From contig JAIUOC010000009.1 of NCBI GenBank assembly GCA_020161265.1, forward strand, positions 248,001-312,000: DNA of 64,000 bases, given 5' to 3'. The stretch comes from Chloroflexota bacterium. Lineage in GTDB: Bacteria; Chloroflexota; Chloroflexia; Chloroflexales; Herpetosiphonaceae. This document shows, piece by piece, positions 1 to 64,000 of this stretch. Positions within the stretch are counted from its first letter, which is position 1. Every line of letters starts with the position of its first letter. The position numbers and the translations under genes are program-made. The notes under the pieces were generated by a model. The model did not search any database, was not told the origin of the DNA, and worked only from the letters and a program-made list of their open reading frames with translations.

Positions 1-37
1 CGGCCCAAGCAGCAACCTTAGGCCGTGGATAAAAAAC

Positions 38-1726
38 TTAGTTTCTTGGTTTCGTATCGCCAACGTGAACAATTCCATTGCGATTCAGGAATTTATATTG
101 GGTATAGCGGCTCTTTTCGGGAGTTTCAACCAAATTACCTTCGGCATCATAACCCGCCGTTGTCCATTCCATATCCAAGGTCACACGTTTTTGCAGAAGC
201 CCATCGACTGCTGTTGAGAATCCGGCAGCATCAGTTTTTTGTTGATAGAGCCATGGCTCAATCGTCAAAGTTACCGTTGGGCGAACAAACAACACGTCAT
301 ATTCAGCCCATTTTTGCACATCGTGCTTGAGTTCGAGCAACATTTCTTTGAAGACGGGCGATAGTGCTTCTGGCAACGGACCTTCGGCTACGCCAAACTC
401 ACCATCAACAAACGCATCTTTGGTTGCATCGTAATAGACTTTATAGACAAATTTTTCTTGCGGCACTTGGTCGAATGGCACTTCCATGACCCGACCTTCG
501 CCTTCAACCGGTACATACGACACGGCCAATTCGTTCGAACCGACTTTTTGAATCCCGAAGGCGGGCAAGCCACCATACGAAACTACAATAAAGACGATCA
601 ACGAAACGATCCCGCCAGCAACCGCAAATTTGCGATCTTTGAAGCGGCGTGAAGGGTTGCGGTCGATGTACGGCAAGAGGAACAGTGCGCCGAAGATGAT
701 CCCAGCGATGCCCAAGCCCCAAACGATCTTATCACCAAGTTTCAACATCCCTTGCAACCAGAAGAAATACCATGGTGCTTGGGTGTGTTGCGGGGTTTCC
801 AAAGCGTTGGCGTGATTTTCCAGCTTGGCATCCCAGAAGAAGTTGTTGATAAAGATAAAGGCAAAGGTCAAAACCACAATCACTGCCAATTCAAAGAACA
901 CTTGATCTGGCAAGAAAGGAATTTTGCGCTTGGTTGGTTTTTTGTTTTCAAACAATTCGTGAATTGGCGAGATTTCTTGCTTGCGCACTGCATAGTAGTG
1001 AATACTGATGAAAATAATCGTCAGCATTGGCAACATAAAGATGTGCAGCAAGTAGAAGCGCAAGAGTGCGCCCGCGCCAATTTCAGCGCCACCACGGAGC
1101 AAGCGGCCAATTGCCGGCCCAACCCCAGGTGCAGCATCGGCCATCGACGAACCAATCGTCACCGCCCAAAACGCCAATTGGTCCCATGGCAAGAGATAGC
1201 CAGAGAACGACAACAATAGCGTCATAAAGAGCAGGATCATCCCCGTAAACCAGATAAACTGGCGCGGAGCTTTATACGAGGCCGTAAAGTAGGTTCGCAG
1301 CATGTGAAGAATCACCACTGCAACCATAAAGTGCGCCCCTAAGCGGTGAACATTCCGCATCAGGCCGCCCAACGGCACATCGTTCATAATCTGGGTCATG
1401 GTGGCGTAGGCTTCGTTGGGCGATGGCGAATAATAGATCATCAAAACGAGACCAGTAATCGCCTCAAGCACAAAGAAGAAAAACGACATCCAGCCAAGCC
1501 CCATGGTGTAGTACCATGCGGTGGCTTCTTCAGATAACGAACGTGGGCGAATGTGATACCAAAAACTATTTGAGTGCACCCGCATCCGTGGGTTTGGGCG
1601 TGGTGCTGGCTCACCACGGAGCGTTTCACGCCACTCCCGTGCCCCCATCGAAGGGAAGAATGAGCGGCCAACCTCGGTTAGCCAGCCACCGAAGCCCTTG
1701 CGCTTGCTTTCAGGCGATACAGCCAT
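38..1726 (-). CDS. qcrB: Cytochrome b of a Rieske/cytochrome b quinol oxidoreductase
   Basis: Membrane subunit that oxidises (mena)quinol and carries two b hemes. Of 562 residues, about 70-390 form the membrane core and the last 180 are a soluble extension. Heme ligand pairs are H127/H141 and H228/H243; the 15-residue step of the second pair is the b6 type rather than the bc1 type. The Qo motif usually written PEWY reads APWY (317-320), so the glutamate is missing. It lies 27 bases downstream of the Rieske gene and has a clear AAGGAG seven bases before ATG, so the two form one operon. Any further complex gene would lie beyond the left edge. Family call is firm; whether it is closer to bc or b6f cannot be settled by eye. 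Confidence 0.95.
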   Translation of the reverse strand: MAVSPESKRKGFGGWLTEVGRSFFPSMGAREWRETLRGEPAPRPNPRMRVHSNSFWYHIRPRSLSEEATAWYYTMGLGWMSFFFFVLEAITGLVLMIYYSPSPNEAYATMTQIMNDVPLGGLMRNVHRLGAHFMVAVVILHMLRTYFTASYKAPRQFIWFTGMILLFMTLLLSFSGYLLPWDQLAFWAVTIGSSMADAAPGVGPAIGRLLRGGAEIGAGALLRFYLLHIFMLPMLTIIFISIHYYAVRKQEISPIHELFENKKPTKRKIPFLPDQVFFELAVIVVLTFAFIFINNFFWDAKLENHANALETPQHTQAPWYFFWLQGMLKLGDKIVWGLGIAGIIFGALFLLPYIDRNPSRRFKDRKFAVAGGIVSLIVFIVVSYGGLPAFGIQKVGSNELAVSYVPVEGEGRVMEVPFDQVPQEKFVYKVYYDATKDAFVDGEFGVAEGPLPEALSPVFKEMLLELKHDVQKWAEYDVLFVRPTVTLTIEPWLYQQKTDAAGFSTAVDGLLQKRVTLDMEWTTAGYDAEGNLVETPEKSRYTQYKFLNRNGIVHVGDTKPRN

Positions 1727-1753
1727 ACGGAAACTCCTTCGTGACTGGGTAAA

Positions 1754-2473
1754 CTAGCCGTGAGTTAGACCCGTCTTCTTTTTCCCAGTGTCTACAACCA
1801 ATGCGCCATTTTCTAATGTAACCGGAAACTGATCAAGGTTTCGGGGCGCAGGACCAAGCACATAATGGCTGTTACGTTCAAACGTCGAGCCATGACATGG
1901 GCAGATAAAGCGATTTTGTGAAGCTTGGAAGGGAATCAAACAGCCTAAGTGGGTACATACTTGATAGATCGCAATCAAATAGGCACCATCGCCGGTTTCG
2001 ACCCCAACATTATTATCGTTGGTTGGGACGATCCCATTTTCGGCTTCACTTTTGGTCTTATCCACCTTAACAATGAAAAATTTACCAGTAGAGTTTAATT
2101 CTGGGGCTTCTTCGACTGAGTAGCTTTCGCCGCTACGAGCCAGGGTAAATTTGCCGCCAAACTGGCCTGCTTTAATCCGTGGGTAGGCAAACCCACCAGG
2201 AATCCACTCGCCACCGCCGGTCAATTCTCTGACTAAATCGTCATCTTTGTTGGGCGAAACCATTGTGCCCAGCCCAAGCGCAGTTAACACTGCCAATGAG
2301 CCAGCCGTCGCATAAGCCATAAATTCGCGCCGATTGAGCCCTAGCCGCTCGCCAACCGGCTTGCCAACTTTGGTACGGGTCACAGAGCTAACGCCTGCTT
2401 TAGCAGTCACTGCCTCTGCTTCGGCCTGCGAGACGATCCGCCGCCCTCCAGATTGTTTCGGGTTTTCAGCCAT
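1754..2473 (-). CDS. qcrA: Rieske [2Fe-2S] iron-sulfur protein
   Basis: High-potential iron-sulfur subunit that takes the first electron from quinol and passes it to a cytochrome or copper protein. The cluster motifs are CTHLGC and CPCHGS, about 15 residues apart, near residues 170-195, giving the two Cys and two His ligands plus the disulfide cysteines. The N-terminus has an unusually long cytoplasmic stretch (about 45 residues), then a twin-arginine-like NRREF followed by one membrane segment, as expected for a Tat-exported membrane-anchored Rieske protein. AGGAG lies nine bases before the ATG. First gene of a two-gene operon with cytochrome b. Confidence 0.95.
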   Translation of the reverse strand: MAENPKQSGGRRIVSQAEAEAVTAKAGVSSVTRTKVGKPVGERLGLNRREFMAYATAGSLAVLTALGLGTMVSPNKDDDLVRELTGGGEWIPGGFAYPRIKAGQFGGKFTLARSGESYSVEEAPELNSTGKFFIVKVDKTKSEAENGIVPTNDNNVGVETGDGAYLIAIYQVCTHLGCLIPFQASQNRFICPCHGSTFERNSHYVLGPAPRNLDQFPVTLENGALVVDTGKKKTGLTHG

Positions 2474-2686
2474 TATTAGGTTCTCCTAGCCGCCTTGGTT
2501 GTCGTTTGGATATCGTGGCAATGTCAAAAAAATACCGCGCACAGACGCTGAGGCGGGGTCACTCGGTATTGTAACACATTGCACAAAGGAGCGTCAAACG
2601 CCTAGCACAGCGATTTTTTGCCTTTATAAAGGGCTATTTCGCAATTAGACCATGCCAGTTTTTAGCTAATTTGGCAGTTTTTTCAG

Positions 2687-3154
2687 CTATGCACGTGGCT
2701 CGCTTTGCTCAAGTTCTGGGTCTAAATGCCACAATGAAAAGAATTCTTTGTCTTGATCGGCACGATGCACATAGACTTCCCCCAAATAGGAAATTGCATT
2801 TGGCCGTTGGCAATCTAAACAACGATAAATATCATACTTGAAACGTGTGCTGACTGGATTCGAAACAGTCGCATTCACTTCATAGGCATCGGTGTTATGG
2901 CTGCCACACCAAGCACATTCGACTGGATAAACTACCACCCACAGCGAGCGCCGAAACCGACGCGGCGATTCACGCACTTTGCGCCGCACAATCCGGTCGG
3001 GCCAGCGAATATCCACCATCGCCTCACGGCAGGTCGGGCAACGCCGTAGCTCATGTTGCAAGGTTACTTGCGGATTGACCACCGTAATAATGTCGCCAGC
3101 CAAGACTGGCCCACGATACTCACACCACAAACAGCCTTCAGGTTTTTCATGCAT
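2687..3154 (-). CDS. Four-CxxC zinc-ribbon-like protein, unknown function
   Basis: A soluble 155-residue protein with four CxxC knuckles (CLWC, CPTC, CAWC, CLDC) that would make two zinc ribbons, separated by an Arg-rich linker (about residues 50-70). The C-terminus is acidic. No catalytic motif is visible. It could be a nucleic-acid or protein-binding adaptor, but that is only an inference from the zinc-ribbon layout. GAGG precedes the ATG by nine bases. It stands alone, 213 bases upstream of the Rieske gene on the same strand. Confidence 0.7.
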   Translation of the reverse strand: MHEKPEGCLWCEYRGPVLAGDIITVVNPQVTLQHELRRCPTCREAMVDIRWPDRIVRRKVRESPRRFRRSLWVVVYPVECAWCGSHNTDAYEVNATVSNPVSTRFKYDIYRCLDCQRPNAISYLGEVYVHRADQDKEFFSLWHLDPELEQSEPRA

Positions 3155-3351
3155 ATATGCCTCATCATTTGATCAATCAGTTTGATAATGGGTAATTATA
3201 CCTACGATAGGCCGAGCGACTAGTTTTTAGACATCAGACGATAGCGCAGAGAATATATGATATGGCTCAAGGCTGAAGGCTCTGGGCTATCGGAACGTTT
3301 TGTAGAATTGCAATCATTCCAAAAGCCAAAAGTCTATCGCCTATAGCCACA

Positions 3352-3371
3352 CCTTTGTTCCCTTCGTGGTT
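3352..3371. repeat. Degenerate copy of the CACGAAG-type intergenic repeat
   Basis: The stretch reads as the complement of a CACGAAG-rich 9-mer repeat whose clearer copies lie at 62942-62968, 47898-47926 and 36453-36473. It sits in the 295-base gap between two genes, together with GGCTATxG-like words around 3265-3350. Confidence 0.45.
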
Positions 3372-3393
3372 ACAAAACGAATTTCGTTTAAAC

Positions 3394-3432
3394 AAAAAAT
3401 GCCCCTGCCCTGAAATCAATCATGGGCAGGGG
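3394..3432 (-). terminator. Intrinsic terminator of the M3 peptidase gene
   Basis: Nine-base perfect stem (CCCCTGCCC/GGGCAGGGG, 3402-3410 with 3424-3432) followed on the minus strand by a run of six T. It lies 18 bases past the peptidase stop. Confidence 0.85.
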
Positions 3433-3449
3433 TGCAATAACTCAATTAA

Positions 3450-5135
3450 TTAATCGTGGAGTGTGGTCATATGGTGATCGACTAAGCGAGCCAATTCGCC
3501 AACGGTTTCGCGATCGAAAGCAAATTTTGCCCCAGCCGCTGCAAATAATTGACTCAAGGGTTTGGTATTGCCCAAGGCCAAAGCTGAACGATATTGCGCC
3601 ACCGCCTGCGCTTGATCAGCTAAAGCATTGCGCCAAACTTGTTGGGCACCCAATTGGGCCAAGCCATATTCAACATAATAGAGCGGTGCTTCAAAAATGT
3701 GCTGCTTGCGATGCCAACCGGTCATATGCACATCCTCGAAGCCATCCCAATTGATTCCGCTCATAAAGCGCTGATAGAGGTCTTTCCACACAGCATCAAG
3801 CTGCTCCGCTGTTACAGCTTCGGGCGCTTCAATATAAACCCAATGTTGGAAGGCATCGACTGTTGCCATGTAGGGCAAAAATTTGAGCATGCTCCAAAGA
3901 TGTTCGGAGCGAGCACGGCGAGCATCAGTTTCGCTGTAGAAGCCGCCTTGATCCTTGGCCAAATACGGAGCTGCCAACAATTCCATCGCCATCGAAGCTA
4001 CTTCACAAAACTCAGTTGGCCCATCGTAATTCCAAATCAGGCCATTGGTTGCTGATGATTCCATAAAGTGGAAGGCATGGCCACCTTCGTGCAACATCGT
4101 TTGGACATCATCATGGGTGCCAACCGCATTCATGAAAATATAGGGCACTTTGGAAACAAACATCCCACCGCAATAACCACCAGGTGCTTTGCCTGGGCGT
4201 GAATCCAAATCCAGCCAGCCATCACGCATGCGCGTGTATTGCGCTCCCAGTTCAGGATCAACGCGATCGAAGATTGTTTGACAGACGCTTTCCAGTTCAT
4301 CGGCGCTTTGGAAGGGAGTTAAGCCTGGCCGCGATTGCGGATCAACCGCGATATCCCATGGACGTAGGCTATCAACACCTAATTCACGCTGGCGCACTGC
4401 CGACCATTTTTCTACCAACGGCACAACTTCATGTTCAATTGCATCGTGGAAGGTACGGCAATCGGCAGGCGTATAATCGAAGCGACCATAGAGATCCCAG
4501 ACATAATCTAAATAACTGGCTTTGCCAGCATTCGTGGCAATCTGACGACGCAGCTTGAGTTGCTTGAGATAAATTTCGTTGAAAGCTGCTCGGTCTTGCA
4601 AGAAGCGGCTGTGATAAGCTCGCCATGCAGCTTCGCGTACACTGCGATCAGGCTCGTTTAACAGCTTAAACACTGCTTGCATGGTCAAGGTTTCGCCTTG
4701 CCATTCAACGCTCATTGCGCCCATCAATTTGCTAAATTCGGCACTCAGGCGCTCAACTTCGGTCAATAGTGGCACATTTTCTTCGCGGAACAAATTGGCT
4801 TCAGCATGAAACCGCCGCAGCATTTCTTGCATTTCGGCTGGCAACAGCGTTGGATCAAGCGCCAAGATTTTTTCTTTCAAGGTTTGGGCGGCAACCTTGG
4901 ATTTAGGGGTTAATTCCTCAATTGTGTAGAGGTACAATTCTTCGGCGGCCTGATCTTGGGTATTTTCGGTCATCGCCCGATAGGCCTTAAAGCCAAACTC
5001 TTGCAAATGGGCTTCCAACTCACTCCAACGGCCTAACCAAGCAGTTGCATTGGCAGCCGTAAGCTCCTCGGCTGCAAGTGAATCGTAGTAGGGCTGAACT
5101 GTGGCCCAATCGCGTGGGTCAATCTTCAAACTCAT
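3450..5135 (-). CDS. M3 family oligoendopeptidase (PepF-like)
   Basis: Cytoplasmic zinc metallopeptidase of the thimet/PepF family that trims oligopeptides. The zinc site HEGGH is at residues 349-353, and the third ligand Glu is at 378, exactly 25 residues later as in the family. The 561-residue length fits bacterial M3 oligoendopeptidases; there is no signal peptide. Strong terminator downstream and tRNA-Val upstream suggest a single-gene unit. Confidence 0.93.
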   Translation of the reverse strand: MSLKIDPRDWATVQPYYDSLAAEELTAANATAWLGRWSELEAHLQEFGFKAYRAMTENTQDQAAEELYLYTIEELTPKSKVAAQTLKEKILALDPTLLPAEMQEMLRRFHAEANLFREENVPLLTEVERLSAEFSKLMGAMSVEWQGETLTMQAVFKLLNEPDRSVREAAWRAYHSRFLQDRAAFNEIYLKQLKLRRQIATNAGKASYLDYVWDLYGRFDYTPADCRTFHDAIEHEVVPLVEKWSAVRQRELGVDSLRPWDIAVDPQSRPGLTPFQSADELESVCQTIFDRVDPELGAQYTRMRDGWLDLDSRPGKAPGGYCGGMFVSKVPYIFMNAVGTHDDVQTMLHEGGHAFHFMESSATNGLIWNYDGPTEFCEVASMAMELLAAPYLAKDQGGFYSETDARRARSEHLWSMLKFLPYMATVDAFQHWVYIEAPEAVTAEQLDAVWKDLYQRFMSGINWDGFEDVHMTGWHRKQHIFEAPLYYVEYGLAQLGAQQVWRNALADQAQAVAQYRSALALGNTKPLSQLFAAAGAKFAFDRETVGELARLVDHHMTTLHD

Positions 5136-5202
5136 GCCAGAACTCCTTGCTAGATTGTTGCTACTCTCAAAGGGCTAAACCACCGCAAAAACCTACACAA
5201 AT

Positions 5203-5230
5203 AAAAAATCGCCCTCGTTGAGGGCGATTT
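5203..5230 (-). terminator. Intrinsic terminator behind tRNA-Val
   Basis: Stem AAATCGCCCTC/GAGGGCGATTT with a three-base loop, then T6 on the minus strand, starting six bases after the encoded CCA end of the tRNA. Confidence 0.85.
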
Positions 5231-5235
5231 ACGAG

Positions 5236-5312
5236 TGGTGGGCGGTACTGGACTCGAACCAGTGACCTCCACGATGTCAACGTGGCGCTCTAACCAACTG
5301 AGCTAACTGCCC
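5236..5312 (-). tRNA. tRNA-Val(GAC)
   Basis: Cloverleaf readable on the minus strand. The acceptor stem is GGGCAGT pairing with ACCGCCC (one A-C mismatch), the D arm is GCTC-type, the anticodon loop TTGACAT gives GAC within a CCACG/CGTGG stem, and the T loop is TTCGAGT. The terminal CCA is encoded. Decodes GUC/GUU valine codons. Confidence 0.95.
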
Positions 5313-5339
5313 ACGCGCCCGCGTATACTACCATAGCTC

Positions 5340-6719
5340 TCAGCTTTTTGCAAATTCGAGGCTTTGCTCAACTGGTTGGCGTTGGGCTAAACGTACCCGC
5401 AAGCCATGCTTCACCCCTAAGGTAATTTGTGGATCATACTCGACGCGCTGGGTTGGATCAAGGGTGAAATCATAATGCTGCATCATGGTTGCCAATAATA
5501 ATTGGGCTTCCATCATAGCAAAAACGTTGCCAATACAAACTCGTGAACCAGCCCCAAAGGGAATATAGGCATATTTATGGCGTGCCCGTTCTTGCTCCGA
5601 GCTAAACCGCTCAGGGTCGAAGCGCTCTGGTTCAGGCCAATAGCGTGGATTATGGTGCATGGCATAGGGCGAAACCATGGCTGCCTGACGTGGGGTGATC
5701 GTTTGGCCAAGCACAGTGATATTTTCGGTTGGCACACGGGCACTCAAGGCATAAGCTGGCGGATACATGCGCAAGGTTTCTTTGATCACCATTTCGGTAT
5801 AGGGCAATTTTTGCAAATCTTGCAACGTGACAGCGCGGCCTTGCAATACCTCATCAACCTCGGCTTGCAAGCGTTGGCGCACCTCAGGCGCTTGACTCAG
5901 CAAATAGCTGCACCAGGTTAAGGTATTAGCGGTCGTTTCGTGGCCAGCTAAAAACAGCGTTACCACTTCATCACGCACTTGTTGGTCGGTCATACCTTGG
6001 CCATTGCCATCGTCGATTGAGAGCAACAACATCGACAAGAGATCGCCAGTATCTTCGCCACTGGCACGGCGCTCGCGAATCACCCGCTGCACCACTTGAT
6101 CGATTTGCTTGCTGGCATGTTCCAGCGCCCGATTAGCGCGAGTAGGAATCCAGCGCGGCAGCGGCAGGCTTTGCTCCGAGATAATTGTAAAGTTAACCTG
6201 AATATCTTCCATGGCTTGGCTAACTTGGCGCACTTCTTGTTCGCTGATGTCAGCATTGAAGAGGGTTTTGGTCACAATTGTCAGGGTCAATTCCATCATG
6301 GCCTGATCCATATCCAGAATCGCGCCATCGTGCCAACGGTCGAGCATAGCTTGGGTATGCTCAACCATGGTTTCAGCATAGGCCTGAATGCGCTTCATAT
6401 GAAATGCAGGCTGAACCAATTTACGCTGCTTTTGATGATCAGCACCATCATTGCTGAGCAAACCATTGCCTAAAAAGCGCGAAAGCAACTCGCGATCACC
6501 GCCATTTTTGCGCACTTTATCGCGATTAGTCACCAAAAGCTCTTGAATCCCAGCCGGATCATTGACCAGATAGACCCGAAACGGCCCCATCCGACAGGTC
6601 GTGAAATCGCCAAAACTTGCGAGATATTCGAAAAAGCCTAACGGGCCATATTTATGTAAATCGCGCCGACTTCCACCGAGGCGGGTTCCTTTGGGGCCAG
6701 GTAACATTTTAACCGTCAT
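5340..6719 (-). CDS. Cytochrome P450 (CYP102/CYP4-like bacterial class)
   Basis: Heme monooxygenase, soluble, 459 residues. Landmarks: I-helix oxygen-activation motif AGHETT (258-263), K-helix ETLR (314-317), PERF-type segment near 365-372, and the heme-binding loop FGAGSRVCIG with the Cys ligand at 395. Substrate cannot be told from the sequence; fatty acids or terpenoids are typical for this general class. GGAGG stands seven bases before the ATG. No ferredoxin or reductase gene is nearby, so the electron donor is encoded elsewhere. A palindrome upstream (6797-6819) may control it. Confidence 0.93.
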   Translation of the reverse strand: MTVKMLPGPKGTRLGGSRRDLHKYGPLGFFEYLASFGDFTTCRMGPFRVYLVNDPAGIQELLVTNRDKVRKNGGDRELLSRFLGNGLLSNDGADHQKQRKLVQPAFHMKRIQAYAETMVEHTQAMLDRWHDGAILDMDQAMMELTLTIVTKTLFNADISEQEVRQVSQAMEDIQVNFTIISEQSLPLPRWIPTRANRALEHASKQIDQVVQRVIRERRASGEDTGDLLSMLLLSIDDGNGQGMTDQQVRDEVVTLFLAGHETTANTLTWCSYLLSQAPEVRQRLQAEVDEVLQGRAVTLQDLQKLPYTEMVIKETLRMYPPAYALSARVPTENITVLGQTITPRQAAMVSPYAMHHNPRYWPEPERFDPERFSSEQERARHKYAYIPFGAGSRVCIGNVFAMMEAQLLLATMMQHYDFTLDPTQRVEYDPQITLGVKHGLRVRLAQRQPVEQSLEFAKS

Positions 6720-6796
6720 GTGCCACCTCCAGGCTGTATTGCCGTTGTTGAATTATCGTTCGCTGAATAGAGTAAGTTTATTCGCCGCAAAACGTT

Positions 6797-6819
6797 ATTT
6801 ATGAATTCCGTTCATAAAT
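6797..6819. promoter_or_regulatory. Operator-like palindrome between the P450 and a membrane protein gene
   Basis: Perfect nine-base inverted repeat ATTTATGAA/TTCATAAAT with a five-base centre, 77 bases before the P450 ATG and 135 before the divergent gene. This spacing fits a dimeric repressor site in a divergent promoter region, but no regulator gene is adjacent. A 23-codon open frame (6841-6912) lies beside it and has no ribosome-binding site. Confidence 0.45.
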
Positions 6820-6954
6820 CATAACGAGAGTGTAGCTCAAATGCAAGCGGCATTGGATGAACAAATGTTAAGAGAACTATGGGCCGAGGTCATGGAACAA
6901 ACAGCATGCTAGAGCGTACCAATGGAGTCGATGTTAGACGATGGAGAAATTAAG

Positions 6955-7527
6955 ATGAGCTACCGCGTTCCAGTCAACAATCAGCATTTGAAACTACTGC
7001 CCAATGAAGAAATTCTGTGGCAAGGCCAACCAGTCCAAGGCTTTAAGTTTTATCCTGTTGATCTTGCGCCCATAGTTTTTGGTGGATTGTGGCTTTATTT
7101 CGGAATCACGCAGGTTCTCTTTGTAGATGGGCAACAATCAACGTCGATGGACTGGATTATCCTCGGCTTATTTGTTTTATTTGCAAGTTATATGAGCATT
7201 GGTAGGCTGTTTTTGGGGCGCTACTTACGCCGCCATACCTACTATATGCTGACCAATCGTCGAGCATTGATTTCCATCCGCTGGCTAAAACGCGATTATC
7301 AACATAGCCACCATTTAGCGCGAATCGACTCCGTTGTGCTTGATCGTTTGCCGAATGGTCAGCAAAGTATTATCTTCAATAATAAACCAGCGCTCCACCA
7401 ATATTTATTCCTTGGCGTAAACAGTGGGTTTTCAATTTTTTTTGAGGGCGTGCCTAATGCTGAAGCGCTATACCAACAGATTCTAGGCCTACAAACAACC
7501 TTACGAAGTAATCAAACTGGCGGCTAA
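6955..7527 (+). CDS. Membrane protein with PH-like (bPH/YdbT-type) layout, unknown function
   Basis: Of 190 residues, the N-terminal 30 are soluble, two membrane segments follow (about 35-55 and 68-88), and the rest is a cytoplasmic beta-rich domain starting around YYMLTNRRALI. This two-helix-then-TNRR pattern is that of bacterial PH-domain membrane proteins. Start chosen at 6955 because GGAGA lies nine bases upstream; an in-frame ATG at 6922 has no ribosome-binding site. Function unknown. Confidence 0.75.
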   Translation: MSYRVPVNNQHLKLLPNEEILWQGQPVQGFKFYPVDLAPIVFGGLWLYFGITQVLFVDGQQSTSMDWIILGLFVLFASYMSIGRLFLGRYLRRHTYYMLTNRRALISIRWLKRDYQHSHHLARIDSVVLDRLPNGQQSIIFNNKPALHQYLFLGVNSGFSIFFEGVPNAEALYQQILGLQTTLRSNQTGG

Positions 7528-7577
7528 ATCCCCTATGGTAGGCCATAAAAACGGTACTTTTGCGGCACATTTGTTTC

Positions 7578-7606
7578 TTGACGATGAATCTTGCGATTGC
7601 TATAAT
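7578..7606 (+). promoter_or_regulatory. Sigma70-type promoter of the prkA operon
   Basis: TTGACG (7578-7583), a 17-base spacer, and TATAAT (7601-7606) preceded by TG one base away, so also an extended -10. This predicts transcription from about 7613 and a leader of about 207 bases before prkA. Confidence 0.7.
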
Positions 7607-7609
7607 TGA

Positions 7610-7801
7610 AAAGCCGAAGTAGCAACGGCACTTCCTCTTAAACCATCCTCTGGCAGCGCACATTCTCAAAGTTTATCAACCTGCCAGAACAATTGCCGTA
7701 CTTTGGTGTTGGCTCATTTTCAGTCGGCTTTGTCCGCGTTCCTCGGTATCTATCGGCGGACCCCACCCCTCCGTCGTCGCTCTGTTCCCGCCGCGTGGCG
7801 G
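7610..7801 (+). promoter_or_regulatory. Structured 5' leader of prkA, possible cis-regulatory RNA
   Basis: Several pairings are nested in correct order: AAAGCCGA (7610-7617) with TCGGCTTT (7724-7731), ACGGCA (7625-7630) with TGCCGT (7694-7699), and CTGGCAG (7650-7656) with CTGCCAG (7681-7687). Two more hairpins follow: GTCCGC/GCGGAC (7732-7737, 7756-7761) and CCGCC/GGCGG (7788-7801), the last just before the GTAGGAGG ribosome-binding site. I do not recognise a known riboswitch class. The outermost helix may be partly upstream of the transcription start. Confidence 0.4.
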
Positions 7802-7819
7802 TGATGTAGGAGGCCAACT

Positions 7820-10800
7820 ATGACGACTCCCTCCGGCTCGCAACTGATGTCCTTGCTGAGTACCTTACAAGATCAGCAAAACTATCAGAATCTCAATTGG
7901 GCTGGCTCTTTCCAGGATTATTTGGACATCGTGGCCAATAATCCCAAGGTCACCCGCAATGCCTTCCAACGGATCTACGACATGATTATGTCGTATGGCT
8001 TGGAAGAGTTCATCGATGCCAAGAAGAAGTTAATTCGTTATAACTTCTTTACCACCAACGAATTTGACGAGCAAGATGCCATCTTTGGCTTGGAAATCCC
8101 ATTAATGCGCTTGGTTAATTTCTTCAAGGCTGCGGCTCACGGCTATGGCACAGAAAAACGGGTGCTGTTGCTGCATGGTCCGGTTGGCTCAGCCAAATCA
8201 ACCATCGCCCGCCGACTGAAACGTGGTCTCGAACGCTATTCACGCAGTGAGGAAGGTGCGCTGTATACGTTCGATTGGTTTTTAGGCGATATCGAAGATC
8301 TCGACGCTGGTAGAGTCAAGGATGCCGATTGGGACCCCTGCCCAATGCACGAAGATCCCTTGCACTTGATTCCAATGGAAATGCGCGAGGCATTTTTAAA
8401 CGAATTCAATGCCAACCTCGAACCAGACGAGCATATTACCATTACTGGTGATCTTGATCCTTCTTGTCGCTATAATTTCCGCGATTTGATGCGTCGTTAC
8501 AATGGCGATTTTGCCAAAGTGCTGCGCCATGTCCGTGTTCGTCGCTTTGTCTTCTCTGAACAAGATCGCGTCGGTATCGGCACGTTTCAACCAAAAGACG
8601 AAAAGAATCAAGATAGCACTGAATTAACTGGCGATATTAATTATCGCAAGATTGCTATTTATGGTTCTGATAGCGATCCACGAGCATTTAGCTTCGATGG
8701 TGAATTTAATATTGCCAATCGTGGCATTATTGAATTTGTTGAAATGCTTAAGCTCGACACAGCATTTTTATACGATTTACTTGGTGCTTCTCAAGAACAT
8801 CGGATTAAATCCAAGAAGTTCGCACAAACTCACATCGATGAAGTTATCGTCGGGCATAGTGTAGCTGGTAATACCCCGATTCCTTATCGCTACAACGGCG
8901 TACCTGGCTGGACAACTTTGAAACAACTTTGCGCTCGATTCAACGCCGATAGCAGTGGTCTTGAGGTGCTATCGTTTGATTTCAATCGGGCCGCCACAAC
9001 TTGGACTCCGGTTAAAACTATTTTCCGCCATCGTTTCACTGGCGATCTGCTGACAACTTCGCAAAAGTGGGGGGTTGTTGAAACCACACCTAATCATTCG
9101 ATCTATTCACGTTCTGGCCAAACCTTCTTTCCTGAAGAGGGGCTTGAATTAGCCGCAGTGCGCTGGCTTGATGATGTGTGGATTAAGCCCGAAGCCCAAT
9201 GGCAGCCAATCGATGTGATTCAGGATATTGATGGCTTTATTCGCGATGATGTAGTACGTTTTGCTAATGGCGCTAAGTTGACCAAACCATGCCAACCTGG
9301 CTGGGCACGCCTCAATTTACCGCGCCATGCAACCCAAATTAAAGCAATTTATGACCCACAACACGACCAACAAGCACTTAAAGATCTCATCACGGTAATG
9401 GTTTGGTATGCCACTGAAGGTCATATCAACGGGCGTAATGGGGGCATTGTCATTAGCCAAAACGATCGTGATGAGTTAGAGCGAGTGCGGCAGGCTTATG
9501 CCAACATTACAACGGCCCATGGTTCAATCGATGCTGGAGCAAAAACCGATAATTGCTGGCGTTTGTACCTCAGCTCGCAAGCAATCGCGGCACTGGTTAA
9601 GCATCATTGTGGCGAACACTCTGAATTCAAGCGCTTACCCGATTTCTTATTCAATTTGCCCAAGCTATATCAACAACATGCCTTTGAAGAATTGATGCGC
9701 ACCGATGGCTCACGCAAAATAGCCCGCGCTGTTGGTGAAGTATGTAGCGATGAGTATCGCGATACATTCTTTGAATATAAAACGCTTTCATCGTTGCTAG
9801 CAACTCAAGTTGGCACGTTATCAACCTTGCTTGGCCATGATTACAGCGTTTATCGACTTGAACGCGAAGATCGTACTCCTGCCTATCGTGTGCGCTTCGT
9901 TTCTGGCTCGGGCAAACGAGGTGGCCGCCACAACCGCTTTGAAAACCGCTTAACCGCCCGACCAGTTGTCGATGAATGGGTCTATGATATTGAGTGCGAA
10001 GGTATTCATAATTTTGTCTGTGGCCTAGGTAACGTAGTTTGCCATAACACTAACGAACCAGAATTCCGTAAGCTTGAAAATAATGAGTTTATGGAAGCAT
10101 TAAAAGACCGTACTGTCCGAATTGATATCCCATACATTACGCGATTGCGTGATGAAATTCGAATTTACGAAAAGGATTTCAATTCAGAGAATGTACGGGT
10201 ACACATTGCGCCACATACCATCGAAGTTGCTGCAATGTGGGCAATCTTAACCCGACTTGAAGAACCAAAACGCGCTAATTTGACCTTATTGCAGAAAATG
10301 AAGCTTTACAATGGCAAATCATTGCCTGGCTTCACTGAAGATAATATCAAAGAACTGCGCAAAGAATCACGGCGTGAAGGTATGGAAGGCATCTCTCCAC
10401 GCTATATCCAAGACAAAATTAGCAATGCCTTGGTTAATTACCAAAGCGATGGCGGAATCAATCCATTTATGGTGATGAATGAGCTAGAAAGCGGCCTCAA
10501 AACCCACTCATTAATTACCAATGAAGAAGATCGCAAACGCTATCGCGAATTATTAGCAATTGTCAAAGAAGAGTACGCTGATATTGTTAAGAATGAAGTG
10601 CAACGCGCTATTTCGGCTGATGAAGAAGCCATCAAGCGTTTGTGCGCTAATTATATCGATAATATCAAAGCTTATACCCAACGCGAAAAAGTGCGGAATA
10701 AATTCACTGGAGCTTATGAAGAGCCAGATGAACGGCTGATGCGTTCGATCGAAGAAAAGATCGATATTCCCGATAATCGTAAAGATGATTTCCGCCGTGA

Positions 10801-11089
10801 AATTATGAATTACATCGGAGCATTAGCAATCGAAGGCAAGACCTTTGATTATCGCACGAATGAACGACTCCATCGGGCCTTGGAATTAAAACTCTTTGAG
10901 GATCAAAAAGACAGCATCAAACTAACCAGTTTAGTTTCAAGCGTTGTCGATAAAGATACTCAAGAAAAAATCGATGTGGTCAAAACCCGCTTAATTCGCG
11001 ATTTTGGCTATAACGATCAAAGTGCTACCGATGTGCTGAATTATGTTGCGAGTATTTTCGCTCGTGGCGATGCGACTCAGCGCAAGTAG
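7820..11089 (+). CDS. prkA: PrkA-type serine protein kinase (AAA+), interrupted by an intein
   Basis: Stress/sporulation-associated protein kinase of the PrkA/YeaG family: an AAA+ ATPase core with a C-terminal kinase-like PrkA domain. The precursor is 1089 residues. Walker A GPVGSAKS is at 120-127. The host sequence breaks after EVIVGH (341-346) and resumes at TNEPEF (744), so the spliced protein would be 692 residues, close to the usual PrkA length. The intervening 397 residues are an intein (separate entry). In the family PrkA works with a DUF444 protein and SpoVR, both encoded next in the same direction. GTAGGAGG six bases before ATG gives strong translation. Confidence 0.95.
8858..10048 (+). 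mobile_element. Intein with LAGLIDADG homing endonuclease domain, inside prkA
   Basis: In-frame insertion of 397 residues (347-743 of the precursor). It begins with Ser1 (SVAGNTPIP, block A); block B is TTPNHSI near 422-428; block F is [12 protein letters not shown] (721-732); block G ends NVVCHN with the His-Asn pair at 742-743; and the +1 residue is Thr744. These are the residues needed for self-splicing with a Ser/Thr acyl-shift route. Between the splicing blocks are two LAGLIDADG-like helices, [12 protein letters not shown] (523-534, acidic E533) and [10 protein letters not shown] (622-631, acidic D629), so a homing endonuclease is present and looks intact. No frameshift or stop is seen. 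Confidence 0.93.
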
Positions 11090-11169
11090 GCTCGGACACA
11101 GCGAACGGATTCAATGAGGCATCCGTTCGCTTGCGTGCGTTCCTTCCACTAACAATCAACGGTGAGCCT

Positions 11170-12273
11170 ATGCAACGAGTTGAACGTGATCTCAATCGCT
11201 TCCGCCAAATTGTGCGGGGCAAAATTAAGAAAGATCTACGCAAATATATTTCCCACGGTGAGATGATTGGCCGCCAAGGCAAACGCTTGGTCTCGATCCC
11301 TGTACCATCAATCGATTTGCCGCGCTTTCGCTTTGGCAAAAATCAAGGTGGGGTTGGGCAGGGCGAGGGTGATAACGGCGACCCAATCGGGCGTGGCGAT
11401 GGCTCGCAGCCAGGCGCAGGCGAGGCTGGCGAAGATTCAGGCCAACATTCGCTTGATGTCGAAATGACGATCGAAGAACTGGCGCAGTTGTTGGGCGAAG
11501 AACTGCAATTGCCCAATATTCAACCCAAAGGTAGCAAGAATATTATCTCGCAAAAAGATAAATATTCGGGCATTACCAAGGTTGGCCCAAACTCGCTCCG
11601 TCACTTCAAACGTTCTTTCCGCGAAGCGCTCAAACGCCAAGTCGCCTCTGGTCAGTACGATCCTGATGATCCGGTGGTGGTGCCAATTCGCGATGATATG
11701 CGCTTTCGCACCTGGAAAACCACCGAAATGCCTGAAAGCAACGCCGTGATCATCTATAGCATGGATGTTTCTGGCTCAATGGGTCAGGAGCAAAAGGAGC
11801 TAGTACGGGTAACCGCATTTTGGATCGAAACTTGGCTGCGTTCCCAATACAAACATCTAGAAATGCGCTACATCGTGCACGATGCAGCAGCCAAAGAGGT
11901 CACTCAGGATATTTTCTATCGCATTCGCGAGGGTGGCGGAACCAAAATTTCGTCGGCCTATCGCTTGGTATTGAAACTGATCGAGGAGCATTATTCGCCC
12001 GACGAGTGGAATATTTACCCCTTCCATTTTTCCGATGGCGATAATTGGGGCGGTGGCGATACCCGTGAGTGTGTTGAGCTACTGCGCAACCAAATTTTGC
12101 CCAAAGTCAACCTTTTCTGTTACGGCCAAGTGCGTTCGTTGTATGGATCAGGGCGTTTTGCCCATGATCTGAACGAAAATTTTCGAGCCAACGAAACCAT
12201 GGTCGTTTCCGAAATTGCCGACCGCGACGATATTTACAATGCAATCAAAGCCTTTTTAGGCAAAGGCAAATAG
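11170..12273 (+). CDS. yhbH: DUF444 / YhbH-YeaH family protein
   Basis: Partner of PrkA in the conserved PrkA-DUF444-SpoVR module; biochemical role is not established. 367 residues: a basic N-terminus ([18 protein letters not shown]), a Gly/Asp-rich low-complexity linker (about 60-95), and a C-terminal von Willebrand A-like fold whose MIDAS motif is seen as DVSGSMG near residue 200. Start chosen at the ATG at 11170, behind GGTGAG; an in-frame TTG at 11131 has no better site. It follows prkA by 80 bases. Confidence 0.9.
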
Positions 12274-12275
12274 AA

Positions 12276-12303
12276 GGATGAAGGATGAGGGATGAAGGAT
12301 GAA
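12276..12303 (+). repeat. Left heptamer array (GGATGAA x4) of an S23-gene cassette
   Basis: Four tandem heptamers GGATGAA, GGATGAG, GGATGAA, GGATGAA starting three bases after the yhbH stop. The complement of this array recurs at 12841-12868, so the two form an imperfect 28-base inverted repeat with three mismatches. Confidence 0.85.
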
Positions 12304-12349
12304 GAATGCTAGCTGAAATTGAAAGGTATTTAGGTTTCAGCTAGCATTC
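12304..12349 (+). repeat. Perfect 15-base inverted repeat before the S23 gene
   Basis: GAATGCTAGCTGAAA (12304-12318) pairs perfectly with TTTCAGCTAGCATTC (12335-12349) across a 16-base loop. It abuts the heptamer array directly. It has no T-run after it, so it is not a standard terminator; it may be an RNA hairpin or part of a mobile cassette end. Confidence 0.7.
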
Positions 12350-12374
12350 AATTCAAATTGGGAGGATCGTAACT

Positions 12375-12785
12375 ATGCAAAATGCTGTTGGCCGTGATGA
12401 TTTACGTCAGCGCACAACCCGTTTTGCACTGCAAATTATCCAATGTTATGGTTCATTGCCAAGTCGAGTCGAAGCAACAATTCTAGGCAAACAACTCCTA
12501 CGTTCAGGGACATCAGTCGGGGCAAATTACCGAGAGGCCCATCGCTCACGTTCAAATAGCGAGTTTGTGGCAAAGCTTGGCATTTGCCTGCAAGAACTTG
12601 AAGAAACCGACTACTGGCTTGAATTATTATTTTTAGCTAACCTTCAAACTTCTACAATCATTAATCCATTACGCGATGAAACATCGCAATTAATCGCTAT
12701 TTTTACAACAATTGTTAAGAAGAAACGCTTGCAGCTTAAAGAACCAGTTACAACTTATGATTTCGATGATTACGAAGATTCATAA
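12375..12785 (+). CDS. Four-helix-bundle protein (S23 / TIGR02436-like)
   Basis: 136 residues, all-helical, with the family pattern: Arg-Thr-x-x-Phe-Ala at the start, QLLRSGTSVGANYREAHRS around residues 37-57, EFVAKLGICLQELEETDYWL around 61-80, and a final basic helix. Relatives are encoded in intervening sequences of some 23S rRNAs, and a structural cousin is the Avd accessory protein of diversity-generating retroelements; as a stand-alone gene its role is unknown. GGGAGG lies before the ATG. It sits between yhbH and spoVR, a place where no gene is expected, flanked by inverted heptamer arrays, so it is probably a late insertion. Confidence 0.88.
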   Translation: MQNAVGRDDLRQRTTRFALQIIQCYGSLPSRVEATILGKQLLRSGTSVGANYREAHRSRSNSEFVAKLGICLQELEETDYWLELLFLANLQTSTIINPLRDETSQLIAIFTTIVKKKRLQLKEPVTTYDFDDYEDS

Positions 12786-12840
12786 GGAAAGATAATATGA
12801 ATGGTCATAGAATGAATCTATTTATCCTTCTATAAATATA

Positions 12841-12868
12841 TTCATCCTTCATCCTTCATATTTCATCC
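12841..12868 (-). repeat. Right heptamer array (TTCATCC x4) of the S23-gene cassette
   Basis: TTCATCC, TTCATCC, TTCATAT, TTCATCC: the inverted counterpart of the array at 12276-12303 (25 of 28 positions match). It ends 17 bases before the spoVR start. Confidence 0.85.
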
Positions 12869-12885
12869 TTTCAAAGAGAGGTTCT

Positions 12886-14388
12886 ATGCCACTCAGCAAC
12901 AACGATTTACCCCTCAATTTACAAAAAGCATGGGAGCAAATTGATGGCCATGCCAAACGTTATGGCCTCGATTACTACCCAATTGTTTATCAAATCCTTG
13001 ATTATAATACACTGTACGAAGTTGCTGCAATGGGTGGCTTTCCAACACGCTACCCGCATTGGCGCTTCGGAATGGAGTATGATCAATTAATCAAGGGCCA
13101 TGTGTATGGATTAAGCATCATTTATGAAATGGTGATTAATACAAATCCAGTGTATGCCTATTTGCTCGAAGGCAATATGATTGTTGATCAGAAAACGGTG
13201 ATGGCGCACGTTGCCGGCCATGCCGATTTCTTCAAGAATAATATGTGGTTTGCGCCAACCAATCGTAAAATGCTCGATACCATGGCCAATCATGCTGGGC
13301 GAGTACAACGCTATATCGATCGCTATGGCTACGAAACGGTTGAAGCATTTATTGATACTTGTTTATCAATTGAAAACTTGATCGATTATCACTCGCCATA
13401 TATTAATCGCCCTGAAGCCCAAACGAGCCAGCCAATCGTTGAAGATGACGATATTGAAGTTGCTGAAGGCTTGCCGTTTGAACGTTCGTATATGAAGGAT
13501 TTTATTAATCCACCAGAATTTTTACGCCAGCAACGCGAAAAACTCTTAGAAGAACAGCAAAAAATGCGTAAATTCCCCGAAAATCCGCAAAAAGATGTGC
13601 TGTTGTTCTTGATGAATTATGCGCCGCTTGATCGTTGGCAGCATAATATTTTGGAAATTGTACGCGACGAGGCCTATTACTTCGCTCCGCAAGGCATGAC
13701 CAAAATTATCAATGAAGGCTGGGCCAGCTTTTGGCATAGTCGAATTATGACTACTCATGCCGCCGAAACCTCAGAAATTATCGATTTTGCCGACCACCAC
13801 GCCGGAATTGTCGCAGCTCATCCAGGCCGACTAAACCCCTATCGTTTAGGTTTACTGCTGCTGCGCGACATCGAAGATCGCTGGAATCGTGGGCGCTTTG
13901 GCAAGGATTGGGAACAATGCGACGATATGCGCGAAAAGCGCGAATGGGATCTTAAGCTTGGCAAGGGTATGGAAAAAGTCTTCGAGGTGCGGCGCTTCCA
14001 CAACGATATTACCTTTCTCGACGAGTTTCTTACGCCTGAATTTTGTGTCGAGAACAAGCTATTTACCTTCAAACACAACAACGACACCGATTTGTATGAG
14101 ATCGTCAATCGTGATTTTGGTGCAATTAAATCGCAGTTGCTGAGTGGATTAACCAATTTCGGCCAACCCTATATTTATGTTGAAGATGGCAATTACAATA
14201 ATCGGGGCGAATTGTATTTGCGCCATCGCCATGAAGGTAGCGATTTGCGCATGGATTATGCTCGTGACACGCTCAAGCATATTCATACAATCTGGACACG
14301 TCCGGTCAATCTTGAAACTGTGCTCGATGATAAAAAACGCTTGTTGACCTTCGATGGGAAAGAATACAGCGAACGCCGCATCGATTAA
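12886..14388 (+). CDS. spoVR: SpoVR family protein
   Basis: 500-residue SpoVR/YcgB protein, third member of the PrkA-DUF444-SpoVR module. In Bacillus SpoVR affects spore cortex formation; in non-sporulating bacteria the module is linked to starvation and stress, with unknown biochemistry. The family-typical segments [15 protein letters not shown] and [18 protein letters not shown] are present in the middle of the protein. GAGAGG precedes the ATG. It is cut off from yhbH by the inserted S23 cassette, yet remains co-directional. Confidence 0.93.
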
Positions 14389-14394
14389 GCAACC

Positions 14395-14442
14395 AAAACA
14401 CCACACAGCATCTACAATATCGTCGATGATGTGTGGTGTTTT
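14395..14442 (+). terminator. Terminator of the prkA-spoVR operon
   Basis: Long stem AAAACACCACACA...TGTGTGGTGTTTT with a short internal mismatch, followed by TTTT, seven bases past the spoVR stop. It could also serve the convergent methyltransferase gene. Confidence 0.8.
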
Positions 14443-14494
14443 AATGCCCAAAGGAAATAGCAAAATGGCTATTGGCAGTGGGCTAGACCCGTCT

Positions 14495-15199
14495 TCAACG
14501 GCGCACCCCAACGATACTGCCAGCCCAAAACCACTGCTGCACATCGTCAATCCCAAGGCTATGCTGTTGCAGCGCACGGTTGAGGCTGGCTTGACGCTCA
14601 GCGGGCAGATTGTCCAGCCACATTTCTTCTTTATCGATGCGCAAACGGCTTAGCCCACATTCACGCAGCAAATCGGTCAAATTGCGTTCGCTGTAAAAGC
14701 GGATTGAATGCGCAATCCATTGTTGGACAACTTGCTCGACAAACGAGCGCCCAGGCTCTTCTTCAGGCAGCAAAGCACTGCGCAAGAGCAATTGGCCATC
14801 GAGCGCCAGCGCATCAGCCAAATATTCCACGAAGGCATGTTCATCGGGCATGAATTGAATTACTTGGGCTGCTATAATAATATCGACTCCGCTGCGTGGC
14901 AAATCAAACTCACGCCAATCGGCAACCCCAAACTGAATCGAGTGAATGCCAGCTTGGGTTGCGGCTTGACGCGCTTTGGCAATTTGCTCAGGCGAAATAT
15001 CAATCGCAATAATTTCAGCATCAGGCCAAGCTTGAGCCAGGGCAATCGCCACTTGGCCTTGACCACAGCCAACATCGAATACCCGAGGCTTGGCTGCTAT
15101 CGGCTGACTTTGAAGCAAATGTAATACATCAACGGGCCGCACAAAACTCGTGCCAACTGGAATAGTGGCATAATGGCGAATAAGATCCGATTCATGCAT
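14495..15199 (-). CDS. Class I SAM-dependent methyltransferase
   Basis: Soluble 234-residue enzyme with the Rossmann SAM-binding motif I VFDVGCGQGQVAIALA (about residues 39-54), the acidic motif II IIAIDIS, and motif IV-like VDIIIAAQVIQF. Substrate cannot be inferred. GAAGGAG precedes the ATG at 15199. It is convergent with spoVR and divergent from the ABC exporter genes, so it is probably transcribed alone. Confidence 0.85.
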   Translation of the reverse strand: MHESDLIRHYATIPVGTSFVRPVDVLHLLQSQPIAAKPRVFDVGCGQGQVAIALAQAWPDAEIIAIDISPEQIAKARQAATQAGIHSIQFGVADWREFDLPRSGVDIIIAAQVIQFMPDEHAFVEYLADALALDGQLLLRSALLPEEEPGRSFVEQVVQQWIAHSIRFYSERNLTDLLRECGLSRLRIDKEEMWLDNLPAERQASLNRALQQHSLGIDDVQQWFWAGSIVGVRR

Positions 15200-15357
15200 T
15201 GACTTTGCTCCTTCTAATGCATTCTAATGCTTAAGGGCGATGCGCAACGAACCCTCATCATGTATCGTAGTATCACCTAGAATTATCACAAGAAGATGAT
15301 CAATGCAATGCTGATTTGCAATAATCGGCTAGCTAGGTGTGTGTGGAGCGATAATCT

Positions 15358-16272
15358 ATGACCGCAATTCAGGTTGAGAACCTCGTAAAGATCTATGGCC
15401 CATTGCGAGCCGTCGATGGGATTAGCTTTGAAGTAGCTAAGGGCGAGGTCTTTGGGATGCTTGGGCCAAACGGGGCCGGCAAAAGTACAACCACCGAAAT
15501 GATCGAGGGCTTACGCAAGCCCGACGCTGGCAACATTCATGTTTTGGGTCACGATGTGTTGAAGAATATCGAGCCAATCAAGCAACGGATTGGGATTCAG
15601 CTGCAAACGACATCGTTATTTCAAAAATTAACCACTCGCGAACTAGTTAAATTATTTGCCTCGTTTTTTAAACATACGCTGCCGATTGATGAAGTGATTG
15701 GCTTGGTTAACTTAGAAGAAAAAGTTAACACCGCCTCAAAAGATCTTTCGGGTGGTCAACGCCAACGCCTTGCAGTGGCAATTGCCCTAATCAACGACCC
15801 CGATATTATCTTCCTCGATGAGCCAACAACTGGGCTAGACCCACAGGCGCGGCGCTCGATGTGGGATGTTGTGTCCAATTTGCAAAAACGCGGCAAAACG
15901 GTCTTTTTGACCACCCACTATATGGAAGAAGCTGAGCGTTTATGTGATCGGGTGGCCGTGGTTGATCATGGCAAAATTATCGCTTTGGGCAAACCGCAAA
16001 CCTTGATTCACGATAACTTTCATGAAACCGCGCTCGAATTCTCCGATGATGAGCGTTTGCCTGAAGCGTTGTTGGCGAGTTTGCCAGCGGTTGAGCGGGT
16101 GCAAAATGAAGATGGCATCACCACGCTCTATTCAACTGGCGTTGCTCGTACCACCAATGCACTGATGGCCTTGGTTGAGCAGCAACAAACTGAACTGCGT
16201 GGCTTTACGATTCGGGCGGCAACATTGGAAGATGTGTTTTTGAAATTGACTGGTCGGCGGATTCGCGACTAA
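15358..16272 (+). CDS. ABC-2 type exporter ATP-binding protein
   Basis: 304-residue ATPase subunit, DrrA/CcmA-like. Walker A GPNGAGKST (residues 38-46), signature LSGGQRQRLAVA, Walker B IIFLDEPTTGLDP, switch His in FLTTHYMEEAERL. The last 80 residues form the extra C-terminal domain usual in drug or antibiotic exporters. It precedes its permease by 19 bases. The substrate is unknown; no biosynthetic cluster is adjacent. Confidence 0.93.
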   Translation: MTAIQVENLVKIYGPLRAVDGISFEVAKGEVFGMLGPNGAGKSTTTEMIEGLRKPDAGNIHVLGHDVLKNIEPIKQRIGIQLQTTSLFQKLTTRELVKLFASFFKHTLPIDEVIGLVNLEEKVNTASKDLSGGQRQRLAVAIALINDPDIIFLDEPTTGLDPQARRSMWDVVSNLQKRGKTVFLTTHYMEEAERLCDRVAVVDHGKIIALGKPQTLIHDNFHETALEFSDDERLPEALLASLPAVERVQNEDGITTLYSTGVARTTNALMALVEQQQTELRGFTIRAATLEDVFLKLTGRRIRD

Positions 16273-16291
16273 GTGTGGGAGCAACCAAATA

Positions 16292-17419
16292 ATGTTTGTG
16301 CAACTCTATTTATCGCAATGGCGCGAATTTTCCCGCGACCGGATGGCGTTGTTTTTTACGATTCTGTTTCCGCTGATTTTTATTAGCATCTTCGGCTTGC
16401 TCTACAGCGGCGGCAGCAAATTCGACGAAAAAGTCGGGATTGTGTTGGAAGATCAAGGTCCAATCGGCCCCCAAATCGCCAGCGCAATTGAAGGCTTAAC
16501 TCAAACTCGCGAAGGCCAAGATCCTGAAGAAAATGTCTTTTCGGATATGAAATTCAGCCGTGGCACGACCAGCGAGCTTGAAACCCAATTGCAAAATGGC
16601 GATCTGCAAGCCTTGGTGATTATTCCAGCCGGCTTGAGTGATAGCATTATGAGCGGCCAGCCAGTCAGCGTCACGGTCAAGGTTGATCAAACCAGCCAAG
16701 TGTTCGCGCCGTTCTTCCAAGGCGTGGTTGATAACATCATTACATCGGTTGATCAAAACATTACTCAATCCAAGCCAATGCTGACCATGCAAGTCCAATC
16801 GGTGCTTTCAAACCAAATTCGCGGCATCGATTTCTTGATTCCTGGGATTTTGGCAATGTCGATTATGCAGCTTGGCCTATTTGCCACCGCGCAACCGATG
16901 ATTTCCATGCGGACGCAAGGGGTGCTGAAACGCTTGAATGCAACTCCATTGCCACGCTGGATGCTTTTGGTGAGCTATGTGGCGATGCGTTTAACAATTG
17001 GTTTGCTGCAAACCGTAATCATCATTGCGGTTGGCAAGCTGATGTTTGATGTAGCAATTTTGGGCAATATCTTTGTGTTGATTGGCTGGCTGTTGCTGAG
17101 CATTTTGATGTTTATTGCGATTGGCTTCTTCGTGGCAGCCATCGCCAAAACCGAAGAAAGCGGCAATGCCATCACCCAGTTGATCAACTTCCCAATGCTG
17201 TTTCTCTCAGGGGTTTTCTTCCCCGTGACTGGCTTGCCCGATTGGCTGCAAGTCGTGGTTAAGGCCTTCCCCTTGACCTACACAGTTGATGCCTTGAAAC
17301 AGGTGATGATCAACGCCCCGCCAATTAGCACACCATTGGTCAATCTCGTTGTGCAGGCAGCGTGGTTGATCGTGATGACAGTGCTCTCTATTCGCTTCTT
17401 CCGTTGGGAATCCCGCTAG
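16292..17419 (+). CDS. ABC-2 type exporter permease
   Basis: 375 residues: one N-terminal membrane segment (about 20-40), a large extracytoplasmic domain (about 45-175), then five membrane segments to the C-terminus. This is the ABC-2 (YhgE/DrrB-like) architecture. GGGAG stands before the ATG. It partners the ATPase directly upstream; a good terminator follows. Confidence 0.92.
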   Translation: MFVQLYLSQWREFSRDRMALFFTILFPLIFISIFGLLYSGGSKFDEKVGIVLEDQGPIGPQIASAIEGLTQTREGQDPEENVFSDMKFSRGTTSELETQLQNGDLQALVIIPAGLSDSIMSGQPVSVTVKVDQTSQVFAPFFQGVVDNIITSVDQNITQSKPMLTMQVQSVLSNQIRGIDFLIPGILAMSIMQLGLFATAQPMISMRTQGVLKRLNATPLPRWMLLVSYVAMRLTIGLLQTVIIIAVGKLMFDVAILGNIFVLIGWLLLSILMFIAIGFFVAAIAKTEESGNAITQLINFPMLFLSGVFFPVTGLPDWLQVVVKAFPLTYTVDALKQVMINAPPISTPLVNLVVQAAWLIVMTVLSIRFFRWESR

Positions 17420-17476
17420 CGATAAGGGACAAAATCGTTTAGGGTTGTTTAACGCAGAGGCGCAGAGGATAAGATA

Positions 17477-17526
17477 GGCTCTTGGCTACGTAGATTATCG
17501 TCTACTCTAGTCAAGAGCCTTATTTT
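17477..17526 (+). terminator. Terminator of the ABC-2 exporter operon
   Basis: GGCTCTTG (17477-17484) pairs with CAAGAGCC (17512-17519), with an inner GTAGA/TCTAC pairing, followed by TTATTTT. Confidence 0.75.
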
Positions 17527-17587
17527 AGGCACAAAATCGAATCTTGTGATTAAATTTTCTATCTCCTGTTTCAACATTGAACTCTAA

Positions 17588-17616
17588 TTGACACTCTATC
17601 TGATCTTTGGTAGGAT
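17588..17616 (+). promoter_or_regulatory. Possible promoter of the small membrane protein gene
   Basis: Consensus -35 TTGACA (17588-17593), 17-base spacer, weak -10 TAGGAT (17611-17616). It is about 190 bases upstream of the next start. Confidence 0.3.
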
Positions 17617-17807
17617 TTTGTTGAATAGATTGAGAGCAGAAAAGGTTGGTATTTCCCCCTGCTAACTCCTGTTTACCTCATCACTTACAATGATTTATTT
17701 CTATATTATGTTGGCTTGGATTACGCTATCACTAGGTAATGCAATAAAGATATTCATGCTATTTACTGATTGAAGCTTCCAGCCTTAAAATCATAGAGGC
17801 TAGTCCA

Positions 17808-18230
17808 ATGACAATGAGTTCATCAGCAATTCAAGCACCTCATCCATGGCGGTATTGGCTGGCGCTTACGGGGAGTTTCGGTTATACGCTTGTGAATTGG
17901 CTAATCCCTAGTTTCTATGGGTTATGGCCGATCTATATCGTTGCCATAGCACTACTTTTTACAATCCAGTGGTGGCTGGTATCACCTCATCCTGATGGAC
18001 TGCATTGGATTATTGGTAGTATTGCGATCTTTATCATTGGTTTGTTCGTTACTGGCTTCTGGCTTCAACCAACGCTCTATGCAGAACTCACATCGCTTCG
18101 GCAGACGCTTTTACCAACCCTCACCAGTAATACAGTACTGATCATATGTGGGGTTCTTATCCATGGAATCCTTGGCTTAATGGTGGGAGTTCTTCAATCC
18201 TTACTTATTCCCATCATGCTATCGGCGTAG
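17808..18230 (+). CDS. Small integral membrane protein, unknown function
   Basis: 140 residues with four predicted membrane segments (about 15-35, 38-52, 62-84, 107-135) and short polar loops. No family motif recognised. GAGG stands eight bases before the ATG. Isolated between the ABC exporter and a glycosyltransferase gene. Confidence 0.65.
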   Translation: MTMSSSAIQAPHPWRYWLALTGSFGYTLVNWLIPSFYGLWPIYIVAIALLFTIQWWLVSPHPDGLHWIIGSIAIFIIGLFVTGFWLQPTLYAELTSLRQTLLPTLTSNTVLIICGVLIHGILGLMVGVLQSLLIPIMLSA

Positions 18231-18457
18231 GTGGTGAATTATAGGCACGACAATCGCTTATGGGTTTTCTGGCCTCAGACTTCTATTCTTCCTATCTTAG
18301 CAAGATAACTCTGGTTAAGCATAATAGTTTCAGCTCACCCTAGATATTTGCCTGCTAACAAGCAGCGGCATCCCATCGATCAGAAGTTATAGGATTTTTG
18401 GTGAGCAAGGGTTTTGATAGCAGGGTAAAGTTTCGACTTAGGTTATATAATCAATGA

Positions 18458-19747
18458 ATGAGAACAGGTTACATGGTTAAGCTATTCACACATCCTAGGG
18501 TACAGCAATTTATTCGACCAAGCTTAATTATTATAGCTCTCGTTAGTTTCATTCAATTTACTATTACCTATGGAATTCTTGTTGCACTCGGGAAACATAC
18601 CCTTGATTTTCCATCATTCTATTGGGCTAGCGATGCATTATTTAATCGTAATATTTCCCCTTATAATATTGACTATATTCAAGCAAATACAGGTCTCGCT
18701 GTCTACCCTTTTATCTATGCACCACCAAGTATTCTTTTCTTCTATCCACTTTCTCTATTCCGTTACGAACATTCTCTACTTATTCATTTAATTATCAATC
18801 ATATTTCATTAATAATATTCATCATACTTTTAAATAAAATTTTTCATTATAGAAATCTATCAAATCAATCACTATTAATAATAATAATGATCTATAATTC
18901 ATATCCTATTATGCAAAATATTTATTTCGGTCAAATAAATACACTAATAATCATAGCATTGTTATTATTTATTACATTAAAAGATAATAAACCAAAAATA
19001 TCTTCAGTTTTTTTATCTTTTGCAATAGCCATAAAAATGTATCCAATTATTATTTTATTTTTGTTATTATTTCATAGAAAATATAAAATAATAGCTAATA
19101 CAATCATTTCAATGAGTATTATTTTAACTATATCGATACTTTTTATCCCAAAATTTGTATGGAATGATTGGTTTGTCAATATTATCCCTAATGGAGGTTA
19201 TGGTAAATCGCCAAAAGGATTGCCTGATCCAGCGTATAGCTATAATAAAGGCTTTAACGGCTTTTTTTCAAGAATTTTCACAAATCAACAAGATTCATAT
19301 CAAATTATGAATTATCCTTTATTGGCTAAAGTAATCACGTATATCATTTGTATAACATTATGTATTATTACAATTTTCATTATATATAAATATTCAAATA
19401 AAAAAGAAGATAATGCTATTGAAGAAATCATATTCATTACAATGCCTCTAATCTTTATGATTGCACCTGTTTCATGGAATCTTCATCTTATAACATTATA
19501 TCCAACAATAATTTACTTATTCAGGATATCTTATAATGGATTTACAAATAAGATAAACTTCAAATTAATACTAGTCTTTTTAATCACCCTATTTTTCTCC
19601 ATGCAATCAAACTCAGATATTTCGTTATTTTTCGTATTTATATTATGGGTTATGATGTTAGAAGTGATTATTAAACAACAATCTTTACCTAAGCTGAGCT
19701 TAGAGCCAATCAGAGAACCCAAATCAATCAGTCCATATGAATTTTGA
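18458..19747 (+). CDS. GT87 (DUF2029) family membrane glycosyltransferase, AT-rich
   Basis: 429-residue polytopic membrane protein of the polyprenyl-phosphate-mannose-using class. Family landmarks are FGQINTL near residue 167 and the helix FAIAIKMYPIIILF near 190, plus about ten membrane segments. It would transfer a sugar to a lipid or glycan at the outer face of the membrane. From about 18780 to 19680 the gene is strikingly AT-rich and uses AAA, ATA, TTA and AAT freely, unlike all its neighbours, pointing to acquisition from an AT-rich donor. A TATAAT at 18446-18451 is only seven bases before the ATG, so the transcript may be leaderless; an in-frame ATG at 18473 is the alternative start. 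Confidence 0.82.
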   Translation: MRTGYMVKLFTHPRVQQFIRPSLIIIALVSFIQFTITYGILVALGKHTLDFPSFYWASDALFNRNISPYNIDYIQANTGLAVYPFIYAPPSILFFYPLSLFRYEHSLLIHLIINHISLIIFIILLNKIFHYRNLSNQSLLIIIMIYNSYPIMQNIYFGQINTLIIIALLLFITLKDNKPKISSVFLSFAIAIKMYPIIILFLLLFHRKYKIIANTIISMSIILTISILFIPKFVWNDWFVNIIPNGGYGKSPKGLPDPAYSYNKGFNGFFSRIFTNQQDSYQIMNYPLLAKVITYIICITLCIITIFIIYKYSNKKEDNAIEEIIFITMPLIFMIAPVSWNLHLITLYPTIIYLFRISYNGFTNKINFKLILVFLITLFFSMQSNSDISLFFVFILWVMMLEVIIKQQSLPKLSLEPIREPKSISPYEF

Positions 19748-19802
19748 GGTTAGCCTCAGCTCGCATGTTTGCCCCAGACCGCTGCGTTAACATCCCTCAT
19801 AA

Positions 19803-19820
19803 TTCATCCTTCATCCTTGC
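19803..19820 (-). repeat. Short TTCATCC heptamer copy
   Basis: TTCATCC twice in tandem, preceded by CATCCCTCATAA. Same repeat family as the arrays at 12276-12303 and 12841-12868. It lies just past the AT-rich glycosyltransferase gene. Confidence 0.6.
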
Positions 19821-19874
19821 TTAAAACAGGCTACAATACCTTCAATCAACTCTTTTTGTGTGAGGCTTTTGCTA

Positions 19875-20339
19875 ATGACAAACTTAAACGTTGGCGATCT
19901 TGCGCCAGAATTTGAATTGCCCGCCGATAATGGTGAAACGATTCGCTTGAGCGATTTTCGGGGCAAGCGTGTGGTACTCTATTTTTATCCCAAAGATGAT
20001 ACGCCTGGCTGCACTACCCAAGCCTGTGGTTTTCGCGATGCCTATCCGCAAATCGAGGAACAAAATGCCGTCGTGATCGGGGTCAGCCCAGATTCGGTGG
20101 CTTCGCACCAAAAATTCAAAACCAAGTTTGATCTGCCATTTTTGCTGGTGGCCGACGAGCAGCATAGCCTTGCTGAGGCCTACGGGGTTTGGGGTGAGAA
20201 ATCGATGTATGGCAAAAAATACATGGGCGTAACTCGTTCGCACTTTATCATCGACGAAAACGGCTATTTAATCGACGTTCAAGGCAAAATCAGCCCCGCC
20301 GATAGTGTCAGCGGTGCATTGAAGTTGCTGATTAAATAA
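19875..20339 (+). CDS. bcp: Thioredoxin-dependent peroxiredoxin, Bcp/PrxQ type
   Basis: 154-residue cytoplasmic peroxidase that reduces hydroperoxides. The active site [11 protein letters not shown] holds the peroxidatic Cys and the resolving Cys five residues later, the atypical two-Cys pattern of Bcp. Start taken at the ATG at 19875, nine bases after AGG; an in-frame GTG lies five codons upstream. Confidence 0.93.
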
Positions 20340-20347
20340 GCTTTTAT

Positions 20348-20382
20348 ACCCCAACTCAGGCTTGTTTGAGTTGGGGTGTTTT
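20348..20382 (+). terminator. Terminator of bcp
   Basis: Perfect 11-base stem ACCCCAACTCA/TGAGTTGGGGT, then GTTTT, nine bases past the stop. Confidence 0.85.
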
Positions 20383-20401
20383 AGGTTAAATAGAAAGTTG
20401 T

Positions 20402-21112
20402 ATGGCAAAACGTAAATTTTATGCGGTGGTCAAGGGTCGCCAACCTGGCATTTACAATGAGTGGTTTGGCAACGATGGTGCTGAAGCTCAAGTCAAGGGT
20501 ATCGATCAGGCGGTTTTTAAGGGGTTTGCCAGCTTTGCTGATGCCGAAGCATGGTATCGCGAACGGGCTGGCCGTGCGCCCCAACGCATTCCCCAAAACG
20601 TTGATCTCACTCCAGTCAGTTTGACGATCGATCCCCAAACTGCCTTGGCTGAGGGTAAAGTAGTGTTGTTTAGCGATGGTGGCAGTGATGGCAACCCAGG
20701 CCCAGGCGGTTATGGCGTGGTGCTACGTTCTGGCTCAGAGATGCGCGAATTAACGGGTGGCTTTGCCCGTACCACCAACAACCGCATGGAGTTGATGGGA
20801 GTGATTACAGGGCTGCAAGCCTTGAATCAGCCGAGCAAAGTGGTGGTTTATAGCGATTCGGCCTATGTGATCAATGGCATGCACAAAGGTTGGGCCGAGC
20901 GTTGGAGCAAAAATGGCTGGCGCACGACGACTGGCCCAGTCAAAAATCCTGATCTTTGGCAACAATTGTTGGAGCTAGCCCAAGGCCACACGATTGAATG
21001 GGTGCAAGTGCCTGGCCATGCTGGAGTCAAGGATAACGAGCGTTGCGATCGCTTGGCGGTGCAGGCAGCTCATCAGCCCAATTTGCCCAGCGATCAAGGC
21101 TATCGCGATTAA
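20402..21112 (+). CDS. rnhA: Ribonuclease HI with N-terminal hybrid-binding domain
   Basis: 236 residues. The first 50 (YAVVKGRQPGIYNEW, then a Phe/Gly-rich end) form the small RNA/DNA-hybrid-binding domain best known from eukaryotic RNase H1. The catalytic domain follows from about residue 75: Asp in FSDGGSDGNPG, Glu in NRMELMGV, Asp in VYSDSAYV, and the last Asp in NERCDRLA, giving the full DEDD set. It removes RNA from RNA/DNA hybrids. Its stop codon abuts that of the convergent kinase gene with no gap. Confidence 0.95.
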   Translation: MAKRKFYAVVKGRQPGIYNEWFGNDGAEAQVKGIDQAVFKGFASFADAEAWYRERAGRAPQRIPQNVDLTPVSLTIDPQTALAEGKVVLFSDGGSDGNPGPGGYGVVLRSGSEMRELTGGFARTTNNRMELMGVITGLQALNQPSKVVVYSDSAYVINGMHKGWAERWSKNGWRTTTGPVKNPDLWQQLLELAQGHTIEWVQVPGHAGVKDNERCDRLAVQAAHQPNLPSDQGYRD

Positions 21113-22684
21113 TTAAAGTGGTTGGTAGGGAATTTCGATTTCGAGGATGAGGCCACCGCCAGCCCGATTGTGAACGCGGAAACGCCCGCCAACCAGCGCC
21201 ACCCGTTCGCTCATGCCCAGCAACCCATAGTGGCCAGCATTCGCCAGTGCTGCCAGATTGATCTCAGCTTGCAAGCCGCGCCCATTGTCGGCAATCGTCA
21301 AGAGCAGGGTGCGGCGGGCGGTGGTACGCAGGCTAATGCCAACCTTGGTGGCTTGGGCATGTTTACGCACATTACTCAAGCCCTCTTGAATCATGCGAAA
21401 GGCCGAAATTTCGAGCATTTCGGGCAAACGCTCTAAATCGTCGTCGAGATCAAGTTGGACTTCGATGCCACTGCGGCTGCTCCAATCGCGCACAAACGAT
21501 TGAATTGCGGCATTGACCCCAAGGCTATCGATGGTTGGCGGGCGCAAATTACCACAAATTGCCCGTACCGTACTCACCAGTTGGCGAATATTATCGCGCA
21601 AATCGTCAAGCCCAAGGCTAGCTTGATCAGGGTCGTCAATTTGGCTGCGCAAATTATCAATATCATAATTGAGGCTCACCAAATCTTGAATTACTTGATC
21701 GTGCAACTCACGGGCCAGCACTTTGCGCTCACCTTCACGCTCAGAAAGTAAACGGCGTTGGGCTTCTTGCAAGGCCGCGTTGGCACGATCAAGATTACTA
21801 ACCTGTTGATCGAGTTGACCAATCAATTGGCGATTAAGCTGATTCTGGCTGGCTAAATCGTGCTCTAGGCTAGATTGGCTTTGGCGCAAGGCCTCAGCTT
21901 GTTGGCTGGCTCGATGGTAATTTTCCAAGGCCCAAATAATTGGTGTGAGATGTTGCTGATCTCGCGCCCCTATTTGCGCCCGTACCACTTCCTCGCGAGT
22001 CGTTTTTTCGGTGGCCGCCTCGAACACAAAGCGCCCGCGTCGCAACACCAAAATCCGATTACTCACCGCAAAGAGATGATCAAGATTTTGGCTGCTAAAT
22101 AGCACCGCCACACCTTGCGCTTGCCATTCGCGAATCAATTCGAGCAGCGTTTGTTGATACTCATAGCGCAGCAATGGCGTTGGCTCATCGATAATCACAA
22201 CTTGCGGCTTGCGGATCAGTACCTGAGCAATCGCCAGCATCTGACGTTGTTCGCTCGATAAATTACGAACCAAGGTGCGCAGCGAGGGCAACTCTAAACC
22301 AAGTTGGGCCAAAATTTGCCGCGCCATGGTGTCGTGATGGCGCTGATTGGGCAACGATAACCAGCCGAGCCAACCCCGCCCAACCTCGTGCCCCAAAAAA
22401 ATCGCACTCGCCACATCCAAATGTTCAACCAACACTGGCTGCTGATGGATAACTGCCAATCCAGCTCGAAAGGCACTTTGGGTCGAGTTAATTAATTGGC
22501 CACGGGTCGAAATCACCCCAGTATCGGGTTTTTCCAAGCCCGCCAATAAACGCACCAACACCGATTTACCAGCGCCACTTTGGCCAGTCAGGCCTACCAC
22601 CTCACCAGGCGCAAGATCAAAGCTGACCTCATCGATTACGGGCAGCGTACCAAATTGCTTGGAAATATGGCGGCAGGTAAACAT
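21113..22684 (-). CDS. Fusion of an ABC ATPase domain with a NarL-type histidine kinase
   Basis: 523 residues with two halves. Residues 1-240 are a sugar-importer-type ABC ATPase: Walker A GLTGQSGAGKS (31-41), signature LSSEQRQ (142-148), Walker B VVIIDEP (162-168). The switch His is replaced by Gln (SSQNL) and the D-loop lacks its usual LD. A coiled coil (about 255-320) leads to a HisKA_3 domain with phospho-acceptor His328 in ARELHDQ and an HATPase domain with DNGRGL (466-471). No membrane segment and no response regulator nearby. Possibly a soluble sensor whose ABC half binds nucleotide or docks on a transporter; that is inference. Start taken at ATG 22684, because an upstream TTG overlaps the mqnC terminator. 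Confidence 0.88.
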   Translation of the reverse strand: MFTCRHISKQFGTLPVIDEVSFDLAPGEVVGLTGQSGAGKSVLVRLLAGLEKPDTGVISTRGQLINSTQSAFRAGLAVIHQQPVLVEHLDVASAIFLGHEVGRGWLGWLSLPNQRHHDTMARQILAQLGLELPSLRTLVRNLSSEQRQMLAIAQVLIRKPQVVIIDEPTPLLRYEYQQTLLELIREWQAQGVAVLFSSQNLDHLFAVSNRILVLRRGRFVFEAATEKTTREEVVRAQIGARDQQHLTPIIWALENYHRASQQAEALRQSQSSLEHDLASQNQLNRQLIGQLDQQVSNLDRANAALQEAQRRLLSEREGERKVLARELHDQVIQDLVSLNYDIDNLRSQIDDPDQASLGLDDLRDNIRQLVSTVRAICGNLRPPTIDSLGVNAAIQSFVRDWSSRSGIEVQLDLDDDLERLPEMLEISAFRMIQEGLSNVRKHAQATKVGISLRTTARRTLLLTIADNGRGLQAEINLAALANAGHYGLLGMSERVALVGGRFRVHNRAGGGLILEIEIPYQPL

Positions 22685-22713
22685 CGCACACAGCCATTCG
22701 TTGCTTAAATACA

Positions 22714-22745
22714 AACGCTATGGACGACCAAGCATCCATAGCGTT
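22714..22745 (-). terminator. Terminator of mqnC
   Basis: Perfect 11-base stem AACGCTATGGA/TCCATAGCGTT with a ten-base loop, then a broken T-run (TGTATTT), 12 bases past the mqnC stop. Confidence 0.65.
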
Positions 22746-22756
22746 CGCAGAAAAAA

Positions 22757-23956
22757 CTATTTAACCATTAATGGAATTTCGACCTGCTTGGCTTGACGTG
22801 GCTGTTTGATGCCCATTGATGGCACGCTTTCGCTATCTTTGGGGTCTTCAAAAGCTTGAATCAAATTGTAGTGGGTATCACGTTTGGCTGGAATAAAGCC
22901 AGCATCACGAATAAAGCCGTGGATTTCGCGTTCGCCCATACATTGGTAGGTGTCGTGGGCAGCATTGGAAACCACATTTTCTTCAAGCATGGTCGAGCCA
23001 AAATCATCGATGCCAAACTTAAGCGAAACTTGACCAATCTTTGGCCCTTGGGTCACCCATGAAGCCTGAATATGATTAAAGTTATCGAGCATAATTCGGG
23101 CAAGTGCGGTATGGCGCAAATATTCGGCAGCAGTTGCCCCGTAGTCGTCCGAGAACTTCGAGCGACCCAACGAGGTCAACTCCGATTTCTGTACAGTCCA
23201 CGAAATAAAGGCAATAAAGCCATTGTTATACTCGCGCAACGAAACATCCTGCAAATCACGCAATTTGATCAGGTGATTCATGCGTTGTTCAAGCGACTCG
23301 CCGAAGCCAATCACCATCGTAGCGGTGGTAGCCATGCCCAGCGATTGAGCCGTGCCCTGAACTTCGAGCCAACCAGCGGCATCTTGCTTGAGTGGGCTAA
23401 CCCGTTGGCGCACTTCATCATCGAGAATTTCAGCGCCGCCGCCAGGCACGCCAGCCAAGCCAGCTGCTTTCAGCGCAACCAGTACCTCACGAATGCTCAT
23501 GTTCTCAACCTTGGCCAGATTATCGATTTCTGAAGGCGAGAAACAATCAAGCTCGATGCTGGGATAATGTTCGCGCAAATAGCTCAGCAAGCCGGTATAC
23601 CACGACAGCCGCAATTCAGGATGATGGCCACCCTGCATCAGCACGCGGGTTCCGCCATATTCGACAAGCTCGGCTAAGCGAGCACCAATTTCTTCGTAGG
23701 TTTGCACATAGGATTCCGGGTGGCCCAATGGGCGATAAAAACCACAGAATTGGCAATTGGTGGTGCAAACATTACTATAATTGACGTTGCGATCAACAAG
23801 ATACGTCACTAAGTTTCCAGGCACAAGCCGTTGGCGAATCGCATCAGCAGCCATGCCTAAATCCAGCAGGTCAGCTTCACGATACAAAAACAGCCCTTCC
23901 TCAGCCGAAAGACGCTCACCATTGACTGCTTTTTCAAGAAGCGATTGTACATTCAT
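22757..23956 (-). CDS. mqnC: Radical SAM menaquinone-synthesis enzyme, dehypoxanthine futalosine cyclase
   Basis: Cytoplasmic radical SAM enzyme of the futalosine route to menaquinone. The [4Fe-4S] motif CTTNCQFC (CxxxCxxC) is near residue 55, PGGGAEI-type substrate segment near 170, and the signature DDFGSTMLEENV near 325, which favours MqnC over its relatives MqnE and CofH. Start chosen at 23956, giving 399 residues; upstream in-frame codons would overlap the promoter and a hairpin. Menaquinone made here would feed the Rieske/cytochrome b complex. No other mqn gene is in the window. Confidence 0.85.
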   Translation of the reverse strand: MNVQSLLEKAVNGERLSAEEGLFLYREADLLDLGMAADAIRQRLVPGNLVTYLVDRNVNYSNVCTTNCQFCGFYRPLGHPESYVQTYEEIGARLAELVEYGGTRVLMQGGHHPELRLSWYTGLLSYLREHYPSIELDCFSPSEIDNLAKVENMSIREVLVALKAAGLAGVPGGGAEILDDEVRQRVSPLKQDAAGWLEVQGTAQSLGMATTATMVIGFGESLEQRMNHLIKLRDLQDVSLREYNNGFIAFISWTVQKSELTSLGRSKFSDDYGATAAEYLRHTALARIMLDNFNHIQASWVTQGPKIGQVSLKFGIDDFGSTMLEENVVSNAAHDTYQCMGEREIHGFIRDAGFIPAKRDTHYNLIQAFEDPKDSESVPSMGIKQPRQAKQVEIPLMVK

Positions 23957-23960
23957 AATT

Positions 23961-23993
23961 AAAAAAGCCCCCCGTTGGTTTTGGTGGCGGGCT
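23961..23993 (-). terminator. Terminator-like hairpin in the mqnC leader
   Basis: On the minus strand AGCCC pairs with GGGCT, extendable through GCC/GGG with a bulge, and six T follow, ending five bases before the mqnC ATG. The nearest upstream gene is divergent, so it does not close another gene; it may be an attenuator. Confidence 0.5.
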
Positions 23994-24017
23994 GACTCAA
24001 TGCAGTCCGTCGCTTCA

Positions 24018-24026
24018 ATTGTATCA
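24018..24026 (-). promoter_or_regulatory. Extended -10 promoter of mqnC
   Basis: On the minus strand TG-A-TACAAT. Predicted start near 24011 gives a leader of about 55 bases that contains the hairpin at 23961-23993. Confidence 0.5.
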
Positions 24027-24154
24027 TATTTCACACGGCGATTTCAGGGCGCGTTGGCAAGCGAGCCAGTCAAGGCAACCTGCCTTAAAATACCTGCCCC
24101 CCCTCTAGCCACATTCGCTATACTATCAATAAATCTCTACCACTGAGGTGCGCA

Positions 24155-24544
24155 ATGAACGATAGCTTTATCACCATCTTGGATATCGATGATAATGCAG
24201 TACGGGAACGACTCAAGGAGCCATCGACCAATCTCGAATGTATGTTTATGCGCTGCCCCGCCTGCGATACAATTGTGCTGATCGATTGGGAAGAACATCG
24301 CATGTATGTTGATCCTAATAATATTTTTGATCGCTTTATTATGGAACCAAGGCTCGATGATATTGCCTGCCCTGGCTGTAGCACCATGTTTGAGCCTGAT
24401 AACTTTATTGTCGCGGATAAACCAGAGATCAGTCCATGGCATGTTCCTCGAAGCTTAATTCTCGCAAGTGACTGGGCATGGGCGATATATCCCATTCGGC
24501 GCAGTTTGGTAACCAGCCTCGCGGCCCCAATCAAACCTGAATGA
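24155..24544 (+). CDS. Zinc-ribbon hypothetical protein
   Basis: 129 residues, acidic N-terminus, with two knuckles CPAC (about 34-37) and CPGC (about 72-75) that could form one zinc ribbon. Family not recognised. GAGG is eight bases before the ATG. It is 45 bases upstream of a HEAT-like gene in the same direction and probably co-transcribed, but no shared role can be stated. Confidence 0.65.
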   Translation: MNDSFITILDIDDNAVRERLKEPSTNLECMFMRCPACDTIVLIDWEEHRMYVDPNNIFDRFIMEPRLDDIACPGCSTMFEPDNFIVADKPEISPWHVPRSLILASDWAWAIYPIRRSLVTSLAAPIKPE

Positions 24545-24589
24545 ATAGCGTTGAAAAGTTATCAATCTTGTACATAAGTAAGGTAGCTT

Positions 24590-25762
24590 ATGACCGATGA
24601 ACTTGATGCGATTCCATGGCATCTGATTGGCCATGCCTATGGGTATGCTACCGATACCCCGCAGCATCTGCGCAATCTGACCAGTCCCGATCCAGAGGTG
24701 GCGGAGGCAGCGCATTGGACATTATCAACCACTATTGTGCATCAAGAATGGGTAAGTGATGCAGCGATTGCCGCGTTTCCCTATCTTCTGCACCTCCTCT
24801 TAACTAGTTCGGGTCGTACTCGCTCATATGTTCTTTTCTTGGTGCTAAAGATTCTTGAAGGGATCGTTCCGCCCATTCCCGCACTCAATCGCTATCATGC
24901 ATGGGATCAGCTTGATGCTGATAATGATGATGAATGGGAGCATGACGATGAATCAGATAAAGCCATTCATGATGACGGGTGGGATGCGGATCACGCGGAA
25001 GCACAGGTCTATCCATTAGCCCTAGCGGCGTTGCCAAGCACCATGCCATGGCTCCATGATCCCGATCCGGATCTGGTGCATAGCACCCTGTTGATTGTGG
25101 CGTGTTGCTTAGCCAAGGATGGCACACACTGGCCATCCATTCAAATCTACGCGGATACCGAATCACGGCCCACCTTCCGCGCCGCCTACCCCTATTTGGC
25201 ATGGTGCAGTGGCCATCCTGCTGCGCTCGCGTGGCTGGACAAGACAGCAACCCAAGCTGGAGACCCGCTTGTTCGCTTCACGGCAACCTCCGTGCTTGCC
25301 CGTTGGGCAACGTCAATGCCGGACGATCGCTATCAATGGTTCATTGAGACAATCCTGGGGCATGACGCAGCCTTTATTGCTGATTATGAGCAGGTACCGA
25401 TGACCAATCATTATTGGCTTGATTGTGGCAGCGTGTTGTATGCGCGATCGTTTGCCGAGCGTGCGCCCGTTGCATCCGCATGGTTAGCCTCCCTGTGTGG
25501 CGAAACGAGACCGCTGTGGGATGATGATTACCTTGCCTTGTTACTCTTGGCCTTTGGCGTTGTCCACTATGCGCCAACGCTTGAACGCATGGATCTCCAT
25601 GCTGATGTCTTGCGATGGATGGCCCACAAAGCCTTTGCAACGGAGAAAGGGGAGGATTATCTCCCCCTGCGGATCTTGCGCGGTTTTGGTCTTCCATGGC
25701 GACCTGCCGAGATCAATGGCTTTTTAGGCTTGCCGAATACAAACCACCCTGGTTTCGAGTGA
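24590..25762 (+). CDS. HEAT-like alpha-helical repeat protein
   Basis: 390 residues, rich in Trp and His, made of helical pairs with no signal peptide or membrane segment. The N-terminus (IPWHLIGHAYGYATDTPQHL) and the spacing DPEVAEAAHWTL match the protein encoded at 48131-49300 in outline, so the two are distant paralogues. An acidic insert lies at about residues 108-125. Such orphan HEAT-like proteins are often found as immunity or scaffold proteins, but no toxin gene is seen nearby. AAGG precedes the ATG. Confidence 0.7.
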   Translation: MTDELDAIPWHLIGHAYGYATDTPQHLRNLTSPDPEVAEAAHWTLSTTIVHQEWVSDAAIAAFPYLLHLLLTSSGRTRSYVLFLVLKILEGIVPPIPALNRYHAWDQLDADNDDEWEHDDESDKAIHDDGWDADHAEAQVYPLALAALPSTMPWLHDPDPDLVHSTLLIVACCLAKDGTHWPSIQIYADTESRPTFRAAYPYLAWCSGHPAALAWLDKTATQAGDPLVRFTATSVLARWATSMPDDRYQWFIETILGHDAAFIADYEQVPMTNHYWLDCGSVLYARSFAERAPVASAWLASLCGETRPLWDDDYLALLLLAFGVVHYAPTLERMDLHADVLRWMAHKAFATEKGEDYLPLRILRGFGLPWRPAEINGFLGLPNTNHPGFE

Positions 25763-25797
25763 TAGTTAAACCTAGCTTGTTCAACCTAGATTAAAGC

Positions 25798-25844
25798 CGA
25801 TTCCCAACCAGCCTGCTATTAACCAGCACACTCGTTGGGAATCG
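25798..25844. terminator. Stem-loop between convergent genes
   Basis: Perfect 11-base stem CGATTCCCAAC/GTTGGGAATCG with a 25-base loop. No T-run on either strand, so termination is only likely from its position between convergent stops. Confidence 0.5.
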
Positions 25845-25885
25845 AACTTAGCTCAAATTACACCATCGATAATTAACCAGCGAAG

Positions 25886-26542
25886 TTATTCGCCGCTTTG
25901 CTGCATCATCCAGCCGCCAGCGGTCGCTGTACCCAAGGCGAGAATTGAGAGATAGAAGCCAAAGCTAAAGCCTGTATCAATTTCGCTGAGACCACCATCG
26001 CTTGGGCTAACGATAAATCCGCCAATCAGGGCTAAGCCAAGCGCCGCAGCCAACCCAAAAAATGCGGCCTTGCCCAACGAGAGATTATTCAACGAACGTT
26101 GAAAGCGCGGATAGACTTGTTGCCCAAAGAATGGGGCAATCAAGTTGACCAAGACTGAAGTTAGGGCAATAAATCCCAGCCAGGGTAAGAAGCCAGTTAA
26201 CCCATTTGTGCTTTCGCTAAAACCAATAATGCTGGATCGCACGTGATACCACGGCAAGAAGTAGCAGACCCATGCCAGCACGCCACCGCTAATTGCCAAA
26301 CGACGGCCTAGCGATGAACTTTTGAAGCTACTAGCTAATTGATTGGCGCTTGGGACGACAAATTGACCTTGGGATTGTGGTTGGATCGGTTGACTATAAG
26401 GTTGATAGGGTTGCGGTTGGTTGGACGGCGTTTGGCTATAGGGTTGATAGGGTTGCGGTTGTTGGTTAGGCGGTGGCGCTTGGTTGTAGGGTTGATAATT
26501 TGGGTCAACCGGCGGTTGGTTGGAATATTGATCGTTGCTCAT
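25886..26542 (-). CDS. Membrane protein with Pro/Gln/Tyr-rich N-terminus
   Basis: 218 residues. The first 70 are low complexity with repeated QPYQPYSQ units; the rest carries four membrane segments (about 85-105, 120-145, 160-180, 195-212). Proteins of this layout are common in filamentous and Gram-positive-type bacteria, with no known function. GGAGG stands before the ATG. It follows the 61-residue peptide gene by 85 bases on the same strand. Confidence 0.72.
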   Translation of the reverse strand: MSNDQYSNQPPVDPNYQPYNQAPPPNQQPQPYQPYSQTPSNQPQPYQPYSQPIQPQSQGQFVVPSANQLASSFKSSSLGRRLAISGGVLAWVCYFLPWYHVRSSIIGFSESTNGLTGFLPWLGFIALTSVLVNLIAPFFGQQVYPRFQRSLNNLSLGKAAFFGLAAALGLALIGGFIVSPSDGGLSEIDTGFSFGFYLSILALGTATAGGWMMQQSGE

Positions 26543-26627
26543 GGTAAATCCTCCATCACTAAACGCTGGGTTCTACCACACACAGCTTGCGGCTATATGT
26601 TCAATCTAATCACTAAATTAAGCTGAG

Positions 26628-26813
26628 TCAATTGGTAATTTGCCCAAAGGAGTCGCTTTGTTTACTATCAGGCTCAGCAGTTGACTCAGCATCATGCGAC
26701 ACTTCACCAGCTTCAGCTAAATCACGTGGCTCATCAGCAGCAGTTTCTTGCCAAGTGATTGTGGTAGTGATCGTCGTAACGGTGGTTACCGTGCGTCGAA
26801 CGATTCGTCGCAT
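26628..26813 (-). CDS. Small 61-residue protein, unknown function
   Basis: Arg-rich start (MRRIVRRTV), then a Thr/Val/Ile stretch that would form a beta strand, then an acidic Ser/Glu-rich tail. AAGGAG seven bases before the ATG is one of the best ribosome-binding sites in the window, which argues that it is expressed. It is divergent from the HTH/NB-ARC/TPR regulator gene with a 212-base shared upstream region. It might be a secreted or modified peptide or a small partner of the regulator; nothing in the sequence decides this. Confidence 0.5.
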   Translation of the reverse strand: MRRIVRRTVTTVTTITTTITWQETAADEPRDLAEAGEVSHDAESTAEPDSKQSDSFGQITN

Positions 26814-27025
26814 AGTGCAACTCCTTCGGTATAACTGCTGCTGAACCTCGTCTGCGAACTAGCATAGCAAAGCCAAGGCGGTAAAATATGACAAATCTTG
26901 TCAAAACTCAGCTCTTTGTTGAATATGCAACCTGTTTTGATCGCGACACGTACCCCCAACGATGCTACCCGCTTGCATGACGATTCACGGCCACCAATAA
27001 TTTCCACTCAGTTAGGAGGCTTGCG

Positions 27026-29863
27026 ATGCCAGCAGTTACCCTCGAATCTTTCAGCACGTTTGGAGCGCTGCTGCATTTTCTGCGGCGCAGAGCACGCCTA
27101 ACCCAGCGCGATTTAGCAATCGCCACAGGCTATAGCGAGGCTCATATCTCGCGCTTGGAAAATGATCAGCGTTTGCCCGACCTAACGACCTTGGTAGCAT
27201 TAATGGTTCCAGCGCTCGATCTCAGTGACGATCCCGCAAGCGTTGCCCGCTTGTTGGAGCTAGCAGCGGCGGCTCGTGGCGAATCGTTGGTTGGCACGAG
27301 CGTCACGGTCACCAAAAAAATTGAGCAGCAGCAACAGACTGAACTTGGCCTGCTGGATTTACCCCCGCCCTTGCCCCCATTTTTAATCGAACGCCACGCC
27401 ACCAAGCAAGTCCAACAACGCTTAGCTAACGAACGCTGTTTGTGCGTCAATGGGCTAGCGGGAGTTGGCAAAACCGTGATCGCCAGCCAAATTGCCCAAA
27501 GTTGGGGGGAACGCTGTTTTTGGCTGAGTTTTACGCCCACGATTAGCCTTTCGAGCGAAATCTTAATTCGCCAGTTAGCACTATTTTTGCTGAGCCACGG
27601 CGATGAGCAGGTTGAGCCGTTATTGCACTTCCCGCGTGATGGCGAAGCTGGCCTAAGTTTTGAACGCCAGCTGGGCTTGTTGATCAACGGTTTGCAGCAC
27701 ATTCCGGCTCTGCTGTGTTTTGATAATGCCCAACTGCTGATCGATCAACCGCAACTGCGTTTGATTATTGAACAGCTAGCTCAAAAAACCACTAGCCAAA
27801 TCCTGGTACTCAGCCGCGAACAATTCAATTTGCAAGGCTTTGGTTATTGGTCATTGCATGGATTTGAGCTAGCTGAAGCCCAACGTTTGCTCAAACATTA
27901 CGGGGCACAACTTAGCCCAAGCCACAGCCAACAATTGATCGAACGCAGCCAAGCGAATCCGGCCTTGTTGCGTTTAACGATTGGCTTATTGGGTGATCGC
28001 GGGGCAGATGAAGCCTTGATGCAGCATTTGATCGACGAGCCACATATCGCCAGTTTTGTGCTTGACCAGATGCTTGATCAATTGCCGAGCAGTAGCGAAC
28101 GCTTGCTAGCCCTGTTGGCGGTTGCCGCTCAACCACTTAATTTGCATGCTGAATGGCCGATGGAATGCAGTTTTGCGGTCGATGGCCCGTATCAATGGCA
28201 ACAGGCAATGAGCGATTTGACCCGCCGCCAGTTGATTGATGCTCCCAGTCATGCCGCTGTATTGCCGCTGGCGCAAGAATATATTTATGCCCAACTACGC
28301 AGCCAGCCAAGCCGCCGCAAAGCACTGCACCAGCAACTCGCGAGAGTTTTCGAAGCTCAACGAATTGACCCAATTCGCGCAGCCCAGCATTATCTCGCGG
28401 CGGGCGACGTGCCTGCTGCACTCAACAGCCTGCAACAACAGCTTGATCCCTTGATGAATCAGGGTTTATCCAGCGCGGCGGCGGCAATTTTGCAAAGCAT
28501 TCGCCCAACAATCGAGCAACAACATCCTGAGTTGCTGTTTCCGTGGTTGCAAAGTTATGGTGAATTTTTGATGGCTACCAGCCAAGCCAGCGAAGCCGAA
28601 GCCATGTATCGTGAAGCCTTAGCTTTGGCTTGGCAACCAAATCAACGGGCGCATTTGGTTTGGCGCTTAACTGGGGCCATGTTGCATCGCAATCAAGCTG
28701 CTGCCGCTCAAAGCTTGCTCGAACAAACCATCGCCACGTTGGATTCGCGTGAGGTGCGCTTGCATGGCTTGTTGCAAATGGCGCTGAGCAAAGCAATTTT
28801 AATGCAATCGCAATTTGCGTTGGCTCGCCAAGCCGCCGAACAGGCGATTGCCCTGACCAGCCATCTTGATCCTGAGGCGATTATGACGATTGCTGAAATT
28901 CGGGCGCGAGCTGGCGGAACCTTGGCAATTGTCCAGCAATATACTGGTGAAGTCGATGCCAGCATTCAAACATGGCTCGATGTGATTGCTCAAACCCGCA
29001 TTGCTCGCTTGGAACGGGTGCGACCACGGGCTTTTGTGAATTTGGCTAATCTCTATTATACCAAAGGCGATTTAAACCGCGCCGAAGCCACGATTGACGA
29101 AGCGGTTACAGGCTTGCGCCGGATTGGCGATGTCTATGCCCAAGCGCGGATGCAGCACACCCAAGCAATTATTCAAATGATGCGTGGCCAGCCCCAAGTG
29201 GCGTTGCAAACCCTCGAACAAGCCTGCGCGATCAAACAACAGATCGACGATCAGCAAGGTTGGTACAATTCGCGCAACCAAATTGCCATGACCTTATTGG
29301 CGTTGGGCCAAACCGAGCAAGCCGAAGCCATCGCCCAAAATCTATTGCATATGCTCGGTGAGGGTGGCGAGCCATTTTTCCGTGGCGTAATTTTGGATAC
29401 TTTGGCGATGGGGCAGTTATTGCGTGGCGATCTACGGGCGGCGCGGCAAAGCCTTGATCGGATTGCAGCCATGCCAATTGCCCAGAGCAACAATTTATTA
29501 CGCATGGCTTGGGAGCGGCGTTCGGTCTTGTTGATGTTGCTAACCGAGGGAGCCGAACATGCCCGCACGGTGTTTAGCCATAGTTTGCCGCTCGCAGGCA
29601 ACGGCGAAATTGCCCTCGATCATGCATGCCTTGATGCCTTGATTACTCAGGCTGCTGGTGATGAGCTAGCTGCCCAACGCCAATGGCAACAATTGGCTCA
29701 AAGGGCGGCCAGCAATGGCTACGAATATTATCGGATTGTGGCCGAAGCGCAGTTGCAAGCACCCAGCCATGCTAGTTTGCAACAACGTGTGCTACAAATG
29801 CACCAACCATTCGCGCCAGATTGTTGGTATCAGTCAGCTTTGGCGCACGCGGTGAATGATTAA
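27026..29863 (+). CDS. HTH / NB-ARC ATPase / TPR regulator
   Basis: 945 residues in three parts. An XRE-type helix-turn-helix lies at 12-66 (LTQRDLAIATGYSEAHISRL). An NB-ARC/STAND nucleotide-binding module follows, with P-loop GLAGVGKT at 143-150 and the hhhhD Walker B near 230 (ALLCFDNAQLL). From about 410 to the end are TPR-like helical repeats. STAND proteins of this kind act as ligand-sensing switches that oligomerise on ATP binding; with an XRE domain the output is probably transcription. Target genes are unknown, but the divergent 61-residue gene is a natural candidate. GGAGG precedes the ATG. Confidence 0.9.
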   Translation: MPAVTLESFSTFGALLHFLRRRARLTQRDLAIATGYSEAHISRLENDQRLPDLTTLVALMVPALDLSDDPASVARLLELAAAARGESLVGTSVTVTKKIEQQQQTELGLLDLPPPLPPFLIERHATKQVQQRLANERCLCVNGLAGVGKTVIASQIAQSWGERCFWLSFTPTISLSSEILIRQLALFLLSHGDEQVEPLLHFPRDGEAGLSFERQLGLLINGLQHIPALLCFDNAQLLIDQPQLRLIIEQLAQKTTSQILVLSREQFNLQGFGYWSLHGFELAEAQRLLKHYGAQLSPSHSQQLIERSQANPALLRLTIGLLGDRGADEALMQHLIDEPHIASFVLDQMLDQLPSSSERLLALLAVAAQPLNLHAEWPMECSFAVDGPYQWQQAMSDLTRRQLIDAPSHAAVLPLAQEYIYAQLRSQPSRRKALHQQLARVFEAQRIDPIRAAQHYLAAGDVPAALNSLQQQLDPLMNQGLSSAAAAILQSIRPTIEQQHPELLFPWLQSYGEFLMATSQASEAEAMYREALALAWQPNQRAHLVWRLTGAMLHRNQAAAAQSLLEQTIATLDSREVRLHGLLQMALSKAILMQSQFALARQAAEQAIALTSHLDPEAIMTIAEIRARAGGTLAIVQQYTGEVDASIQTWLDVIAQTRIARLERVRPRAFVNLANLYYTKGDLNRAEATIDEAVTGLRRIGDVYAQARMQHTQAIIQMMRGQPQVALQTLEQACAIKQQIDDQQGWYNSRNQIAMTLLALGQTEQAEAIAQNLLHMLGEGGEPFFRGVILDTLAMGQLLRGDLRAARQSLDRIAAMPIAQSNNLLRMAWERRSVLLMLLTEGAEHARTVFSHSLPLAGNGEIALDHACLDALITQAAGDELAAQRQWQQLAQRAASNGYEYYRIVAEAQLQAPSHASLQQRVLQMHQPFAPDCWYQSALAHAVND

Positions 29864-29870
29864 AGTACAA

Positions 29871-29895
29871 CCCCGCAACAATCAATGTTGCGGGG
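29871..29895. terminator. Bidirectional hairpin between convergent genes
   Basis: Perfect ten-base stem CCCCGCAACA/TGTTGCGGGG with a five-base loop, seven bases after the regulator stop and seven before the end of the convergent gene. Confidence 0.6.
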
Positions 29896-29901
29896 AGTTA
29901 T

Positions 29902-30864
29902 CTACAAAATACCGTAGCGTTCACGCCAGAAATCCAGCACTTCTTGCACAATTTGCGCCATGCCAATTTGTGGCTCCCAGCCAGTAGCTTGGCGCAATTT
30001 GCTATTATCGCCTTGCAAAATTGGCTCATCGACTGGGCGCAAACGGCTTGGGTCGAGCCTAACTTCGATAGGCACACGCCCAAAACGCCGCACCAACTCT
30101 ACAATATCGCCAATGCGGGTAGCCACGCCCGAACAAAGATTGTAAACCTCGCCAGCAGGAGCTTTTTCGAGCAGTAGCCACAAGGCGCGGGCCACATCGC
30201 TGAAATGGCTGAAATCGCGCTGTGGCTCCAAATTACCAACATGGATCACTGGCTCGCTCTGGCCTGCTTCAATTGCCGCCATCTGCTGGCAAAATGTTTG
30301 AATCGAGCAGCGATCGCCTTGGCGTGGCCCAACATGATTAAACGAGCGGGTAACTACGACATGCAAGCCATATGATTGATGATATTGCAAGCCCAACATT
30401 TCGGCAGCAGCCTTGCTCACGCCATATGGGCTACCTGGGCGCAAGGGATGGCTCTCCTTAATCGGCACATCAGCCGGATTAACGATGCCATACTGGGCGC
30501 TGGTGCAGGCGATATGCAAACGGGCTTGGGGCACGGTAACTCGTACCGCCTCTAAAATATTCAAGGTTCCTTCGGTGTTGGCGCGTAAAGTGGTAACTGG
30601 AGCATCCCATGAGGCGCTCGGGTAGCTTTGAGCTGCAAGGTGAAAAATGCGCTCTGGCTGCACACGCCGCAGCAACGTCGCCATTGCAAAAGCATCTTCA
30701 ATATCGCCTTCGTGGAAGGTTACTTTACCTTGCAAATGCTCAATTGGTCGTGGGTCGGATCGCCAACGCTTGAGCGCATGAATTTCGAGATCAGGCAAGG
30801 TTAGCAGGTAATCGGCGAGAAAACTACCAACTGGCCCAGTAATGCCAGTAATCAAAACACGCAT
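29902..30864 (-). CDS. NAD(P)-dependent sugar-nucleotide epimerase/reductase, GDP-sugar type
   Basis: 320-residue extended SDR enzyme: TGITGPVG (residues 7-14) binds NAD(P), and the catalytic YGVSK lies near residues 147-151. The closest family look is GDP-6-deoxy-mannose reductase (Rmd) or GDP-mannose dehydratase, as seen in RSFNHVGPRQ. With manA directly upstream it suggests supply of GDP-6-deoxyhexose for cell-surface glycans. Start codon overlaps the manA stop (TAATG), so translation is probably coupled. Confidence 0.85.
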   Translation of the reverse strand: MRVLITGITGPVGSFLADYLLTLPDLEIHALKRWRSDPRPIEHLQGKVTFHEGDIEDAFAMATLLRRVQPERIFHLAAQSYPSASWDAPVTTLRANTEGTLNILEAVRVTVPQARLHIACTSAQYGIVNPADVPIKESHPLRPGSPYGVSKAAAEMLGLQYHQSYGLHVVVTRSFNHVGPRQGDRCSIQTFCQQMAAIEAGQSEPVIHVGNLEPQRDFSHFSDVARALWLLLEKAPAGEVYNLCSGVATRIGDIVELVRRFGRVPIEVRLDPSRLRPVDEPILQGDNSKLRQATGWEPQIGMAQIVQEVLDFWRERYGIL

Positions 30865-31835
30865 TAGAGTTCCTCAGTAGGTACATAGCAGCGCAGCAGG
30901 GTTACCGAGTTGGCAACTTCGTAGGTATACGCGCCCAAACTTGCTGGCAGAACCAAGGTCGTGCCTAGCGTCAATTCCCAAACGCCATGGAATGAGCGCA
31001 AGGTGGCCGAGCCATCGATCACCGTGATAATTTCAAAGCTGGTGGGCAAGGTTGCCGAATCGACGCGGCCATGCAATTGCCAACGCTCCATGGCGAAATA
31101 ACGACACTTGACCAGCAACGTTCGACGTGAATCAAGCCGCGTTGGCGAGGTTTCAGCCGGAGCCGATGCCGCATAATCCAGCACATCCAAGGCTCGTTCG
31201 ATGTGCATCTCGCGAGGCCGACCATAATCATAAATCCGATAGGTCAGATCGGAGGTTTGCTGAATTTCAAACAGCATCACGCCAGCGTTAATCGCGTGGA
31301 TCGTGCCAGCAGGCACGAAAATTGTCGTTCCAGCGTGGGCGGGTACATAACGCAGCAGTTCGGGCAAGCGATCGTTGCCAATCAATTCGCTACATTCTTC
31401 GCGGCTAGTTTGACGCTTGAAGCCATGAATCAATTGGGCATTGGCTTCAGTTTGCAGCAAATACCATGCTTCGGTTTTGCCATTGAAACCAGTAGCAGCC
31501 TCGACCTTGTGGGCATACGCATCGTCGGGATGCACTTGCACCGACAGATGATCGGCGGCATCAATAAATTTAGCCAACAAGGGAAATTGGCTGCCTGAGC
31601 GCTCAAATGGCACGCTGCCAAGCAATAATGCTCCATAGCGTTCGGCGGCGGCGGCTAAAGTTTGGCCTTGTAATGGGCCAGCGGCGATGATATTTTCGGC
31701 ATAGACCAGCCAAATCTCGCCCAGTGGGCTAGGGGCAGCGGGCAAGTTCAGCCATTGAGCAAGGCGATTGCCGCCCCAAACACGGCTATCGTAGCGAGCT
31801 TCGAGTTGGATGGGTGGTAAGGTTTTCGCTTCCAT
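30864..31835 (-). CDS. manA: Mannose-6-phosphate isomerase, class I
   Basis: 323-residue zinc cupin enzyme interconverting fructose-6-P and mannose-6-P. The metal and active-site segments are visible: QVHPDD near residue 100 and GKTEAWY near 120, and FVPAGTIHAI near 170. It is the compact class without the long N-terminal extension of the fungal form. First gene of a pair with the GDP-sugar reductase, consistent with GDP-mannose metabolism. Confidence 0.9.
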   Translation of the reverse strand: MEAKTLPPIQLEARYDSRVWGGNRLAQWLNLPAAPSPLGEIWLVYAENIIAAGPLQGQTLAAAAERYGALLLGSVPFERSGSQFPLLAKFIDAADHLSVQVHPDDAYAHKVEAATGFNGKTEAWYLLQTEANAQLIHGFKRQTSREECSELIGNDRLPELLRYVPAHAGTTIFVPAGTIHAINAGVMLFEIQQTSDLTYRIYDYGRPREMHIERALDVLDYAASAPAETSPTRLDSRRTLLVKCRYFAMERWQLHGRVDSATLPTSFEIITVIDGSATLRSFHGVWELTLGTTLVLPASLGAYTYEVANSVTLLRCYVPTEEL

Positions 31836-31858
31836 AATTACTATCTTCTAAAGATCGC

Positions 31859-31892
31859 AACGACGCTGAGGTAAGCTCACCCCAGCGTCGTT
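31859..31892 (-). terminator. Stem-loop after the secreted repeat protein gene
   Basis: Perfect ten-base stem AACGACGCTG/CAGCGTCGTT, 23 bases past the stop at 31915 and before manA. T-run is poor. Confidence 0.5.
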
Positions 31893-31914
31893 CCATCGAT
31901 CAATCGTGATAACG

Positions 31915-33003
31915 CTAGCGATGAATAAAACTCGTCCAAGTGCGATATTCGCGGCCTTCAAAGGTCGCAACCACTTCAACCGGAATCGTGCCAATCGGCA
32001 GATCGCGCACATGGAACACAAAACTGGCAGTGCCATCAAGCCCAGTTGTATGGCCCGTGCCTGGAATCCGTTCGTTGCCAATATAGCGGTAGATATTGAC
32101 AAATGCTGGATGCGCCGCCTCGCCATTGACGATCAAGCGCACACAAATCACTTCATCTTCGGGCGGGCTGACCACGGGCAAGGTGGCCCATGCTTGAATG
32201 CCCTCGATTGGCGCTGGCACATTGATATGACAAGGCCGATCGGGAAATGGCACATTAATTGGAATCGGCAGAACCGCAGTTGGAATGGCGGTTGGCTCGA
32301 TTGGCGCTGGAGTTGGCACAATTGGGATCGTCGGGGTTGGGGTTGGGCGTGGCTCTTGTTCGCGTTGGCGATATTCAACCCCAACCAGACCTAGCACGAC
32401 CAAATTGCTTTGATGCAATTCCATGCGGCCCCGCTCGAACCACTGAAACGAAATTGGGTTGCCAGCAGGATCACGGCCAACCAACAGTGGGCTAATCGGC
32501 AGGCCATAAATTTCGAGGCTGGTTGCACCTGGCGTTGTGCCTACAGTTTCCCATTTAGTACGAAACGGCTCACAAACATTAAAGCCAGTGCGCTCGAAAT
32601 AGCGGCAACCAGCGCGGGCAGTTTCGCGTTCATGGGCGATGCGATAGAGTTCTGCCCCCAAACGCCCAAGCTGCACCTCGAACTGACGCGAGTGCTCAGG
32701 ATGATATTCAAAGCGTGCTCGCTCGAAATATTGCACGGTAAAAATGCCATTACTGGTCGTTTCACGAATTTCAGCAGTAATTGGATAGCCGAATTGACTT
32801 AGACCGCCGTTGGTCTCCCAATAGCGCCGAAATGCCCCGTTGATACACAACCCAGTGCTCGAAAAACACAGTGGTTGTTCAACGGCAGGCGGCTGATCAT
32901 CATCTTCGGGGTTTTGGGCGGCAACCGGTTGCCAGCGCCAACTGCCCCAACTCAAACAGATAAGTATCAACCCTAGCCCAAAGGCGAGCCGCCAACGGTG
33001 CAT
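31915..33003 (-). CDS. Secreted or lipid-side protein with FGYPI/FERxRxE repeats
   Basis: 362 residues with an N-terminal signal segment (about 7-28). Two repeats follow: RYWETNGGLSQFGYPI then QYFERARFEYHP (about 60-125), and a more divergent copy ending WFERGRMELH (about 145-210). A Pro/Thr linker (about 220-265) leads to a C-terminal beta-rich domain. The repeat is common in secreted Chloroflexota proteins; its ligand is unknown. GAGGGGG precedes the ATG. It is 16 bases downstream of the cyclic-nucleotide-binding gene. Confidence 0.8.
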   Translation of the reverse strand: MHRWRLAFGLGLILICLSWGSWRWQPVAAQNPEDDDQPPAVEQPLCFSSTGLCINGAFRRYWETNGGLSQFGYPITAEIRETTSNGIFTVQYFERARFEYHPEHSRQFEVQLGRLGAELYRIAHERETARAGCRYFERTGFNVCEPFRTKWETVGTTPGATSLEIYGLPISPLLVGRDPAGNPISFQWFERGRMELHQSNLVVLGLVGVEYRQREQEPRPTPTPTIPIVPTPAPIEPTAIPTAVLPIPINVPFPDRPCHINVPAPIEGIQAWATLPVVSPPEDEVICVRLIVNGEAAHPAFVNIYRYIGNERIPGTGHTTGLDGTASFVFHVRDLPIGTIPVEVVATFEGREYRTWTSFIHR

Positions 33004-33019
33004 ACGTCAATCCCCCTCA

Positions 33020-33523
33020 CTAGGCAATATTGGTTTGAGCACTCAAAGCAGTCAGGCGGGCGCGTAAGGCCAACATCGCTGCCAAATTGCGCATCAAACG
33101 ATAACCAAAAATTGGATCTTGCTCACAACGATTGAGAATTGCAGCCTGCGAAATGCAAATCACCCGCACACCTGCATCGCCTGCTTGGAGTCGTGCCGAA
33201 CGCACACCGCCATCGACCAAGGCCAATTCCCCAGCAATTTCGTCGGCAAATAACGTGGCAAGTTTGCGCTCTGGCCCTTCGGCTCCGATGCTGCTTGGGT
33301 CGAGCCACACTTCCAAATGGCCGCGCACCACCACATACAGATCGTTTTCGCTGGCTTGTTGAGCTGAAAGCACCACCGCTGGCTCAAGTTGCTGAATTGT
33401 GGCGTGATCAGCCAAGAATGCTAAATCGTCGGGTCGCATTTGTTCAAATAATGGAACATCGGCCAAACGTTGGGCGATTTCGGCTGGGGTCGGTTGCTCA
33501 GATGAATCTGGCTGCAATGCCAT
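33020..33523 (-). CDS. Cyclic-nucleotide-binding domain protein
   Basis: 167 residues consisting of one cNMP-binding beta barrel (about 15-150). The phosphate-binding cassette is visible as AGELALVDGGVRSARL, with the Gly-Glu and Arg that would hold the nucleotide. There is no DNA-binding or catalytic domain, so it is a stand-alone sensor domain. GGAGG precedes the ATG. Probably co-transcribed with the secreted repeat protein that follows. Confidence 0.88.
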   Translation of the reverse strand: MALQPDSSEQPTPAEIAQRLADVPLFEQMRPDDLAFLADHATIQQLEPAVVLSAQQASENDLYVVVRGHLEVWLDPSSIGAEGPERKLATLFADEIAGELALVDGGVRSARLQAGDAGVRVICISQAAILNRCEQDPIFGYRLMRNLAAMLALRARLTALSAQTNIA

Positions 33524-33795
33524 AAGGCCTCCAAACTAGGTTCATGCCTGTATTCTAGCGGTTCTTGAAGTGATCGGCAACATTGGCCCAATTTTGGCGT
33601 ACAATGCTGACAGACCAACGGTCATCCCCCCAAATCGTGATCAAACTATGTTAATATCCCCATACTGCCGATTTTGGTGGGACTCTGGAACTATATCATG
33701 CGGCGTGGTAATGGCATAGTCTGTGCTTTATAGCTAATCAGAATATCGCAATAAAAATTGACACATTACAAACAACGTTAAAAGGAGGTCACAGG

Positions 33796-34020
33796 GTGCA
33801 CTGTCCTCATTGTAATGCACCCTGTCGCTACATTGGCGAGCAACGGGGCGCTGAAAAGTATAATCGTGGCCGGAAGATGTTGTTGTGGACGTGTGTTGCT
33901 TGTGGTTCAACGTTAAGCCAATTAGTCGATAAGGACACGCCGATTCCGTCGGTTGGCACGCTTTCATCACAGCAACAAACCAAAACAACCGTCGTCAGTG
34001 GTCGCTCTGCACGAGACTAA
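33796..34020 (+). CDS. Small zinc-ribbon protein
   Basis: 74 residues starting with GTG, with AGGAGG about nine bases upstream. Knuckles CPHC and CVAC (residues 3-6 and 34-37) would bind one zinc. The C-terminal half is Thr/Ser-rich and looks unstructured. Its last 26 bases overlap the end of the convergent ABC ATPase gene. Role unknown. Confidence 0.68.
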   Translation: MHCPHCNAPCRYIGEQRGAEKYNRGRKMLLWTCVACGSTLSQLVDKDTPIPSVGTLSSQQQTKTTVVSGRSARD

Positions 34021-35035
34021 GTTGCTGGGCATCAAATGTTAGGTCGAGGTTTTGGCCTTGATCGAGCTGATAGTTGCTCGGTAGATCGAGTTGCAATTCG
34101 CCATGCGCATAGCGCCATTCAATCCGTTGATGGCTACCACGAAAACTTTGGCCAACCACTTGGCCGCGATAGCTGGCCGTTGCGTTTGGTGCTAGCTGGG
34201 CGGCCTCAGGCCGAATCAGCAAATAGGCTGCTTGGGTTTGCGAGCTTTGAATTTCAAATTGGCCTAAATTGGTTTCGACGCGCTGTAACTCAGGGCTAAG
34301 GCTGGTTTGCTTCACAATTGGTAATAAATTGGTCAAGCTCAAAAATCGCGCTACAAAGGCAGTTTTGGGCTGTTGATAGATCGCTTGGGGCGTATCCAGT
34401 TGCACAATTTGGCCTGCATTCATCACGGCCAAGCGATCAGCTACCACAAACGCCTCGTTTTGATCGTGCGTAACATAGATCGCTGTCACTTCAGCTGCTT
34501 TGATAATCTGGCGCAATTCCTCAGTTAAGCGTTCGCGCAACGTCCGATCCAACGATCCCAATGGTTCATCGAGCATCAATAATTGTGGGCGCGGCGCTAA
34601 CGAACGCGCCAAGGCCACCCGCTGGCGCTCGCCACCCGATAATTCGAGCACTGAGCGTTGTTGATAGCCAATCAATCCAACCAATTCAAGCATTTCGGCG
34701 ACCCGCTGTTGGCGCTGAAGTTTGGCCATGCCTTCCATGCGCAGGCCAAATTCAATGTTCTCGCCAACATTACGATGCGGAAACAGCGCCCAATCTTGGA
34801 ACATCAAGCCAAAATTACGCCGATGAATTGGAATTGGATTAAGCGGTTGGCCATGCAACAACAACTGGCCTTGATCAGCAGATTCAAGGCCAGCAATAAT
34901 GCGCAAGAGGGTCGATTTACCACAACCGCTGGGGCCAAGCAAGGCCAAAATTTCACCACGATTGATCGTTAGTTCAATATCACGTAAAACAGTTGTTTGT
35001 TCAAACTGCTTACGAATGCCTTGCATGTGCAACAT
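33995..35035 (-). CDS. Orphan ABC importer ATPase (PotA/FbpC-like)
   Basis: 346 residues: Walker A GPSGCGKST (about 33-41), signature LSGGERQRVALA, Walker B LLMLDEPLGSLD, switch His YVTHDQNEA, and a C-terminal TOBE domain from about 250. This is the class that drives iron(III), spermidine, thiamine or sulfate import. No permease or binding protein is adjacent. It starts four bases after the DUF11 gene stop, so the two are one transcript, an odd pairing. Confidence 0.9.
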   Translation of the reverse strand: MLHMQGIRKQFEQTTVLRDIELTINRGEILALLGPSGCGKSTLLRIIAGLESADQGQLLLHGQPLNPIPIHRRNFGLMFQDWALFPHRNVGENIEFGLRMEGMAKLQRQQRVAEMLELVGLIGYQQRSVLELSGGERQRVALARSLAPRPQLLMLDEPLGSLDRTLRERLTEELRQIIKAAEVTAIYVTHDQNEAFVVADRLAVMNAGQIVQLDTPQAIYQQPKTAFVARFLSLTNLLPIVKQTSLSPELQRVETNLGQFEIQSSQTQAAYLLIRPEAAQLAPNATASYRGQVVGQSFRGSHQRIEWRYAHGELQLDLPSNYQLDQGQNLDLTFDAQQLSLVQSDH

Positions 35036-35038
35036 AGT

Positions 35039-36271
35039 TTATCCACGACTGCGTTGAGTGAGGCCAATTCCAAGCAGTAGTATAGCAAGAATTGCCGCAC
35101 CAACCCACCAATTGCTTTGTGGTGCTGGGGCCGCACTGGTATCGGGCAAGACGGCGGGAATAACGGTAGGCGTGGTGGTGCTGCCAGTGCCTTGTTCTGG
35201 CGTGAGCGTGGCAATGGCTTCAATCGTAGCAGTGCTGCTGATCGCCACGGTTGGCGTGGTAATCACCACTTCGGTGGCGCTGACGGCAATCGTCGCCGTT
35301 ACTTGATTAATTGCCGTGGCATTGGGCGTTGGCCGTGGCGTGCGAGTTGGGGTTGGTGTGCCAGGCGCACCAATAATCCGAATTGGCACATCATCGGCAG
35401 CCGGTGCGAGATCGTTCCCAAAGCTATCGCCAGCACCAACCACTCGGGCGCTATTGGTGGTTTCTTCAATGCCCTTGAGTGCGGTAAAGACTGTCGTGAT
35501 TGAGATAAATTCGTTGGGGGGCAGGCGCATTGGGCGCGGCGCGGTCAGCACATTGGCCCACGTCAGGCGACCTGGTTCAATCGTATCGGGCATTGGCTCA
35601 GATGCAATAAATTGCAGCGCGGTTGGATCAAAGGTATCTTCCAACGGCAAGCGTACTACATCAACTAAACCAGCATTTTGCACCCGAATTGTAAAAGTGA
35701 TACGTTGCCCAGCTTGGGGCAGCACCCCATCATCAAGCGTTTTTTCGAGTGGTGTTTGGCCGCCAACTGCTTCATTATCGTGCTCAGCCTCACCATCGCC
35801 CACCAAATTGCCCAATGAATCGTAGGCATCGTGGGTTGCGGCGTGGTTGACCACCCGTGGCGAAGGATGTTCAGCGGTGAAGCGTACTAAAATCACCACC
35901 TGCTCACCAGGAGCCAATGGCCCAGTCGTTGCCAGAATATTATCCCAATTGATCACACCAGTGCTGGCGTTATGGGTATCTTCGGCTGGAGTAGCATTGA
36001 TGTAGCCTAAAACCGAACGATCATAGGTATCGACAACTGGCAAGGTGATCACGGTGGTATGCCAGTTGTTGGTGATGGTGATGGCAAACGTCAGGGTTTC
36101 GCCAACCATCACCACATTGCTCGATTTGAGCAATGTTTTTTCAACCCGCAAGCCATTGCTTTGGGCAGCAGCGGGGCGTACCGAACCACCAAAAAATAAA
36201 ACTCCGACTACCAACAGAAAAAGTGCGGTCGTGATGGCCAACAACAAACCAAGCATGCGCGAACGAAGCAT
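35039..36271 (-). CDS. DUF11-repeat surface protein with LPDTS-type C-terminal anchor
   Basis: 410 residues. Signal segment at about 5-35, then two DUF11-like beta domains (about 40-165 and 170-295) with the typical TFAITITNN and TFTIRVQNAG strands. A Thr/Pro linker follows. The C-terminus is VLPDTS, a hydrophobic helix and RSRG, the layout of a sortase-type sorting signal with S in place of G. Upstream of the orphan ABC ATPase. Likely an extracellular stalk protein. Confidence 0.85.
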   Translation of the reverse strand: MLRSRMLGLLLAITTALFLLVVGVLFFGGSVRPAAAQSNGLRVEKTLLKSSNVVMVGETLTFAITITNNWHTTVITLPVVDTYDRSVLGYINATPAEDTHNASTGVINWDNILATTGPLAPGEQVVILVRFTAEHPSPRVVNHAATHDAYDSLGNLVGDGEAEHDNEAVGGQTPLEKTLDDGVLPQAGQRITFTIRVQNAGLVDVVRLPLEDTFDPTALQFIASEPMPDTIEPGRLTWANVLTAPRPMRLPPNEFISITTVFTALKGIEETTNSARVVGAGDSFGNDLAPAADDVPIRIIGAPGTPTPTRTPRPTPNATAINQVTATIAVSATEVVITTPTVAISSTATIEAIATLTPEQGTGSTTTPTVIPAVLPDTSAAPAPQSNWWVGAAILAILLLGIGLTQRSRG

Positions 36272-36452
36272 CAGGTTGCTCCTTTGCGTTAATTAAAAAG
36301 TGGTTAAATACTACCATAGAACGTATCAAGTGTTGTAGCGCTCGGGGGCCGGTTGTTGGGGGCTGGGGATCAGGGTTAGAGGTCAGTCAATATTCGGTGT
36401 ATTCCCAATGATTTATTGTGAATTAACATTATTCCGATAGCCCATAGCCTCA

Positions 36453-36473
36453 TCTTCGCGCTCTTCGCGGTTT
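36453..36473. repeat. Copy of the CACGAAG-type intergenic repeat
   Basis: TCTTCGCGCTCTTCGCGG, complement-oriented relative to 62942-62968. It lies in the 297-base gap upstream of purL together with GATAGCCCATAGCC words. Confidence 0.55.
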
Positions 36474-36568
36474 CCGAACCCTAGCCCCTGACTATGCCTT
36501 TTTGACATTCATCCGTGAGACGGGTAGAATCGCGATAGCCTACGAGTTAACTCGAACAGGAGTCAATT

Positions 36569-39448
36569 GTGTCCGCATATTTGGTCACTGTTTGCCCACG
36601 CGAGGCCGACAACCACGAACGGCTGTACCTTCTCGCCGGCGATCTTTCCTCAGAAGATGTCCAACGCCTGACCCTCGAATTACTGCATGATCCCGTTGCT
36701 CATACTGCTACTTGGCAAGCGCTTGACGCTGAGCTAGCCGCGCCCAAAGCTGGAGCATTGGTGGAGATTGCCTTTCGCCCAGGCGTGACCGATAACGAAG
36801 CTGAGACGATTTTAGTTGGCGCACGCCATATTGGGATTAACGGCTTGAAACAGGCCAAAACCCTGCGTCGCGTCTATGTGTCCGATGTGCAAGACGAAGC
36901 TGTTTTGCGTCAATTTGCTGGTGAACACCTTTTAAACGATTTGATTGAAACTGCTTATTCTACCCTTGAGGCTCGTAGTGCTGAACGCTTGCAGTTTTAT
37001 CAACACTTATTACAACTTCCGGCTCCCCACACGCCCACGATCACCCGCGTGGCCTTGCGTGGAGTCAGCGATAGCGAACTCGAACGGATTAGCCGTGAAG
37101 GCATTTTGGCCTTGAGTTTGGCTGAGATGCAGGCAGTTCGCGATTATTTTGAAGATTTAGGCCGCGACCCAACCGATGGTGAGCTGGAAACCCTTGCTCA
37201 AACATGGTCGGAACATTGCCGCCACAAAACCTTCCGCGCCACGATCAGCTATCAACAAGCTGCCGCAGATCAGGGAATTGATGCGGCGTTGCATCCAGCC
37301 TTGGCTGAACTCAATGCCGCCAATGGCGCGACGATCAATGGCTTGCTCAATCACTATTTGCGCAGCGCTACCAACGCTGTTAGCAACGAGGCCTTGCTCT
37401 CGGCATTTGTCGATAATGCTGGAATTGTGGCCTTCGATGAGCAGTATGAAATTTCCTTCAAAGTCGAAACCCACAACCATCCTTCAGCACTAGAGCCATT
37501 TGGTGGCGCAAATACTGGGGTTGGTGGAGTTGTGCGCGACGTGTTAGGGGTTTCAGCCAAACCAATCGCCGTAACTGATGTGTTGTGTTTTGGCTACCCT
37601 GATTTGCCCGAAAGCGAGCTTTCGCAAGGTGTGCTGCACCCACGGCGCATCCGCGAAGGTGTCGTGGCTGGGGTGCGCGATTATGGCAACAAACTAGGGA
37701 TTCCCAATGTCAACGGTGCGGTTTGGTATGACCATGGCTACACCGCCAATCCATTGGTATTCTGTGGTACGCTCGGCATTGCACCACGCGGCAGCCACCC
37801 ACGCGGCGTTCAAGCAGGCGACGCAATTGTCGTAATTGGTGGCCGCACTGGCCGCGATGGCATTCACGGTGCAACCTTCTCGTCAGTTGAATTGACCCAC
37901 GACACTGCTGAAACAGTTGGAGCAGCGGTACAAATCGGCGATCCCGTCACCGAAAAAACGGTGATCGACGTGTTGTTGCAAGCCCGCGATTTAGGTTTGT
38001 ACAGTGCGATTACAGATTGTGGTGCAGGCGGGCTTTCCTCGGCGGTTGGCGAGATGGGCGAAGAAACTGGCGCAGTTGTTGAATTGCGCGATGTGCCGCT
38101 CAAATATGCTGGCTTGCAACCATGGGAAATTTGGATCTCCGAAGCCCAAGAGCGCATGGTTGTTTCCGTGCCACCGCAGAATGTCCAAACCTTGCTTGAT
38201 CTTTGCCGTGGCGAAGATGTTGAGGCAACCGTGATTGGCCACTTCACTGCTGATGGTGTGCTGACAGTCAAGCACAATCAACTAACCGTGGTTGAGCTTG
38301 ATATGGCCTTTTTGCATAGCGGCGGGGTGCAATTTAAGCTGAATGCTAACTGGCAGCCAAGCCCAGCGCCAGCCAGCCAACCAGCCACTATCGATCACAC
38401 AACACTACTCAAGGCAACCTTGGGCCAGCCAATCGTCGCCAGCAACGAAAATATTGTGCGCACCTACGACCATGAAGTGCAGGCGGCCACCGTGCTCAAG
38501 CCCTTGGTTGGCGTGAACGAAGATGGTCCAGGTGATGCTGGGGTATTGCAACCACGGGTCGATTCAAACCGTGGCGTGGTGCTTGGCTGTGGCCTGAATC
38601 CGTTGTATGGCAAAATTGATCCGTATTGGATGGCCTTAGCAGCGGTTGATGAAGCCTTGCGCAACATCGTGGCGGCTGGCGGCGACCCCGAACAAACCTG
38701 GATTTTGGATAACTTCTGCTGGGGCGACCCCAAATTACCTGACCGCTTGGCAGGCTTGGTGCGAGCTTCCGCTGGGTGTCACGATGCAGCCTTGGCGTAT
38801 CGCACGCCCTTTATTTCGGGCAAAGATTCGCTCAACAACGAATATCGCGATGCAGAAGGCAAGCGCGTGGCAATTCCACCAACCTTGCTGATTTCGGCTA
38901 TGGCCTTAGTGCCCGATGTCTTGCAAACAATCTCGATGGACGCGAAAGCTGCTGGCAATGCAATTTATTTGGTCGGCTTGACTCATGACGAACGCGGCGG
39001 GGCAGTCAGCGCTTTGGTTGGCGGCATTGATAACGGCAATCTGCCCAAGGTTAATTTGGCAACCGCACCAAGCGTGCATAAAGCGCTACATGCGGCAATT
39101 CGCGCCAATAGCGTGCGAGCTTGCCACGATTTGAGCGAAGGTGGCTTGGCGGTCGCCGCTGCCGAAATGGCCTTTGCTGGCGGGTTTGGCTTGAGCTTGG
39201 AATTGAGCGCTGTGCCAACATCCAGTGCTTTGAGCGCTGATGCCTTGTTATGGAGCGAATCGACCACCCGTTTCTTGGTCGAGGTTGCCCCAGAGCAAGC
39301 CGCCAATTTCGAAGCCCAGTTGAGCAACATCGCCTACGCCAAAATCGGCCAAGTGCTGGCAGAACCACGCCTGATCATCAACGATTTGGCTGGACAGCCG
39401 ATTATTGACAGCGATTTGGCAAGCCTCAAGGCTGCATGGCAAGCTTAA
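36569..39448 (+). CDS. purL: Phosphoribosylformylglycinamidine synthase, PurS-PurL fusion
   Basis: 959-residue enzyme of step four of purine synthesis: converts FGAR to FGAM using ATP and ammonia. Residues 1-165 look like a PurS-type region (two copies of a small alpha/beta fold, for example EIAFRPGVTDNEAETIL), usually a separate 80-residue protein in bacteria. The PurL core begins near 185 with DPTDGELETLAQTWSEHCRHK and continues through FKVETHNHPSALEPFGGA. The glutaminase partner PurQ is separate, 1.75 kb downstream. GTG start with AGGAG six bases upstream. Confidence 0.93.
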   Translation: MSAYLVTVCPREADNHERLYLLAGDLSSEDVQRLTLELLHDPVAHTATWQALDAELAAPKAGALVEIAFRPGVTDNEAETILVGARHIGINGLKQAKTLRRVYVSDVQDEAVLRQFAGEHLLNDLIETAYSTLEARSAERLQFYQHLLQLPAPHTPTITRVALRGVSDSELERISREGILALSLAEMQAVRDYFEDLGRDPTDGELETLAQTWSEHCRHKTFRATISYQQAAADQGIDAALHPALAELNAANGATINGLLNHYLRSATNAVSNEALLSAFVDNAGIVAFDEQYEISFKVETHNHPSALEPFGGANTGVGGVVRDVLGVSAKPIAVTDVLCFGYPDLPESELSQGVLHPRRIREGVVAGVRDYGNKLGIPNVNGAVWYDHGYTANPLVFCGTLGIAPRGSHPRGVQAGDAIVVIGGRTGRDGIHGATFSSVELTHDTAETVGAAVQIGDPVTEKTVIDVLLQARDLGLYSAITDCGAGGLSSAVGEMGEETGAVVELRDVPLKYAGLQPWEIWISEAQERMVVSVPPQNVQTLLDLCRGEDVEATVIGHFTADGVLTVKHNQLTVVELDMAFLHSGGVQFKLNANWQPSPAPASQPATIDHTTLLKATLGQPIVASNENIVRTYDHEVQAATVLKPLVGVNEDGPGDAGVLQPRVDSNRGVVLGCGLNPLYGKIDPYWMALAAVDEALRNIVAAGGDPEQTWILDNFCWGDPKLPDRLAGLVRASAGCHDAALAYRTPFISGKDSLNNEYRDAEGKRVAIPPTLLISAMALVPDVLQTISMDAKAAGNAIYLVGLTHDERGGAVSALVGGIDNGNLPKVNLATAPSVHKALHAAIRANSVRACHDLSEGGLAVAAAEMAFAGGFGLSLELSAVPTSSALSADALLWSESTTRFLVEVAPEQAANFEAQLSNIAYAKIGQVLAEPRLIINDLAGQPIIDSDLASLKAAWQA

Positions 39449-39453
39449 ATGTG

Positions 39454-39492
39454 CAAAGGCTTAGCGCTCAACCCGCTAGGCCTTTGGCTTTT
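39454..39492 (+). terminator. Terminator of purL
   Basis: CAAAGGC and TAGCG pair with CGCTA and GCCTTTG, with one unpaired base on each side, followed by GCTTTT. Confidence 0.65.
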
Positions 39493-39515
39493 AACCTACA
39501 ATAAGGACAAGGGTT

Positions 39516-40349
39516 ATGGAAGATCGGCCACTTTTAGATGATGAAGAATTTGGCGATGTTGTCGAGGAGCGTTTAGAGCAACTTGGCGGCATCGAAGAAC
39601 TTAGCCGCGATGGCATGGAGATTCGCTTTCGCTGGCATGGACGGGCGGTCGTCTCCGAACTTGAGCATTTTTACAATGCCTATCGCCGCTCGCCAGAGCA
39701 ACTTGAATCAATTTTGCAATCGTTAGAGGCAGCAGTTCGCTCGTTCGCGCCCGATCGTGGCCAAGAGCTATGGGATGAACTGGAAGATCGGGTTTATCCG
39801 ATGATCAAGCCAGCTTCGATGCTGCTCGAAGTCGCTGAGCGCAATTTGCCCCAATTAGTCTATCGGCCATTTCTGGCCGATTTGATCGTTTGCTATGTGA
39901 TCGACGAACCAGAGAGCGTGGCCTACATCAACGAGGAGCATCTCAAAACCTGGGGCGTGCTCGAAACCACCATCTACACCAAAGCCGTCGATAACCTGCG
40001 GATCAAAACGCTCAAACCTGGCATGGCTCAAGTAATGGGCGAGGGCAATCAGATGCTCTTTATCTACTCGACCAGCGATGGCTATGATGCAGCGCGAATT
40101 TTATTAACCGATGTTTTGAGCGAATGGGCCGATTTATTGCCTGGAAACTTGGTGCTAGGGATTCCCAACCGCGATTTCTTGATTGGCTTCAGCGATGCCA
40201 ACCCTGAAATTCTGCAACGGATTGCCATGCAAATTGCCCAAGATGCCTACAAACTCGATTATGGCCTGAGCGATCAACTTTGGACGATCAAACAAGGCCA
40301 AATTTTGATTTACGAGTACGATTGGTCATCAAGCGAACGTAAAAATTAG
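39516..40349 (+). CDS. DUF1444 family protein (YtpQ-like)
   Basis: 277-residue cytoplasmic protein. The family hallmark DLIVCYVIDEPESVAYINEE lies near residues 123-142, and the C-terminal half has the LVLGIPNRDFLIGFSD-type strand. Function of the family is unknown. It is followed after 15 bases by a membrane-protein gene and is placed between purL and purQ, with no obvious tie to purine synthesis. Confidence 0.8.
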   Translation: MEDRPLLDDEEFGDVVEERLEQLGGIEELSRDGMEIRFRWHGRAVVSELEHFYNAYRRSPEQLESILQSLEAAVRSFAPDRGQELWDELEDRVYPMIKPASMLLEVAERNLPQLVYRPFLADLIVCYVIDEPESVAYINEEHLKTWGVLETTIYTKAVDNLRIKTLKPGMAQVMGEGNQMLFIYSTSDGYDAARILLTDVLSEWADLLPGNLVLGIPNRDFLIGFSDANPEILQRIAMQIAQDAYKLDYGLSDQLWTIKQGQILIYEYDWSSSERKN

Positions 40350-40364
40350 CGCGAGGTTTGGTGC

Positions 40365-41081
40365 ATGGCAGCAATGTTCATTGGAATTACGGTCATTTGT
40401 TATGCCGTAGCGATTTTATTGTGGCTGCGCTTTCGCTCATACCGCTATTTGCTGGTGTTGATTGCAGGCCATTGCACCATCGTAGCCGAGCCGATTTTGC
40501 AACGTTTGTATAGCCTGACCTACCCTGATGGTGTGGCAGCGATCAACCTTTTTGGCAATCCTGTGCCGATCTATGCGTTGCTGGCGGCTAGTTGGATTGG
40601 CTCGTTACCAGTGTTGTTGATGTATTTTGGGCAGCAGCAACATTGGTGGACACGCCATTATCTGACTGGAGTGGTAGCGTATGTGGCGCTCGTGCTCTAT
40701 CACATTATCATTCAAGGGCTGGCCGCCCGCACCGGGTTATGGCGTTATAGCCAAAATGTTGGGGCTTGGGGAATTAATTTCTATCTCTTGATGGCGGTTT
40801 TTGCTGGGCTAAGCTCATTACTCTTGTTCTATGCCATGGTTGCCAGCCGCTATTATGCCGCCGAAATTGCTGTGCCAACTCTGGTTGCCGCCAGCATCGG
40901 ATCGCCGTTGATCTGCTTTGGCTTGCTGGGAGCGCCGTTCTGGCTACCCCGCTTAATCGGCAGCAGCGGCAATTTTACCAAGCCTGCGTTACTGGTGATT
41001 GCAGGGCTGGTGCTGTGGGTTGTGCATTTGGCCAGCGCGGGGATTCATGCTTCGCGCCAACAACATGTGATTGAACGATGA
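40365..41081 (+). CDS. Seven-helix integral membrane protein, unknown function
   Basis: 238 residues with about seven membrane segments (near 2-22, 24-45, 64-85, 92-115, 136-160, 168-195, 205-228). No family motif recognised. GAGG precedes the ATG by nine bases; 15 bases downstream of the DUF1444 gene, so probably co-transcribed. Confidence 0.65.
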   Translation: MAAMFIGITVICYAVAILLWLRFRSYRYLLVLIAGHCTIVAEPILQRLYSLTYPDGVAAINLFGNPVPIYALLAASWIGSLPVLLMYFGQQQHWWTRHYLTGVVAYVALVLYHIIIQGLAARTGLWRYSQNVGAWGINFYLLMAVFAGLSSLLLFYAMVASRYYAAEIAVPTLVAASIGSPLICFGLLGAPFWLPRLIGSSGNFTKPALLVIAGLVLWVVHLASAGIHASRQQHVIER

Positions 41082-41083
41082 TG

Positions 41084-41116
41084 AAGGCTATGGGCTATAG
41101 GCTTTTGGCTATAAGC
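41084..41116. repeat. GGCTATAG-type tandem repeat
   Basis: AGGCTATGGGCTATAGGC followed by TTTTGGCTATAAGC; related words recur at about 41160-41180, 36437-36450 and 3285-3350, always between genes. Confidence 0.5.
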
Positions 41117-41199
41117 TTTTTTCTTGATAAGTGGCTTTGAGATCCAAACAATCTCCGATCGCCCACAGCCTATAGCCTTACAAATAAGGAACTTTGATT

Positions 41200-41970
41200 A
41201 TGACAAAGGTATTGGTGCTCCGTGCACCGGGGATTAACTGTGATGCCGAGGCCGCCGAAGCCCTCGAATTAGCGGGAGCCAAGGCCGAGCGGGTTCACGT
41301 TAACCGTTTGGCCGAAGGCAGCGTTCAATTGGCCGATTACGGCATGCTGCTAATTCCAGGCGGCTTTGCTTACGGCGACCATCTTGGAGCAGGCCGCATG
41401 TTGGCAGTCGATTTGATCTATCGTTTGCGCGAGGATCTGAGCCGCTTTGTGGCTGATGGTCGGCCTGTGCTGGGCATTTGCAATGGGTTTCAGGTGTTGG
41501 TCAAAACTGGCCTTTTGCCCAGCGATAAAGTTGGTCAAGCAACCTTAATTGATAACGCCAGCGGCCATTATGAATGTCGCTGGATCAAATTGGGTCTCAA
41601 CAGCGCTAGCCCGTGTGTCTTTACCCAAGGCTTGAGTGGCACGCTTGATTTGCCGATTGGCCATGGTGAAGGCCGTTTCCTGACCGATCAAGCTACGCTC
41701 GAAAAGCTCCAAGCCAATAACCAAATTGTGGTGCAATATCTCGATCAAGCAGACCAGCCAACCATGGAATATCCGGCTAATCCCAATGGAGCATTAAATG
41801 CGATCGCAGGCATTTGCAATCCGGCGGGCAATGTCTTTGGCTTGATGCCGCACCCTGATCGAGCATTCTTACCACAACATCATCCACAATGGCGGCGACG
41901 CGGCCTTGATCGCGAAGGCCCAGGCATGGCGATTTTCCGCAACGGCGTGCGGGCGATGGCCTTAGTTTAA
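41200..41970 (+). CDS. purQ: Phosphoribosylformylglycinamidine synthase glutaminase subunit
   Basis: 256-residue class I glutamine amidotransferase that supplies ammonia to PurL. Catalytic Cys in VLGICNGFQ near residue 90, and the His/Glu pair in MPHPDRAF near the C-terminus. ATG at 41200 is nine bases after AAGGA and preferred over an in-frame TTG two codons upstream. Functions with the PurS-PurL fusion at 36569-39448. Confidence 0.95.
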   Translation: MTKVLVLRAPGINCDAEAAEALELAGAKAERVHVNRLAEGSVQLADYGMLLIPGGFAYGDHLGAGRMLAVDLIYRLREDLSRFVADGRPVLGICNGFQVLVKTGLLPSDKVGQATLIDNASGHYECRWIKLGLNSASPCVFTQGLSGTLDLPIGHGEGRFLTDQATLEKLQANNQIVVQYLDQADQPTMEYPANPNGALNAIAGICNPAGNVFGLMPHPDRAFLPQHHPQWRRRGLDREGPGMAIFRNGVRAMALV

Positions 41971-41977
41971 GCCCAAC

Positions 41978-42004
41978 GGCGCAACAGATTCTTGCTGTTG
42001 CGCC
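41978..42004. terminator. Hairpin between purQ and the ankyrin gene
   Basis: Perfect ten-base stem GGCGCAACAG/CTGTTGCGCC with a seven-base loop between convergent genes; no T-run. Confidence 0.5.
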
Positions 42005-42026
42005 ATGTTCAATTTCAATTAACTTG

Positions 42027-43601
42027 TTAGAGAGCCGCTACTTGATTACGTGGTGAACCACCCCAATTGTCTAGTGCATCAATATCAGCACCGCTAGCAA
42101 CCAGCAGGCGGGCTACTGCCGACTGTTCATGCCACAAGGCCAAGGTCAGCGGCGTGCCACCATCAGAGCCACGCGGCTCCAAGCCAGCACCTCGCTCAAG
42201 CAGATATTCGATCACCGCAAGTTGGCCAGATTTACTGGCCCAATGTAACGCAGTATAGCCCCATTGATCGCGCTGGTGTAAGGCATGACTATCAGTTTCG
42301 ACTAAAGCTTCGACCCTCGCAAGATTGCCCATACCTGCCGCCATCCATAGATCGGGTTTAACCCCATGAGCCAGCAAAAACTCAACAGTCGCTGTCTGCT
42401 CACGTTCAACTGCAATTCGTAAGGGTGTACGACCATAGCGATTAGGCGTGCTGCCTACCTCAGGATTATGCTTCAGCAATTGTTCCAAGTGATCAGTGCG
42501 GCCAAGCATTGCGGCAATAAACACATCGGACGTTGCCCCATGCTCCAGTAAGATCTCAGCAGCAGCATTGTGAGCATAAGCAACAGCAAGTTGCAGGGCG
42601 GTTTCGTTGCGTTTGGTTCGTGCAGCAATATCGGCACCATGCGCCAACAATTCAGCAATCGCCTCAACTTGACCATTCCAGGCCGCCAAATGCAAGGCAG
42701 TATATCCACCTTGATCGCTGATCTGAATGTTAACCGCTGTTTGAGCCAGCAGATCACGCAAGGCTGGCTCGGTGCCAAGCAAACTAGCAGCCAAGATCGG
42801 TGCAGGATTGCTATAAGTCAACAACAAGGCTGCGAGTTCAGGAGTTGCTTGCCGTTTGCGGGTTCCGGCAGCATGAGCAGCCAAATAGAGCGGTGAACGA
42901 CCATGAGCATCTAGACTATTGGGATCGGCATGATACGCTAATAGCAACTCAGCCATGGCTTGATTGCCCCGATCAGCAGCAACATGCAAGGGTGTGGCAG
43001 TTGGCGGATGGGTCTGGTTGCCGCTGGTACGAGTGTGGACTAATGTCGGGTCATTTTTCAGAAGCATGGCAGCATGATCATCGTGATCAAGGATGATTGC
43101 TGAGAAAATATCGATCATTGCTCCGTTTGCGATCAGGTAGGAGCACAGATCGGGATGATCGCCCCATTGATGACCTGGGCGACGAATGCAACTAGCAGCC
43201 AAATGTAATGGTGTTTGCCCAGCATGATCAACGGCATTAATATCTGCGCCTTTTTCCAGTAATATGCTAATAATATCGGGCCGTGTTACCCAGCGTACCA
43301 TCGCATGCAGTGGCGTGCCGCCATGCAGATCACGCGCATTGGGGTCAGCACCAAGTTCAAGTAGCTGCTTGACCAAGCGCTGTTCACCATTCCAAGCAGC
43401 GATGTGTAGCGGGGTCTGGCCAATCGGCGCATTTGCATATTGCTCTGGATGGCTCGTCAGGCCATTAGCAATTGCAGGATTAGAAGGATTGAAAATAATC
43501 CGTGCTAACTCTGGCTGTACCGCTAGAATCTCAGTGGCAATTGAGCTTTGACCAGAACGAAGTGCCTCAAAAAGCCGCACTTCGATCATTGGATTATTCA
43601 T
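42027..43601 (-). CDS. Ankyrin repeat protein
   Basis: 524 residues built almost wholly from about 14 ankyrin units, seen by repeated GxTPLHxAA and LLEHGA patterns (for example GQTPLHIAAWNG and GRSPLYLAAHAA). No signal peptide or extra domain. Ankyrin arrays bind protein partners; the partner here is unknown. Start at 43601 chosen because GGAA lies just before it; an in-frame ATG eight codons upstream has a poorer site. Confidence 0.88.
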   Translation of the reverse strand: MNNPMIEVRLFEALRSGQSSIATEILAVQPELARIIFNPSNPAIANGLTSHPEQYANAPIGQTPLHIAAWNGEQRLVKQLLELGADPNARDLHGGTPLHAMVRWVTRPDIISILLEKGADINAVDHAGQTPLHLAASCIRRPGHQWGDHPDLCSYLIANGAMIDIFSAIILDHDDHAAMLLKNDPTLVHTRTSGNQTHPPTATPLHVAADRGNQAMAELLLAYHADPNSLDAHGRSPLYLAAHAAGTRKRQATPELAALLLTYSNPAPILAASLLGTEPALRDLLAQTAVNIQISDQGGYTALHLAAWNGQVEAIAELLAHGADIAARTKRNETALQLAVAYAHNAAAEILLEHGATSDVFIAAMLGRTDHLEQLLKHNPEVGSTPNRYGRTPLRIAVEREQTATVEFLLAHGVKPDLWMAAGMGNLARVEALVETDSHALHQRDQWGYTALHWASKSGQLAVIEYLLERGAGLEPRGSDGGTPLTLALWHEQSAVARLLVASGADIDALDNWGGSPRNQVAAL

Positions 43602-43777
43602 GGAAGTTCCTTTCCTGCTCAACAAATCGATTTGGGGAGTTCAACTATATGTGATTGGGTTAGCTATGTCAAAAACTGGTTGAAGGAACGCAGCTAGCAA
43701 TCTGTGAGTATTTTGGCGTAGAACAATGGCTGGGTTTGAGGCTTTGGATGCTTGTGGGGAGTTTGGGTTGATAGCTC

Positions 43778-43814
43778 AAAAAAGGAGGCCTTGAGCAACA
43801 GTTGATCAAGGCCT
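43778..43814 (-). terminator. Terminator of the toroid surface protein gene
   Basis: Perfect nine-base stem AGGCCTTGA/TCAAGGCCT, two bases, then six T on the minus strand. Confidence 0.85.
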
Positions 43815-43823
43815 TTGAGTTAT

Positions 43824-44915
43824 TTAGGCTAATTTGCGTAGGCGTAGGCCAACCAATACACAGACAGCCAATACGCCAAGCACAATTGGCAAGGCCAGAT
43901 TTGAGCTTGAGCTAGTGTCTGGTAATACCCTAGGCAGGCCAGGTTGCTGAACAGGAGTGGCAGTCGAGCCATCGGCAGGAACCAAGGTTGGGGTCAGCGT
44001 AATGCCAATGTTGGCAAGTTCAATAAATGGATAGGTTTTTAGCAGCACAGCCTGAACAGCCGAACAAGTTGACATCGTATCTGGCTGTGGGGTCGATGAA
44101 TCGCGCCGAAAACCACCATCAGCAAGCTGCAAACGCCGCAAAGCATTAATAGGATTATTGATATTATCACCCCATGGTTCAGCCTTGGGGTCGCCACCAG
44201 TGGCTAAAATAGCTTGGATGGCCAAGGAAGTTGAAATTGCATCCTTAAACGCTGATGGCGGAAAGTTACGATTGCCGACAAACCCCCGATCACCCTCTTG
44301 CTGGGTTTGCAAGAAGGCCAACGCCGCCGGAATTGCCGCAGATTGCTTTTGATCAGCCGCGACTAAGGCCTGAATTTGTAAGGCGGTGTTTTGGGTGCTG
44401 GTATTCCACGACCCATCTTCCAACTGTTGATCAAGAATCGTCTGGATTGCCTGTGGCTCAATCGCCTCGCCAGCAGCTTTCAAGGCCATCATTACCAAGG
44501 AATTCTCATATAAGTTTTCACCATACATGCCCGTTGCAGGATCGTAGCTCTTGATGATTGCTTCAACCAAATCGACCCCACCAACCGAACGGGGATCATG
44601 TCCGGTTAGCAATTGAGCCATGACAATCGCCGAAGCTTTAGCGGGATACCCAATATAGCTCTGAGCCTGTTGCTCAATAAAGCGTTGCGTGGCTGGGTCG
44701 ATTTGATAGCCTGCCGCATGGAGGGCATACACCGAGCATGCCGTTGGATCAAGTGGAGAGTGATAATACGAATCAAAACTGCCATCCGCCTGCTGCTGAG
44801 TTAGCAACCAATCAGCCCCTTTATTGTTCTCCGCCGTTTGAGCAGCGATTGGGACCGCTACCAAAAAACCAACGATGACCAACAGCCAACGATAGCGAAC
44901 AATGGTTTGAAGCAT
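43824..44915 (-). CDS. Secreted alpha/alpha-toroid (prenyltransferase/squalene-cyclase-like) protein with LPDTS anchor
   Basis: 363 residues. Signal peptide at 1-24, then repeats of about 50-60 residues with QQxDGSFxxxY patterns (QQQADGSFDSYY, QLEDGSWN, QLADGGFRRD), the mark of the toroid fold shared by squalene cyclases, alpha-2-macroglobulins and cobalamin binders. No cyclase DCTAE motif is seen, so binding rather than catalysis is likely. The C-terminus is VLPDTS, a membrane helix and RLRKL. Start at 44915 has AGGAGG seven bases upstream; a longer frame reaches 44987. Confidence 0.8.
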   Translation of the reverse strand: MLQTIVRYRWLLVIVGFLVAVPIAAQTAENNKGADWLLTQQQADGSFDSYYHSPLDPTACSVYALHAAGYQIDPATQRFIEQQAQSYIGYPAKASAIVMAQLLTGHDPRSVGGVDLVEAIIKSYDPATGMYGENLYENSLVMMALKAAGEAIEPQAIQTILDQQLEDGSWNTSTQNTALQIQALVAADQKQSAAIPAALAFLQTQQEGDRGFVGNRNFPPSAFKDAISTSLAIQAILATGGDPKAEPWGDNINNPINALRRLQLADGGFRRDSSTPQPDTMSTCSAVQAVLLKTYPFIELANIGITLTPTLVPADGSTATPVQQPGLPRVLPDTSSSSNLALPIVLGVLAVCVLVGLRLRKLA

Positions 44916-45056
44916 GCCAATACCTCCTAGAACTACACAGCACAGCCCAAGGCGTGGCCAAATTCTTAACAATTCTTGGGCTGACATGATTATTATGGAA
45001 AATCAATGCCTAGATAGGTATAGGACTAAAGTCATGATTTTGTACTTATTGGCATA

Positions 45057-45091
45057 GAAAGACCCTCGGTGCATTGCAAGCACCGAGGGTC
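45057..45091 (-). terminator. Terminator of the thrC-lysC operon
   Basis: Perfect 12-base stem GACCCTCGGTGC/GCACCGAGGGTC with a seven-base loop, then TTTCT on the minus strand. Confidence 0.75.
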
Positions 45092-45113
45092 GAGTTTGCT
45101 TGAGGCTTGAAAT

Positions 45114-46550
45114 TTACTCACATGGTGGGCGATGTTGGGCATTGATCGTTTCACGGTAGGTCAGGGCATGAATCGCTCGCACCCCTGCCTTGGCGCTATC
45201 GCCCGAAACCACCAAGCTAATTGCACATTCGGATGAACCTTGAGCAATCGCAATCACATTGATTTCAGCATCGCCAATCGCGCTAAACACCCGTTTGGCC
45301 ACGCCAGTTGTACCACGCATCCCAGCGCCAACCGCCGTAATGATCGAAACACCTTCTTCCAAGGCAATCGTATCGATATCGCGGCGTTCGAGTTCAATCG
45401 CTAATTCTTGGTTCAGCGATTCGACCACCCGTTTTGCCCCGCCATCGGGGATGACAAAACAGATACTTTGTTCAGACGAAGCTTGTGAAATCATCAAAAT
45501 GCTGGCATCTTCACGGGCTACCGCACCAAAAGTACGGGCAGCGATGCCAGGTACGCCCAACATGCCACGGCCTGCCACGGTGATCATGGTCAAATTATGG
45601 ATTGCGGTAACTGCTTTGATTGCGCCAACGATTGGCTCAGTTTTACCCACAATCACCGTGCCAGGATGGCTGGGATTGAAGGTATTTTTGACTCGCAAGG
45701 GGATGCCACGCTCGACCACAGGCCGAATTGTTTTGGGGTGCAGCACTTTCGCGCCGTAATAAGCCAATTCGCTAATTTCGTTGTAGGAAAGCGTGCTGAT
45801 CACATGGGCATCGGGAGCAATCCGTGGGTCGGCAGTCATCACTCCATCAACATCGGTATAGATCCAAACTTCGCTGGCTTCGAGCGCCGCGCCCAAAATC
45901 GCCGCACTCCAATCGGAGCCACCACGACCAAGCGTCGTTTTTACGCCCGCCAAGGTTGCGCCGATAAAACCTGTGACCACTGGCGTAATTCCTTGATCCA
46001 AGATTGGGCCAAGGGTTGCGGTGGTGCGCTCGGTGGTTTCGGGCATCAACGGCGAAGCATCTTGATAACGATCATCGGTAACGATCAAATCGCTAGCATC
46101 AAAATGCTGAGCTGGCACGCCTAGATGGCGCAAGGTTGCCGCAACGATGCGGGCGCTCATACGCTCGCCCAAGCCAGCAATCGCATCGAGCGTGCGCGGA
46201 GTCAATTCGCCCAAAACCCGCACACCTTCGCACAAACGGGCACACTCATCGAGCAAGCCATCAATTTCGGTTTGGATTGCGGCCTGTTCAGCATCGAGCA
46301 ACTCGCCAATCACAGCATGATGGCGCTGGCGCAACTCGGCGTGCAGCCTAGCAACCGCAGCAGCATCGCCCGTTGTTTGGGCAACCCGCACAATATTCAA
46401 CAATTTATCGGTGACACCGCTGAGGGCCGACACCACCACAACAACATGATCCCAAGTAGTGCGATTAGTGGTAGTGATTGCAGTTAAGCCACGAATAGCT
46501 TCAGCTGAACCGACCGACGTACCACCAAATTTCGTCACTAGCAAACGCAT
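45114..46550 (-). CDS. lysC: Aspartate kinase
   Basis: 478-residue monofunctional enzyme that phosphorylates aspartate at the head of the lysine, threonine and methionine routes. The kinase core opens with KFGGTSVGSAEAI (residues 7-19) and includes GRGGSDWSAA near 225. Two ACT domains fill the last 165 residues, so feedback control by an amino acid is expected. ATG at 46550 has GGAGC before it. It follows thrC by 147 bases on the same strand, and is likely co-transcribed. Confidence 0.95.
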   Translation of the reverse strand: MRLLVTKFGGTSVGSAEAIRGLTAITTTNRTTWDHVVVVVSALSGVTDKLLNIVRVAQTTGDAAAVARLHAELRQRHHAVIGELLDAEQAAIQTEIDGLLDECARLCEGVRVLGELTPRTLDAIAGLGERMSARIVAATLRHLGVPAQHFDASDLIVTDDRYQDASPLMPETTERTTATLGPILDQGITPVVTGFIGATLAGVKTTLGRGGSDWSAAILGAALEASEVWIYTDVDGVMTADPRIAPDAHVISTLSYNEISELAYYGAKVLHPKTIRPVVERGIPLRVKNTFNPSHPGTVIVGKTEPIVGAIKAVTAIHNLTMITVAGRGMLGVPGIAARTFGAVAREDASILMISQASSEQSICFVIPDGGAKRVVESLNQELAIELERRDIDTIALEEGVSIITAVGAGMRGTTGVAKRVFSAIGDAEINVIAIAQGSSECAISLVVSGDSAKAGVRAIHALTYRETINAQHRPPCE

Positions 46551-46697
46551 AACGTGCTCCAAATGAAAAAATTGAATCCACCTTGCAGGCGAGCAACAAC
46601 TCAACAACTTTTTGCCCCCAGCAATTAAGTTGCTGCTCAAAAGCCTGAATGTGGCTAAATCAATAGCGTCAAAACCTTGCTCGCTCTCACCGCGCCA

Positions 46698-47771
46698 CTA
46701 CAAATCTAAGGCGGCGACCACAGCGCTCAATTCAGCAGGGATCGCCTGTGGAACCGAGAACTGCTCGACTGCCAATTGTGGGTCTTTCAAGCCATGGCCA
46801 GTCAATACTGCCACAAAACGGCCATTGGGATCGATGCTGCCAGCAGCCAAAAGCTTGCGAATGCCGGCAACGCCTGCTGCCGAAGCTGGCTCGCAGAAAA
46901 TGCCTTCGAGTGCCGAGAGATCGCGCCAAGCCGCCAAAATTTCTTCATCGCTGACATGATCGATCGTGCCTTCCGATTCGTCGCGAGCATTAACTGCCAA
47001 CTGCCACGAAGCCGGATTGCCAATTCGAATCGCGGTTGCCACAGTTTCAGGATAGGCAATTGGCTCACCGCGCACGATCGCTGCCGAACCAGTTGCCTCA
47101 AAACCCAAAATTTTGGGCAAGCTTTCCGAGCGATGCGCTTCGTAATAGCGTTTGAAGCCCATCCAATAGGCCGAAATATTGCCAGCATTACCAACTGGCA
47201 AGGCCAAATAATCGGGTGCATCGCCGAGCACATCGCAAATTTCGTAGGCAGCGGTTGCTTGGCCTTCCAAGCGATAGGGGTTAACCGAGTTGACCAAAGT
47301 AATTGGATGTTGTTCGGCCAACACGCGCACCATATCCAAGGCTTGGTCGAAATTGCCTTCGATCACCAAGAGTTTGGCTCCGTACATCAAGGCTTGAGCC
47401 AATTTACCCAAGGCGATTTTGCCAGCAGGCACGACCACCACACATTCCATGCCCATGCGAGCGGCATAGGCAGCGGCGGCAGCACTGGTATTGCCAGTTG
47501 AAGCACAGACCACGGCTTTGCTGCCAGCTTCGAGGGCTTTGGCAATCGCCATGACCATGCCGCGATCCTTGAACGAACCAGTTGGATTCATGGATTCCAA
47601 TTTGAGCCACAATTCGCGCACCCCAAGATGGGCAGCCAAGCGTGGCACATTGATCAACGGAGTATTGCCCTCGTGCAAGGTGACAATAGGCGTTTGGGCA
47701 GTGATCGGCAAAAATTGGCGGTAGCGTTCGAGTAATGGCACCGCCGAAGCATGGGTGGTTAGCTGACTCAT
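46698..47771 (-). CDS. thrC: Threonine synthase
   Basis: 357-residue PLP enzyme making threonine from O-phosphohomoserine. The PLP lysine is in TGSFKDRGM near residue 67, and the phosphate loop GNAGN lies near 195. This is the shorter (class II-like, archaeal/plant) form. It stands first in an operon with aspartate kinase, behind a short leader with a terminator-like hairpin. Confidence 0.94.
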
Positions 47772-47787
47772 AGCTGGTGTGTCCTAC

Positions 47788-47818
47788 AAAAAAGCCCCTT
47801 CCCAATGCGGAAAAGGGC
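47788..47818 (-). terminator. Terminator-like hairpin in the thrC leader
   Basis: On the minus strand GCCCTTTTCC pairs with GGGAAGGGGC (ten pairs, two G-T), followed by six T, ending 17 bases before the thrC ATG. It lies just downstream of the thrC promoter, so an attenuator is possible. Confidence 0.65.
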
Positions 47819-47837
47819 ATCATCGCCGATGGCGCTG

Positions 47838-47846
47838 ATTATAACA
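47838..47846 (-). promoter_or_regulatory. Extended -10 promoter of thrC
   Basis: TG-T-TATAAT on the minus strand. Predicted start near 47831 gives a leader of about 60 bases. Confidence 0.6.
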
Positions 47847-47897
47847 TATTTAGATTATTGTTGAGTTAGTTACTGAAGATTGGCTACTTTATTTTAG

Positions 47898-47926
47898 CCA
47901 CGAAGCACACAAAGAACACAAAGACT
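47898..47926 (+). repeat. CACGAAG/CACAAAG 9-mer repeat
   Basis: CCACGAAGCACACAAAGAAC and continuing ACAAAGAC: three degenerate 9-mers of the family seen best at 62942-62968. Confidence 0.65.
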
Positions 47927-48063
47927 GATTTTTAGCCACGAATTGCACGAATAATCTTCAGAGTTCTAATCCCTGATGTACATTTCATTTGATCTTGGTA
48001 TTAGTCACAAGCTGATGCGCTGTTTGTGGACATGCCGTCGGCGGAATGCCCACCATTCGCTAA

Positions 48064-48091
48064 TTGATTATCCCCACATCTGTGCTATACT
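48064..48091 (+). promoter_or_regulatory. Promoter of the second HEAT-like gene
   Basis: TTGATT (48064-48069), 16-base spacer, TATACT (48086-48091) with an extended TG. About 33 bases from predicted start to ATG. Confidence 0.5.
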
Positions 48092-48130
48092 TGTGCTTAT
48101 ACACTTCATAGATCCTGAAAAAAGGTATTA

Positions 48131-49300
48131 ATGCGCCCGACCCCCAACGAGATTGATTGGTCTACGATTGGTACGCATATCTATCAACGGCCTGAGAGGA
48201 TTCCCCAAGCATTCCGAGATCTCAACGCTAGTGATCCTGCGGTTCGAGAATACGCCCGAAATTTTCTGCTTGGTCATGGCCAAGACTTTGGCTCGTATTA
48301 TGATACGACACCACTAATTGTAGGTTTTTTGTTAGACATCCTTGGCAATCCGGATACTCCCGATCGCTCGGAACTTATGATGGCCTTGGGTGGCCCCTTC
48401 TGGGGGATGCTTACCTCTTGGGGCACGATTGCGATGAAGCGCATTCAGGTTGCTATCTATGCCATGGCCAAAGAACGCAGAGGAATCTTAATCACCCTGC
48501 TCAGCGATGCGGATGCTCCTGTACGCCAGGGCGCTGCCAGATTGCTTGGTTATCTCACAGAGGATCGCCATGAGATTGTGTCGATCCTGCTCAATCACGC
48601 GGCCCGCGAAATAGATGCTGGGGTTGGAAGCGAACTCTGTCAGAGCGTGAAACGCCTACTCGCTGATTCGATGGGCTGGAAAGACTTTGTGAGACTTGAT
48701 CCGATTCCCATGTTCTACGACCTCATTTTCCGTCACCCGCTTATGGAAGTGCGCGTAGCTGCGGCACAAGCGGCTGTCGAGATACAACATGCGCATCATT
48801 CTATGCGGCAACATGCTAGTCTTTGGCATGAGATCACACGACTCTTGCTCGATACATTTCTTGCCCAGACCCAGCATGTGCGACTCCCAGATGGATACGA
48901 TGATATCGCAACGGTTGAACCTCTGCTAAGTGATCTCTCACGACTTGCCCCAGAGCCGCTTCTTGCAGCAGTAATACGGCCAGACATCAGTGCCGAACAG
49001 GCCCATTTGCTAGCGATGGCCATCATGATCTGTGCATGTGTTTCTGGTGACGGGATTGCTGCCTCTTGGCGAAAAATCTCACTTTCACTTGTTCAATGGC
49101 ATGACGAACGTGCTTTTCGCTACCGCCCACAATCTCTTATCCACGAACGATCTTCATTCCGACGCGATCTGGTACAGGCATTGGTGGATACCCCTCGCGT
49201 CTGGGATATTCCGACCACCCTGTTCTCAGCCTGGTTTGGTATGCCGGATAGTCGAGAGGCTCTTGCCATGTGGCTCACCCAGCACACCGCTGAGCGCTAA
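48131..49300 (+). CDS. HEAT-like alpha-helical repeat protein, paralogue of 24590-25762
   Basis: 389 residues, all helical, soluble. The N-terminal pattern IDWSTIGTHIYQRPERIPQA with DPAVREYARNFLL parallels the protein at 24590-25762. Further HEAT-like pairs occur, for example DADAPVRQGAARLLGYL near 125-140. Function unknown. AAGG lies six bases before the ATG; a single-gene unit with its own promoter and terminator. Confidence 0.72.
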   Translation: MRPTPNEIDWSTIGTHIYQRPERIPQAFRDLNASDPAVREYARNFLLGHGQDFGSYYDTTPLIVGFLLDILGNPDTPDRSELMMALGGPFWGMLTSWGTIAMKRIQVAIYAMAKERRGILITLLSDADAPVRQGAARLLGYLTEDRHEIVSILLNHAAREIDAGVGSELCQSVKRLLADSMGWKDFVRLDPIPMFYDLIFRHPLMEVRVAAAQAAVEIQHAHHSMRQHASLWHEITRLLLDTFLAQTQHVRLPDGYDDIATVEPLLSDLSRLAPEPLLAAVIRPDISAEQAHLLAMAIMICACVSGDGIAASWRKISLSLVQWHDERAFRYRPQSLIHERSSFRRDLVQALVDTPRVWDIPTTLFSAWFGMPDSREALAMWLTQHTAER

Positions 49301-49331
49301 TTGTCCGCATGGTGATAGAACGCGATGGGGA

Positions 49332-49370
49332 GGGAAGGGAAACTTTGGGGCCATGGTTCCCTTCCCATTT
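49332..49370 (+). terminator. Terminator of the second HEAT-like gene
   Basis: Perfect ten-base stem GGGAAGGGAA/TTCCCTTCCC followed by ATTT. Confidence 0.6.
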
Positions 49371-49499
49371 CACACGAACATAATGCCGTGTGTGGCAACG
49401 CTTTTGAATCTGTGGTAGACCGTACAGTTTGATACTTGATATTTATTAATACTGTAGCTCTGTGCCTCTGCATTACCAGCTGTGAGACGCGGTTACGGT

Positions 49500-49862
49500 T
49501 CAGTTTAACAGCAGGTCACGCACCAAGCCAACTGCCAACAAGCCGACAACTTGGCAGCTAACAATTAGCCAAAAACCTTGCAGAAACGTAGTTTTTTGCG
49601 ATTTATGCCGAAAAAACCAAATGCCAATCACAGCGCCTAAGGTTCCACCAACGGCCACAAACCACAATAGCGTACTCTCGGCAATTCGGCGGCCACGACC
49701 ACGCGATTTTTGTTTATCGACAATAAATACAATTAACGTGATGAATGAAATGACGATTAGGCCAATCAGGCCATAGCTAACGCCTATATTAAATGCTGCG
49801 CCTAGCCCAAACGCCACCAAAAAATGGCCTAAACCTGCTGGAATTCGCCCACGTTGTGCCAT
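49500..49862 (-). CDS. DUF1294 family membrane protein
   Basis: 120 residues with three to four membrane segments. The family pattern is visible: DKQKSRGRGRRIAESTLLW, then GGTLGAVIGIWFFRHKSQK. In some proteins this domain follows a cold-shock domain; here it stands alone. Function unknown. A TATAAT at 49894-49899 (minus strand) gives a short leader. Confidence 0.82.
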   Translation of the reverse strand: MAQRGRIPAGLGHFLVAFGLGAAFNIGVSYGLIGLIVISFITLIVFIVDKQKSRGRGRRIAESTLLWFVAVGGTLGAVIGIWFFRHKSQKTTFLQGFWLIVSCQVVGLLAVGLVRDLLLN

Positions 49863-49893
49863 TGTTCAACCTCAATCACAAACAATGCAGGCT

Positions 49894-49899
49894 ATTATA
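49894..49899 (-). promoter_or_regulatory. -10 box of the DUF1294 gene
   Basis: TATAAT on the minus strand, 31 bases before the ATG and just downstream of the neighbouring terminator. Confidence 0.4.
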
Positions 49900-49902
49900 A
49901 CG

Positions 49903-49943
49903 AAAAACGGCGACGATCTAGAAATGCTAGATCGTCGCCGTTT
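49903..49943 (-). terminator. Terminator of the PT-repeat protein gene
   Basis: Perfect 17-base stem AAACGGCGACGATCTAG/CTAGATCGTCGCCGTTT with a five-base loop; T5 follows on the minus strand. Confidence 0.85.
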
Positions 49944-49965
49944 GAACAATTATTCAGGGTTGAGT

Positions 49966-51279
49966 TTAGTCGCAGTGGCCTGGGCCAATTACGCCATTGT
50001 TGAAGTTATCCAATTGGGTGGCGTAGCTTGTGCCAGTGTTAGAAGCTGCGCCACTTGGTTTGCTGCCCAATGGATATTGTTGCAACCAAGCGTCAGCAGC
50101 AGCGATCGTTGCATTAACCGTGCTGCCATTAGCACCTTGAGCAACATTCAACTTGGCGGCGATCAATTGGTGAGCCAAGATGTAGGTGGCATCACCACGT
50201 GGCGAGGTGTTGAAAATTGCCATCAATTGGCTTTGGCTATAAACCACACCACCAATGCTCAAGCTAGTAACTGGCCAAGCACTTGGGTGATTCTTCCAGT
50301 AGCCTTGGGTATAGGTACAATCTTTACCAGTAGGCGTGCTGGTTGGAGTTGGCGCTGGTGTTCTGGTGGCAGTCGGCGCTGGTGTCTTGGTCGCGGTTGG
50401 CGCTGGCGTGCTAGTTGCCGTTGGCGCTGGTGTCTTAGTCGCGGTTGGGACTGGTGTCTTGGTCGCGGTTGGCACAGCGGTTGGCGTTGGGTAGGCCGTT
50501 GGTTCTGGCGTGTTGGTTGGCGCAACCGTTGGCTCAGCCGTTGGTTCTGGCGTGTTGGTTGGCTCAGGTGTTGGCTCAACTGTTGGTTCTGGCGTGTTGG
50601 TTGGCTCAGGTGTTGGCTCAACTGTTGGTTCTGGTGTATTGGTTGGGGCAACTGTTGGCTCAGCCGTTGGTTCTGGTGTGTTGGTTGGAGTTGTTACGCC
50701 ACAATAGTTGGTTCCGCCAAGGTGGCGAGATGAGAGCAAGCGCTCGCCATAGCGTTGACCATCGAGCGAGTGCAATACAGGCCCATAGAACACATCAATT
50801 TGGGCAGCACATTCAGGCGCTGCAACACTTAAAGAAACAGTTGTTTTTGGGCCAACTCGGCCAATTGCCCACGAATAAATCAATTGATGATCAATGATTT
50901 CATCAAATTTTTGATACGAAGCCATACCTACATCGTAGGAGCAGGTAGTTGATTTATTCCAAATTTTGCCGACGTTATTGCTTGAGAACCAACCCGAAAG
51001 ATCAGCCTTTGGGTCACAGACTGGAGCTACGGTTGGAGCTGCGGTTTCGGTTGGAGCTGCGGTTGGGGCTGTAGTTGCCGTTGGCGCAACCGTTGGTTCT
51101 GCCGTTGGCTCAGCCGTTGGAGCTGCGGTTGGTTCTGCCGTTGGTTCAACGACTGTCTCAACACTGACTGATTCTACGCCTTTGCTCACATTGGCAAAGC
51201 TGGCACTTGGCCCACTTGCCACCAAAATTGTTGCAAGTAGCACAACCCGCGTTGTCCATCGTCGCAGTGTCGGGGTCAT
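49966..51279 (-). CDS. Secreted protein with Pro/Thr repeats and a C-terminal TQGYWKNHP domain
   Basis: 437 residues: signal peptide (about 8-28), a PTAEPTxAPT stretch (about 40-85), a globular beta domain with two Cys pairs (about 88-205), a long PT repeat (about 205-335), and a C-terminal domain starting [15 protein letters not shown]. The last domain is met in secreted proteins of many bacteria and has no known activity. The PT region would be an extended, probably glycosylated stalk. AAGGAG lies five bases before the ATG. Direct repeats upstream may mark regulator sites. Confidence 0.85.
50338..50695. repeat. In-frame tandem repeats coding PT-rich stalk
   Basis: Two arrays: a 24-base unit (about 50338-50480, coding PAPTATKT-like octads) and a 42-base unit (about 50500-50695, coding [14 protein letters not shown]-like 14-mers). 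Such arrays change length easily by slippage or recombination. Confidence 0.8.
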
Positions 51280-51362
51280 AAGAACTCCTTACAATAAAAA
51301 TAGTTAAAGAAATAATAAAATAATTAAAATAGAAAAATAAACCGTGCTACTAGCTAGTATAA

Positions 51363-51380
51363 TGTCATCAAACTGTCATC
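51363..51380. promoter_or_regulatory. Pho-box-like direct repeat
   Basis: TGTCATC-AAAC-TGTCATC, a seven-base direct repeat with an 11-base period, the geometry bound by PhoB/OmpR-type regulators. It sits beside the possible -10 of the PT-repeat gene. The match to the enterobacterial Pho box may be coincidence. Confidence 0.35.
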
Positions 51381-51453
51381 GCTAGTTCAACATGAGCGTG
51401 ATCTTTTTGGGGTAAGAGGACTAGATATTGGTAGTACTGGTACTAATTCGATC

Positions 51454-51473
51454 CGTAAGGTTCTTCGTAAGGT
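51454..51473. repeat. CGTAAGGT direct repeat
   Basis: CGTAAGGT occurs twice with a 12-base period, about 80 bases from the Pho-box-like repeat in the same intergenic region. Confidence 0.4.
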
Positions 51474-51720
51474 GGCATAAATGCAAATAGTACTCTATTA
51501 GTAGAATATTAATTAAATAGATAGTTATTTTGCGTAATTAAATCTACTATTTCAGTTTTATCAAAATTTTTATGTGGTTAATTAAAAATCGACTTTATTA
51601 TTTAATTTTCCGCTTAAATAACTCAACTATTGCCACTATAGCCTAAGCATTGCCCCATAACCCAGGCCCAAGCAACAATCGGCTATACTAGGCCAATCAT
51701 CGTCTGTGGATAGGTGGATT

Positions 51721-53874
51721 ATGTTGCGTGGTTTGCGTTCGCGCTGGGGCAATATTGGAGGGTTGTTGCTGTTGTGGCTGATTATTGGTTGGTGGGCGAA
51801 TGCGCAACCAACCCGCTCGGCCAATGTGTTGCAGCATACTTCAACCAGCGTTGGCGGCTTGTACGGCCTTGAGCAATCAAGCAGCTTGCCAGGCGCAACA
51901 GGCCCGACTACCCGCAACTACCGCTGGAGCAATGGCAATTTGCACGTGCCACTCTGGCCTGCCAGCAACCATGCTCGACTAGTTCAGCTTGAATATTTAG
52001 CCCCATTTGGCCCAACCAGCCTACAATTCGAGCAAACTCAAGCCCTGAGCCTAGCGTTGCAACCTGAGCTCCGCCAACTCAGCCTATTTGTGCCAGCCGA
52101 TATACAACAATTGCAATTGCGCAATCAGCCAAGCCAACAAAATGGGCGCAACTTGGGTTTGCTGCTCAGCCACCTCAGTTGGCAAGAACTTGGTTCAAAG
52201 GGCTGGGCGGCTTTACCTGATGCTACGCCGTTTAATCCCGGTAATTTGGCCTTGCTCTGTGGCGTGGTGCTATTGCTTAGCCTTGGCTTGGCGCGGCATT
52301 GGCTAGCGCTCGCTGGCAGCGGCTTGAGCCTTGGCTTGGCGGCCTTGGCTTGGTCAGGCAATTGGCTCAATCGGGCGGCGATCAACAGCCTCAGCCAATT
52401 GTTGCTGGTGGCAGCCTTGGCCGTTGGCGCATACCATATTTGGCAGCGTTGGCCACGAGCAGTTAATTGGCGCTGGCTATTAGTGGCGATTTGGCTGATC
52501 ACAACGCTCTGTTTGTGGACTCCAACGGTGCAATATGATGGCGTTGGTTATTACGCCTATTTGCGTTCGGCGGGCATCGACCACGATTTTGATTTTAGCA
52601 ACGAGTTTAGCCAAACTCCCTTAGAAATCAACACTGGGGTGAAATTGACCAAAACGGGCTACGCCGCCAATCCTTGGAGCGTTGGCCCAGCCATGGCGTT
52701 CGCCCCGTTGTGGTGGCTCGGCCATGGCATTGCCCTGCTCGGTGGTTGGCCCAGCGATGGCTATAGTCAACCGTATCTTGCTTTGACCACGTGGGGCAGC
52801 GCCTTGGCTGGATTAATCTTCATCCTGAGTTGCGAGGCACTGCTGCGCCGCCAATTTAGCCCTAAAATCGCCGCCCTAGCCACCATCAGCATCTATCTTG
52901 CTAGCAATTTGCTCTATTACAGTCTATTTCAAGGAGCCTATGCCCACAGCCTTTCGGCGGCCTGCGTCAGTTTGATGGCGCTTGCCAGTATGCGTTTGCG
53001 CGAACAACCAAGCCTTGGGCGTTGGGCGCAACTGGGCTTGAGCATGGGCGCAACCATCGTTAGCTATTGGATTGGCGCATTGGTGCTGATTCTGCCAGCG
53101 CTGCTGCTTTGGCCGTTGCTAGTTGGCCAACAACGCCTAGCATGGCCGAATTTAATCAAAGGCCTTGGCATCGCCGCGCTCGCTGGCCTGCTTGTGGTGT
53201 TGCCGCAGTTGGCGATGTGGCGTTTACTGTATGGCGAGTGGCTGACAATACCGCAAGGTGGCAATTTTGCCACGCCGCGCAGCAGCCAACTTTGGCCAAT
53301 GCTGGTTGGTTCGCTGTACGGCATGCTCTGGTGGACACCAATCTATCTGCTAGGGTTGGTTGGCTTAGGCTTGAGCATTCGCCAACGGCAAGCTTGGCCA
53401 TATCTGGCGGCAGTCATTATTTATTTGATTTATATTTCGCGTTTGCCTGATTGGCATGGCAGTGGAGCTTTTGGTTTACGCCGTTTGACCACGCTTGCGC
53501 CTTGTTTGGCTTGGGGCGTGGCAGCCCTGCTACACCGTTGGCGACGCTGGCCAAGCACAGCAATCGGCTTAATCGCAAGTTTAGTCGGCTGGAATCTCGC
53601 CTTGATGGCACGCTACATCACCTATGCGATTCCACGGGGTTATCCAGCGATTGCCGAATTGCCACTCAGCGCCATTTTGCTCTCCGACCAACCCCTAGAG
53701 GCCTCACGGCTTGGTTTATTGATGCGCAATGGTTGGTTTGGCAGCCAACTAAGTAATTTTCAAGGGCGTAGTTTATGGGTATTTTTGGGGCTATTGGGCA
53801 GTACTGCTGGAGTTTTGGCAATTTGGAGGTGGTTGGGGCGAGCCAACTCGCCAAGCCTAAATCAAGAGACTTAG
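51721..53874 (+). CDS. Large membrane glycosyltransferase-like protein (PMT/ArnT superfamily layout)
   Basis: About 717 residues. One N-terminal membrane segment (about 10-25) is followed by a soluble domain (to about 175), then about 13 membrane segments. The motif DGVGYYAYLRSAGIDHDFDF near residue 275, with an acidic pair in the first loop, recalls lipid-linked sugar transferases of the GT-C fold. Donor and acceptor are unknown. Start taken at 51721; a GTG five codons upstream is also in frame. Rich in Leu, Ala and Trp. Confidence 0.72.
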   Translation: MLRGLRSRWGNIGGLLLLWLIIGWWANAQPTRSANVLQHTSTSVGGLYGLEQSSSLPGATGPTTRNYRWSNGNLHVPLWPASNHARLVQLEYLAPFGPTSLQFEQTQALSLALQPELRQLSLFVPADIQQLQLRNQPSQQNGRNLGLLLSHLSWQELGSKGWAALPDATPFNPGNLALLCGVVLLLSLGLARHWLALAGSGLSLGLAALAWSGNWLNRAAINSLSQLLLVAALAVGAYHIWQRWPRAVNWRWLLVAIWLITTLCLWTPTVQYDGVGYYAYLRSAGIDHDFDFSNEFSQTPLEINTGVKLTKTGYAANPWSVGPAMAFAPLWWLGHGIALLGGWPSDGYSQPYLALTTWGSALAGLIFILSCEALLRRQFSPKIAALATISIYLASNLLYYSLFQGAYAHSLSAACVSLMALASMRLREQPSLGRWAQLGLSMGATIVSYWIGALVLILPALLLWPLLVGQQRLAWPNLIKGLGIAALAGLLVVLPQLAMWRLLYGEWLTIPQGGNFATPRSSQLWPMLVGSLYGMLWWTPIYLLGLVGLGLSIRQRQAWPYLAAVIIYLIYISRLPDWHGSGAFGLRRLTTLAPCLAWGVAALLHRWRRWPSTAIGLIASLVGWNLALMARYITYAIPRGYPAIAELPLSAILLSDQPLEASRLGLLMRNGWFGSQLSNFQGRSLWVFLGLLGSTAGVLAIWRWLGRANSPSLNQET

Positions 53875-53896
53875 CGAGTTAGCAAGGTTAATTGGA

Positions 53897-54415
53897 TCAC
53901 TTGTGGGCATCGCGCAAAAAGCGGCGCACTACCTCGCGCACTGAATTTTTATCAGTCGCGGTGCACAAATAAATATGAATATCGGGATTCAAACCGAGTT
54001 GTTGGCGCAGATCAGCTTGGCTAATGACGGTGTTTAAATCGCTTTTATTGGCCACAACCGCATACGGCACTTCACCATGATCGCGAAATTGGGCCAAAAT
54101 TGCCGCTGCATCGTCGATCGTGGCTGGTTGCGAGAGATCGACAAGCACCAAAAAGCCGTTCATGTTTCTGGCTAAAATGTCGCGCATAAATTCAAAACGG
54201 TTTTGGCCAGGCGTACCATACAGACGCAAAGTATAATCATCGAGCGCCACCCGCCCATAATCCATTGCCACGGTGGTATTGGACTTGATGCGTTGCTCAT
54301 CGGGCGATGAGGTGGCTTTATCGGTATCGACAACGGCAATATCCGATAATGATCGAATAAAGGTGCTTTTGCCCGTGTTAAAGGCTCCGGTGATCACGAG
54401 CTTAAATGTTTCCAC
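53897..54415 (-). CDS. MglA/SRbeta-like small GTPase
   Basis: 172-residue Ras-like domain protein. P-loop GAFNTGKST (about 9-17), switch II region LYGTPGQNRF, and base-recognition NKSD near 120. It resembles COG2229-type prokaryotic small GTPases related to MglA, which act in polarity and gliding or with Roadblock proteins. GTG start at 54415 with GGAG eight bases upstream; it begins 17 bases past the glgA stop, so the two are probably co-transcribed. No Roadblock or GAP gene is near. Confidence 0.85.
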   Translation of the reverse strand: METFKLVITGAFNTGKSTFIRSLSDIAVVDTDKATSSPDEQRIKSNTTVAMDYGRVALDDYTLRLYGTPGQNRFEFMRDILARNMNGFLVLVDLSQPATIDDAAAILAQFRDHGEVPYAVVANKSDLNTVISQADLRQQLGLNPDIHIYLCTATDKNSVREVVRRFLRDAHK

Positions 54416-54432
54416 AGGAATGCTCCTTTCAT

Positions 54433-55815
54433 TTAGCGCAAGCTCAGCGCCCAACGGTAAACATCTTCATAGCGGGTTGCCGCAGTATCCCAGCTAAAAT
54501 CGTGGGTCATGGCCCGCCGCACAAAATAGCTCCAATCATTGGGGTAGCGATAGGCGGCTAACGCTCGGCCTAGCCCATGCAGCATAGCATCAACGTTGTA
54601 ATCGCTAAACACCACGCCAACTCCTTCTGGTTGGCTCATATCGGGCACGGTATCAACCAAGCCGCCAGTTGCCCGTACCACTGGAATTGTGCCATAACGC
54701 ATTGAGATCATTTGGCTCAGACCGCATGGCTCAAAGGCCGAGGGCATGAGAAAAATATCAGCTCCAGCATACACCCGTTGTGCTAAGGGTGCATTAAATC
54801 CAATATAATTTGCCACCCGTTCAGGCACAAACCGACTGGCATCGCGGAAGGCATCTTCATAGGGGCCATAGCCTGAGCCAAGTACCATTAGTTGGGCATC
54901 GGTTTCAGCAATAATCCGACCTAAGCCTTGCACAATCAGATCAATGCCCTTTTGACTATCAAGCCGTGAAACAACCGCCACTAACGGCACATCGGCCCGC
55001 TCTGGCAGGCCAACTTCGCGTTGTAATGCCGCTTTACAGACAGCCTTGCCCGCCAAATCATCAACACTAAATTGCTGGGCAATATGCTGATCAGTTGCCG
55101 GATCAAAGTGGCGTGGATCGATTCCATTCAAAATGCCAACCAAGCGATCCGAACGTTCACGCAGCATATGATCTAGCCCAAAGCCATATTCAGATCGTTT
55201 GATTTCATCGGCATAGGTTGGGCTAACGGTGGTAATCACATCGCTGGTATAGAGCGCCTGCTCCATCAGATTCAATTCGCCAAAGGCATCGTAGACCCCA
55301 ACCAAGGGCCAAGCATCGTTGGCAAAGCGGCCTTGATGCGCCAAATTGTGAATCGTAAAGACTAAGGCTGGCCGAGCTGCATTGCCCCAAGCGATCCGAA
55401 TTGCGGCAGCCGCATGCCAATCGTGGGCATGGATCACATCGGGCCACCAATTCATTTGGCGACAGGCTTCTAAGGCAGCGTGGCAAAAGAGGGCGAAACG
55501 CACATCATCATCGCCATGACCATAAATCGTGGTGCGCGACCCAAAGAAATATTGATTTTCAATAAACCAAGTTTGTTGATCGGCAGTTGCCCAAAGTTGG
55601 CATTCTTCGCTACGCCAATCCAAACCAACCGGAAAATTATCGCGGAGTTGCCCTAAATTCCAGCGCAAAGGGTCAATCGTACCATATCGCGGAATCACCA
55701 GCCGAACATCGAGTCCTCGCCGACGAAGTACCTCTGGCAATGCACCCGCCACATCACCCAACCCCCCGACCTTGACAAATGGAACGCTTTCCGCTGCCAG
55801 AAACAAGACCTTCAT
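54433..55815 (-). CDS. glgA: Glycogen (starch) synthase, GT5
   Basis: 460-residue ADP-glucose (or UDP-glucose) glucosyltransferase that extends alpha-1,4-glucan. N-terminal substrate loop KVGGLGDV (15-22), and C-terminal donor-site segment with the E-x7-E motif seen in PSAFEPCGLSQMISMRYG near 355. GT-B fold, cytoplasmic. Together with phosphofructokinase upstream it fits a carbohydrate storage region. Its leader has a promoter and two mutually exclusive hairpins. Confidence 0.95.
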   Translation of the reverse strand: MKVLFLAAESVPFVKVGGLGDVAGALPEVLRRRGLDVRLVIPRYGTIDPLRWNLGQLRDNFPVGLDWRSEECQLWATADQQTWFIENQYFFGSRTTIYGHGDDDVRFALFCHAALEACRQMNWWPDVIHAHDWHAAAAIRIAWGNAARPALVFTIHNLAHQGRFANDAWPLVGVYDAFGELNLMEQALYTSDVITTVSPTYADEIKRSEYGFGLDHMLRERSDRLVGILNGIDPRHFDPATDQHIAQQFSVDDLAGKAVCKAALQREVGLPERADVPLVAVVSRLDSQKGIDLIVQGLGRIIAETDAQLMVLGSGYGPYEDAFRDASRFVPERVANYIGFNAPLAQRVYAGADIFLMPSAFEPCGLSQMISMRYGTIPVVRATGGLVDTVPDMSQPEGVGVVFSDYNVDAMLHGLGRALAAYRYPNDWSYFVRRAMTHDFSWDTAATRYEDVYRWALSLR

Positions 55816-55819
55816 GGTA

Positions 55820-55848
55820 GCCCCTTTGCGCTCGCGACAGGAAAGGGC
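55820..55848 (-). promoter_or_regulatory. Hairpin that would sequester the glgA ribosome-binding site
   Basis: On the minus strand GCCCTTT pairs with AAAGGGGC, one G bulged; the AAGGGG is the ribosome-binding site, five bases before the ATG. An alternative pairing ACAGGA/TCCTGT (55837-55855) overlaps it, so the two are mutually exclusive. Confidence 0.45.
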
Positions 55849-55865
55849 ATCCTGTGCTTGCCTGC

Positions 55866-55871
55866 ATTATA
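55866..55871 (-). promoter_or_regulatory. -10 box of glgA
   Basis: TATAAT on the minus strand, about 44 bases from predicted start to ATG. Confidence 0.45.
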
Positions 55872-55941
55872 CTCGTTCAGTTGGCTTGATAGAAGAGTGC
55901 TTTTGCTGTGCCATGAGCCAAAAATAGCCTGAAATTAACGC

Positions 55942-55976
55942 AAAAACGGGCATGATCGCCCTGCAATCACACCCGT
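55942..55976 (-). terminator. Terminator of pfkA
   Basis: ACGGG pairs with CCCGT, with further GAT/ATC inside, followed by TTTTT on the minus strand. Confidence 0.6.
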
Positions 55977-55992
55977 AACCCCATTCCTAAAA

Positions 55993-57084
55993 CTATTGAT
56001 TAATTCGTTGTTCTTCATCACCAAACACAATGCCCAACGAGCGGCCAGTTCGCACCATTTGGCCATCAACTGGCACTGGCTTAATTTTGTTGGCACATTC
56101 AAGCAATGGCACGGTGATCAATTGATCGTTTTGGATTGCCACTAGTTGGCCAAAGCGCCCTTGGGAGATGGCCCAAACCGCACCAACCCCATAGCGCGAG
56201 GCCAAAATTCGATCGATTGGCGTAGGCGAGCCACCACGTTGAATATGTCCCAACACGACTGCGCGGGTATCTTTGCCAGTTAATTCAGCCAATTGATTGG
56301 CAACGTAATAGCCGATCCCGCCGAGCAAGCCTTCACGTTGGTAAATTGCCTCGCCGCCAGCTGGCATTGCACCCTCAGCCACGATGATGATGCTAAACGA
56401 AGCACCAACGCCATCACGTTCGCCAATTTTGTGCGCCAAGGCGCGTAAATCGAAGGGAATTTCAGGAATCAGGATGGCATCGACTCCGCCAGCCAAGCCA
56501 GCGTGCAAGGCAATCCAGCCAGCATGACGACCCATGACTTCAAGCACCATCACCCGATCATGGCTTTCGGCGGTGGTGTGCAAGCGATCTAGGGCATCGG
56601 TAGCAACCCCAATCGCTGTATCAAAGCCGAAGGTTTGGTCAGTGCCGACTAAATCGTTATCGATAGTTTTGGGCACGCCAACCACTGGCAAACCAAAGCT
56701 ACCCAAATCGTGGGCGATCGATTGACTGCCTTCGCCGCCTAAGACCACGACTGCATCGATACCTTCAGCTTTGGCATTGGCCACAAATTCTTGGTAGGAT
56801 GCATCGTTGCGCACCAGCTCGCCATCGGCATTTTTGTGCCAACCAAAATTACCTTTATTGGTGCTGCCCAAAATCGTGCCACCGCGACCGAGCAACCCGC
56901 GCACTTCTTTCAATCCTAAAGGCCGCAGGCGCGGCGTACCAACTAAACCCTCAAAACCATCTTCAATCCCAACGACTTCCCAGCCATGTTCTAGCACTGC
57001 CGATTTTACAAAGGCTCGAATAACACCGTTTAAGCCTGGGGCATCGCCACCACTGGTTAAAATTGCAACTTTGCGAATGGCCAT
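55993..57084 (-). CDS. pfkA: 6-phosphofructokinase, group III type
   Basis: 363-residue glycolytic enzyme. ATP-site SGGDAPGLNG (11-20), then GGEGS (116-120) where the usual Asp is Glu and the next residue is Gly, which favours ATP as donor. The substrate loop reads PKTIDND (138-144); Lys here is typical of PPi-type or group III enzymes. So it is a mixed-signature enzyme, as in actinobacterial ATP-using group III forms. AAGGAG precedes the ATG. Confidence 0.92.
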   Translation of the reverse strand: MAIRKVAILTSGGDAPGLNGVIRAFVKSAVLEHGWEVVGIEDGFEGLVGTPRLRPLGLKEVRGLLGRGGTILGSTNKGNFGWHKNADGELVRNDASYQEFVANAKAEGIDAVVVLGGEGSQSIAHDLGSFGLPVVGVPKTIDNDLVGTDQTFGFDTAIGVATDALDRLHTTAESHDRVMVLEVMGRHAGWIALHAGLAGGVDAILIPEIPFDLRALAHKIGERDGVGASFSIIIVAEGAMPAGGEAIYQREGLLGGIGYYVANQLAELTGKDTRAVVLGHIQRGGSPTPIDRILASRYGVGAVWAISQGRFGQLVAIQNDQLITVPLLECANKIKPVPVDGQMVRTGRSLGIVFGDEEQRINQ

Positions 57085-57289
57085 GGCACAACTCCTTAAT
57101 ATCTATATCTGCATGAAATCAAGCCCGATTAATTATGGCTATCCTAGCACTATCAGGTTGGCTCTGGCAAGGAATATTCATACGACCCATGGTTATGGTT
57201 TAGTTACCGATTTAATCAGTCGCATGACCGACTACGATCAACTTAATCAGGATTAGGCTAAAACCAATTCGTTTTATGGAGGCAAACCA

Positions 57290-57916
57290 ATGCCATTTGG
57301 AATTCTAAATGTTGGCTACGATTCAACCAATTATTATCTGGTTGGCTCGACCTATGGTTTTTTGTTGGTCGATGCTGGCTGGCCAGGCACATGGGGCAAA
57401 TTTATGGCCGTACTCAAACGACATGACGTGGATTTAGCGCAAATTCATTCCATGCTGATCACCCATTATCACCCCGATCACGCTGGTTTGGTACAAGAAC
57501 TTAAATCCAAGGGCATTCAGCTGATTGTGGTTGAAGAACAACAACCAGCCATTCCCTTGCTCAAAAGTTTAATCAAGCCCGAACTGAACTATCAGCCGAT
57601 TACGCCCGAAGATACCACCGTCATCACCACTGCGCAAAGCCGCGAATGGTTAGACTCAATCGCCATCGCTGGCGAGATCATCCACACACCAGGTCACTCA
57701 GCCGATAGCATTAGTTTAGTGCTCGATCAGGGTATTGCTTTTACTGGCGATTTACAACCTTATGCCGCCGATGCTGAGAGCCAAGCCTTGGTTGAACGCA
57801 GTTTTCAGGCCTTGCGCGAACGTGGCGTGGAGTGGCTCTACCCAGGCCATGGCCCAATGCGGCCACTGATTTATGCCAGCCAACAGGTTAAACTTTGCCC
57901 CGATGACCCAAGCTAG
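57290..57916 (+). CDS. MBL-fold metallo-hydrolase
   Basis: 208-residue beta-lactamase-fold hydrolase, probably two zinc. Metal motif THYHPDHAGL near residues 60-69, then HTPGHSADS near 126 and a final GHGP near 190. Substrate unknown; glyoxalase II-, lactonase- and phosphodiesterase-like members share these motifs. GGAGG precedes the ATG. Its stop codon shares CTAG with the convergent GNAT gene. Confidence 0.88.
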   Translation: MPFGILNVGYDSTNYYLVGSTYGFLLVDAGWPGTWGKFMAVLKRHDVDLAQIHSMLITHYHPDHAGLVQELKSKGIQLIVVEEQQPAIPLLKSLIKPELNYQPITPEDTTVITTAQSREWLDSIAIAGEIIHTPGHSADSISLVLDQGIAFTGDLQPYAADAESQALVERSFQALRERGVEWLYPGHGPMRPLIYASQQVKLCPDDPS

Positions 57917-58452
57917 GTGAGGTCGTAACTAAAAAACAGTGCAATCTCGCGCGGGTCAAGCGCAGAAGGATCGTACAATTGCCAATCGCTGCCACACCAA
58001 CCGAAGCCGACTGTTCGGTAAAACGCAATTGCGGATGGATTAGTCGTTTGAGTTTCGAGCCACAAACAACGTGCCGATAATTGCCGCGCCGCCGCGATCG
58101 CTGCCGTGAGCAATTGTCGGCCCAAGCCCCGCCCACGATAACGCCGATCGACATAGCAATGTTCGAGCACTGCCCGTCGATTCCATTGTTGATATTCGAC
58201 TGCCGCCAAACCCACCACCTGAGCTTGAGCTTCGGCCACAAGTACCCAATCGTGCTGCGGCAAACGCGCATAATCCTCGCTCAAATCGTAATGCTTTTCA
58301 AACGGGCTAGCCAAATCGACTAACCCCAAGCGCATGGTTAACTCACGTTGGTGCAATTGATAGATCGTTGTAGTGCTAAAACTGGTGTCGAGCAAGCCAA
58401 TCGCCGCCTGATCATGCGGCCAATTTAATTGCCGCAATTGAATTTCGTTCAT
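57913..58452 (-). CDS. GNAT family N-acetyltransferase
   Basis: 179-residue acetyl-CoA-dependent transferase. The acetyl-CoA loop is seen in VDRRYRGRGLGRQLL near residues 95-109 (RGxGxG/A), followed by NPSAIAFYRTVGF near 141. Acceptor unknown. Ends in a four-base overlap with the convergent hydrolase gene. Confidence 0.88.
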   Translation of the reverse strand: MNEIQLRQLNWPHDQAAIGLLDTSFSTTTIYQLHQRELTMRLGLVDLASPFEKHYDLSEDYARLPQHDWVLVAEAQAQVVGLAAVEYQQWNRRAVLEHCYVDRRYRGRGLGRQLLTAAIAAARQLSARCLWLETQTTNPSAIAFYRTVGFGWCGSDWQLYDPSALDPREIALFFSYDLT

Positions 58453-58501
58453 GAAGCCTCACTTTTTTTGGTGTTCAATCACAGCCGAAGCTGAAACTTA
58501 C

Positions 58502-58510
58502 TGGTACAAT
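58502..58510 (+). promoter_or_regulatory. Extended -10 promoter of rimO
   Basis: TG-G-TACAAT; predicted start near 58517 gives a leader of about 53 bases containing GAGGC-TT-GCCTC. Confidence 0.4.
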
Positions 58511-58569
58511 AGACACATCGATCTTAATGTTTAATCAACGAGGCTTGCCTCATCGAGTTTATACAACAC

Positions 58570-59979
58570 ATGAAGTTTCATATCATTACTTTAGGCTGTC
58601 CGAAAAATACCGTCGATAGCGAAGGCATGCATGGCATTCTGACGCGCGAAGGCCACACCGCCGTCGATAGCAGCGATGGTGCCGACGTGGTGATCGTCAA
58701 TACCTGTTCGTTTATCAACGCTGCCCGCGAAGAAACCGTCGGCGTGTTGCAAGAGCTAGCCAACAACAAAGCGCCAGGCCAAAAATTAATTGCGGCTGGC
58801 TGTATGGCCGAAAGCCATGGCGATGTCTTGCGTTCACGCGTGCCCAAGCTCGATGCCACCCTCAGCACCAAAGAATGGATGCGCATCGGTTCAGTTGTGG
58901 CAGGGAGCAGTGCGCCTAGCAAAACCACAGGCTTTGGCATTCCCTTGATGGGCGGTGCACCAAGCGCGATGCCCAGCACTGGGCTTAATCTTAGCCTCAC
59001 ACCTGCTTCAACTGGCGATAGCCTCGGAGCCTATGGCGATTGGCGCACAACCGCGATTACCCGCAACAAACGCGGCCCTTCAGCCTATCTCAAAATTTCC
59101 GATGGCTGTAATTTGCGCTGTGCCTTCTGTACAATTCCATCGTTCAAAGGCGATATGCGTTCGAAGGCGGTTGGCTCGATTTTAGGCGAAGCCCGCGAGT
59201 TAGTCGAGGCGGGAGTCCAAGAAATTATCTTGGTCGCCCAGCACCTCACCGATTATGGCCGCGATTTGGGCATGAAACAAAATGGCCTTGGGGTTTTGCT
59301 CGAAGAGTTGGCCGCAGTTGTGCCAGCCGACCGCTGGATTCGGCTGATGTACGCATATCCGCAATCGGTTACGCCCGATTTGGTCGAAACCATGGCGCGG
59401 CTGCCACAATTGTGTCATTATGTCGATATGCCATTGCAGCATGCCCACCCTGATACCTTGCGCCGCATGCGCCGCCCACCCGACACCGATAAAACTAAGG
59501 CAATTGTAAACTCGTTGCGCCAAGCCATGCCCGATTTGTCACTACGTACAACGTTTATTGTGGGCTATCCTGGCGAAACCCGCGATGAATTCAAAGCCTT
59601 GCTCGAATTCCTCGAAGAAATGCAATTTGATCGGGTGGGGATGTTCCGCTATTCGCTAGAGCCAGGCACAGTTGCTGGCGAATTGCCTGATCAAGTAGCT
59701 GAACGGGTCAAAGAGCGGCGTTGGAACGAAGCCATGGCGGTGCAACAAGTGATTTCGCGTGCTCGCACTGCGCGTTTTGTCGGCCAAACCATGAAGGTAT
59801 TGGTCGAAGGCACTGGCACTGATGATGATGGCCGAGCGATTGTGGTTGGGCGTTCGTATCGCGATGCCCCCGAAGTTGATGGCTTGGTCTTTGGCTATGG
59901 CGCTGCCGATGTTGGTCAATTTGCCAATATTGCTATCAACAAAACCACCGATTACGACCTATGGGGCGAGATCGTCTAA
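58570..59979 (+). CDS. rimO: Ribosomal protein S12 methylthiotransferase
   Basis: 469-residue radical SAM enzyme that adds a methylthio group to an Asp of ribosomal protein S12. N-terminal MTTase domain starts LGCPKNTVDSEGM with three conserved Cys (near 9, 46, 77). The radical SAM cluster motif CNLRCAFC (CxxxCxxC) is near residue 180 and a TRAM domain closes the protein. The Asn-Thr-Val-Asp-Ser segment and PSFKGDMRSK favour RimO over MiaB. A Ser/Gly/Thr-rich insert lies at about 110-160, longer than usual. Confidence 0.94.
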   Translation: MKFHIITLGCPKNTVDSEGMHGILTREGHTAVDSSDGADVVIVNTCSFINAAREETVGVLQELANNKAPGQKLIAAGCMAESHGDVLRSRVPKLDATLSTKEWMRIGSVVAGSSAPSKTTGFGIPLMGGAPSAMPSTGLNLSLTPASTGDSLGAYGDWRTTAITRNKRGPSAYLKISDGCNLRCAFCTIPSFKGDMRSKAVGSILGEARELVEAGVQEIILVAQHLTDYGRDLGMKQNGLGVLLEELAAVVPADRWIRLMYAYPQSVTPDLVETMARLPQLCHYVDMPLQHAHPDTLRRMRRPPDTDKTKAIVNSLRQAMPDLSLRTTFIVGYPGETRDEFKALLEFLEEMQFDRVGMFRYSLEPGTVAGELPDQVAERVKERRWNEAMAVQQVISRARTARFVGQTMKVLVEGTGTDDDGRAIVVGRSYRDAPEVDGLVFGYGAADVGQFANIAINKTTDYDLWGEIV

Positions 59980-60000
59980 GCAAACTTCTCCCCTAGCTCA

Positions 60001-60036
60001 AAATAAAAAGCCCCTTGCCGCAGTGGGCAAGGGGTT
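60001..60036 (-). terminator. Terminator of the BlaI-type repressor gene
   Basis: GCCCCTTGCC (60011-60020) pairs with GGCAAGGGGT (60027-60036), followed on the minus strand by TTTTTATTTT. It may also act on rimO, which converges. Confidence 0.75.
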
Positions 60037-60049
60037 GGGGTGAGGGAAC

Positions 60050-60475
60050 TTAGACCCGCGCATAGCGATTTTGCGCATCGCGGCTGAGTTGCTTAAGTTG
60101 AGTTGGATCGTTACGAGCCAAATAATCAACAACATAGCTCAGGGTCAAATCAGGATAATCATCGAGCAAGCCATCGAGCACTTGTTGCACAACCATTTGC
60201 ACAAATTCATCTTGGCTTAATTCAGGGCTATAAACATAGGCCAAACCATCGCGGGTGCGGTGCAAAATACCTTTTTCAGCCAAACGGCTCATCGTGGTCA
60301 TCACAGTCGTGTAGGCAATATCGCGGCGATGTTGCAACGAACGATGAATTTGCTTAACCGTGCCTTGAGTTTCTTTCCATAACAATTCCATAATTTCGGT
60401 TTCCAACGGGCCAAGGACTTTTACCAAACCATCTTGGGTTGGGCTGAAACGAAAGCGCATTTTCAAACTCATCAT
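60050..60475 (-). CDS. BlaI/MecI/CopY family transcriptional repressor
   Basis: 141-residue winged-helix protein. The family pattern LGPLETEIMELLW lies near 19-31, then the recognition helix region DIAYTTVMTTMSRLAEKGIL (50-69), then a dimer helix rich in acidic residues. In other bacteria these control beta-lactamase or copper export genes with a membrane protease; no BlaR1-like gene is near. Start at 60475 is behind AAGGAG; the frame stays open upstream but has no support. Confidence 0.85.
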   Translation of the reverse strand: MMSLKMRFRFSPTQDGLVKVLGPLETEIMELLWKETQGTVKQIHRSLQHRRDIAYTTVMTTMSRLAEKGILHRTRDGLAYVYSPELSQDEFVQMVVQQVLDGLLDDYPDLTLSYVVDYLARNDPTQLKQLSRDAQNRYARV

Positions 60476-60598
60476 CGGCTCCTTCTTTGATTGAGATCTG
60501 GTGCAACGGGTTGTTCTTAGCTGCCTTGAGTGTACGCCCTTGCAAGAATCGGTACTAGATCTGAAGATTACAAAGACATTACGTAGTACGAGGTTACT

Positions 60599-61618
60599 AT
60601 GAAACAAATTTCTGACGAATCGATTCGCCAAGCGATGCAGAGTGCCTTCCCACCTGCCGATGCCCGCGTAACTATGTTTTATGAGATGCAGGAATATCAT
60701 TTGGGCTGGCGTAATGCTCAACTTGAGCCAACCCAAGCCGATAGTGGCAAGTTGTTGCGCCCACGCTTTTGTTTGCTCGCCTGTGCTGCGGTTGGCGGCG
60801 ATCCCCAACAGGCTGAGCCTTTAGCTGCCGCGATTCAGCTTTTACATGATTTTTCGCTCATCCACGATGATATTGAAGATCACAGCCCAACTCGCCGTGG
60901 CCGCGAAACCGTGTGGAAATTGTGGGAAGTTCCGCAAGCGATCAATGTTGGTGATGGCATGTTTACGCTTGCCCAGCTTTCATTATTTCGTTTGGCAGAA
61001 GTTGGGGTCGAATCATCGGTCGTGGTCGAAATTGCGCGGCGCTTTAATCAAACAATTATTCGTTTGTGCGAAGGCCAGTATCTCGATATGTCGTTTGAGC
61101 AACGCCTCGACATTAGCGAAGGCGATTATTTGGCGATGATCAGCCGCAAAACGGCGGCATTAATCGCCGCTGCGGCTGGTTTAGGGGCAATTTTGGGCAA
61201 TGCCAACCGCGAACAAGCCGCCGCCCTGTATAATTGGGGTGAAGCCTTGGGCTTGGCCTTCCAAATCGAAGATGATATGCTCGGCATTTGGGGCGCAGAA
61301 GCGGTAACAGGCAAGCCCGATGCTCACGATATTTGGGGCCGCAAAAAAAGCCTGCCGATTATTCATGCTCTAGCTCATGCCGATGCTGAGGATGGTGGCA
61401 AGCTGGCGGCGATTTATCAAAAAGAACAGCTTGCAGCCAGCGATATTCAAACTGTGCTGACAATTTTAGAGCGCACTGGCTCACAAGGCTATACTGCTGG
61501 CGTAGCCAAGTTCTATCACGAGCAAGCTTTAGCCGCCTTAGCCGATTTACAAGGCGAGGCCGAGCCAATCGCCGAGTTGCATGCATTAACCAAACAATTA
61601 TTGGGACGAGTGAAATAG
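60599..61618 (+). CDS. Polyprenyl diphosphate synthase
   Basis: 339-residue trans-isoprenyl diphosphate synthase. First Asp-rich motif HDDIED near 86-91, second motif reduced to EDDMLG near 222, followed by GKPDAHDIWGRKKSLP. This second-motif form is common in bacterial GGPP/FPP synthases of Chloroflexota and actinobacteria. Product length cannot be read safely; the fifth residue before DDIED is Phe (DFSLIHDD), which tends to limit the chain. GAGG precedes the ATG. Divergent from the repressor gene, which may control it. Confidence 0.9.
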   Translation: MKQISDESIRQAMQSAFPPADARVTMFYEMQEYHLGWRNAQLEPTQADSGKLLRPRFCLLACAAVGGDPQQAEPLAAAIQLLHDFSLIHDDIEDHSPTRRGRETVWKLWEVPQAINVGDGMFTLAQLSLFRLAEVGVESSVVVEIARRFNQTIIRLCEGQYLDMSFEQRLDISEGDYLAMISRKTAALIAAAAGLGAILGNANREQAAALYNWGEALGLAFQIEDDMLGIWGAEAVTGKPDAHDIWGRKKSLPIIHALAHADAEDGGKLAAIYQKEQLAASDIQTVLTILERTGSQGYTAGVAKFYHEQALAALADLQGEAEPIAELHALTKQLLGRVK

Positions 61619-61674
61619 TTGGGCAATCAGCGCTGCTGGTCTAGCCCAGCAATCTGCTAACCAAGGAGTAAAGG

Positions 61675-62925
61675 TTGGGCTACGGCCTTGCTGCTAGCCA
61701 CCGAGAATACATGATGCGAATATTGTTGCTAACAGCCGAATATTTGCCCCAACCTGGGGGCGTTGGCGATTACACTGCCAAATTAGCCGAAGCCTTAACC
61801 GCGCTCGGCTGTCAGGTTTGTGTGCTCACTGCTGGCGAAGGTGCTGAACAAAGCGAGCCATGGCTGGTTTGGCGCAGGGTGCGCGGCTGGGGCCGTAAGC
61901 TGCATCAGGATGTGCGCAACGCTGCCAAGCAATTCGAGGCCGATATTGTGCATATTCAATATCAGACTGGCGCATACGAGATGAAGCCTGCGGTCAATTT
62001 GCTGCCTGCGGCGCTCTCGGTGCCAAGTGTCGTAACCCTGCACGATTTGCGTATGCCCTATTTGGCTCCTAAAGTTGCGCCGTTGCGCCGCTATGTTACC
62101 CGTCTGCTGATCGAAAATGCTCATGCCGTGGTGGTTACCAATGCCGAGGATGAATCGCGCTTGGCTGGCGATGCACCCAGCAGCAATCCCGATATTTATA
62201 CCTTGACCCAGCCATTGGAGCCGCCAGCTCACTTAATTCCAATTGGCGCGAATATCGAGGTTGCGCCATTAGCCGACCGCCAGCAGCTACGCCAGCAGTT
62301 GGGAGCCAACCCCGAAACGCTGTTATTGGGCTATTTTGGCTTGCTCAATAGCACCAAAGGCGTGCACACCATCGTTGAATCGTTGCAATATTTGCCAGCA
62401 ACCACCCGCCTCGTGATTATCGGCGGTGGCACAGGCACGCCCGAAGATGAAACCTACGCTGAACAGTTACGCGCCACGATCAGCCGCCTCGAGCTTGATC
62501 AGCGTATCCATTGGACGGGCTACCTGAGTGCTAGCGAGGTTTCCCGTACCTTGCAAGCACTCGATTGCGCGGCTCTGCCATTTAGCGATGGTGCATCATA
62601 TCGCCGTGGTAGTTTGTTGGCGATGCTCGCCCATGGTGTGCCAACAATCACCACTCCACCGCATGTGCCAATCGATCCTTCGCTGCGCCATGAACGTGAT
62701 GTGCTGTTAGTCGAGCCAGATGATGCAATTAATTTGGCTTTAGCGGTTGAGCAAATCGCCGCCAACCCCGAATTACGCCAACAATTGAGCCAAGCTGGCC
62801 AACGCATCGCCTGCTCATTCCGCTGGGAAACCATTGCCCAATTGCATACGACGCTCTATCAACAATTGCTCGACGCGCAGCAAACCAAGCACGAGCATGA
62901 TGAGGGGTCAGCATTCAGCGGCTAG
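61675..62925 (+). CDS. GT4 family glycosyltransferase
   Basis: 416-residue GT-B enzyme. The N-terminal loop is LPQPGGVGDYTAKLAEAL (near 26-43), the donor half has GYFGLLNSTKGVHTIVE near 220, and a phosphate-binding glutamate region near 320. It transfers a sugar from a nucleotide donor to an unknown acceptor. A TTG at 61675 has a perfect AAGGAG six bases upstream and is taken as start; an ATG at 61711 or 61714 begins the usual family N-terminus (MRILLLTAEY), so the true start is uncertain. 57 bases downstream of the polyprenyl synthase gene. Confidence 0.88.
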   Translation: MGYGLAASHREYMMRILLLTAEYLPQPGGVGDYTAKLAEALTALGCQVCVLTAGEGAEQSEPWLVWRRVRGWGRKLHQDVRNAAKQFEADIVHIQYQTGAYEMKPAVNLLPAALSVPSVVTLHDLRMPYLAPKVAPLRRYVTRLLIENAHAVVVTNAEDESRLAGDAPSSNPDIYTLTQPLEPPAHLIPIGANIEVAPLADRQQLRQQLGANPETLLLGYFGLLNSTKGVHTIVESLQYLPATTRLVIIGGGTGTPEDETYAEQLRATISRLELDQRIHWTGYLSASEVSRTLQALDCAALPFSDGASYRRGSLLAMLAHGVPTITTPPHVPIDPSLRHERDVLLVEPDDAINLALAVEQIAANPELRQQLSQAGQRIACSFRWETIAQLHTTLYQQLLDAQQTKHEHDEGSAFSG

Positions 62926-62941
62926 GGGTCAGAGAGACGGA

Positions 62942-62968
62942 ACCACGAAGACCACGAAGAGCACGAAG
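62942..62968 (+). repeat. ACCACGAAG 9-mer tandem repeat
   Basis: ACCACGAAG, ACCACGAAG, AGCACGAAG: three near-identical 9-mers, the clearest copy of a family dispersed between genes in this window. GGGGTCAG words lie at 62914-62932 beside it. Confidence 0.75.
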
Positions 62969-63039
62969 ATCAAGGCTCATGCTGTCCGCCAAGCATTCGA
63001 CATCTGCTATACTGACGTGGCGAATGCTTGGTGAGGATT

Positions 63040-64000
63040 ATGCAACGTTTTAACCCCAAACGCTATTTCGATTTACGCAATCGGCTGCAAAGCGATCAAC
63101 AACGCCTCTGGGCTTTGTTCAGCACATTGATCATCAGTTTGGTGCTAACGACGCTGGTGCTACGGATCGCCCCACCTGCCACTGAAACTGGGCGCTTGAT
63201 TTTTCGGCCTGTTGATTCGGTGACCGAGGACGACCGCACCCAAGCTGAGCAACCACCACCAACCTTGCCCCCAGCGATCGAACCGCAAAATCTGGTCGAG
63301 GTGAGCACAGTTTTGCCTCGCGCCGCCGAAGCGCCGACGATTATCGATGATATTCGCTTTACATCCGAGCAAAATCTGACCGTCGCCAATATTCAAACTC
63401 TGCTAGATGCGCAGCCTGGCACGCTCAAAGCCGCTTTGGTAACAGTTGGCGATCGCAATTTATCGCTGGCCGAGGTTGTGGTTGGCCAAGCTTATTTGTA
63501 TAGTCTTAATCCCAAGTTGCTACTAGCCTTGCTCGAATTTCAACAAGGCCTGCTGACCAATCCAACTCCCAACCCCGATCAACTCGATTGGGCCATGAAA
63601 TATCAGGGTGAGGATGAAAAGTGGCGCGGCTTGCATGGCCAAATTCGTTGGGCCGCCCGCGAATTGCGGCGTGGCGTGCGCGATTTCGCCTACGTTACTG
63701 AGTTGCAATATCGCGATAAAGATGTCAAAGGCCCAATTCCCGCTGGTTTAAACCCTAGCTCGTATGCTGTGGTGCGGATGTTAGCCCAAACCATGACTCC
63801 CGAAGAATTGGCGAAAGTGCTCAGCGATGGCAGTTTTGTCGCAACTTACAGCAAATTTTTCGAAGATCCCCGCCAAACGTTGGGCCAAGTGCCAGCGCCA
63901 GCAACGCCATTTTTACGTTGGCCGCTACGCAATGTCACCTATATCACCTCATTTTTTGATCACGAATATCCCTTTCTAACGCCCAATCAATCCTTGGTGA
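63040..64000 (+). CDS. Probable M23 (LytM-like) murein endopeptidase, partial
   Basis: ATG with GAGG before it, open to the right edge (320 codons seen), so the C-terminus is missing. A short cytoplasmic part is followed by one membrane segment (about 24-48) and a Pro-rich stretch (about 75-90). The visible end reads PLRNVTYITSFFDHEYPF, which resembles the entry into the M23 catalytic domain (YxTSxFDHxxP), so a cell-wall hydrolase is the best guess. Zinc ligands would lie beyond the window. Confidence 0.65.
   Translation, partial: MQRFNPKRYFDLRNRLQSDQQRLWALFSTLIISLVLTTLVLRIAPPATETGRLIFRPVDSVTEDDRTQAEQPPPTLPPAIEPQNLVEVSTVLPRAAEAPTIIDDIRFTSEQNLTVANIQTLLDAQPGTLKAALVTVGDRNLSLAEVVVGQAYLYSLNPKLLLALLEFQQGLLTNPTPNPDQLDWAMKYQGEDEKWRGLHGQIRWAARELRRGVRDFAYVTELQYRDKDVKGPIPAGLNPSSYAVVRMLAQTMTPEELAKVLSDGSFVATYSKFFEDPRQTLGQVPAPATPFLRWPLRNVTYITSFFDHEYPFLTPNQSLV

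Follow-up and report, generated by a model that had tools for sequence, protein, structure and literature searches.

An S23 gene cassette with inverted heptamer ends in a Herpetosiphon prkA operon: a probable mobile element akin to 23S rRNA intervening sequences

A cassette of about 597 nt, made of one small S23 gene between inverted heptamer arrays, lies between yhbH and spoVR in the prkA operon of a Herpetosiphon-type bacterium. It is probably a compact mobile element of the selfish type, the counterpart in an mRNA operon of the S23-encoding intervening sequences (IVSs) of 23S rRNA. S23 genes of several phyla are recurrently bracketed by inverted arrays, mostly of 7- or 8-nt units, and at the yhbH-spoVR site the cassette has been exchanged precisely, together with its arms. 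The stretch of DNA analysed (hereafter, the window) comprises 64,000 nt of a 6.04-Mb genome (G000), whose nearest named relatives in the collection used are H. llansteffanensis and H. giganteus.

Organization of the Cassette

The features of the cassette and its two flanking genes are collected in Table 1. The arms, of 30 nt each, are separated by 537 nt and are 90% complementary, with three mismatches. The tandem heptamers extend over 12273-12308 (5.1 units) on the left and over 12841-12870 (4.3 units) on the right, and the units within the arms vary, the left array including GGATGAG and the right one TTCATAT. The hairpin that follows the left arm is built on a perfect 15-bp stem (12304-12318 / 12335-12349). 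Among Herpetosiphon species, the pairing of this hairpin is kept through changes on both sides, as seen from sequences and folds. An S23 four-helix-bundle gene between yhbH and spoVR, inverted GGATGAA ends with three mismatches and a perfect 15-base hairpin had all been described in a first, sequence-only reading of the window, and all three descriptions hold.

Table 1. Positions of the cassette features and of the flanking host genes in the window.
Feature	Position	Strand	Basis and remarks
yhbH (DUF444), flanking host gene	11131..12273	+	profile match
Left arm, about 5 GGATGAA-type heptamers	12274..12303	+	directly 3' of the yhbH stop codon; sequence, repeat search, alignment
Hairpin between the left arm and the S23 ribosome-binding site	12304..12349	+	15 bp perfect at base
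S23 ribosome-binding site, GGGAGGA	12360..12366	+	read from sequence
S23 / IVP four-helix-bundle gene, 136 aa	12375..12785	+	profile match, structure model, dN/dS
Right arm, inverted heptamer array	12841..12870	-	TTCATCC on + strand; ends just 5' of the spoVR ribosome-binding site
spoVR, flanking host gene	12886..14388	+	profile match

Such an arrangement is rare in the scanned part of this genome. The analysis drew on 789 kb of G000 and, for the relatives, on syntenic blocks. Gene-sized intervals with inverted arms scoring at least 20 were found at two places in these 789 kb, one of which is the cassette. The sole other strong inverted match around a gene-sized interval is at G000:C2:158201-158730. 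Across the window, the matches above the Rfam gathering thresholds amount to one tRNA only, and the cassette, being between yhbH and spoVR, is not located in a 23S rRNA gene.

The S23 Protein

The product of the gene is a member of the S23 / IVP family, with profile matches above the curated cut-offs for PF05635 (E 1.1e-19, 71.1 bits for a cut-off of 33.8) and for TIGR02436 (E 7e-26, 90.6 bits for a cut-off of 24). PF05635 was the sole family returned by the Pfam search of the gene, which gave no RAYT tyrosine transposase. With dN/dS at about 0.06-0.08, the gene evolves under strong purifying selection. To our knowledge, the S23/IVP family is widespread in bacteria and has solved structures, and no function is known for it.

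The AlphaFold2 monomer model (pLDDT 89) is a four-helix bundle. In a Foldseek search, it matched 2rld and 2gsc (E 4.8e-7, TMt 0.92). It also matched, more weakly, Avd (4dwl), at about 15% identity in the structural alignment, as well as ribonucleoprotein structures of diversity-generating retroelements (DGRs). The likeness to 23S rRNA insertions and to Avd, suggested at the outset, was therefore apt. The entries 2rld and 2gsc list chains A-E, and the closest structures, 4dwl included, list A-E or B-E. In addition, the S23 protein of Xanthomonas is cited as a toroidal homopentamer (PMC4990558).

Inverted Arrays Around S23 Genes in Several Phyla

Arms were searched for at 136 S23 loci. Herpetosiphon contributed 11 of them and other Chloroflexota 88; a further 21 belong to Verrucomicrobiota, Planctomycetota, Lentisphaerota, Kiritimatiellota and Bacteroidota, and 16 are carried by plasmids, most of which are cyanobacterial. 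The loci outside Chloroflexota come from one genome-collection scan plus the plasmids. The arm score was defined as the best ungapped inverted match between 400-nt flanks, and 760 intervals of the same loci served as controls. A match of at least 15 was found at 85% of the S23 loci vs 2.2% of the control intervals, and a match of at least 20 at 54% vs 0%. With a non-redundant set of 47 proteins less than 60% identical, the proportions were still 81% and 49%, respectively. Self-similarity of the arms was strongest at a lag of 7 in 104 of 122 arms and at a lag of 8 in 12 others. There are exceptions, as some S23 loci lack arms and as the heptamers are reversed at L050 and L295. Chance or simple low complexity was also considered and is ruled out by the control intervals and by reversed-pattern controls, which gave 0 in the Herpetosiphon counts. 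The link between S23 genes and heptamer arrays is provisionally regarded as new: the open-access literature, to which the search was confined, yielded no paper tying S23 genes in general to heptamer arrays.

The heptamer itself varies by locus (GGATGAA, TAGAACA, CAGCNNT, AATTCGT, ACTGATA, GGCTATT and others). Its similarity between loci rises with the identity of the S23 proteins; for pairs below 75% identity, and in a test that shared ancestry inflates, the Mantel rho was 0.249, the maximum of 2000 permutations being 0.083 (p<=0.0005). The tracking is mostly seen when the units are compared in matching orientation with respect to the gene (rho 0.089 for the reversed orientation), and it persists with non-redundant proteins (rho 0.150, p=0.0025). 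For instance, the PVC S23 proteins that are 54-62% identical to that of the window mostly have NNATGAA-like units in the same orientation. Unit length follows the protein as well: the nearest protein neighbour has 8-nt units for 9 of 12 loci with 8-nt units vs 1 of 104 loci with 7-nt units (Fisher p=3e-10, with the same inflation by ancestry). Nevertheless, the arms are non-coding, and neutral DNA should lose its similarity at 50-60% protein identity. This would count against ancestry alone, although the caveat stays.

The arms contain a median of 4.9 units, for 7-nt and 8-nt units alike. Because the solved relatives have five chains, a model in which one repeat unit would be read per S23 subunit is attractive.

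Exchange of Cassettes at the yhbH-spoVR Site

Each of the six Herpetosiphon genomes examined has an S23 gene between yhbH and spoVR. Those of G004 and G006 are 85-86% identical to that of G000 and have GGATGAA arms, and those of G002, G005 and G003 are just 52-54% identical to it, with arms of an AGTCAAA/AAGGC type. The flanks of G002 and G005 are nonetheless 93-96% identical to those of G000. The alignment of G000 with G002 breaks at 12273, the end of the yhbH stop codon, and that with G005 at 12275, and both resume at 12868; with G003, the breaks are at 12273 and 12868. A tree of yhbH plus spoVR separates G000, G002 and G005 from G003, G004 and G006, and places G003 beside G004. This tree is discordant with the cassette type, which must therefore have switched at least twice.

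Of the 38 informative sites within 300 nt on each side of the cassette, 16 agree with the division into the two flank clades and none with the cassette type. The T/C difference at the very end of the right arm follows the flank clade, too. Together with the positions of the breaks at the arm ends, this shows that the cassette was exchanged along with its arms and with next to no flanking sequence. Between clades, synonymous divergence within each cassette type is 0.8-1.2, as compared with 0.4-1.0 for the flanking genes, which puts the age of both types at about that of the genus or more. Invariable presence at this place had been put forward as an observation that would speak against mobility. 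The place is indeed constant within Herpetosiphon, but two very different cassettes have replaced each other there, so that a constant place does not mean immobility.

The sequence-only reading took yhbH and spoVR to be normally neighbours, and in 17 relatives outside the genus that have the two genes together, the site is empty: the spacer measures 12-287 nt (12-95 nt in 16 of them) and contains no S23, the values for the sister genera G008 and G007 being 54 and 55 nt. In three of these relatives (L216, L220 and L232), the S23-free spacer holds a short inverted array built on a different unit. The proposal of a mobile element is upheld in part, as regards the discrete cassette with its inverted ends, the empty sites and the precise exchange; a target-site duplication, sought by comparing junctions, was seen in none of the congeners, and the empty sites of the sister genera are too diverged to align. 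No movement of the cassette was observed, and S23A, its gene, is at a single site in all six Herpetosiphon genomes.

Two further S23 paralogues occur in Herpetosiphon. Between pheA and cimA, G000, G003 and G006 have a paralogue, S23B, with TAGAACA arms. At the same site, G004 and G005 have remnants of TAGAACA arms around a non-coding palindromic insert, and G002 has another insert, without TAGAACA arms. The palindromic insert of L312 (G005) and L316 (G004) measures about 130 nt and reads CCCTCACCCC...GGGGTGAGGG. A third paralogue, S23C, has inverted ends of a GGGGATC type and shows decay in two genomes, being frameshifted in G006 and truncated in G003.

Position in Operons and a Possible Mechanism

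Among 102 elements for which both neighbours could be assessed, 79 (77%) are oriented like the two genes around them, which are themselves co-directional. Median distances are 1 nt from the upstream gene to the start of the left arm and 12 nt from the end of the right arm to the next gene; beyond this placement, no target motif was derived. The host operons are many, different and unrelated. Two plasmid copies of S23 are placed antisense between cas2 and cas1. More generally, plasmid S23 genes (L295-L311) are often found inside defence operons (helicase/methylase, restriction-modification, cas2/cas1 CRISPR, DISARM/BREX-type).

In the minimum free energy fold of the cassette RNA, the arms are paired and the ORF is inside (z -8.3). 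Complementarity of the arms as the main selected feature was considered and finds little support: it reaches 80% in register vs 72% with the units permuted, a modest excess over what the shared heptamer consensus gives. Hence, the RNA stem may not be the feature under selection.

The following mechanism can be proposed. In the operon transcript, the arms would form a paired stem some 30 bp long, from which the S23 message is looped out. Such looping-out would allow the operon to tolerate an insertion placed past a stop codon and ahead of the following ribosome-binding site. RNase III would probably cut the stem, and an S23 pentamer probably recognises the repeats, at about one unit per subunit. 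As S23 has no recognised catalytic domain, the chemistry is probably done by another enzyme, such as a reverse transcriptase, a recombinase or a replication enzyme.

Alternatively, the cassette may belong to a regulatory system of the host, in which S23 would be a TRAP-like RNA-binding ring that binds the scattered arrays in untranslated regions and is autoregulated through the arms around its own gene. The five or so units per arm in a pentameric family, the purifying selection on S23, the frequent co-directional location directly past an upstream stop codon and the intergenic position of the arrays would all fit. We consider this unlikely, however, since a very different cassette precisely replaces another at one site, since S23 can be antisense between cas2 and cas1, and since the genes occur patchily, with decay as in S23C, and in many unrelated operons.

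Relation to 23S rRNA Intervening Sequences and to Retroelements

Judged from its organization, the closest known element to the cassette is the S23-encoding IVS of 23S rRNA. In that of Coxiella burnetii, S23 is accompanied by a terminal stem of 28 bp, and GACAGAT heptamers lie at the start of S23; this IVS is removed by RNase III and has been called a selfish element (PMC4990558). In both types of element, the S23 ORF is enclosed by a terminal inverted repeat of some 28 bp, in whose loop it lies, and heptamers are found near the start of S23. They differ in size (428-444 nt for the rRNA IVSs vs about 597 nt) and in host transcript, as the cassette is in a protein operon and is therefore not an rRNA IVS by location. 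Moreover, unlike the IVSs, the cassette has a ribosome-binding site for its S23 gene, which is under purifying selection.

The fold in common with Avd of the diversity-generating retroelements raises a second alternative. The cassette would be a non-autonomous retroelement whose Avd-like S23 brings a reverse transcriptase, supplied in trans, to the heptamer-ended transcript for copying and insertion elsewhere. The matches to 4dwl and to the DGR ribonucleoprotein structures argue for it, and an approximately 800-aa protein with an RVT_1 match, a possible partner, occurs in the six Herpetosiphon genomes (in G000, L326 709-3069, G000:C2 near 192753). In contrast to the retroelements, no reverse transcriptase gene is adjacent to the cassette, and the only RVT_1 match of G000 is on contig C2 while the cassette is on C9. 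This scheme appears rather improbable. It is not fully exclusive of the preferred reading of a mobile element, within which it would be one possible mechanism.

Dispersed Heptamer Arrays

The 28-mer arm sequence has 188 matches in the genome G000 (at most three mismatches), as compared with none for the reversed control; the GGATGAA family 28-mer has none in three sister genera. Several heptamer families occur in the spacers of G000, and different families cluster in common spacers, the arrays being intergenic. When two arrays of the same family are close to each other, they are inverted in the S23-type orientation in 23 cases and never otherwise (GGATGAA 7:0, ARAARKC 10:0, TAGARCA 3:0, AATAGCC 3:0). 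In the sequence-only reading, arrays flanking unrelated genes equally often would have spoken against the proposal. Arrays do lie near many genes, singly or as closely spaced inverted pairs, but not around gene-sized intervals. In the window, arrays without a gene between inverted arms are found at 19790-19823 (GGATGAA type) and 41086-41113 (AATAGCC type). Outside the window, a short array pair at G000:C9:132591-132720 has kept its arms and its flanks between G000 and G005, while the spacer has strongly diverged.

The distribution of the arrays follows that of S23 in part. At least 10 hits of CAGCNNT arrays were obtained in 13 Chloroflexota genomes, of which 12 have S23, vs 75 of 251 overall (p 2.6e-6). 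In Herpetosiphon, GGATGAA counts are highest in the carriers of the GGATGAA-ended cassette (188, 357 and 340 vs 34, 170 and 100). The AATAGCC arrays of G000 have no matching S23 there; in L237, from another Chloroflexota genome, S23 is located between GGCTATT (= AATAGCC) arms in matching orientation. A strict one-to-one correspondence between heptamer family and S23 gene within Herpetosiphon was also considered and is unsupported, because the counts of families B and D track neither S23 type nor S23 presence. In the least probable alternative, the arrays would be dispersed hairpin repeats in their own right, moved by other means, between which S23 tends to be captured, and the swap in Herpetosiphon would be due to ordinary homologous recombination. 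This would agree with the orphan AATAGCC arrays, the clustering of several families in common spacers and the short arrays of other units at S23-free yhbH-spoVR sites, but is quite improbable given that unit sequence and length co-vary with S23 across phyla, that arm-bracketed gene-sized intervals are almost exclusive to S23 in the scanned part of G000, that the exchange boundaries coincide with the arm ends without any flank site following the cassette, and that L237 supplies an S23 for the AATAGCC unit.

Under the mobile-element reading, the cassette, for which the sequence-only reading had suggested a non-autonomous element, looks like a coding member, and the short array pairs like non-coding members, of the same group, and the scattered short pairs would be non-coding derivatives relying on S23-type proteins. 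This recalls the REPIN/RAYT system (PMC3116915), in which a gene is likewise tied to inverted short repeats, dispersed inverted doublets have short spacers, and several repeat families per genome are tied to protein types. Here, however, the protein is an S23 four-helix bundle, and the repeats are tandem 7/8-mers rather than REP palindromes.

Dispersed heptamers have been described before. TAACTGA is known from Beggiatoaceae, cyanobacteria and Bacteroidetes, where 'no mechanism is evident' (PMC4679880), and GGGAATC and GGGGA(T/C)T from Xanthomonas and Nostoc, respectively (PMC4692102). Like the present arrays, they are tandem heptamers of intergenic regions and are in part arranged as inverted pairs. 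The text of these two papers mentions no associated protein, no S23 and no four helix. The TAACTGA unit brackets S23 in L269, and GGGGATC-type units bracket the Herpetosiphon S23C. The association and the co-variation thus tie the S23/IVP family to dispersed heptamer repeats that had long been described without an agent.

This raises the possibility of a single large and unrecognised class of bacterial mobile elements, made up of the S23 genes that have inverted 7/8-mer arms. In such a class, a ring would read the array at about one unit per subunit and would mobilise the short pairs in trans; the class would be the source of the dispersed heptamers of cyanobacteria, Xanthomonas, Beggiatoa and others, and would include the 23S rRNA IVSs. 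We hold this wider view tentatively, with slightly less than even confidence. If the S23 pentamer binds five copies of its own repeat unit but not those of another family, this would define a mode of recognising the ends of an element, by a ring protein that reads an array of repeats, and the rRNA IVSs would be members of a much larger class that can likewise settle in protein operons, including those for defence.

Other Observations

PrkA (gene 7820-11089) has an in-frame intein-like insert of about 390 aa at 8858-10049 of the window, present in G003 and G006 and missing in G002, G005 and G004 according to the alignment. The SpoVR of the window has no insert of the kind found in several relatives from the order (L222-L231), where 300-400 aa or so, probably an intein, are inserted in frame at about residue 290. 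Finally, long tandem repeats of 12-72 nt at 50333-51148 of the window probably encode a repeat protein.
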